Of a stretch of 25,660 nt of DNA, positions 1 to 25,660 are shown in pieces. The stretch lies in the IMG/VR virus record IMGVR_UViG_3300035199_000669, positions 1 through 25,660 of that record; one strand, 5' to 3'. The translations under genes and the position numbers were made by a program. The notes under the pieces are model-generated. The model saw only the letters and a program-made list of their open reading frames with translations. It did no database searches and was not told the origin of the DNA. This stretch comes from a virus. Position 1 is the first letter of the stretch, and each line of letters opens with the position of its first letter.

Positions 1-18
1 TGATAAGGGAACACAAGA

Positions 19-534
19 ATGAAAATCACAAAGTCACAGCTTATAACAGAAGGATACCAACAGTTCTTGGGAGAGAATGACCTTTTGGATGAAAATTCCC
101 AAATCAAGGAGGGCAAGGCCGGCGCCGTCGAGGTTGCCATTATTCTGGCCGAAATCGTAGGGCCCGAAGGGAGAGAAAAGTTGGCAGATATTCTTGTCGC
201 TTTCCCGGAATTTATTCAGGGTTTAATTTGCCCATTATCTGAAAAGATTTTTGGACCGGGCCCTGTGACCAAGCTCGTCGCCAAAGTGTGCCGTTTTGGC
301 CTTAAAGCCCAATTCTCCATCTTCTATGTCGGCGCCTATCTTTTGAGAAAAATGGACGATGAACAGGTACAACAACTGATTGCCGGATCCGAACAGCCCG
401 CAGCGGCCGAAGAAACACCTGCCCTCGCCGAGGTGCTGGTCGACATGTCTGAAGGCAGGCTACCAAACAAACTAGAAGAATCTGTTGTGTCTCGCTGGCA
501 AGTTCTTTCTGGTGTTAACAAGGAGGTCAAATGA
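19..534 (+). CDS. Putative prohead core / internal head protein
   Basis: This 171-residue protein is not confidently recognised. Its first eleven residues, MKITKSQLITE, followed by Gly12, look like the short cleavable N-terminal peptide of T4 prohead-core and internal proteins. I9-T10-E11 fits the (L/I)-x-E consensus cut by the gp21 protease, whose homologue is the next full-size gene. Residues 34-110 are rich in hydrophobic helical stretches (36-48, 56-72, 98-109). Residues 124-137 are Ala/Glu/Pro-rich and the C-terminus is hydrophilic. The ATG follows an AAGGGA about nine bases upstream, and in-frame-independent stops at the left edge suggest the previous gene ends there. In T4 the small core genes 67 and 68 occupy this place between portal and protease, so a core role is inferred from position and N-terminus only. 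It ends in an ATGA overlap with a micro-ORF. Confidence 0.6.
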   Translation: MKITKSQLITEGYQQFLGENDLLDENSQIKEGKAGAVEVAIILAEIVGPEGREKLADILVAFPEFIQGLICPLSEKIFGPGPVTKLVAKVCRFGLKAQFSIFYVGAYLLRKMDDEQVQQLIAGSEQPAAAEETPALAEVLVDMSEGRLPNKLEESVVSRWQVLSGVNKEVK

Positions 535-599
535 GAGCATTACTAGTAAGACGTAGATGGTTTTTGCGTCCAGTCGCTCTTTGTTGCGGTGGGTCTTAA
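531..599 (+). CDS. Possible 22-residue micro-ORF
   Basis: An ATG overlaps the previous stop codon (ATGA) and is preceded by AAGGAGGT at 520-527, one of the strongest ribosome binding sites in the window. The reading frame encodes 22 residues, starting MRALLVRRRW and ending CCGGS, so it is basic and hydrophobic. No function is recognised. It could be a real small peptide, or a device that keeps ribosomes moving towards the protease gene 43 bases further on. It might also be the remains of a longer gene. The spacing and overlap argue for translation. The short length and lack of any recognisable family keep confidence low. Confidence 0.35.
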   Translation: MRALLVRRRWFLRPVALCCGGS

Positions 600-642
600 C
601 TCGTGCGGGTAGCGCCCGCAGTAATGTCGTTTGGAGAATAAT

Positions 643-1242
643 ATGGAAAAACAACTTTTACGAGAATATTACGCCCTTTGCGAAGGAGGAGTCTGTGAAG
701 ACCTCTTAACAGAGCGGGAAAAGCGAGATATGGCTTCTGGAAAGAAGTTCTATATGACTGGCTGTATGCAGAAGTTTGACACCCCCAACGGCAATGGTCG
801 TATTTATTCCAAGGGTATTCTTCAAAGAGAAGTGGAGAATTATCAAAAACTCGTAAAAGAAAGAAGAGCACTCGGCGAACTAGACCACCCAGACGACTCC
901 GTTATCAATCTTAGGAATGCATCTCACCTCGTTACTGATATGTGGTGGGACGGGCCCGCATTAATGGGTAAGGTTGAAATTTTGGATACCCCATCGGGTG
1001 ACATACTTAAGCGGCTCGCTCAATCTGGCGTTACACTTGGCATTTCCTCAAGAGGTCTTGGTTCCGTAAGAGAGGAAAGCGGCCACGCAATCGTTGAAGA
1101 TGATTTCCAGCTTATTTGCTTTGATTTTGTTTCGGAACCTTCAACCCCAGGCGCCTTTATGATAAAAGAGCACAAAGAACCAAACATTTTTACCAGAGCA
1201 GATAAAATCAATCGTATTTTGAATGATATTTTGAGAGATTAG
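643..1242 (+). CDS. 21: Prohead protease, T4 gp21-like
   Basis: This is the maturation protease that sits in the prohead core and cuts scaffold, core and capsid proteins after (L/I)-x-E before DNA packaging. The 199-residue length is close to T4 gp21 (about 212). The family signature is clear: His82 in LGELDHPD, the Ser135-Ser136 pair in GISSRGLGS that supplies the nucleophile, and the later FDFVSEPS block at about 160-167. The motif PNGNGRIYSKGIL near residues 48-61 is also typical. The ATG at 643 is preferred over an upstream in-frame TTG at 631 because GGAG (633-636) lies six bases before it. The N-terminus contains L-R-E and L-C-E|G sites, so self-cleavage is possible. The next gene starts one base after the stop. 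Confidence 0.93.
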   Translation: MEKQLLREYYALCEGGVCEDLLTEREKRDMASGKKFYMTGCMQKFDTPNGNGRIYSKGILQREVENYQKLVKERRALGELDHPDDSVINLRNASHLVTDMWWDGPALMGKVEILDTPSGDILKRLAQSGVTLGISSRGLGSVREESGHAIVEDDFQLICFDFVSEPSTPGAFMIKEHKEPNIFTRADKINRILNDILRD

Positions 1243-1243
1243 A

Positions 1244-1654
1244 ATGAAAAGATCAGAATTAAAAAAGATAATTAAACCCCTTGTTAAAGAGTGCATACTT
1301 GAAACTCTCTTGGAAGAGGGGCTTTTATCCAATATTGTTTCCGAGGTCGCACAAGGCTTGGGAAACCAAACAGTCTTACAAGAGGCGAAAGCACCACAGC
1401 CACGCCAAGTGGTCGAGGACAATTCAGCGAGGATAGAAGAATTAAGAATAAGAAAGAAAGCCATTCTTGAATCTATGGGTAAGGATGCGTATAACGGCAT
1501 CGACCTTTTTGAAGGAACGGCCCCCTCGGCGCCAGAAATGACAGAAATGCAGGCCGCCAGCCCTTTAGGGTCTGTTGCGCCGGGTGACTCCGGAGTTGAT
1601 ATTTCAGGGATTACGGCTTTGGGTGGAAAAAAATGGAAAGCTTTGATAGGCTAA
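1244..1654 (+). CDS. Small prohead core / virion protein with processing-type N-terminus
   Basis: This 136-residue protein starts one base after the protease stop, so the two are translationally linked. The first 34 residues (MKRSELKKIIKPLVKEC...) form a basic amphipathic helix ending in L23-E24-E25|G26, again matching the gp21 cleavage consensus. Residues 60-80 look helical and charged. The C-terminal 30 residues include GDSGVDISGI and end in GGKKWKALIG. Tails of this kind occur in small head proteins of marine T4-like phages as I remember them, but no function is assigned. The most likely role is a core or internal head protein trimmed during maturation. An alternative is a small vertex or portal-associated protein. 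Confidence 0.6.
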   Translation: MKRSELKKIIKPLVKECILETLLEEGLLSNIVSEVAQGLGNQTVLQEAKAPQPRQVVEDNSARIEELRIRKKAILESMGKDAYNGIDLFEGTAPSAPEMTEMQAASPLGSVAPGDSGVDISGITALGGKKWKALIG

Positions 1655-1662
1655 ACTATTTA
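1655..1662 (+). promoter_or_regulatory. Candidate phage late promoter motif ACTATTTA
   Basis: The octamer ACTATTTA starts on the last base of the preceding TAA stop and ends 18 nt before the ATG at 1681. It is followed by TATGA, as at several other copies. The same octamer recurs before five other transcription-unit starts in the window, which is why it is called a promoter candidate. No transcription start is known. Confidence 0.5.
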
Positions 1663-1680
1663 TATGAAGAGGAATAAATA

Positions 1681-2256
1681 ATGTCAACTGAAAAACAGCC
1701 TTACAGAGGCGACCATACACCAACCACTCCTGGTTATGCGCATGGATTTAATGCCCCAGGATTAAGAAATGTTGGTTCATATCAAGCATCTGGCGTGCCT
1801 TGGGTTACGGGCTCTGATGATTTGGATACTGGCAATGTTCATATGGTACTGTTCCCGAAAGTTCCAAAATCATTCACTGTGATCAATACAAATGTCAATA
1901 GTGGTGAAAACATTCGGGTGCATTTTCAGAGTGGATCCGCAGTCACCGCCCTTACCGCAACTGGCCACGTTGGTGCGCAAAGCATCGCGTCTACCGCTGA
2001 TGTAATTAGAAATTTTCATTATATTACTGTCCCGGCCGGTTTTGCTAGCGTGACTTTTGATGTTAAATGTCGGCAGTTTTATATATCAAATTTGTCCGGA
2101 GTTAACGACCTCAAGTATGAAGTTTTAGCTGAATTGACGAATATTCCTCGTGAGCGTATGTATCATCTTACGGGCTCTGGCATTACCGAGTGTGGAGACA
2201 CGATTTCTTTGAGTGCTCCTAACTTTAATACGTCTGACGACTCTTCCGGATCATGA
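1681..2256 (+). CDS. Virion structural protein, probable capsid surface/decoration
   Basis: This 191-residue protein has no membrane segment. The N-terminal third is Gly/Pro/Asn-rich (residues 8-45, with YQASGVPWVTGS). A beta-rich body follows, with alternating hydrophobic residues (54-90 and 108-150, such as FPKVPKSFTVIN and IRVHF). The C-terminus is Ser/Asp/Asn-rich. This composition suits an all-beta capsid-associated or head-fibre protein. Proteins of this style sit beside head genes in marine T4-like phages. The gene follows an ACTATTTA motif and a GAGGAA ribosome site. The role is inferred from position and composition, because no catalytic or family motif is visible. Confidence 0.6.
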   Translation: MSTEKQPYRGDHTPTTPGYAHGFNAPGLRNVGSYQASGVPWVTGSDDLDTGNVHMVLFPKVPKSFTVINTNVNSGENIRVHFQSGSAVTALTATGHVGAQSIASTADVIRNFHYITVPAGFASVTFDVKCRQFYISNLSGVNDLKYEVLAELTNIPRERMYHLTGSGITECGDTISLSAPNFNTSDDSSGS

Positions 2257-2271
2257 TAGGGGGTAATAATA

Positions 2272-2790
2272 ATGGGTAGCTTTTCTGCATCAAGATCGAT
2301 AGTACCTGGCTCGACAACACTCGGAAGTAATAAGCATATTGTTTGTGTAGACCAAGAAATTAGATATGCTGATAGTTCTGATAACACAGTTATTGTTCAA
2401 CTGCCAAATGTAAAGATTCCTGCTGGAGCTTTGGTTCATCATATCGCGGCTACCGTAAAAGAACTATCTAATTTAGCTACACACGAAGTTAATATTCATT
2501 TTTCTACCGACAACGGCACCGCCGCCGATGCTGCCATAGAAAATAATAGTGAATTGTTAGGAGCCGGCGCTGCCGTCACCGATAGCACGGATTCAGCTTC
2601 GGCTTCGGATATTTCTCTGGGCACCAGTGCTGATGACGGGAAAGAAGGTTGGTCTAGAGCTACTGCGGTACCTTCGAGATTGGCGGCCGACCAATATGTT
2701 TATATTTGCAACGCTGGAACAAGCAATGGCACTACAAACTCAACAGCCGGCGTACTCTCTGTTGTTATCGAATATTATGGTATAGACTAG
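2272..2790 (+). CDS. Virion structural protein, probable capsid surface/decoration
   Basis: This 172-residue, probably all-beta protein is rich in Ser, Thr, Ala and Asp. Strand-like segments include NKHIVCVDQEIRYA (20-33), NTVIVQLPNVKIPAGALV (38-55) and the end VLSVVIEYYGID. A low-complexity Ala/Ser/Asp stretch spans about 82-122. It starts 15 bases after the previous stop behind a strong AGGGGGT site, so the two genes form one translational unit and are probably made in similar amounts. No known family is recognised. Capsid decoration or head fibre is inferred from location between protease and scaffold genes and from composition. Confidence 0.55.
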   Translation: MGSFSASRSIVPGSTTLGSNKHIVCVDQEIRYADSSDNTVIVQLPNVKIPAGALVHHIAATVKELSNLATHEVNIHFSTDNGTAADAAIENNSELLGAGAAVTDSTDSASASDISLGTSADDGKEGWSRATAVPSRLAADQYVYICNAGTSNGTTNSTAGVLSVVIEYYGID

Positions 2791-2814
2791 AAGAAAGAAA
2801 CATTTGGAGTTTTA

Positions 2815-3099
2815 GTGTCTTATAATAGAAACAGAAATAGAAACAGAAATAGAAACAGATATGTTCCCTTTAAGTGTGGCAATAAGCCAGCTAATGTTAT
2901 CGTTGTGGCCAACGACCGCGAACACCCCGATAGGTTAGTCCGAAGATTTTTAAAAAAATGCAAAAAGCTTAAAATTGTGGAAGAATACCGGGATAAGACC
3001 CAATATTATCAGAAGCCGTCAGAGTTGAGAAGGAAAAAAGCCATTAGACGCGAACGTCTCATAAACAAAGAAAGAAACTCCACAAAGACTAAACATTAG
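2815..3099 (+). CDS. rpsU: Phage-encoded ribosomal protein bS21 homologue
   Basis: This 94-residue protein has residues 26-88 aligning with bacterial bS21. NVIVVAND matches the N-terminal strand, LVRRFLKKCKK matches the LRRFKRSCEK helix, and YYQKPSELRRKKA matches the FYEKPTTERKRA helix. bS21 is the last protein to join the 30S subunit, next to the anti-Shine-Dalgarno end of 16S rRNA, and influences initiation. A phage copy could replace the host protein and bias translation towards phage mRNAs. The family match is strong and the biasing role is inference. The N-terminus is odd: after MSY come six Asn-Arg pairs, a basic tail absent from cellular bS21. The start is GTG, with GGAG five bases upstream. 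The next gene is the scaffold, 86 bases on. Confidence 0.88.
   Translation: MSYNRNRNRNRNRNRYVPFKCGNKPANVIVVANDREHPDRLVRRFLKKCKKLKIVEEYRDKTQYYQKPSELRRKKAIRRERLINKERNSTKTKH
2824..2859 (+). repeat. Short tandem repeat encoding (Asn-Arg)6
   Basis: Alternating AAT/AAC and AGA codons make a 12-base unit, AGAAACAGAAAT in one phase, repeated about three times within the start of the bS21-like gene. The pure repeat suggests recent slippage expansion, so its length may vary between related phages. Confidence 0.85.
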
Positions 3100-3136
3100 G
3101 CATTTGTAAATTAAGAGGCTTTTGTTTCTTTAGCAT

Positions 3137-3144
3137 ACTATTTA
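3137..3144 (+). promoter_or_regulatory. Candidate phage late promoter motif ACTATTTA
   Basis: An exact ACTATTTA lies in the 86-base gap after the bS21-like gene, 41 bases before the scaffold start, and is followed by TTTATGAG. It would give the scaffold and capsid genes their own late transcript. It is called from recurrence of the octamer in gaps across the window. Confidence 0.5.
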
Positions 3145-3185
3145 TTTATGAGAAAAATCTTATATTTTGGTAAGGATATATTTGT

Positions 3186-4256
3186 ATGTCAACAATGTTG
3201 GAACAAGCTCTAGTAGATGCGGTCACTCTTAAAGAAGCGGCCCTTAAAAATGCCGAAATGGCAATAATCGAAAAATATGCCACCGAGGTTCGTGGTACCA
3301 TGAATTCTTTGTTGGAACAGGAATTGGAACCCGAAGAGCCCATTTCCGATATTGGTTCGGGGGTTGAGGATCAAATGGACTTCGCGGCCACCGAGGATGA
3401 ACAAGCCTGCCCTTGTCCAGAAGAAAAGGAAGTTAAAACCTTTACTTTTACAATCGATGACTTCCGAGAGATAGAGCAGGCTCTCGGCACTGAGCTTGAC
3501 GGACTGCCCCCCGGAGAAGGATTAGAATCTCCCGAAGAATTGGCCATGCAGTTCGGTGCGGAAGAGGGTATGCCCGGTGAAGAAGAAGAAGAAGAGGAAG
3601 AGCTTCCCCTCGGCCTCCAAGAAGATATTGAAGTCGACGAAGAGATACTTTTTGAATATCCAGAGGAAGAAGAATCTGAAGATTTAATCGAAGATCTTGA
3701 TATTGAAAAGTTAGCCGAAGAACTTATTGTTGACCTTTCTGGTGATGAATTGACGGGATGGGCAGGACGCCCAGGTTCAGACATACAGTATGCAAAGCAG
3801 ATTCGCCTTGCAAAGCTGGCCGCTACAGAAGCCCAGGAAGAAAAAAAGGAATTAGAATCAGCCATTGAGAAGTTGGCCGAATCCAACAACGAATTGACTG
3901 ATGAAAATAAAAGAATCAAGCATACGCTTGTGACCCTGAAAGAGAAGCTTGAAGAAGTTAATCTTTCAAATGCAAAATTGCTTTATATGAATCGTACATT
4001 GAATAGCACCTCCCTGAATGAGCGACAAAAGAAGAAGATTGTTGAATCTATTCAGAAAACTGATTCTGTTAAAGAAGCGAAGGTTGTTTTTGAAACCCTT
4101 CAAAGCGCTGTGGGCAATTCTCGAAAAGATACGCCTAAATCACTCCGCGAAGCTATTAGAAGGCCTTCATTAACGATGCCAAGCCGAAGAAAGGTAGATT
4201 CAGAACACGAAAGTGTTGCGAAAGAGCGTTTCAAAAAGTTGGCTGGCATCAAATGA
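3186..4256 (+). CDS. 22: Prohead scaffolding core protein, T4 gp22-like
   Basis: This 356-residue scaffold protein forms the core around which the capsid assembles and is then degraded by the gp21 protease. Residues 40-185 are extremely acidic, with a run of eight Glu near 132-139 and many Asp/Glu clusters. Residues about 212-268 are a predicted coiled coil. The block that follows, LLYMNRTLNSTSLNERQKKK (from about 263) and then SVKEAKVVFETLQ, is characteristic of gp22-like scaffolds of marine T4-like phages. The C-terminus is basic and ends KERFKKLAGIK, suited to binding the capsid shell. Several L-x-E sites, such as L-K-E near the N-terminus, would allow cleavage. It lies directly before the capsid gene, as in T4. 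Confidence 0.88.
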   Translation: MSTMLEQALVDAVTLKEAALKNAEMAIIEKYATEVRGTMNSLLEQELEPEEPISDIGSGVEDQMDFAATEDEQACPCPEEKEVKTFTFTIDDFREIEQALGTELDGLPPGEGLESPEELAMQFGAEEGMPGEEEEEEEELPLGLQEDIEVDEEILFEYPEEEESEDLIEDLDIEKLAEELIVDLSGDELTGWAGRPGSDIQYAKQIRLAKLAATEAQEEKKELESAIEKLAESNNELTDENKRIKHTLVTLKEKLEEVNLSNAKLLYMNRTLNSTSLNERQKKKIVESIQKTDSVKEAKVVFETLQSAVGNSRKDTPKSLREAIRRPSLTMPSRRKVDSEHESVAKERFKKLAGIK

Positions 4257-4274
4257 CAGAAAAAATCCAATAAA

Positions 4275-4284
4275 AAGGAGGTGA
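4275..4284 (+). promoter_or_regulatory. Perfect Shine-Dalgarno sequence of the capsid gene
   Basis: AAGGAGGTGA is an uninterrupted ten-base complement to the canonical 16S rRNA 3' end and sits six bases before the ATG at 4291. It is the strongest ribosome binding site in the window and fits the demand for hundreds of capsid subunits per virion. Confidence 0.85.
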
Positions 4285-4290
4285 TTTAAA

Positions 4291-6186
4291 ATGTCAGTGT
4301 TAAATAAACTAACTGAAGGGATCGTTTCTCGCGATCTCAAGAAAGAAGGCAGCGCGCGTCTCTCCAAGTGGGAAAAGACCGGTCTTCTTGAAGGCCTGAC
4401 CGACGACAGTGCTCGTCAGGGTATGGCCCGTCTGCTTGAAAACCAAGCAGCGCAGCTTCTGAAAGAAGCTTCCACTATGGTCGGTGGTAGCGTCGAGGGC
4501 TTTGCTTCCGTCGCTTTCCCGCTCGTCCGTCGTGTTTTCGGGGGCCTTTTGGCCAACGATGTCGTCTCGGTTCAGCCGATGAGTTTGCCCTCGGGCCTCA
4601 TTTTCTTCCTTGACTTTACCCACTCTTCGAACACCAGCCCTCGCGTGGGTGCCCTCTCCGGTGCATCCCTCTATGGCGGTGGCAAGGTCGGCCAGCAGAT
4701 TACTGGTGGTGTGAACCTTGGTTATGAAGGCGAGCGAGCCATTTCGGGAACGAAGTCTGGCGCAGTTCAGAGCCTTGATACTGGGTTCTATAACCTTTCT
4801 ACGGGCTATTCAGCGGCAACGGGCTCCACTTCGGTGGCTGTCAATGCCGGCATGAGTGCTTATTCTGTCGGAGCGGTTTCTGGCGCCACATGCGTCATTG
4901 ACCTCAATCCCTCGAATATCACCGAGGCCCAGAAGAAGGCTCTCCGTTATGACCCGGATGTTCTTGGTCTTGGCGATGGTCACGAGGCTATGATTCTCAA
5001 GTGTGAGCTTTCGAAGATTGAGACCAGTGGATTGGTCCTCGACCGCAACCAGCTTACCGCGGTTTCTTGCTCGTTCGCTACGGCCGAGACAGAGATGGAT
5101 GATGTTGTGCAGGTTCGTCGTTTGACTGCTCTGGGTAGTGATGATGGTTCCGTGAGTGTTACTAGCTCTAGGCACCCATCTGAGGCCCAGTGGAATGGCC
5201 AGCAGAATGCTCTGTTCTTTGTTTTCGTTGGTACAGACGCCAATATGTCTTCTACCTCTGTCCACCAGGATCAGCCGACATCTGCTGCTACTCTTGTGAG
5301 GTTCCCGCTAGCGGATAACTTCCAAGGAACGGCTGCCGCTGGTAACAATGCGAATTCCGTTGGTGCTGTAGTCGGTCAGACTGAGTGGGGTCTTGAGAAT
5401 GAAGAACTCATCCCTGAGATCGACATTAAGGTGGAAAGTCTCGCCGTGACGGCCAAGACTCGTAAGCTCAAGGCTAAGTGGACTCCGGAATTGGGACAGG
5501 ATCTCAACGCCTACCATAACCTTGATGCTGAGGTCGAGTTGACTAGCATTCTCTCTGAGCAAATTGCTCTAGAGATTGACCGTGAGATCCTTCAGGATCT
5601 CGTGCATGGTGCAACCGCTGGTACGCTCTATTGGTCGCGCTCTCCCGGTCTCTTCGTGAACCGTGAGACTGGTGCTGAAATCGGCGCCGCTTCGGCTGCT
5701 CCCGACTTCACCGGTACTGTGAGCGAGTGGTATGAGACTCTCATTGAAACTATCAATGATCTGTCTGCTAGAATCCACCGCAAGACTCTGCGGGGTGGTG
5801 CCAACTTTGTGATCTGCGGACCCGAAGTTGCTTCTATCCTTGAGTTTACCGCTGGTTTCCGTGCTTCCATCACTGTTGACTCCGATACGGGTTCGATTGG
5901 TGCTGTGAAGACTGGCTCTCTCTCCAAGAAGTTCGACGTTTACGTCGATCCTTACTTCCCGCGTAATGTGGTCCTTTGTGGTCGCAAGGGTGGTAGTTTC
6001 CTTGAGAGTGGCTACGTTTACGCTCCATATGTCCCGCTACAGGTCACTCCCACGATCTTCGGTGTCGAGGACTTCGTGCCCCGCAAGGGCGTGATGACTC
6101 GCTACGCCAAGAAGATGGTGCGTGGTGATATGTACGGTCTTGTGATTGTCCGTGGTCTCATCGGTGAGGCTGGTGCAACCAGCTAA
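4291..6186 (+). CDS. 23: Major capsid protein, T4 gp23-like
   Basis: This 631-residue subunit of the icosahedral head shell has an HK97-type fold by family. The N-terminal region has the T4-like pattern KWEKTGLLEGL then ARLLENQAAQLLKEAS. The site L57-K58-E59|A60 matches the gp21 consensus and the position of the T4 cut (after Glu65), so mature protein probably starts near Ala60. The following MVGGSVEGF...FPLVRRVFGGLLANDVVSVQPMSLPSG matches the gp23 region VMGMVRRAIPNLIAFDICGVQPMNSPTG, and EIDREILQDL matches the EINREVVDWI block. It is about 110 residues longer than T4 gp23, with extra sequence around residues 110-300, probably an enlarged surface domain. Codon choice is visibly more uniform and C-ending than in neighbours, as expected for a very highly expressed gene. 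Confidence 0.93.
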   Translation: MSVLNKLTEGIVSRDLKKEGSARLSKWEKTGLLEGLTDDSARQGMARLLENQAAQLLKEASTMVGGSVEGFASVAFPLVRRVFGGLLANDVVSVQPMSLPSGLIFFLDFTHSSNTSPRVGALSGASLYGGGKVGQQITGGVNLGYEGERAISGTKSGAVQSLDTGFYNLSTGYSAATGSTSVAVNAGMSAYSVGAVSGATCVIDLNPSNITEAQKKALRYDPDVLGLGDGHEAMILKCELSKIETSGLVLDRNQLTAVSCSFATAETEMDDVVQVRRLTALGSDDGSVSVTSSRHPSEAQWNGQQNALFFVFVGTDANMSSTSVHQDQPTSAATLVRFPLADNFQGTAAAGNNANSVGAVVGQTEWGLENEELIPEIDIKVESLAVTAKTRKLKAKWTPELGQDLNAYHNLDAEVELTSILSEQIALEIDREILQDLVHGATAGTLYWSRSPGLFVNRETGAEIGAASAAPDFTGTVSEWYETLIETINDLSARIHRKTLRGGANFVICGPEVASILEFTAGFRASITVDSDTGSIGAVKTGSLSKKFDVYVDPYFPRNVVLCGRKGGSFLESGYVYAPYVPLQVTPTIFGVEDFVPRKGVMTRYAKKMVRGDMYGLVIVRGLIGEAGATS

Positions 6187-6208
6187 TCCTTAGAGATTAA
6201 CTAAATCC

Positions 6209-6240
6209 AACCCGCTCTCTTCGGAGAGCGGGTTTTTTAT
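6209..6240 (+). terminator. Rho-independent terminator after the capsid gene
   Basis: AACCCGCTCTC (6209-6219), a UUCG-type loop and GAGAGCGGGTT (6224-6234) form a perfect 11-bp stem, followed directly by a T run. The UUCG tetraloop makes it exceptionally stable. It lies 22 bases after the capsid stop and would end, or protect the 3' end of, the capsid transcript. Confidence 0.93.
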
Positions 6241-6268
6241 TTATATGTTGCTTATGATTTATGATAGA

Positions 6269-6276
6269 ACTACTTA
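6269..6276 (+). promoter_or_regulatory. Possible late promoter, ACTACTTA variant
   Basis: This is a one-mismatch variant of the recurrent ACTATTTA octamer, located after the capsid terminator and 60 bases before the next start. A new promoter is expected here because of the strong terminator just upstream. The variant also occurs (CCTACTTA) before the gene at 19902. Confidence 0.3.
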
Positions 6277-6336
6277 TAAGCGAAAGGAAAAATACCTTTT
6301 GTTAATTGACCTAACATTCTATAGGAGGAATTTATT

Positions 6337-7284
6337 ATGGGAACGAAAAGAGTAGGTTGGGCTAGAATTAAAAGCCTGATTAACGATCAGAAAACATCGA
6401 TTGGCAATCGACGCAATTACGCCACATACGCAAGTGGATCGGGCCCCGATCACGCCGGCAACGCGGGGGGCACGGCCTCTACCGCTGAAGCGACCAGCAT
6501 GCAAACAGATACAGTGCTTATCATTGGCAAAAACTCTGTCTCGTCGGCAAAGCCAGCCGTGGCAGATCCGTTTACGGAAAGCTCAACGCAGCTATGGCCG
6601 CTAGGAACAAAATTAGAGTATGGCGAGAGAACATTTAGATATTGCCAAACCGGCGCAGCAATCACCGCTGGTAAGCTTGTGCAGCAGACGACTCACGTTG
6701 CTAACCACACAAACTGTACAGTTACCAATGCAGACGCAGTTGCTGGAAGCTATTCTCACGCAGCGGGTTCAACTTCGATTTCGATTGAGACTGCCGGCGA
6801 CACTGACTTAACAGCAAACCTGTACGCTGAAGGCTATTTGTTCGTTAACGATGGAACCGCTGAAGGCCAATGTATGAGAGTCAAGTCTCACCCGGCTCAC
6901 GACCATAGCGATGATCCATCAGTTGTTATTACAACATATGATCCACTGAAGACGGCCGTTGTGAAAAATAACTCACAATTGTCGCTTGTTAAAAACCCGT
7001 ATACTGCTGTTGTTACCGCTCCCACCGCCGAAACGGGTGCCGTGGTTGGCGCAAGTGTAATTGATTTGCAATCCGGTTATTTTGGTTGGCTCCAAACGAA
7101 CGGCCCTTGCCCCGTGTTGGTAAGTGAAGCTGTTGTGGTATTGGGACACAGAGTTATAAGATCAAATGCAGACGCCGGCGGTGTTATGGCAGCCGATAGT
7201 GACCCTCTGTTATATCCAGTAGGTCAGTGCATGGCTTCTGGTGTTGTAGATACTGAATACGCATTGATCTGGCTTAATATTTGA
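6337..7284 (+). CDS. Virion structural protein, probable head decoration/fibre
   Basis: This 315-residue protein follows the capsid gene in its own transcription unit between two terminators, with an ATAGGAGG site before the ATG. The first 60 residues are polar and Ala/Gly/Ser-rich. The segment TKLEYGERTFRYCQTGAA (about 90-107) begins a beta-rich body with many Thr/Val/Ala residues. The end is a compact hydrophobic strand, TEYALIWLNI. Proteins containing a similar LEYGERTFRYC segment next to capsid genes are common in marine T4-like phages as far as I recall, so a capsid surface or vertex role is likely. In T4 the vertex gene 24 follows gene 23, but no gp23/gp24-like fold motif is visible here. 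Confidence 0.6.
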   Translation: MGTKRVGWARIKSLINDQKTSIGNRRNYATYASGSGPDHAGNAGGTASTAEATSMQTDTVLIIGKNSVSSAKPAVADPFTESSTQLWPLGTKLEYGERTFRYCQTGAAITAGKLVQQTTHVANHTNCTVTNADAVAGSYSHAAGSTSISIETAGDTDLTANLYAEGYLFVNDGTAEGQCMRVKSHPAHDHSDDPSVVITTYDPLKTAVVKNNSQLSLVKNPYTAVVTAPTAETGAVVGASVIDLQSGYFGWLQTNGPCPVLVSEAVVVLGHRVIRSNADAGGVMAADSDPLLYPVGQCMASGVVDTEYALIWLNI

Positions 7285-7318
7285 TAAATATCGAGTCATA
7301 ACATGACAAGAAAAGCCT

Positions 7319-7350
7319 AAAAGGGCGGGAACTAATTCCTGCCCTTTTTT
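7319..7350 (+). terminator. Rho-independent terminator
   Basis: AAAAGGGCGGGA (7319-7330), a six-base loop and TCCTGCCCTTTT (7337-7348) form a 12-bp stem with one G-T wobble, ending in a T run. It closes the 6337 gene and lies two bases before a sigma-70 promoter. Confidence 0.9.
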
Positions 7351-7351
7351 G

Positions 7352-7380
7352 TTGACAAAACACAAAACATATGATATATT
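7352..7380 (+). promoter_or_regulatory. Sigma-70-type promoter, TTGACA-17-TATATT
   Basis: A perfect -35 box TTGACA (7352-7357), exactly 17 bases of spacing, a -10 box TATATT (7375-7380) and an extended -10 TGA (7372-7374) are present. It is the only near-consensus housekeeping promoter I found in the window. It sits between a terminator and a small gene, so that gene can be transcribed by unmodified host RNA polymerase, independent of late phage control. Confidence 0.88.
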
Positions 7381-7399
7381 AAAAGAAAAGAGGTGATAT

Positions 7400-7678
7400 G
7401 TGAAAGAAGGGTATGAAAATATCTTGGAGCGTCAAAGCATTGTTGAAGAGAAGATAGATCAACTGGAGCAGCGGCTTGAATATTCCGCGGAAGTGTTTGA
7501 GTATATTCTGGAGAGTTTGGGTCGATTGAGCGAGGAACTTGAGCGCCTAAAAGAACCACCATCATTGATTACGCTGCCAACGGAGGTGTGGATCTCACCA
7601 CCGGCGTCTTGTGACTGGGAGCCATTGGTTCCCGGCCCTGAGCTTGTTGTTGAAGCGAAACAAACCACCGACTCTTAA
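7400..7678 (+). CDS. Small coiled-coil protein, moron-like
   Basis: This 92-residue acidic protein has residues 5-53 as a strong coiled coil (heptad-like Leu/Ile/Val pattern in EKIDQLEQRLEYSAEVFEYI and LSEELERLKE). A Pro-rich, probably unstructured tail of about 39 residues follows. The GTG start is preceded by GAGGTG four bases upstream; the overlapping ATG at 7398 is closed at once by a stop. The gene has its own sigma-70 promoter and is enclosed by two intrinsic terminators, the arrangement called a moron in tailed phages. Such genes usually act on the host during infection or lysogeny. No function can be read from the sequence. A small oligomeric regulator, antirepressor-like or inhibitor protein is possible. 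Confidence 0.7.
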   Translation: MKEGYENILERQSIVEEKIDQLEQRLEYSAEVFEYILESLGRLSEELERLKEPPSLITLPTEVWISPPASCDWEPLVPGPELVVEAKQTTDS

Positions 7679-7699
7679 AGAAAATTTTAATCTTTCAAG

Positions 7700-7730
7700 C
7701 CCCCTCCTCTTGGTGGGGGGTTTTCTTTTA
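7700..7730 (+). terminator. Rho-independent terminator
   Basis: CCCCCTCC (7700-7707), a TCTT loop and GGTGGGGG (7712-7719) form an eight-position stem with one T-T mismatch, followed by TTTTCTTTTA. It lies 22 bases after the coiled-coil gene and isolates it from the genes downstream. Confidence 0.8.
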
Positions 7731-7737
7731 TTTGGGA

Positions 7738-7745
7738 ACTAATTA
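7738..7745 (+). promoter_or_regulatory. Possible late promoter, ACTAATTA variant
   Basis: This is a one-mismatch variant of the ACTATTTA octamer, 20 bases before the ATG at 7766 and just after a terminator. It would serve the two-gene unit of basic repeat protein and tubulin-like GTPase. The call rests on position and similarity only. Confidence 0.3.
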
Positions 7746-7765
7746 TTATAACCATTGGAGGAATA

Positions 7766-8164
7766 ATGGGAAAGAAAAGAAGAGTATTAAATAATCCAAA
7801 GTTTGCTAAACTAAGGACGCATCCAAAGTATGCTGAAATGGTTGCTACAAGGGGGCAAGAAGAAGAATCTTGTGATGTAGTCACTAAGCAGCGAGAACCA
7901 GAGATTGTAAAAGAACCAGTTGTCGCGCCGTTCTTAGTTAAACTAAGGACGCATCCAAAGTATGCTGGAATGGTTGCCGCTCACGAGCAAGGAAAAGAAG
8001 AATCTTGTGAAGTAGTCATTAAGCAGCCAGAACCAGAGATCGCGGAGATTACGCCAGAGCTTAAAGTTGTAAAACTAGAAAAGCCAAAGCCTGCTCCCAA
8101 AACGAAAGCAAAATCAAAAACAAAAAAGATTACAGTAAGAAAGTCAACAAGGAAGAAAAAATGA
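7766..8164 (+). CDS. Lysine-rich protein with two 44-residue repeats, coupled to the tubulin-like gene
   Basis: This 132-residue protein of unknown family contains two near-identical repeats that begin KLRTHPKYA (residues about 15-58 and 59-95). Each continues with a charged EESCD/EVV.KQ..PEI segment. The C-terminal 35 residues are extremely basic (KPKPAPKTKAKSKTKK then RKSTRKKK), resembling histone-H1-like nucleic-acid-binding tails. GGAGG lies before the ATG. The stop overlaps the start of the FtsZ/tubulin-like gene as ATGA, so the two are translationally coupled and probably work together. Plasmid and phage tubulin systems (TubZ) have a small DNA-binding partner, TubR, encoded just upstream. 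This protein has no visible helix-turn-helix, so an analogous adaptor role is inference. A packaged DNA-binding protein is the main alternative. Confidence 0.72.
   Translation: MGKKRRVLNNPKFAKLRTHPKYAEMVATRGQEEESCDVVTKQREPEIVKEPVVAPFLVKLRTHPKYAGMVAAHEQGKEESCEVVIKQPEPEIAEITPELKVVKLEKPKPAPKTKAKSKTKKITVRKSTRKKK
7808..8041 (+). repeat. Internal 132-base direct duplication
   Basis: The copies start at 7808 and 7940 (period 132 bases, 44 codons). The first 28 bases are identical and the rest are clearly similar, with small in-frame differences. The duplication is inside the basic protein gene and preserves its reading frame, indicating a fairly recent in-frame duplication. Confidence 0.88.
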
Positions 8165-9195
8165 GTGATTTCGATTTCATAGACCATTATGGTGATAACG
8201 AAGAAGTAAAAGGCGAAGAACAACTGGCCGATAATGAGGTTGTTTCCTCCCTTAACTGTGCCGTTATTGGCGTTGGCGGCGGGGGAGGCAAGATGGCCAA
8301 AGCCTTTCTTGACATCGGATTCAATAGAACTTTACTTGTTAATACCACGGCAAAGGATATCCCCGAAGACGTTGACGAGAGACATGTTGTATTGATTCCA
8401 GATGCAGATGGAATTGGAAAAGATGTGAATCTTGGCAAGACCGTATTCGCGGATAATGGTGCCGTCGTTGAAGACGCCCTCAGAACCAAGCTTGGGAGCG
8501 TCGACTGGCTGTTTGTCTTCGCTGGTGGGGGGGGAGGTACAGGAAGTGCTACTGTGTCCCTACACGGCGTATTTGAGCGCTATTTGAAGTCTGTAAGCGC
8601 AGAGGGCTCCGTTGTCTATGTTGTTTCCCGGCCATCTGCTCAGGAAGCTTTGAATTCAACCATTAGTAAGAATGCTGAATCTCTTTTAGAAGATGTGTCC
8701 GAACACACTCATATTGTTTTAGACAATGAAAGACAAGTTAAGCTACTGCGCGGCAAAGTCGGGATGCTTGGAATGTTCCCATTTGCAAATACTGCATTTG
8801 CCAAGCTTATAGCACAGGTGCTCAAGCTCTCCTCGGAGCAATCGTCTATTCAGTCCTTTGATTCCAAGGATTTAGAGAGATGTCTCAGGACTAAGAAAAG
8901 AACGTTCATCGGATCGACAATTATCCGAGATCCGAAAGATCCGAACTTGGGAGCAACGATATTTCAAAACTGCTTGAACCGCTCCCCCTGTCCGTTGCCA
9001 AAGGGCCGGCCCGCTACTGGTTCGATGTTGTTGGTTGTAACTTCAGAAATGGCTAACGATCCCGAGATTAGTAAACACTTAGATGCTGCTATTTCATATG
9101 TCGGCGGAAGAACAGAAACACTATTTGCCGGTGTGTATGTGAAAGAAGACCTCCCAGGTTTAGTTGCTATATTGACAATGAATGGTTTGGATTGA
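8161..9195 (+). CDS. FtsZ/tubulin-superfamily GTPase
   Basis: This 344-residue cytomotive-filament-type GTPase has its superfamily elements in order. T1 is GVGGGGGKMA (37-46). T2 is NTTAKDI (61-67). T3 is GIGKDVNLG (84-92). The signature loop is AGGGGGTGSA (121-130). The VSRPS strand end lies at 155-159, and LDNERQ at 187-192 matches the FtsZ IPNDRL region. The catalytic T7-type loop is SFDSKDL with Asp234 and Asp237 in place of the FtsZ NxDxxD aspartates. Two changes are odd: the T7 Asn is Ser, and the last Gly of the tubulin signature is Ala130. An acidic tail of about 30 residues precedes the domain, and there is no FtsZ C-terminal partner peptide. Phage relatives (PhuZ, TubZ) position or segregate DNA, but this copy lies among head and neck genes. 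Filament formation is likely; its task here is unknown. Confidence 0.87.
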   Translation: MSDFDFIDHYGDNEEVKGEEQLADNEVVSSLNCAVIGVGGGGGKMAKAFLDIGFNRTLLVNTTAKDIPEDVDERHVVLIPDADGIGKDVNLGKTVFADNGAVVEDALRTKLGSVDWLFVFAGGGGGTGSATVSLHGVFERYLKSVSAEGSVVYVVSRPSAQEALNSTISKNAESLLEDVSEHTHIVLDNERQVKLLRGKVGMLGMFPFANTAFAKLIAQVLKLSSEQSSIQSFDSKDLERCLRTKKRTFIGSTIIRDPKDPNLGATIFQNCLNRSPCPLPKGRPATGSMLLVVTSEMANDPEISKHLDAAISYVGGRTETLFAGVYVKEDLPGLVAILTMNGLD

Positions 9196-9246
9196 AAATC
9201 AGGCCTCGTTAAGATGGCATAGTCTGGGGTTTTTGTCTTATGGAGA

Positions 9247-9254
9247 ACTATTTA
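9247..9254 (+). promoter_or_regulatory. Candidate phage late promoter motif ACTATTTA
   Basis: An exact octamer in the 82-base gap after the tubulin-like gene, 23 bases before the neck gene, is followed by CATATGAA. The copy at 17370 has almost the same context (ACTATTTAACATATGA). Confidence 0.52.
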
Positions 9255-9277
9255 CATATGAATAGGAGACCCTATGT

Positions 9278-10609
9278 ATGGCCGTTCCCAAACTAACACC
9301 AAGTAGCACTACTAGCGCTGTTATACTGCCTTCAACCGGTAGCACTACTGATGTAGACGCTGCTGTACCATTCGGCGTTTACAACGATATCGGCTTCAGG
9401 GCCGGCGCATCTGCGCAGGTAGCATACACCTACAAGAAGCTTGGTGGAGATATTCTGGATATTGAGCTTAAGGCTGACAATGTTTATGCAGCGTATGAAG
9501 AGGCGTGTCTAGAATATTCTTATCAAATCAATATTCATCAGGCAAAAAACGTTCTTTCTGATTTGCTGGGAATGGCTACAGGCACTTTTGATCACAAAGG
9601 CGAGCACCAAACAGGTAGTGTCCACGATTCTGTAAGTGGCTCGCTGGTTAACTTAAAGTATCCTAGATATAAGTTTAGCTATGCACAGAGGGTCGCTGAT
9701 GGCATAGCGGAAGAAGCCGGCTTCGGAGGGAATCTAATTGAATATTCGGCTTCGTTTGCAATAGTTTCGGGGCAACAAGATTATGATTTACAGTCTATTA
9801 TCTCTGGTTCATCAATTACAACCGAACCGGCAGTCGCTCCAGGCGAATCTCAATATGGAACCGGCAGTATTGAACAAACCGCCGGATCGTTGAAGGCTTC
9901 CCAGCAAGACAGGATGAATCGCAAATTCAAGATTCGTAGAGTGTATTTTAAAACACCAGCATCGGTATGGAGATTTTATGGATATTATGGCGGGCTTAAT
10001 GTTGTAGGAAACTTAAATTATTATGGTCAGTTCGCCGATGATACGACCTTTGAACTGATCCCAACGTGGCATAATAAACTTCAAGCCATGGCCTTTGAAG
10101 ACCATATCTATACTAGATTATCTCACTATTCTTATGAGATTCATAATAATAAGTTAAGACTTTTCCCAATACCACAAGCAGAAATTCCACAAAATATGTG
10201 GGTTACCTTTACAATGCATAGAGATGCTTGGGAGGAAGATTCAGATAGGAAAACAGGCGTCGGGGGCATTAATAATATGAATACTTTGCCTTTCCCGAAC
10301 GTCCCTTATAAGAATATTAACTCGATAGGAAAGCAATGGATTCGACGGTATGCCCTAGCATTAACAAAGGAAATACTCGGACAGGTTAGAGGAAAGTTTG
10401 CTACAATTCCGATTCCAGGTGAATCAGTTACTTTAAACGCAGCCGACTTGCTATCTCAGGCCAAAGAAGAACAAGCGACGTTAAAGGAAGAAATCAAGAC
10501 TGTGCTTGATCAGATGACATACAAGGCACTTGCCGAACAGGACGCAGCGATGGTCACAGCTATTGATACTGTTTACCAGGAAATACCTCTCTTAATTTAC
10601 CAAGGATAA
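9278..10609 (+). CDS. 13: Neck / head completion protein, T4 gp13-like
   Basis: This 443-residue protein would join the packaged head to the tail. The segment DNVYAAYEEACLEYSYQIN (about 67-85) resembles the gp13 N-terminal helix with its EAIEKY pattern. KQWIRRYALALTKEILGQ (about 352-369), followed by KFATIPIPGESVTLNAADLL, closely parallels the T4 gp13 block around KRYAIALVKKQWGENLRKF and its GGVTMNGQEIYSEA continuation. It is about 130 residues longer than T4 gp13, with extra sequence in the middle. The next genes are the gp14- and gp15-like ones, exactly as in T4, which strengthens the call. AGGAG lies nine bases before the chosen ATG. The gene belongs to a run of closely packed genes up to 12011. 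Confidence 0.8.
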   Translation: MAVPKLTPSSTTSAVILPSTGSTTDVDAAVPFGVYNDIGFRAGASAQVAYTYKKLGGDILDIELKADNVYAAYEEACLEYSYQINIHQAKNVLSDLLGMATGTFDHKGEHQTGSVHDSVSGSLVNLKYPRYKFSYAQRVADGIAEEAGFGGNLIEYSASFAIVSGQQDYDLQSIISGSSITTEPAVAPGESQYGTGSIEQTAGSLKASQQDRMNRKFKIRRVYFKTPASVWRFYGYYGGLNVVGNLNYYGQFADDTTFELIPTWHNKLQAMAFEDHIYTRLSHYSYEIHNNKLRLFPIPQAEIPQNMWVTFTMHRDAWEEDSDRKTGVGGINNMNTLPFPNVPYKNINSIGKQWIRRYALALTKEILGQVRGKFATIPIPGESVTLNAADLLSQAKEEQATLKEEIKTVLDQMTYKALAEQDAAMVTAIDTVYQEIPLLIYQG

Positions 10610-10614
10610 TTTAA

Positions 10615-11112
10615 ATGCCCGAGAATGAAAAGAAATGGAAACAGCCGGCTAACCCGCCTCCTCCTCTCTTCTTGGGTAAGAAAGAGCGAGATCTCGTTAA
10701 GCAAGTTAACGACGAGTTAATCGAAAGAGTAATCGGGCAACAAGTAGTATATTATCCAATAGATTTATCTAGGACTGATTATCATCCTCTTTATGGCGAA
10801 GCGATAAACAAATCTTTCTTGCCGCCAGTAAGAGTTTACGCTTTGGTTGAGTACGAGGGTGTCCAAACTAAATTTGATACCAACATTGGGCTTGATAAGG
10901 AAGCTGCAATCACTATTCATTTCCATAAACGTCGGTTGACGGAGGATCAGGATCTTTTTGTGAGAGAAGGAGATTTTGTCTTATATGGAAGTATATTCTA
11001 TGAAATCACGATTTTATCGGAGCCTACACAGATTTTTGGCCAGATTGATCATACAATGGAAATATCTGCTAAATGCGTAAGAGCGAGGGAGGGCCTGTTC
11101 GATGCCACATGA
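10615..11112 (+). CDS. 14: Neck protein, T4 gp14-like
   Basis: This 165-residue partner of gp13 sits in the head-tail collar. It shares with T4 gp14 the order of YYPIDLSRTDYHPLYGEAINKSF (gp14: FYIPREYVNFDQLFGEDPTSKF), a beta region with LDKEAAITIHFHKRR (gp14: QDEVTLSINPNLF), REGDFVLYGSIFYEI (gp14: KEGDLIYFPMDNSLFEI) and PTQIFGQIDHTMEISAKCV (gp14: PFYQLGQNAIRKITAGKFI). The protein ends there, so the roughly 90-residue C-terminal extension of T4 gp14 is absent. A Pro-rich N-terminus (residues 11-17) is unusual. It begins six bases after the gp13-like stop and overlaps the next gene by 11 bases. Confidence 0.8.
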   Translation: MPENEKKWKQPANPPPPLFLGKKERDLVKQVNDELIERVIGQQVVYYPIDLSRTDYHPLYGEAINKSFLPPVRVYALVEYEGVQTKFDTNIGLDKEAAITIHFHKRRLTEDQDLFVREGDFVLYGSIFYEITILSEPTQIFGQIDHTMEISAKCVRAREGLFDAT

Positions 11113-11425
11113 TTATTCTCATACTAATATTAAGAATGTAGATGGCAAACTAAAAGAAATTATATTTATGCCCTCCACAATTGAAACGATTGACCAGGCT
11201 TTTTATAATTGGACGAATGACACAATGAATCCATCTGCCGAAACAAACAAGGGATTTAAGAAGGTACCTGTTATCTGGATTTCCGCAGAACGAGCATTCC
11301 AAATTAAAGCCGATAAGGAATTGCGAGATTTAAATGGTATTATAAAGTTGCCACTCTTAATCGTCAACAGGACTTCAATAATTAAAGATCCCGCCTTTAA
11401 GGGCGTTGCATATACCGAATTTTAA
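11102..11425 (+). CDS. 15: Tail completion protein gp15-like, N-terminal half (frame interrupted)
   Basis: This 107-residue reading frame matches the first half of T4 gp15, the ring protein that caps the tail and docks it to the neck. KKVPVIWISAERAFQIK parallels gp15 VPITYASKEHFMMK, and IIKLPLLIVNRTSIIKD parallels ILPRINLHLVDFSYN. The frame runs into a stop just after DPAFKGVA, while the following frame carries the rest of the protein. Either the gene is broken by a small indel, or a ribosomal frameshift or sequence error is involved. The start overlaps the gp14-like gene by 11 bases and has a GGGAGGG site, so translation of this half is expected. The T4 protein is about 272 residues in one piece; the two halves together give about 305. 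Confidence 0.78.
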   Translation: MPHDYSHTNIKNVDGKLKEIIFMPSTIETIDQAFYNWTNDTMNPSAETNKGFKKVPVIWISAERAFQIKADKELRDLNGIIKLPLLIVNRTSIIKDPAFKGVAYTEF

Positions 11426-12011
11426 TGACGGTCTTCGCTCCCCGCGTGGCGGCGCGATCACAGTTGCGAGGCGGATTAATCAAGATAAAACTTCAAATTT
11501 CCGTAACGCAGATTCCCGTAGAAAGTTTGGCGTTCTCAGCGGCACAACTGTTGGTACGGGCCAGGAGAATTTTCCCCAAGGGAATACCACCAAAGTTATT
11601 TATGAAACAATAACAATGCCAATCCCGGTATATGTTGCTGTTGAATACGAACTTACTGTTAGGACAAACTACCAGTTGCAGTTAAACCAAATAACAACAC
11701 CCTTTATGACACGAACGGGACAGATAAATAATTTCTTTATCAATCATGAGGGCCATAGGTTTGAAGGGTTTATACAAGGCGAATTCCAGCAGTCTTTGAA
11801 TGTGACTGGTGAAGAAGAAAGTGCTTATGAAGCTAAAATAAAATTTAAGATTTTGGGATATCTTATTGGTGGAGGCATAAATGATGAGCAGCCAAAGATC
11901 GCCATAAGGGAGAACGCGATACAAATTCGCATGCCCAGAGAGCGCGTGATTACCGGAGATATCCCAAGGCATAATGTCAAGAAAGGGGTTGAATCTTTTT
12001 ATAGAGAGTAA
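11406..12011 (+). CDS. 15: Tail completion protein gp15-like, C-terminal half (frame interrupted)
   Basis: This frame (201 codons if a TTG at 11406 is used) carries the second half of gp15. VIYETITMPIPVYVAVEYEL and TVRTNYQLQLNQITTPFMTR parallel T4 gp15 IKMIYELSIFTRYEDDMFQIVEQILPYF. The conserved-looking sequence starts at HIPNFNDG (11409), immediately where the upstream frame loses similarity. No ATG with a ribosome site precedes it. The TTG has AAGGG only two bases upstream, which is a poor spacing, so independent initiation is unlikely. The change needed to join the halves is +1 or -2. A contractile tail normally needs this protein, which makes a pure pseudogene surprising and a frameshift or sequencing error worth testing. 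Confidence 0.75.
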   Translation: MHIPNFNDGLRSPRGGAITVARRINQDKTSNFRNADSRRKFGVLSGTTVGTGQENFPQGNTTKVIYETITMPIPVYVAVEYELTVRTNYQLQLNQITTPFMTRTGQINNFFINHEGHRFEGFIQGEFQQSLNVTGEEESAYEAKIKFKILGYLIGGGINDEQPKIAIRENAIQIRMPRERVITGDIPRHNVKKGVESFYRE

Positions 12012-12034
12012 AACGACCTTTAGCTTTTCTAAAT

Positions 12035-12042
12035 ACTATTTA
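12035..12042 (+). promoter_or_regulatory. Candidate phage late promoter motif ACTATTTA
   Basis: An exact octamer lies 23 bases after the gp15-like stop and 66 bases before the sheath start, in a 97-base gap. It is followed by TTATG. It would give the highly expressed sheath gene its own promoter. Confidence 0.52.
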
Positions 12043-12108
12043 TTATGTCAAAGACCAAGCAATAGAATAGCGGTTAAAGCTTAAAATAAGAAATAGGAGA
12101 GTCGTTAA

Positions 12109-15100
12109 ATGTCATCATCGTTGGCGAGAAAATTTAGATTTGTATCACCCGGCATCTTTCTGCGAGAGGTTGATAACTCACAGTTCCCAAGAGAACCAGA
12201 TGCAGTAGGGCCAACAATTATAGGTCGTTTTACCTCTGGTCCTGCTATGAGGCCCACAAAGGTTGCCTCTTTAGCTGAATTGGTCGAAACTTACGGGAAC
12301 CCTGTTCCGGGCGCCTCTTCTGGTGATGTCTGGCGCGAGGGTAATAAAACTGGCCCAACCTACGCCGCTTATGCTGCTTTTGCTTGGCTGAATGCTGGCG
12401 TTGCTCCTGCAAACATTTTCCGTCTGCTCGGCGACGAACACGACCAGAATGACGGTTCGGTACTGGGGCAAGCCGGCTGGACGACGACTAGCCCATCAAC
12501 GACAACCACCGCGGTGAGCCCGGCCGGCGCACTAGCCAACAACGGCGGTGCATATGGCCTTTGGATTATTCCTTCTGGCTCTGATATGCAAAACGTAAAG
12601 GGCACATCTTTGGGAACAGGCTCTCTTGCCGCTATCTGGTACGTTCGTGAGGGTGCCTTGACTCTCAAGGGCAAACCGACCTCAAACCAAACACAGGCCA
12701 GCGTCACCGCGATAACAGGCGCCGCTGTTATGATTCATTCTGAAGATTCAAGCTACACTTTCCAAGCCAGCCTGATCGACACGTCTTACAACAACGTGTA
12801 TACTACGAAATTCAATTTCGATAGAACTTCTGAGAACTATATCCGCAAAGTTTTCAATACCGACCCAATTACAACCAATACCAGCGTTGTTGATTCAACA
12901 ACTGTGAAGGAGGGCAAGGGTAAATATTGGCTTGGCGAGACTTTTGAAAGTAATTTGTTTAATATTGTTGGTGCTTCCGGCGATTCTTACGGCGTGATTC
13001 TTCCAATTCACTCTGGAACGATTAATGATGATGCACATGGCTCCGGATCCGCAATTGTTGGATACGAAGATCATCTAGAAGGATTCAAAAATCCTGAATC
13101 TGGCTGGTTCTTCTCACAGGATTTGGGAACTAGCAACGCCGATTATGCCGCAGAGCGTATGACGAAGATCTTTAAATTCCACGGGCTCGATTCCGGCGAA
13201 TGGCTCCAAAACAACATCAAGATTTCCATCGCAGATATCAAGGCGCCCACGAGTCTGTCTAACCCGTATGGTACATTTACCATCCAAATCCGCCGAGCAT
13301 CTGACACCGATAATGTCCCGGTCATCCTCGAACAATTCACCAATTGCAATTTAAATCCTGCCTCCGCAGATTATGTTGCAACGAAGGTCGGTGATATGTA
13401 TATGTCATTTGATTATAGCACAAACAGGCTCCGTGAATATGGACAGTTTGTTAACCGGTCTCGTTTTGTTCGGATTGAAATGAATCCATCGGTCGAGCAG
13501 GGTCAAGCAGACCCAGCAACGCTTCCATTCGGCGTCTTCGGGCCAATTCGGCCGTTTAGCTGGCGCGTTCGCTCCAATGATGGTGACGATGGCTCTACCG
13601 GAACACCCCTTTTGAGCACAACGAACGTCCCCGCCGATGATGACGGCGCAGCAAGAACCCCCGCAAACGGCGCAGCCGAAGCAACCATCACTGTAACCGT
13701 CGCCGATGTAGATAACATCGGCCAAGGCGATATTATCTCCTTAGTAACCACCGCCGGAACAACAATCACTTGTACGCTAACTGGAGTAGGAGGCACAACA
13801 ACTTCCTCGGGAACAGATGGGAATGTGGAGGCCGCGACATTCGCATCAGGTACAGATAACACGCTTCAAGCAACTTCGCAAGCAGTTGCAATTGCAACAG
13901 CAATAAACAATAATAACTTCTTTACTGCTACCAATAGCGCTAATGTTGTTACCGTAACCCAAGCTGTTGGCGGCGTGCCCGCGAATACAACAATTACGAT
14001 AACAGAACTTGGCGCGACTGGATTGACAAAGACAAATTTCACCGATGGTTCTAGTTTAGTAGGAACATTCGTTACTATGGAAGACAGCCTTGTTGCTAGT
14101 CACTACGACCCGAACGGCCTCACAAGCATTCTCTTTGGGGAAGCACAGGTCGTAAGCACCGGCGCCACAACTGCCGGCCAGTACCGCTACACAGCGTCTT
14201 ATGCATTCCCGAGAACGATGATTCGCAAGTCAGGCTCCGATGGAGGAATGGGCGACCCGAAAGAAGCCTATTTCGGTCTCCAAACAGGAAAGACCGCCAC
14301 AGACCCAACCTATGACCCCGGATACGCAGATTATCTCCGCCGTCTCCCAGCCGGATATGCCCAGACCGATACGATTACTGGCCCGGGCACTAATAGAGAA
14401 TACTCTTGGGTCTTCTCGCTTGATGATGTAAAGACAGTTGTCGATGGCGATATCGCCAAGTCTGCTTATTTTGCTTCTGGCTCTAGAAGAGTGGGTGGTT
14501 CGCTTACCGCTATGAGTTCTTCTTACAAACAGATTCTTGATGAAGGCTACGACCGTTTCACATCGCCCTTGTATGGCGGATTTGACGGTTGGGATATCTA
14601 CGAAGCAGAACCACTGGCCAACGCACGCATCAGCTCTACCGACACACAGTACACTAACTACGCTTATAACACTGTTAAGCGCGCCATCGATACCTGTGCT
14701 GATCCTGAGTTCGTCGAGACCAACCTAATGACTGTGCCCGGGCTGACTGCAAAGAACCTCACCAAGCATCTTATTGACACTTGTGAGGCCCGCGCTGATG
14801 CAATGGCAGTCATCGACATCGAAGATGTCTATACACCTTTCACGGAGAACACCAACTCGTTCCAGAGCAATGTTGGGAAAGTCAGCACGGCCATTTCTTC
14901 ATTGAGAGCCCGCGACCTTAACTCTAGCTACGCTGCAACCTATTATCCTTGGGTTCAGATTAGAGATCCTAACACTTCGAAGCTTGTTTGGACTCCACCT
15001 TCTGTTGTGGCTCTTGGAACTTACGCTAGCTCCGAGGCCAAGTCTGAGCTTTGGTTCGCTCCTGCTGGGTTTACCAGAGGTGGGCTGACCGACGGCGCCG

Positions 15101-15570
15101 CAGGCCTCCCGGTTGTGAACACGACCGAGAGAGTGGTTAAAAAGGATAGAGATAAGCTTTATACTGCCAATATCAACCCGATTGCAACGTTCCCGTCAGA
15201 GGGCATTGTGGTGTTCGGCCAGAAGACCCTTCAGGTTACGCCTTCGGCTTTGGACAGAATTAATGTGCGTCGTCTCTTAATCTATCTGAAGAAAGAGGTT
15301 TCTCGTATGGCCGCAACAATTCTGTTTGACCAGAACGTTCAGGCCACATGGACTAGGTTTAAGAACCAAGTTGAGCCTTTCTTGGGCAGCGTTCAGTCTA
15401 GGCTTGGCATTACGGAGTTCAAGGTCGTCCTTGACGAGACCACCACAACCCCAGATATGGTTGATAGAAATATCTTGTATGCTAAGATTTTCCTCAAGCC
15501 GGCAAGGGCAATCGAATTTATTGCGATTGATTTCGTGATTACTAGAACTGGCGCCGCATTTGAGGATTAA
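12109..15570 (+). CDS. 18: Contractile tail sheath protein, T4 gp18-like, giant form
   Basis: This 1153-residue sheath subunit has family-defining ends. The N-terminal SPGIFLREVDNSQFP then VGPTIIGRFTSGPA (residues about 13-48) is typical. So is the C-terminal core LQVTPSALDRINVRRLLIYL, followed by an ATWTRFKNQVEPFL segment and a final hydrophobic strand (about 1040-1153) that links neighbouring subunits. T4 gp18 has 659 residues, so almost 500 are extra and lie in the middle. Residues about 505-650 look like a separate beta domain rich in Thr/Val/Ala (TITVTVADVDNIGQGD, a central AIATAINNN, ending NFTDGS), of a kind repeated in many phage surface proteins. Extra domains of this sort project outwards from the sheath. 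AGGAG precedes the ATG, and an ACTATTTA motif lies upstream. Confidence 0.93.
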   Translation: MSSSLARKFRFVSPGIFLREVDNSQFPREPDAVGPTIIGRFTSGPAMRPTKVASLAELVETYGNPVPGASSGDVWREGNKTGPTYAAYAAFAWLNAGVAPANIFRLLGDEHDQNDGSVLGQAGWTTTSPSTTTTAVSPAGALANNGGAYGLWIIPSGSDMQNVKGTSLGTGSLAAIWYVREGALTLKGKPTSNQTQASVTAITGAAVMIHSEDSSYTFQASLIDTSYNNVYTTKFNFDRTSENYIRKVFNTDPITTNTSVVDSTTVKEGKGKYWLGETFESNLFNIVGASGDSYGVILPIHSGTINDDAHGSGSAIVGYEDHLEGFKNPESGWFFSQDLGTSNADYAAERMTKIFKFHGLDSGEWLQNNIKISIADIKAPTSLSNPYGTFTIQIRRASDTDNVPVILEQFTNCNLNPASADYVATKVGDMYMSFDYSTNRLREYGQFVNRSRFVRIEMNPSVEQGQADPATLPFGVFGPIRPFSWRVRSNDGDDGSTGTPLLSTTNVPADDDGAARTPANGAAEATITVTVADVDNIGQGDIISLVTTAGTTITCTLTGVGGTTTSSGTDGNVEAATFASGTDNTLQATSQAVAIATAINNNNFFTATNSANVVTVTQAVGGVPANTTITITELGATGLTKTNFTDGSSLVGTFVTMEDSLVASHYDPNGLTSILFGEAQVVSTGATTAGQYRYTASYAFPRTMIRKSGSDGGMGDPKEAYFGLQTGKTATDPTYDPGYADYLRRLPAGYAQTDTITGPGTNREYSWVFSLDDVKTVVDGDIAKSAYFASGSRRVGGSLTAMSSSYKQILDEGYDRFTSPLYGGFDGWDIYEAEPLANARISSTDTQYTNYAYNTVKRAIDTCADPEFVETNLMTVPGLTAKNLTKHLIDTCEARADAMAVIDIEDVYTPFTENTNSFQSNVGKVSTAISSLRARDLNSSYAATYYPWVQIRDPNTSKLVWTPPSVVALGTYASSEAKSELWFAPAGFTRGGLTDGAAGLPVVNTTERVVKKDRDKLYTANINPIATFPSEGIVVFGQKTLQVTPSALDRINVRRLLIYLKKEVSRMAATILFDQNVQATWTRFKNQVEPFLGSVQSRLGITEFKVVLDETTTTPDMVDRNILYAKIFLKPARAIEFIAIDFVITRTGAAFED

Positions 15571-15595
15571 TAAAAGGGTGAATTTTATGCTTACT

Positions 15596-15603
15596 ACTAT
15601 TTA
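15596..15603 (+). promoter_or_regulatory. Candidate phage late promoter motif ACTATTTA
   Basis: An exact octamer lies in the 57-base gap between sheath and tube genes, 24 bases before the tube ATG, and is followed by TTTTAGAG. Tube and sheath are needed in equal numbers, so a separate strong promoter is plausible. Confidence 0.5.
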
Positions 15604-15627
15604 TTTTAGAGCAAGGAGTAATAACTA

Positions 15628-16218
15628 ATGGCATTCTGGACCGACGCAACTGGGAATGATCCCAAAAGACAATTTAGATTTTTGGTAATCTTGGGCAATT
15701 TTCCTAATGGTGCCACTTGGTATGCGAAGAAGACGGGAAAACCATCTTTTACAGTCACCGAGATTGATCATAGTTATTTGAATCATACTTTTTATTATCC
15801 TGGCCGCGTTAAGTGGAATGATCTTTCTGTTACGCTTGTCGACCCAGTTTCCCCAGATGCCGTAGCCAATACTCTTTCGATGGTGCAGGCTTCTGGATAT
15901 CGTCTTCCAACTTCAATGGCCACTACGCCCGAAGAGACTTCAACAATTTCGAAGGCCAAGTCGGTTAATGCTTTGGGTGGTGTTGTCATCCAGCAGATCG
16001 ATTCGAATGGCAGCATTATTGAACAATGGACTTTAAATGGTGCTTTCCTCACGGAAGTTAACTTTGGTGAGTTAGATTATAGTTCGGATGAAATTGTAGA
16101 GGTTACTTTGAAATTCCGTTATGATTGGGCGGATTGTGTAACGGCCAACAACGCAGAACACCCAATCGGGCCTGAAAATGATTTCTTCAAGCTCGGTTCG
16201 CCGGTGGTAGGCCTTTAA
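15628..16218 (+). CDS. 19: Tail tube protein, T4 gp19-like
   Basis: This 196-residue subunit of the inner tail tube is slightly longer than T4 gp19 (163). The N-terminal DPKRQFRFLVIL and the central KKTGKPSFTVTEIDHSYLNH then FYYPGRVKWNDLSVTLVDP (about 35-75) are typical of myovirus tube proteins. The C-terminal WTLNGAFLTEVNFGELDYSS and ...EVTLKFRYDWADC (about 138-172) completes the beta-barrel hexamer-forming fold. It lies directly after the sheath gene, as in T4. AAGGAG lies before the ATG. The last 20 residues look like a flexible extension. Confidence 0.92.
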   Translation: MAFWTDATGNDPKRQFRFLVILGNFPNGATWYAKKTGKPSFTVTEIDHSYLNHTFYYPGRVKWNDLSVTLVDPVSPDAVANTLSMVQASGYRLPTSMATTPEETSTISKAKSVNALGGVVIQQIDSNGSIIEQWTLNGAFLTEVNFGELDYSSDEIVEVTLKFRYDWADCVTANNAEHPIGPENDFFKLGSPVVGL

Positions 16219-16260
16219 TCAGACATACTGGTATTACAATTTCTTTTTTTGAGGTGAAAT

Positions 16261-17103
16261 TTGAGTAGAAATAATGACGAGCGCATCGGCGCTCGGCAAG
16301 GGGCTTCCACGGCCCCTGTTGGCTCTTCGGATGTTTTTTCTTTTTCGACGCCAACAGAATTCGTGGATTTGCCTACGGGAGGCAAGTATTATCCCGAGGA
16401 CCACCCGCTTCACGGCAAAGAGCAAGTTGAAATTCGTTTTATGACTGCCAAGGATGAAGATATTCTCTCATCCAAGACGCTCTTGAAGAAGGGCCTAGCT
16501 ATTGAAAGGTTCCTTCAGAATGTCATAATTGATAAGTCAATTAATACAGATACTCTTTATATTGGCGATAAAAATGCAATCCTGGTCGCAGCCCGCAAGA
16601 CCGGGTATGGCGAAAGATATAGCACTAGAACTACTTGTCCGTCGTGTTTGACAGTTTCAGATTATGAATTTAATTTATCAAACTTGGGTACCTATTATGG
16701 AGATGACTGGGAAGGGTATGACATCCAGTCTCGCGACGACAGAATCTTCGCCGTGACAGTTCCGCAGTCTAAAGTTGAAGTTGAAGTTCAGCTTCTTACC
16801 AGCAAAGATGAACAATACCTTGCTCGGTTGACAGCCAGCAAAAAGAAGAAAAACCTTCCAGAAACCGGCTTGACTGATCAATTTAGAATGCTGATTGTTT
16901 CTGTTAATGGTCATCGAGATTCTAAATCAATTCAGAATTTTGTTGAAGGTATGCCTGCTCGCGACTCCAGATACCTTCGCACTGCTTACGAAAAAGTCGT
17001 TCCTAATGTAGATATGAAACAATTGTTTAGCTGCTCATCATGTGACTTTGAGCAGGAGGTAGTAGTGCCCTTTACGGCGAACTTTTTTTGGCCTAAACGA
17101 TGA
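16261..17103 (+). CDS. Tail assembly chaperone / T4 baseplate-type protein with zinc-ribbon motif
   Basis: This 280-residue protein lies between the tube and tape measure genes. The block FVDLPTGGKYYPEDHPL (about 34-50), followed by VEIRFMTAKDEDIL, is typical of the T4-type baseplate/gp26-related family found in myoviruses. The same place in other long-tailed phages is held by tail assembly chaperones such as lambda G. Two Cys pairs, C126-x-x-C129 and C258-x-x-C261, could bind zinc. The start is TTG with GAGGTG four bases upstream. The C-terminus reads NFFWPKR before the stop. At the FF codons a run of seven T allows ribosomes to slip into a longer frame that continues to 17335. The short form should be the major product and the long form the minor one, by analogy with G and GT. 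Confidence 0.75.
   Translation: MSRNNDERIGARQGASTAPVGSSDVFSFSTPTEFVDLPTGGKYYPEDHPLHGKEQVEIRFMTAKDEDILSSKTLLKKGLAIERFLQNVIIDKSINTDTLYIGDKNAILVAARKTGYGERYSTRTTCPSCLTVSDYEFNLSNLGTYYGDDWEGYDIQSRDDRIFAVTVPQSKVEVEVQLLTSKDEQYLARLTASKKKKNLPETGLTDQFRMLIVSVNGHRDSKSIQNFVEGMPARDSRYLRTAYEKVVPNVDMKQLFSCSSCDFEQEVVVPFTANFFWPKR
17083..17089 (+). promoter_or_regulatory. Putative slippery site for a +1 or -2 ribosomal frameshift
   Basis: Seven consecutive T span two Phe codons and the next first base, followed by GG. In the zero frame the codons are AAC TTT TTT TGG. Slipping one base forward or two bases back re-pairs Phe tRNA perfectly on TTT and opens the 81-codon frame. Phage Mu uses a -2 shift in the equivalent tail gene, and lambda uses -1. 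Confidence 0.65.
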
Positions 17104-17335
17104 ATACATAGCTTCCGTATATGAAGAGTTTTTCCTTTTAAAATACCATGGTGGCTGGAGTTTTACCGAGGCGTATAATCTTCCAACTGTTTTAAGAAGA
17201 TGGTTCCTTCAAAGGTTGGCTGACCAACTTAAGAGAGAAAAGGAAGCCATGGAACGTGCCTCTAAGGGCGGATCCAAAACCTATAATGCCGGCGAAGGCC
17301 CCCCTGCTGGCCCGCATATGAAACCAAGAGGCTGA
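17090..17335 (+). CDS. 81-codon frameshift extension of the tail assembly chaperone (GT-like)
   Basis: This frame runs from 17066 to a TGA at 17333-17335. It has no ATG, GTG or TTG before the conserved-looking part; the first is a TTG at 17216. It therefore needs a shift from the upstream gene. The product reads GLNDEYIASVYEEFFLLKYH, then GGWSFTEAYNLPTVLRRWFL and a charged helix QRLADQLKREKEAMERA, ending in a Gly/Pro-rich tail. The composition is that of a real protein. Short 'GGWSF-EAY-LP-LR-WF' proteins next to tail genes of marine T4-like phages look similar to me. The frame ends exactly within a strong terminator, which confirms it as the true end of the unit. By analogy with lambda GpGT, the long form would bind the tape measure protein. 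Confidence 0.75.
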   Translation, partial: GLNDEYIASVYEEFFLLKYHGGWSFTEAYNLPTVLRRWFLQRLADQLKREKEAMERASKGGSKTYNAGEGPPAGPHMKPRG

Positions 17336-17362
17336 AAGTATTGACTTTCAGCCTTATTTGTT
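17330..17362 (+). terminator. Rho-independent terminator overlapping the extension stop codon
   Basis: GGCTGAAAGT (17330-17339), an ATTG loop and ACTTTCAGCC (17344-17353) form a perfect 10-bp stem, followed by TTATTTGTTTTT. The TGA of the frameshift extension is inside the left arm, so ribosomes completing the long form would reach the hairpin. Confidence 0.92.
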
Positions 17363-17369
17363 TTTCGAA

Positions 17370-17377
17370 ACTATTTA
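17370..17377 (+). promoter_or_regulatory. Candidate phage late promoter motif ACTATTTA
   Basis: An exact octamer lies just after the terminator and 23 bases before the next ATG, with the context ACTATTTAACATATGA, nearly the same as the copy at 9247. Its place directly after a terminator supports a promoter role. Confidence 0.55.
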
Positions 17378-17400
17378 ACATATGATGGAGATTATTTAAG

Positions 17401-17745
17401 ATGCAAAGTATTAATGAAGAGAAACTGCAACCAATTATAATTGATTTTGAAGAATTAAAATCCAAGAAACTTAATGAAAGCTACTACTCTATGATGGGCG
17501 CTTGGATTAAAATGATTATTGATAATATGTTTGGGACAAGTTTTGCAGGGTTAAATCTCCAAATTCGCGGCACCGAAAGAGAAGTGCGTTCTTTTACCAA
17601 TGCCGTCGCAAGTGAAAAGAAACATATTCAGACTGCAAGAGACTATGGCTTGAATAATCCGAGAACATATAAATCAAGAGCAATATTGAGCAAAGCCGTA
17701 AAAGGCTTTGAAAAAGCGACTGGCTTAAAATGGCCGTTCAAGTAG
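17401..17745 (+). CDS. Small protein of the tail region, function unknown
   Basis: This 114-residue, mixed-charge, probably helical protein includes LNESYYSMMGAWIKMIIDNM (about 24-43), IRGTEREVRSFTNAVASEKK (55-74), and a C-terminal NPRTYKSRAILSKAVKGFEK ending TGLKWPFK. I recall similar WPFK-ending proteins next to tape measure genes in marine T4-like phages, but no role is established. It begins a new unit behind an ACTATTTA motif, and the tape measure gene follows 11 bases after its stop. A tail assembly or baseplate-associated role is inferred from position. T4 gp51 is a small catalyst of hub assembly that might be comparable, but no sequence link is visible. Confidence 0.55.
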   Translation: MQSINEEKLQPIIIDFEELKSKKLNESYYSMMGAWIKMIIDNMFGTSFAGLNLQIRGTEREVRSFTNAVASEKKHIQTARDYGLNNPRTYKSRAILSKAVKGFEKATGLKWPFK

Positions 17746-17756
17746 GACTAATTTAA

Positions 17757-19847
17757 ATGGCTGATGAAACAGGTAAATTAACCTCGGAAGAATTGGCGGT
17801 TAAGGCACAAAAGCTTGCCAACCTCAATGAACAGTATAAAGCTTATATCAAGCTTGTCGCAGAGGACGCCGAGGCAGCGGCGGCATGGGGTAAGGAAATG
17901 GCCGCCGTTAAGGCGGAAATGGATGATCTGTCAGGTGCGATTGAAGACCACAACAAAACGGTCGATGACGCCGCCAAAGCCACCGCCGCTCTCAAAGCAG
18001 AATACGAAAAAACAGTCGGAACAGCCAAAACTTTAATTACAGGCCTCACGGGCCTTGGAGAGGGTTGGAAACAAACTGCTGCCGGTACTTTATTCGCGAC
18101 GGATTCGACGAAGGCTTGGAGCCAAGCAGCGAAAGAAACGATTACTGTACAAAATATATTAGGCACCATAATGAAGACGGTCGTGGAAGAAACCGTCATG
18201 CTAACAAAATCCACAGACGAAGCATTTGTAAGCTTTAACCAAGCCACTGGTATGATTGATGAATACGGAGACGGCCTCAAGGCGGCTGAGTACGAGCTTC
18301 GCGCCAGCGGTGTTAGTATCGGAGATTTGGCCACAGCCAACCAGGTCTTAATCGAGGGCTTTAGAGAGTTTACAACGCTAACAGGGGAACAACAACAAGA
18401 ACTTATAGAAACAACAGGTTTGTTGGACAAGATGGGCGTTTCCTCAGATGCTATGGCTAAAAATATGGATTTCTTATCCAACTCTGTTGGGCTAACAGGA
18501 GACCAGCTTGCACAAACTGAAATTGATATTTATAACTTGGGTAAAGAGATTGGCATAGGTGGCCCAGCCGCAATCGAGGCTTTCACTGCTGCCGGCCCAA
18601 AACTGGCCAAGTTCGGTGGAGACGCCGTTGATGTTTTTGCGGATACTGCAAGAGCGGCCAAGGAAGCCAGAATGTCCATAGAGGAACTTATGAGTGTTAC
18701 CGATACATTTGATAAGTTTGACACAGCGGCCGATTCAGTTGGCCGCCTTAACGCCCTATTGGGTGGCCCATTTTTAAACACCATGGAAATGGTCATGGAG
18801 ACCGATCCAGCAACAAGACTCGGAATGATTTCAGATGCTCTTTCATCCGCCGGAAAAGATTTTGAGTCGATGTCATATTATGAAAGGCAAGCAATTGCCG
18901 ATGCAGCCGGCTTAGCAGATGTGAGCGAATTGGCAAATATTATGGCAGGAGATTTTGACAATTTAACCGGCGGTATGCAAGAGAATTCTATGACCCAAGA
19001 AGAGCTTCGAGAACAAACGCACAAATTCAACACATTAGCAGAAGAATTTCATCAAGTTATGCAAATGGTTGCTCTTCAGTTTAAGCCGGTTGTCGACGGG
19101 TTGAAAGCCATGCTACATTGGGTGCAGGAATTGCTGGGCGATTCGGGGCTTGGATATCTGATTGGTGTGATAGTTGTAGCAGTAGTGGTCATCAAAGGCT
19201 TATATACGGCTCTTTTGGTTACGACCGGTGTTATTAAATCAATCACAGCAGCCCAGGCCGCGTGGGGTGTTGTTAAAGGGTGGTTTACGGGGGTAACGCT
19301 GGCCGAAGCTGCCGCCACCGACACCGCAGCCGCCAGCAATGTGGTATTTGGTCTTTCTTTGGCAGGTACACTTGAAATTATGGCCGCCGCAGTTCCAGTT
19401 ATCGCTGCTCTGGGCTTGGCTATGTTAGAAGTGGGAGCAGCTATTTTTCTTGCTGCTGCGGGTTTCGCCGCGATTATCTATGCTTCTTCGCTTGTTATTA
19501 AGTCAATAGCTATGATTGTCGAAGCTATTGGTGGCGTTGTTGAAGGCTTAGCCGCCTTAAGTGGTGATCAATTCTTGCAGGCCGCCATGGGCGTGGCCGT
19601 ATTGGCTAAAGCGATTAGCGATTTGCCAGTTTTCAAAACCATTTTGCTCAACGCTACATTTGCCTCAGCAGCAGCTTACGAAGCTTCGGCCGCCATCAGA
19701 GAGTCCGCCGCAGCTAATAGGGCAGCAGGAGCAACAAACGTAAATGTTGGGGGAAGTGTACAACAGCCAGTCAGCGTGATGCTTGGGGAACGCAAACTCG
19801 GCGGCTTCGTTCTTAACACTATGCTGGAAGCCCTCCCAGGTAGGTAA
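17757..19847 (+). CDS. Tail tape measure protein
   Basis: This 696-residue protein should set tail length and sit inside the tube. The N-terminal 90 residues are helical and coiled-coil-like with many Ala/Glu/Lys. Long Ala-rich helices follow up to about 440. There are hydrophobic segments at about 464-495 (LIGVIVVAVVVIKGL) and about 530-605, typical of tape measures that insert into the host membrane on DNA delivery. The C-terminus has NVNVGGSVQQPVSVMLGERK, then LGGFVL, a beta-like ending common in these proteins. T4 gp29 has 590 residues. At roughly 0.15 nm per residue this predicts a tail of about 100 nm (an estimate). The gene lies after the chaperone and before baseplate genes, as expected. 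No peptidase or lysozyme domain is visible. Confidence 0.85.
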   Translation: MADETGKLTSEELAVKAQKLANLNEQYKAYIKLVAEDAEAAAAWGKEMAAVKAEMDDLSGAIEDHNKTVDDAAKATAALKAEYEKTVGTAKTLITGLTGLGEGWKQTAAGTLFATDSTKAWSQAAKETITVQNILGTIMKTVVEETVMLTKSTDEAFVSFNQATGMIDEYGDGLKAAEYELRASGVSIGDLATANQVLIEGFREFTTLTGEQQQELIETTGLLDKMGVSSDAMAKNMDFLSNSVGLTGDQLAQTEIDIYNLGKEIGIGGPAAIEAFTAAGPKLAKFGGDAVDVFADTARAAKEARMSIEELMSVTDTFDKFDTAADSVGRLNALLGGPFLNTMEMVMETDPATRLGMISDALSSAGKDFESMSYYERQAIADAAGLADVSELANIMAGDFDNLTGGMQENSMTQEELREQTHKFNTLAEEFHQVMQMVALQFKPVVDGLKAMLHWVQELLGDSGLGYLIGVIVVAVVVIKGLYTALLVTTGVIKSITAAQAAWGVVKGWFTGVTLAEAAATDTAAASNVVFGLSLAGTLEIMAAAVPVIAALGLAMLEVGAAIFLAAAGFAAIIYASSLVIKSIAMIVEAIGGVVEGLAALSGDQFLQAAMGVAVLAKAISDLPVFKTILLNATFASAAAYEASAAIRESAAANRAAGATNVNVGGSVQQPVSVMLGERKLGGFVLNTMLEALPGR

Positions 19848-19875
19848 AGCTAAAGTTGTTTTTTTCACCACAACC

Positions 19876-19883
19876 CCTACTTA
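19876..19883 (+). promoter_or_regulatory. Possible late promoter, CCTACTTA variant
   Basis: This is a two-mismatch relative of ACTATTTA that resembles the ACTACTTATAA copy at 6269. It lies 18 bases before the ATG at 19902. The case is weak and is listed because its spacing fits the other sites. Confidence 0.22.
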
Positions 19884-19901
19884 TAATTGGAGGTATTTAT
19901 A

Positions 19902-20729
19902 ATGGCAGATTCATCCAGTTCGTCTGAGAGCACCGGAATCTTTTCATCACTTTCCAGTTGGCTCGGCGAAGATCCGCCGGATCCAGTCAGGTCGTCAGAC
20001 GCAGCCTTTGATTCGACGTTCTCGCCGTCAACGTCACTACTCTCTCCTGTTGACGCGACTAACTTATATCAGCAGGAAATTTCTGCCACCATATACATTA
20101 CTCACGTCCCTTCGGGCAAGGGGGTTTCTTTTAAGGGAATGTTAACGCAATTTAGTGATCAGTTTACTTCAAACTGGAATCCTGAGACGGTTTATGGGCG
20201 AATGGACGATATCCACACCTTTCAGAATACTAAACGGCAGATAAATATTGGTTTTGTTATCCCGGCTTTTGATGCTGAGGAAGCGAGATGCAACCTTTCC
20301 AAAGTTACCACTTTGGCTAGGATGCTTTACCCATCATATTCTGGCGACGGAACCGACGTTTCAAATCTTACAAAAGCACCACTTTTGAGGCTTAAATTTA
20401 TGAATTTTGTTCAAGATGGCCGCAACGGCGGAAGTCTTCTCGGAAAGATGAATGGATTTTCATTTGCTCCCGTATTGGAAAGTGGATTTTTTGATTATCC
20501 CGGTTTTCTCTACCCGAAGACAATTAATGTGGACTTCACCTATGATGTTCTTCACGAACATGTTATGGGCTGGACAGAAAACGACGACGCGAAACTCGAA
20601 TGGGATGCATCCGGCCCAACTTTCCCGTATTCGATTCCTGCCATCCCAACATCCAATACCAGCACCACGGGGGCTGCCCCCACCGAGGAGGATGAGGCTG
20701 CCGATGTCGAAGCCGCGCTATCCGCGTAA
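19902..20729 (+). CDS. Baseplate tail-tube junction protein, gp48/gp54-like
   Basis: This 275-residue protein has a Ser-rich, acidic N-terminus (residues 4-50) followed by a tube-like domain. It includes ISATIYITHVP, FKGMLTQFSDQFTSNWNPET then VYGRMDDIHTFQNTKRQINI, an acidic FDAEEARCNL and LARMLYPSY. This pattern (W-N, Y-G-R-M-D, F-x-N-T-x-R, M-L-Y-P) is typical of myovirus baseplate proteins that form the first tube-like rings on the hub, such as T4 gp48 and gp54. Which of the two it represents cannot be decided. The ATG at 19902 is chosen over an in-frame TTG at 19887 because GGAGG lies eight bases before it. The C-terminus is acidic and Ala/Thr-rich. Confidence 0.68.
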   Translation: MADSSSSSESTGIFSSLSSWLGEDPPDPVRSSDAAFDSTFSPSTSLLSPVDATNLYQQEISATIYITHVPSGKGVSFKGMLTQFSDQFTSNWNPETVYGRMDDIHTFQNTKRQINIGFVIPAFDAEEARCNLSKVTTLARMLYPSYSGDGTDVSNLTKAPLLRLKFMNFVQDGRNGGSLLGKMNGFSFAPVLESGFFDYPGFLYPKTINVDFTYDVLHEHVMGWTENDDAKLEWDASGPTFPYSIPAIPTSNTSTTGAAPTEEDEAADVEAALSA

Positions 20730-20773
20730 CTCTAGAGCGCCCTCTAGTGATCACTTAACCAAGGAGATAACAA

Positions 20774-21115
20774 ATGCCATCTAGATATTCAGGTAGAAGG
20801 ATTGTAAGAAACACGTCTGATATATATAAAGAGTTTAGAGAAGAAAGAGATGTTCTCATCATAAATCAATATAAAACTCCTCGATTAAAGCATTTAACGT
20901 CCGCGCAGAGAGTCGGGCTTGTCAGGGAGAAGCATGTTTGGAAAACAGGTGATCGTTATTGGAAGTTGGCCACAGAGCATTACGGAGATCCAAAACTCTG
21001 GTGGGTTATTGCTTGGTATAACCAGAAGCCAACGGAAGGACACTTGACTATCGGCGATACCATTCTCATTCCCAAGCCCCTCCAGCGTGTTTTGGAAATG
21101 ATGAGATATTATTGA
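20774..21115 (+). CDS. 53: Baseplate wedge protein with LysM-like domain, gp53-like
   Basis: This 113-residue protein has residues 53-101 forming a LysM-type fold: KHVWKTGDRYWKLATEHYGD, PKLWWVIAWYN, then IGDTILIPKP. LysM-like domains occur in T4 gp53, which ties baseplate wedges together, and in the small 'gpX' proteins that follow tape measure genes in P2- and Mu-type phages. The N-terminal 50 residues are basic. It is shorter than T4 gp53 (196), so it is either a reduced gp53 or a gpX-type hub connector. AAGGAG lies seven bases before the ATG, and the following large gene starts nine bases after the stop. Confidence 0.72.
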   Translation: MPSRYSGRRIVRNTSDIYKEFREERDVLIINQYKTPRLKHLTSAQRVGLVREKHVWKTGDRYWKLATEHYGDPKLWWVIAWYNQKPTEGHLTIGDTILIPKPLQRVLEMMRYY

Positions 21116-21124
21116 GGTTGAGAT

Positions 21125-24100
21125 ATGGCCAAAGAAACTGAACCAAATGCTGTGACTTCGGGCGCCGACTCGACACCCCCGGAAGAAGCTAATGAGGTGG
21201 CGCTGCCAGAAGATGCAACGACAACTATGCTCAGCGCGGCCAACGCAACGTTGGGGATTGTCGAAGCCGTGCAGGGAGGCCCCGTTGGAATTGTAATGGC
21301 GCTAGGGGCCGGTGCTGTTACGAGTGAAGACCTTTCTGATATTGCTACTGTTGCCGGCGCCGTACCGGAGGCTTTGGGAGATACAACACTCGATAGTGCT
21401 GTACAAGCTGCCAATAACCAGGAAAGCATAATCGAGCAGCAGAGTAATGATACGGAGGAAGCTAAAATCCTTGCCGAGGAGCTTGAAGACCCCGCAGTCT
21501 TAGCAGCCCGTGTTAGATTTGCTGAACAGTGTTATTTGATATATCATATGACGGAATTGGCCTCGCTTCATACAGATTCCCAACGCAATCCCAGTAGTCA
21601 AACACTGCCACACTATAAATATAACAAAACGCTTCTTTTGGATGGGCAGGGCTCAACTCTGATGAACAAACTGAGATTGAGGCCCGGATCCGAAACTCTT
21701 CTCGATGCAACCCCGGCTGATTTATCGGCCCTTGTCCCGATGATAAAATTGTCAAAGGTAGTTTATAGCGAGAGCGGGCTTATAGATTATGAAATTCCAT
21801 TTAAATTTTTAAGTCATACGCTTACCGACGAAATTGAAGAAGCGGAATTGATTGATAAATATTTGGAGCCAGGAGCAGGAAGAACCGGCGTTGGTATTAA
21901 GTCATTTGATTGGGAATACATTTCAACTAACCCGGATACCATCCGTAACGATATTACAGCAAAATTGGTTTTATTTTTTCAAAGCTTTGATGATATGATC
22001 ACATGTAGAAAAGTCAAAACTGCTGATGGACGCGATGTTGGTTATCGATATTTAGATTTAATTGTTCACGCCGGCGCAGCAAATAAGTGTGAACCGTTTG
22101 GTACGTCGGAAGTCCTCCCACACGAAGCGGGTATCTATGGCACATGTGAGGATGATGTCCCAGATAATCTTCCGTGCGATAGGGAAAATCGCCAATATGA
22201 TTCATCCAAATACGAGGTTAGAGCTACAGTTGGCTGGGCATCCGCGGACAGTGAGCAACTGGGACTTTCTGTATTCTATAATCAAACAAATTTATTTCTT
22301 ACTTTATTAGATCATTCTTTTGACATAGGGCAAGATGGGACTTTCACCCTTACTATCGATTATCGTGCGCGCCTGGACGGATTAATGGCCGGCCCAAAAT
22401 CCAATATTCTTTTGAGTGGCGGTGGTGCCGGCGCACATAACCTGACCGCCTGGAACAGCCTGATTAGTGTGCAGGATGAAATAGCAGAACTTAAGAGTTC
22501 TGCGCTTTGTGCAGATGGCGAGGCCTTCAAAGAGAAAATGACAAGCCTGAAGGAAGATTTAGTCCAATTACAAGATGAATTAAGAACGATGTCTTATCAG
22601 AGATTTTGTTATGACTTGGCCCAACCAGCCACATTCTATCCAGAGTCGGGACTCAAAGACCCAGATGGCGACGATCCTGGTACCCCTTTGATATATAATG
22701 TTCCAATAACTTGGGAGGATATTGTAACTTTTGTAGACAGAAATAGGCAACCCGAAACGGATGGCGCCGAATTAAAGATAACGGCCGATGAAGGTAATGC
22801 TCTTGGCTCTTTGGATAGTGGGATAGAGACTGATGCCGAGGGCGCCCAGCCAGGTTTTTGGGACAAAGCTTTGTCGATGACCACCGGTCTCGGCGGATCA
22901 GCATCTGTCGGCCATGGAACTTTTGCAACGGGAATGGAAGAGTACTCCTCGCTCAAAAATTGGGATCCCAACGATGATAAGAAAACATTAATGCAATTTT
23001 TCTTTTTGGGTGACTTAATTGATATTATTGCAACTACCGTTTTTAATAATACAAAAACTAATGTCGGCTCTGCCGGCGCCGGCGATGAATTTAAAAGGAA
23101 ATATTGTTTTAATGAAGATGAAGTGAAAAATGTGAGAATTTTACTGGGTTCATTAGAATATCGAGACTCGAAGAGCGGCGAGACTTTGAAGATTAACCTT
23201 GGCGATATACCAATTTCGTTTAGAATGTTTGTGGATTTCTGTCAAAGAAAGATTATAAGGAAAAGAAGGCAGACATATTCTTTAATAGAATTTACTAGAG
23301 ACATGATTAAAGATCTTGTGGTTCGTGCTCTGGGGGCAGAGTGTTTTGGCACCCAGGGCGCAAAAGCCGCGAGGGTGAGAGTCGGATTTGTGGACGGGCC
23401 ATCCGTTGAGGGTGCTGACCCTATTGAGGTCAAAGCTGTACAGCAAGATCCCACGTTTGGCCCGTGGGCAGCAGGCGTGGGCCCCGACCCGACATTCAAT
23501 ATAATGGCGGCCGATTCTAAGACTACAACTCCGCGCCTTGATATGGATGCGATTTCTTATAGTAATCCTGTATTTGATTTTACGAGTCCTGGCAAAGAAA
23601 CAAAAGATACTTATCAATACATAGTTATTTATACAGAAGGCCCAGCAGGCTTGGTTCACCCTAGTTTGACGGGCGAAGATAACGCTGTTCTGACGGATAG
23701 AAATATGAGAGGAATACATCATCTACACATAGGGCGTGATAGGGGCTTGGTTAAAACCATTGAATTTTCAAAGACTGACGCACCGTATTTAAGAGAAGCT
23801 CGCGTAGAAAAATCGGGACAATTTGATCCAATTTTGCAGTTGTCTGACGTTTATGAAGTTACATTAAAGATGTTTGGAAATGTATTTTTTTATCCTGGAT
23901 CGTATACTTACATCAACCCATTTGGCTTGGGCTCGCAGGAATCGTTGGGCTTTCCGTGGGAAAGGGGGTCTCTTTCAAACATTATGGGGCTAGGCGGGTA
24001 TCATATTATTATGAATGTTTCTAATTACATAGAGAATGGGGTGTATGAAACAACGATGAAGGCTCGTTTTGATTCGAGCGGCGATGGCTGTAGGGTTACC

Positions 24101-24172
24101 TCGGCCGATGAGGACAATGTGAGTGGCTGTGATGATGATCCTGCCGCGGCAATTGTGGGCACAACACAATAG
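21125..24172 (+). CDS. Large baseplate/tail structural protein, possible hub component
   Basis: This 1015-residue protein starts with an acidic, Ala-rich N-terminus of about 130 residues containing a hydrophobic GGPVGIVMALGAGAV segment. Beta-rich regions follow, with a helical coiled-coil-like insertion near residues 440-500 (SVQDEIAELKSS and ...SLKEDLVQLQDELRT). The C-terminal part reads SLSNIMGLGGYHIIMNVSNY then IENGVYETTMKARFDSSGDG. Endings of the form 'G-Y-x-I-x-x-V-x-N-x-I-E-N-G-x-x-x-T' occur in hub and spike-associated proteins of contractile tails, so a hub role comparable to gp27 is possible but not proven. It follows the LysM protein as the hub does in simpler myoviruses. Cys residues are frequent in two acidic patches (about 322-355 and at the C-terminus). 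Confidence 0.6.
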   Translation: MAKETEPNAVTSGADSTPPEEANEVALPEDATTTMLSAANATLGIVEAVQGGPVGIVMALGAGAVTSEDLSDIATVAGAVPEALGDTTLDSAVQAANNQESIIEQQSNDTEEAKILAEELEDPAVLAARVRFAEQCYLIYHMTELASLHTDSQRNPSSQTLPHYKYNKTLLLDGQGSTLMNKLRLRPGSETLLDATPADLSALVPMIKLSKVVYSESGLIDYEIPFKFLSHTLTDEIEEAELIDKYLEPGAGRTGVGIKSFDWEYISTNPDTIRNDITAKLVLFFQSFDDMITCRKVKTADGRDVGYRYLDLIVHAGAANKCEPFGTSEVLPHEAGIYGTCEDDVPDNLPCDRENRQYDSSKYEVRATVGWASADSEQLGLSVFYNQTNLFLTLLDHSFDIGQDGTFTLTIDYRARLDGLMAGPKSNILLSGGGAGAHNLTAWNSLISVQDEIAELKSSALCADGEAFKEKMTSLKEDLVQLQDELRTMSYQRFCYDLAQPATFYPESGLKDPDGDDPGTPLIYNVPITWEDIVTFVDRNRQPETDGAELKITADEGNALGSLDSGIETDAEGAQPGFWDKALSMTTGLGGSASVGHGTFATGMEEYSSLKNWDPNDDKKTLMQFFFLGDLIDIIATTVFNNTKTNVGSAGAGDEFKRKYCFNEDEVKNVRILLGSLEYRDSKSGETLKINLGDIPISFRMFVDFCQRKIIRKRRQTYSLIEFTRDMIKDLVVRALGAECFGTQGAKAARVRVGFVDGPSVEGADPIEVKAVQQDPTFGPWAAGVGPDPTFNIMAADSKTTTPRLDMDAISYSNPVFDFTSPGKETKDTYQYIVIYTEGPAGLVHPSLTGEDNAVLTDRNMRGIHHLHIGRDRGLVKTIEFSKTDAPYLREARVEKSGQFDPILQLSDVYEVTLKMFGNVFFYPGSYTYINPFGLGSQESLGFPWERGSLSNIMGLGGYHIIMNVSNYIENGVYETTMKARFDSSGDGCRVTSADEDNVSGCDDDPAAAIVGTTQ

Positions 24173-24192
24173 TTATTAGGGGAATATTTAAA

Positions 24193-25488
24193 ATGGCAGA
24201 CGCAAAGACATTTGAAGGCAAAAATGGTTTGAAGGCCCGTAGAATGTATGAAGAAAGGCTCAAATTTATGGCGCATGCGTATGCCTCACCTGGGTATTAC
24301 AATTTCTCCCCAGTGAATATGAGAGATTTTTGGTGGAAAGAGTTTGCTTTTTATGGTAAAATTTCAGATGTTTCGACTACTTTAACGGAACCAATTGAGG
24401 TTTACGTTCCTTATTTGAAATCAATGGCCACGAAACGAACAGGAGTTTATGCATTAAATTTCGTTGCCGATGCGTTTGCTAAGTTTCGACAAGACTTTTT
24501 ATTGGAAATTCGCACTGGTAATTTGAAGTCGGATGATCCCCATTTATCAGACATTACGGCTAAGAAGGGTTATTCGCACATAGAAAAAGAATATGATAAT
24601 ATGCAGCAAGCTTTCTATAGAGCTTTCTTGAAGCATATAAAACTTAAAAACATCAAAACCAAGATACAAACCTTGGAAGATTTTATAGATGAAATGTTTC
24701 GTCTTTTGGAGACGGGTGGAAAGCTATCTTTTACAAAAAGTTCCTTTATTATGAGTAGATTTTGTAATCCAATGATCAGTGGTTTGGCTTTGGAAATCAG
24801 TAATCTACCTTACAGCAAGGACAAGGAAAAAAAGGAGTTCATTGACAGCCCGAATTTCGATGGTTATACTAAATTAGCAGCCAAAAATGGTTTCGTAGTA
24901 GATAAGAATATTCCTTGGAGGCTTGTCGCAGATATCGGCTCGCCCGTGATGGTCGCCATGGCGCAACAGTATAAGCCCGATGTCAATAATCATTCGGACA
25001 TATTACATTCCTTTTTTGTACAAACCAGCGTTTATGAATTAGACATATTTAAAAGCTATATATTAAAGTTTTATAATCAATTTGTTAAAGATAATCCAAT
25101 AAATATCAGAACAACTCACACGGGAGTAAGTACAAATAAGGTCAGAGAAGCAAGAAAATTTAAAACCAAAGAAGAATTTGATGAACTGTATGGTGATGAA
25201 TTTTGGTTAGAAAATTATATAAAGATTCGTAACAAAGAAACGGGCTTGAATTACCCCGACCCGGCTATCAAATCTATAACGTGTATCGCAAAAGATATAT
25301 TAAAAACACTTGACACTCCGTCCGCGATGCGTTATATTAAAGGAAAGTTTACTGGCTTTGAGTTCCACGAAGGAACGCTCAATGCAGGATTAGAAAAAAT
25401 AAATCAAAGAAATTCGGGCTTAAGTGATTTTACTGTGAAGGAAACAATTACGAACCAAGCGCGAAAAACAAGGAAGATATTTTACTAA
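24193..25488 (+). CDS. Putative virion structural protein of the baseplate region
   Basis: This 431-residue protein is basic and aromatic-rich, with many Lys, Phe and Tyr residues, and is mostly predicted helical. Visible features are ARRMYEERLKFMAHAYASPG near the start, a Trp-Trp pair in RDFWWKEF (about 45-52), and a long charged helical middle. The segment NIPWRLVADIGSPVMVAMAQ lies at about 239-258. The C-terminus is basic and ends RKTRKIFY. It begins 20 bases after the previous stop with AGGGGA upstream. No known family or catalytic motif is recognised. Position among baseplate genes suggests a structural or assembly role. Confidence 0.55.
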   Translation: MADAKTFEGKNGLKARRMYEERLKFMAHAYASPGYYNFSPVNMRDFWWKEFAFYGKISDVSTTLTEPIEVYVPYLKSMATKRTGVYALNFVADAFAKFRQDFLLEIRTGNLKSDDPHLSDITAKKGYSHIEKEYDNMQQAFYRAFLKHIKLKNIKTKIQTLEDFIDEMFRLLETGGKLSFTKSSFIMSRFCNPMISGLALEISNLPYSKDKEKKEFIDSPNFDGYTKLAAKNGFVVDKNIPWRLVADIGSPVMVAMAQQYKPDVNNHSDILHSFFVQTSVYELDIFKSYILKFYNQFVKDNPINIRTTHTGVSTNKVREARKFKTKEEFDELYGDEFWLENYIKIRNKETGLNYPDPAIKSITCIAKDILKTLDTPSAMRYIKGKFTGFEFHEGTLNAGLEKINQRNSGLSDFTVKETITNQARKTRKIFY

Positions 25489-25500
25489 CAGGGGGGTAAA

Positions 25501-25660
25501 TTGTATTTTCAAACGCTCGACGATAAGGGCGAGTGTATAGGAGTTTATAGAAATGGAAAACTTTTCTTCAAAGACCTCCCAGAAGGTCTCGAAAGAACGT
25601 GGAAGTATGCGGAATATCTTGAAGAGAGCAGCGTTGAGTACGCTAGTCTACTCTGTGGAA
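25501..25660 (+). CDS. Start of a further gene, cut by the window end
   Basis: An open frame starts with TTG at 25501 behind an AGGGGGG site, 12 bases after the previous stop, and stays open to the window edge (53 codons). It reads MYFQTLDDKGECIGVYRNGK, then LFFKDLPEGLERTWKYAEYL and on to SLLCG. The aromatic and charged composition with a beta-hairpin-like start resembles other structural proteins of this region. Function cannot be stated from the fragment. No ATG alternative exists in this frame near the ribosome site. Confidence 0.65.
   Translation, partial: MYFQTLDDKGECIGVYRNGKLFFKDLPEGLERTWKYAEYLEESSVEYASLLCG

Follow-up and report, generated by a model that had tools for sequence, protein, structure and literature searches.

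FtsZ ends in a C-terminal peptide that acts as a docking peptide, and PhuZ carries a long C-terminal helix beyond its core domain. The phage tubulins whose function has been studied form two groups, namely PhuZ (in nucleus-forming phages) and the TubZ partition systems, and reviews describe phage tubulins as proteins of these two types (PMC7824862, PMC13282480). A survey of the far-T4 phages (PMC4360716) does not mention tubulin or FtsZ, and our literature search found no paper linking tubulin/FtsZ with far-T4 phages, nor any on the protein family treated here. This family makes a question testable: do tubulin filaments also arrange replication or packaging in phages without a nucleus? It also gives the superfamily a further deep branch, and the history of the superfamily is relevant to how tubulin arose.

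The DNA analysed (hereafter the window) is a 25,660-nt stretch of the viral record IMGVR_UViG_3300035199_000669, and we call its tubulin/FtsZ-superfamily protein TUB. The gene, reported in an earlier note on this DNA and recovered here at the same place (8161..9195, + strand, ATG start), encodes a predicted GTPase of 344 residues, identified by profile, alignment and model matches. The Pfam profile PF00091 (Tubulin) matches TUB with 34.3 bits (E 3.7e-8), above its gathering score of 33 bits, and the FtsZ profile TIGR00065 with 45.9 bits (E 4.8e-12), far below its equivalog cut-off of 295 bits. A profile built from 36 relatives and searched against the PDB found FtsZ (E 2.9e-10), CetZ of Methanosaeta (2.3e-9) and TubZ (4xcq, 2.6e-7), with other CetZ chains also among the matches. 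By profile, domain architecture and the acidic residues of the T7 loop, TUB is a member of the tubulin/FtsZ superfamily.

The AlphaFold2 model (pLDDT 91.6, pTM 0.89) shows a GTPase domain, a long central helix H7 and a C-terminal domain, which is the complete tubulin fold that the earlier note had proposed to look for; the only unreliable part is residues 1-18 (pLDDT <50), and residues 28-344 align to FtsZ, TubZ and CetZ structures. In structural comparison the highest scores went to TubZ (Z 32.0), CetZ2 (Z 31.7) and FtsZ (Z about 29), while Foldseek against solved structures gave CetZ as best match (best E 5e-20). Among predicted viral structures, the best matches were A0A6J5RW92 and A0A8S5UFG9 (E 1.9e-21 and 4.9e-17), two uncultured-phage proteins annotated as FtsZ-like; the predicted PhuZ structures aligned less well than these two (TM about 0.54). 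PhuZ chains do not appear in the list of PDB structural matches, although absence from that list excludes nothing. By both sequence and structure matches TUB is thus nearer to FtsZ, TubZ and CetZ than to PhuZ, in agreement with what had been judged by eye. The supposed absence of an FtsZ-type C-terminal peptide also holds, as the chain stops at the core domain with a strand (residues 334-343) as its final element, and the relatives extend by at most four residues.

The nucleotide-binding loops of the superfamily had been read from the sequence as present and in order, and this was correct in every detail that we checked by alignment to FtsZ and in 129 relatives. The T1 (G-rich) loop GVGGGGGK (residues 37-44, 8269..8292, + strand) is mostly invariant in the 118-119 relatives covering it, and is followed by the GIGKD loop (residues 84-88) and by the T4 signature loop AGGGGGTGSA (residues 121-130, 8521..8550, + strand), in which, as had been noticed, Ala replaces the last Gly. 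The T4 loop hardly varies in the family, and its T127 and G128 are invariant wherever they are covered. N189 (8725..8727, + strand), the counterpart of the guanine-contacting Asn of FtsZ and tubulin, is found in 129/129 relatives. So are both catalytic-type aspartates of the T7 loop, S232-F-D234-S-K-D237 (8854..8871, + strand), which aligns with FtsZ such that D234, D237 and S232 correspond to D209, D212 and N207 in E. coli numbering. The substitution of Ser for the T7 Asn is therefore real, and this position is Ser, Thr or Ala across the 129 relatives.

The first 30 residues (8161..8250, + strand) form the acidic N-terminal tail already described from the sequence, whose low-confidence portion (residues 1-18) contains a conserved segment, DFDFIDHYG (residues 3-11). 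Nearly all relatives with a complete N-terminus carry the motif D-F-[DG]-[FM]-[VI]-[ED]-x-[YF]-G, with D3 in 114/116 and F4 in 115/116, some other positions being less strict. In 56 of the 62 members of the SbcCD-type arrangement class (see below) the F-[DEG]-[FM] core is duplicated, in some tails with a Pro-rich spacer, and among clustered neighbour proteins of comparable number TUB alone carries it with such regularity. Short conserved motifs of this kind in disordered tails are typically docking peptides, and the TUB tail with its DF[DG][FM] motif looks like one.

A single-sequence search of IMG/VR returned 64 TUB loci and a profile search at least 135 candidates, from which 129 distinct loci were taken as comparison set. 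There are thus at least 129 relatives (59-94% identical) on uncultured viral contigs, which reach 185-267 kb, each long contig with TUB having a single copy; the family is presumably marine, as the collection and the MAG series would suggest. A tblastn search of 50,697 phage genome records gave no relative, and neither did a search of the full genomes of the isolates Flavobacterium phage immuto, Microcystis phage Mel-JY01 and RM378 or of LR756508. One relative (L145, PAAD01000063.1) comes from a contig assigned to a Flavobacteriaceae MAG; among 99 genomes searched from that phylum this MAG alone contained a relative, and therefore TUB is a viral gene. Of the long contigs with related portals, those of the L040 group have TUB, and a 190-kb and a 131-kb contig do not. 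Given these contigs, and the lack of the gene in all far-T4 isolates checked, TUB is not essential to such phages.

The family is under purifying selection (median dN/dS 0.043, 340 pairs with usable dS). In matched genome pairs, identity is similar for TUB and TerL (73.5% vs 76.0%) and for TUB and the portal (70.7% vs 70.3%), whereas TUB changes more slowly than the MCP (69.1% vs 59.2%), the neck protein (69.5% vs 48.6%) and the sheath (68.4% vs 43.5%). We infer that this pattern fits a function that is exacting and conserved better than it fits a rapidly changing factor aimed at the host. In short, the gene is patchy in occurrence, mobile in position and slow in sequence change.

The gene order in the window is protease, scaffold-like protein, MCP, three small ORFs, TUB, neck, sheath, tube and baseplate hub. 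The claim that TUB is embedded between capsid and neck genes is true for the window, with a gp23-type major capsid protein upstream (4291..6186, + strand, E 7e-72) and an Ad2-like neck/head-tail adaptor protein downstream (9278..10609, + strand, phrog_211, E 1.9e-12), but fails as a general rule, as this arrangement is found in 32 of the 129 loci. Five kinds of neighbourhood were distinguished, covering part of the loci: between MCP and neck (32), between an SbcCD-like nuclease and lysis/TerL genes (66), before the protease, before the scaffold, and near PhoH. The family tree requires at least eight changes of position, and the MCP-neck interval lacks TUB in 67 of the 68 MCP relatives that have both genes, the sole exception being an already known TUB contig; in immuto and Mel-JY01 the interval holds PhoH. 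Because of these moves and the many intervals without TUB, little can be read from its location in the window as to a role in the capsid, and we rejected location as evidence for one. More generally, this mobility removes guilt-by-association support for any single role.

The MCP-neck interval itself is variable (6186-9278 in the window; 75 to 2,778 bases among the relatives L167-L246, many below 140 bases). The MCP has 631 residues, of which isolate relatives align to 50-58% in two pieces, suggesting an inserted domain. The sheath (12109-15570) is very large (1153 residues), and since what is conserved among sheaths falls mainly in its C-terminal half, it carries a big N-terminal or inserted domain. 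Directly before TUB lies h132, a Lys-rich protein of 132 residues (7766..8164, + strand), and a terminator-like hairpin with a T run (7701..7730, + strand) separates this pair from the upstream genes. As the h132 stop and the TUB start overlap by four bases (ATGA), the arrangement suggests that their translation is coupled. Homologues of h132 were found beside TUB, on either side of it, only in the window's subclade, and in L169 one lies between MCP and neck with no TUB in that interval; the notion of h132 as an obligate partner was therefore not upheld. Searching the collection with h132 gave no match, probably through its low complexity. A direct repeat inside the h132 gene (spacing 132-135 bases) is missing from the listed homologues and is probably a recent duplication. 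Defence-system profiles gave no meaningful match.

Concerning the virus itself, the nearest isolates by gp23 capsid match are Flavobacterium phage immuto, Microcystis phage Mel-JY01 and RM378, with cyanophages and T4 relatives behind, and on the strength of this match it is classed as a far-T4-like phage. The literature associates far-T4 phages with Bacteroidetes and Flavobacteriales (PMC7198788, PMC13037479), which, together with the L145 MAG, hinted at a flavobacterial host. Against this, a Shine-Dalgarno motif precedes 18 of the 24 window genes (random rate 0.15) and only 2 of 39 in immuto, so that a Bacteroidota host is unlikely for this phage. Shine-Dalgarno use in the other TUB phages ranges from 0.43 to 0.76, which suggests different hosts. 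For L145 it is 5/9, not flavobacterial-looking, and the binning of this contig may be wrong. A search for multisubunit RNA polymerase (PF00623) was uninformative, the phiKZ control giving no match either. The T4 late-promoter-like sequence TATAAATA (at most one mismatch) occurs 48 times in the whole window against 28 expected (0/100 shuffles reaching this number), but the enrichment is on both strands and we set it aside as evidence of late promoters. The first ORF of the window (19-534) begins MKITKSQLITEG, similar to the MKITKxxLxxIIxEE-like start of a cluster of 175 small ORFs at 67 loci (e.g. L052:1874-2326). This peptide resembles the capsid-targeting sequence of T4 internal head proteins, and by this analogy the ORFs could be internal head proteins.

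Phylogeny, also proposed in the earlier note, was addressed with a small reference set (15 TUB family members, five FtsZ, PhuZ and two partial CetZ rows; TubZ was left out). The 15 family members lie on one side of a branch with support 94/91, at the end of a long stem (3.4 changes per column), while the five FtsZ group together without TUB (99/99), as do the PhuZ proteins (100/100). The two CetZ rows, which are partial and long-branched, fall beside FtsZ and not with TUB (support for the pair 83/41). In this tree TUB is accordingly a separate branch, nested in neither FtsZ nor PhuZ nor, as far as two partial rows can tell, CetZ. The tree supports that TUB was not recently copied from PhuZ or from the FtsZ of a host, which is as far as a small, long-branched tree goes.

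What, then, might TUB do? Of the functions considered, an action on host division, in which TUB would co-assemble with host FtsZ or cap it, block the Z ring and leave the cell large and undivided, seems to us unlikely. Small phage inhibitors of FtsZ do exist (T7 gp0.4 and lambda Kil) and the TUB sequence is nearest to FtsZ and CetZ, but its identity to FtsZ is only 19%, for E. coli as for a Bacteroidota genome, with the long stem between them in the tree. Moreover, a capper would not need both T7 aspartates, yet every relative keeps them, and TUB stays about 60% conserved between phages that seem to differ in host, to judge from their Shine-Dalgarno use (43-76%). The earlier idea of co-polymerising with or poisoning host FtsZ consequently gains no positive support from an identity of 19%. 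It is improbable, too, that TUB is a TubZ-type segregation motor, keeping the phage genome as a plasmid in a carrier state: beside TUB in the window we saw neither a TubR-like HTH gene nor an iteron array, and the phage carries lytic T4-type virion genes, even if TubZ scores highest in the structural comparison (Z 32.0) and is a profile match (4xcq, E 2.6e-7). The basic partner h132 could bind DNA, as such a motor would have it, but is low-complexity, not HTH-like, and found in the window's subclade only.

A third reading makes TUB an accessory of the head or its assembly, either a GTP-regulated scaffold or a protein packed into the virion, forming no long filaments. It draws on the 32 loci, the window among them, where TUB lies between capsid and neck genes, and on the other positions beside protease, scaffold, portal or terminase genes. 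The 67 of 68 MCP relatives with both flanks but no TUB there mean that it is not needed at that place for capsid assembly in close relatives, its rate of evolution does not track that of MCP, neck or sheath, and the gene most often found upstream of it codes for an SbcCD-like recombination nuclease; we give this reading little credence.

Our preferred explanation is that TUB, a separate lineage of the superfamily in far-T4-like phages, is a GTP-dependent self-assembling filament that organises phage DNA, packaging sites or capsids, a reading whose chances we consider evenly balanced. The more limited statement that TUB binds GTP and forms polymers is, we infer, very probably right. The top structural matches (TubZ, CetZ2, FtsZ) are all polymerising proteins, and the full fold, the invariant D234 and D237, the kept nucleotide loops, the dN/dS of 0.043 and the conserved tail motif argue in the same direction. 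The slow change of TUB, like that of TerL and portal and slower than that of MCP, neck and sheath, is expected if much of its surface is buried in a polymer, and we also count in favour of the explanation its occurrence on phage contigs, mostly beside late, packaging or replication genes. Against it stand the Ser/Thr/Ala at the T7 Asn and the loss of the last signature Gly, as well as the patchy occurrence and the mobility that takes away neighbour evidence.

In the filament mechanism that we propose, one subunit would bind GTP in its T1-T6 pocket and the T7 loop of the next (D234, D237) would complete the active site, whereby assembly and hydrolysis would be coupled. The acidic, unstructured tail at the N-terminus, bearing the DF[DG][FM] motif, would project from the polymer and dock cargo or an anchor. 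During infection the polymer would most likely arrange phage DNA, packaging sites or capsids inside the cell, and no nuclear shell was detected in these phages. A chimallin search of eight long, possibly incomplete contigs with the single-sequence query phiKZ gp54 found none, and the same query recovered the homologues of 201phi2-1 and Goslar as positive controls. We also put forward, tentatively, that the family is a further major cytomotive tubulin clade specific to far-T4-like phages, with GTP-driven filaments, no phage nucleus, and cargo docking by the N-terminal DF[DG][FM] motif in place of a C-terminal tail.

Compared with the known systems, TUB is, like PhuZ, a phage-encoded tubulin-superfamily protein of large phages, but it lies on a separate branch, predicted PhuZ structures align to it poorly (TM about 0.54), and the long C-terminal helix of PhuZ is missing, the TUB model ending in the strand 334-343. 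The PhuZ profile phrog_4733 has no match to TUB up to E 0.1, whereas the PhuZ proteins of phiKZ and 201phi2-1 score 395 and 354 bits. With the TubZ of plasmids and plasmid-like phages (4ei7, 2xka, 4xcq) TUB shares the top structural score (Z 32.0) and a phage/plasmid setting, but it has no TubR/tubC-like neighbours in the window and its model ends at the core, with no C-terminal helix. The two uncharacterised FtsZ-like proteins of uncultured phages, A0A6J5RW92 (452 aa) and A0A8S5UFG9 (387 aa), are 17-18% identical to TUB. The fold, nucleotide loops and T7 aspartates are common to TUB and FtsZ, from which TUB differs in its low identity (19%), the lack of a C-terminal linker and peptide, the Ser at the T7 Asn and the long conserved N-tail. 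Archaeal CetZ (PDB 3zid, 4b45) is the best single-sequence and Foldseek match (CetZ2, Z 31.7), and its T7 Asn position is likewise altered (Thr or Val; Thr in M. thermophila); nevertheless, the identity is 21%, and TUB is encoded by viruses with T4-type virions and forms its own branch in the tree. Beside PhuZ and TubZ, the TUB family thus represents a third phage setting, that of many uncultured T4-type phages, in which the protein is conserved like terminase.

Follow-up and report, generated by a model that had tools for sequence, protein, structure and literature searches.

How is a protein-like stretch of 81 codons translated when it lies out of frame behind a phage tail gene and has no start codon before its conserved part? 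The question is raised by a viral DNA of 25,660 nucleotides, referred to here over its whole length as the window, for which a preliminary description had proposed a frameshift at a run of T that yields a long tail assembly chaperone. That proposal passed all the comparative tests that we ran, among them the two that the description itself had suggested. Judging from sequence comparison, it is highly probable that a programmed +1 frameshift at the T run makes two chaperones from one gene, with a prfB-like signal that includes a 5' hairpin; the longer second protein almost certainly arises by a one-base forward slip.

The chaperone gene and its out-of-frame extension

The short chaperone, TAC-N (16261-17103, + strand), is 280 aa long and starts with TTG. 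By profile comparison, it matched the Pfam family T4_baseplate (PF12322; 2.3e-12, 47.5 bits, above the curated cut-off of 24.5) and the PHROG 150 baseplate hub (2.5e-13), and we assign this 280-codon gene to the T4 gp26-type tail assembly chaperones. We also built an AlphaFold2 model of TAC-N on 50 relatives (pLDDT 89). When this model was compared with the PDB by Foldseek, the HK97 tail assembly chaperone 2ob9 ranked first, with a weak E of 0.24, and VIA-align superposed the two at Z 6.0 and 3.0 Å over 76 residues, the next matches having Z of 4.3 and <3. The HK97 match with Z 6 is suggestive of a chaperone-like fold. The gene stands between tail tube and tape measure, as had been claimed: the tail tube gene is its upstream neighbour (15628-16218, +; PHROG 4542 tail tube, 2.1e-24) and the tape measure gene its downstream one (17757-19847, +; PHROG 167 tape measure, 3.8e-5).

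Chaperone and tape measure are separated by an ORF of 114 aa (17401-17745, +), which has homologues in 86 fetched loci and for which Pfam, PHROG and NCBIfam profile searches returned no known family. Elsewhere in the window, a T4 gp21-like prohead protease (631-1242, +; Peptidase_S77, 1.2e-29) supports a T4-related head module, and a tubulin/FtsZ-family GTPase gene (8161-9195, +; PF00091, 3.7e-8, over the cut-off, with the signature GGGGGTGS) sits within the cluster of virion-structure genes.

The 3' end of the TAC-N reading frame reads AAC TTT TTT TGG CCT AAA CGA TGA, with the stop codon TGA at 17101-17103 (+) and a run of seven T at 17083-17089, where the two frames meet just as first described. 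From the alignment of all loci, the slip site is TTT TTT TGG (17083-17091, +), which places 17083-17085 in the E-site, 17086-17088 in the P-site and 17089-17091 in the A-site. The +1 frame is uninterrupted across the end of TAC-N up to a stop codon at 17333-17335 and translates as FFGLNDEYIASVYEEFFLLKYHGGWSFTEAYNLPTVLRRWFLQRLADQLKREKEA... Its extension part, TAC-C (17090-17335, +), has 81 codons, counted from GGC at 17090, plus the stop, and would be present only in the frameshift product TAC-NC. No ATG, GTG or TTG precedes the conserved part of this extension in the window, which agrees with the earlier observation of out-of-frame codons lacking a start. That the extension ends in a terminator was also correct: its stop codon lies inside an intrinsic-terminator-like stem-loop (17328-17355, +) made of 12 pairs and followed by ATTTGTTTTT. 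Profile searches with TAC-C gave a weak match to DUF6760 (PF20546; 7e-4, 20 bits, below the cut-off of 27). A PDB sequence search returned only a zinc-finger chance match, and an NCBIfam search no credible match.

An alignment of relatives had been proposed as a check of the downstream frame, and in it this frame proved stable. First, all 79 close relatives (IMG/VR, complete) keep TTTTTTTGG, or TTCTTTTGG in a minority, together with a homologous extension in +1, and their chaperone gene stops a few codons past this motif. As TTTTTTTGG occurs once in the window against 0.95 expected, that is at chance level, the evidence rests on the position and conservation of the motif. Second, a profile-based survey, which extended to relatives of about 25% aa identity and took in five contigs from bacterial genome bins, gave 132 representatives (non-redundant homologues at 80% aa identity), with the extension in +1 in 127 and in -1 in the five others, the -1 lineages. 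Because a tblastn search with the extension by itself matched only Microcystis phage Mel-JY01 in the phage collection, the N part was used for finding relatives. The +1 arrangement occurs in isolated phages of five genera (Microcystis, Flavobacterium, Listeria, Bacillus and Streptococcus). Third, two further scans supplied a held-out set of 79 new representatives, 76 of them with a detectable extension, which is in +1 in 75. The exception, L360 (1315-1340), carries TTC TTC TGG at the slip site, and its extension is not in +1 but in the other frame; it is either a broken gene, an assembly error, or an exception with a different solution. Read in +1, the extension has a median dN/dS of 0.23. These comparisons show a two-frame gene.

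Homopolymer lengths are often miscalled and six T would join the frames, so that a sequencing or assembly error might be suspected at a single locus. However, hundreds of independent contigs and isolated phages share the arrangement, including sites without a 7-T run, and the probability of such an error is negligible. Stop-codon recoding was ruled out, since the 0-frame stop codon across relatives is TGA in 66, TAA in 48 and TAG in 13.

A further possibility is that the extension is a separate protein, started in or just past TAC-N by termination-reinitiation. Distant relatives do have such an arrangement: genes 26 and 51 are separate in T4, the two parts overlap as TAATG in Pseudomonas phage Cygsa01, and the start of bacterial DUF6760 genes overlaps the stop before it as ATGA or GTGA. 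In the +1 clade, however, no ATG, GTG or TTG is available to the +1 frame, either upstream or within its first 12 codons, in 40 of 127 loci, and ATG is lacking there in 82 of 127; a separate protein would also leave unexplained the slip codon and its fixed position at the FF residues. We therefore consider it highly improbable for this clade. A minority of close relatives contain a candidate start codon in +1, but none is shown to have a separate gene in place of the shift.

This organization affects existing annotations. Those of Microcystis phage Mel-JY01, Flavobacterium phage Immuto, Bacillus phage SP-15, Listeria phage LIS04 and many environmental contigs either overlook the extension or give it as a gene of its own, and the +1 reading corrects them. 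In Mel-JY01 (L082:2234-2470), the +1 extension appears as a distinct hypothetical protein whose gene overlaps that of the chaperone. A plasmid search for relatives of the SP-15 chaperone found none.

The slip site and the direction of the shift

By comparing the slip sites of the 127 +1 representatives, we found that the P-site codon is TTT in 123 and CTT in 4, and never TTC, yet UUC makes up 28% of the Phe codons in the chaperone genes of this clade and can be used in the codon that precedes the P-site codon. A P-site limited to UUU and CUU is what +1 re-pairing requires (UUU or CUU to UUU or UUC), and all 127 P-site codons are able to re-pair one base forward. The comparison thus shows a constraint on the slip codon. 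The A-site codon is UGG in 118 of 127 loci and UAC in 4.

Runs of merely three or four T occur at TTCTTTTGG, TTTCTTTGG, TTCCTTTGG and UUU-C sites, with the frame arrangement unchanged; in these alignments, the T run is not an essential element of the site. Where the frame is still read in this clade, the slip codon is never UUC, but the full run is dispensable. The same sites bear on RNA polymerase slippage, by which some transcripts would be one U short and would themselves encode the fusion. Seven T are indeed present in the window and most relatives, but the identical frame arrangement in many relatives with runs of three to four T, and a UUU/CUU rule that suits codon re-pairing rather than run length, make polymerase slippage extremely unlikely.

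The preliminary description had left the direction of the shift as +1 or -2. A -2 shift as in phage Mu (PMC5009743) would put one extra Phe ahead of the extension, with a junction reading ...FTANFFFGLNDEY..., and at sites with seven T, re-pairing of tRNA-Phe is possible both two bases back and one base forward, as it is on the seven U of the window itself. In contrast, -2 re-pairing is impossible in nine lineages (L031, L049, L063, L073, L085, L087, L105, L129 and L134), where the -2 codon is UCU, UCC or ACU, as at UUC UUU UGG, UUC CUU UGG, UUC UUU CGU and AAC UUU CUA. The extension of all nine stays in the same frame and +1 re-pairing works in every one of them. Because -2 re-pairing fails in these lineages, comparison shows the shift to be +1; the +1 half of the original claim stands, and a -2 shift is very unlikely.

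With a +1 shift, most ribosomes would translate 16261-17103 and stop at its TGA, releasing the short form TAC-N. A fraction of them, presumably at a useful rate, would slip when UUU (17086-17088) is in the P-site and UGG in the A-site: tRNA-Phe would leave UUU 17086-17088 and re-pair with the overlapping UUU 17087-17089, and the ribosome would then read GGC CUA and the rest of the +1 frame up to 17335, which yields TAC-NC. The predicted +1 junction peptide is ...FTANFFGLNDEY..., with two Phe. We infer a role of both products in tail assembly, where TAC-N would coat the tape measure protein and the additional domain of TAC-NC would recruit the tail tube, as do lambda G and GT.

The 5' hairpin and other candidate stimulators

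A feature that had escaped the preliminary description is a small hairpin just 5' of the slip site. We scored as strict hairpins those with at least 4 Watson-Crick pairs, at least 3 of them G-C, a loop of 3-8 and an end 0-7 nt before the two Phe codons. Strict hairpins were found in 63 of 127 loci, compared to 3.3% of other windows in the same genes, so that they are limited to about half of the +1 loci. By synonymous resampling, 4.2 ± 1.8 hairpins were expected (maximum 9 in 100 trials) against 63 of 126 observed, and the mean folding energy was -5.45 compared to -3.13 ± 0.16 kcal/mol. In the held-out loci, 31 of 75 have the hairpin, against 2.3 ± 1.5 under the null (maximum 8). Followed along the gene, this excess of structure is greatest at the hairpin (z -15 to -28) and is about 0 to -5 farther upstream; the excess of stability immediately downstream of the site is smaller (z about -7 to -9).

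The 63 hairpin loci have 33 different stems, for instance CCGU/ACGG, CCGC/GCGG, GCCC/GGGC, ACCG/CGGU and CGCAUCC/GGAUGCG, which fall mostly into two dominant registers three bases apart. Covariation was 0.217 vs 0.133 in one register (reached by 1 of 500 shuffles) and 0.294 vs 0.170 in the other (0 of 500), with compensatory pairs in both (UA/CG/UG, GC/AU and CG/GC); as both alignments were selected for pairing, the synonymous null is the fairer test. Comparison of the loci thus shows both conservation and covariation of the hairpin. Upstream of the site, codon choice is unusual (GAG 54 vs GAA 1, GAC 53 vs GAT 4, and CCG, ACG and GCG in excess), which we attribute to the folding of the hairpin. 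In the window, UGCC (17066-17069) can pair with GGCG (17076-17079) around the loop CUUUAC (17066-17079, +; register B of alignment A5), a stem of three Watson-Crick pairs and one G-U located three bases 5' of the E-site codon. An Rfam search of the window gave no match.

The layout at natural +1 sites is a hairpin, 0-5 nt, the E-site UUU, the P-site YUU and the A-site UGG. Huang, Cho and Chang have shown with 70S ribosomes that an engineered hairpin adjacent to the E-site increases +1 frameshifting at CUUUGA and decreases -1 frameshifting at A6G, thereby mimicking the internal Shine-Dalgarno of prfB (PMC6321510). Since the natural layout matches this one, and since +1 sites have the hairpin and -1 sites lack it (none at 40 distinct -1 cyanophage sites), we take it as the probable stimulator of +1 slippage. 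The mRNA behind the ribosome would refold into the small hairpin 17066-17079 just 5' of the E-site codon, and this hairpin would act like the Shine-Dalgarno:anti-Shine-Dalgarno duplex of prfB, favouring forward slippage and opposing backward slippage. Engineered refolding hairpins (PMC3639245, PMC6321510) are likewise adjacent to the E-site, favour +1 and disfavour -1, as the distribution in the window's gene family would suggest; they differ in being artificial, the one of the 70S study with a stem of 12 bp, whereas those of the window clade are natural and have 4-8 bp.

Alternatively, frameshifting may be real and the hairpin may work otherwise, for example through mRNA stability or by hiding GGAGGU, or may result from constraint on the protein. 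The limitation of strict stems to about half of the loci and the pairing of GGAGGU in some predicted folds speak for this reading. On the other hand, synonymous resampling excludes a by-product of protein constraint in both the main and held-out sets, and the near-fixed distance to the slip site and the absence from -1 cyanophage sites are those expected of a +1 stimulator (PMC6321510). We consider another role of the hairpin rather unlikely, and stimulation of the +1 slip remains the reading that we prefer.

The Shine-Dalgarno-like GGAGGU lies in the window at 17055-17060 (+), with 25 nt separating it from the P-site codon. Such a motif is found at most 33 nt upstream in 87 of 127 representatives, compared to 6.4% of other windows; the GAG:GAA ratio of 54:1 is that of the Glu codon at -8, against a background of 34% GAG. 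Across the family, GGAGGU is under codon-level selection at 20 or about 27 nt (range 20-28) from the P-site codon, and it pairs in some predicted folds, its possible partner in some loci being the 3' side of the hairpin. We rejected it as a direct stimulator, strongly selected as it is, because 20-28 nt from the P-site codon exceeds both known modes. Within 17 nt of the P-site codon, a Shine-Dalgarno-like motif was found in 0 of 127 loci, that place being occupied by the hairpin. A downstream pseudoknot or stem-loop was also rejected as a stimulator: neither the window nor sample folds of relatives had a strong structure there, and the excess across loci was modest.

Known frameshift systems and the -1 sister clades

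Frameshifting in tail chaperone genes is itself already known, including in T4-like phages. It has been described as -1, -2 and +1, and +1 is very likely in the chaperone of the haloarchaeal myovirus HSTV-2 (PMC5009743). The preliminary description knew of no established frameshift in a T4-like gene of this type, which turned out to be mistaken: frameshifted T4-like chaperones, likewise absent from it, were reported by Vladimirov, Gautam and Davidson in 2022 (Virology 566:9-15), as related in PMC10885494 and PMC12846349, and we found -1 versions in cyanophages and other T4-like phages. In the open-access literature, we found no report of a +1 clade in T4 gp26-type chaperones, of the slip-codon rule or of the 5' hairpin.

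The -1 extension follows UUUUUUC or UUUUUUG in cyanophages (Sf-FS3 and 80 IMG/VR loci), Rhizobium phages IC12 and RL38J1, Aeromonas phage phiAS5 and Agrobacterium phage Atu_ph07. When searched with the +1 profile (13 sequences in the search), Sf-FS3 matched at 3e-8, IC12 at 1.5e-5 and Atu_ph07 weakly, from which we judge TAC-C to be homologous to the -1-frame extensions of T4-like phages. A direct HMM comparison of the +1 extension with T4 gp51 gave no match, and it is the -1 relatives, together with Vladimirov 2022, that supply the link to gp51. An X XXY YYZ heptamer with a -1 extension was absent from the window and from 127 of 132 representatives, and present in the T4-like relatives.

T4-like chaperones have in common with the window the gp26/gp51 gene family, the location and a homologous C-terminal extension. 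In the examples that we found, however, the shift is -1 at U UUU UUC, preceded in cyanophages by GGAGG at 9-10 nt, whereas the window clade uses +1 at YUU U together with a 5' hairpin. GGAGG stands at this distance, one known to stimulate -1 shifting, in 37 of the 40 distinct -1 sites from cyanophages. Lambda G/GT is similar in that one gene upstream of the tape measure gives a short and a long chaperone, and differs in protein family by sequence, in slip site and in stimulator. The order of the signal is that of E. coli prfB (RF2), namely duplex, E-site codon, P-site YUU re-pairing on UUU, and A-site codon; the CUU UGG of relatives L083, L129, L152 and L170 closely resembles the CUU UGA of prfB. 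Two differences stand out: the duplex is a Shine-Dalgarno with 16S rRNA in prfB and an mRNA hairpin in the window clade, and the A-site holds a stop in prfB and a sense codon (UGG, UAC) in the window clade, where the product is a C-terminal extension.

With some reserve, we favour the view that these are natural, family-wide +1 signals in which a small refolding hairpin adjacent to the E-site substitutes for the Shine-Dalgarno duplex of prfB, that the sister clades are the mirror image (Shine-Dalgarno at 10 nt, U UUU UUC, -1), and that direction is set 5' of the site. One gene family would then use opposite frameshift directions in different clades, with a separate upstream signal for each. 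This would provide a natural comparison for the choice between +1 and -1 by duplexes behind the ribosome, previously studied via synthetic hairpins, and the rule of UUU/CUU plus +1 frame, together with the hairpin, could be used for finding such sites. On a quick tree of 64 proteins, the frame state needs four changes compared to 13 in shuffles, the deep branches being long and untrustworthy.

Further arrangements were observed among more distant loci. In T4-like cyanophage chaperone genes (L185-L264), the -1 site is UUUUUUCG in most of the 80 loci. A huge-phage lineage (L088, L182-L184) has UUUUUUC in all four members and an extension that looks -1, with an overlapping TAATG in L088 and L184 as an alternative route to it. 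In Cygsa01 (L095:1807-1811), TAATG is the overlap between stop and start of the two chaperone parts, and coupled separate genes replace the shift. Finally, bacterial DUF6760 (PF20546) genes beside a T4_baseplate-like gene resemble the window in their C-terminal domain and neighbour, and differ in that their extension lies in -1 and in most cases starts with an overlapping ATG or GTG. Many of these genes (L268-L285, L287) follow a chaperone-like ORF ending in GRLGES*, with a conserved CTGGGGGAATC[A/G]TGA; L274, L277 and L287 have no canonical start, and a -1 shift at GGGGGAA is possible in these three.
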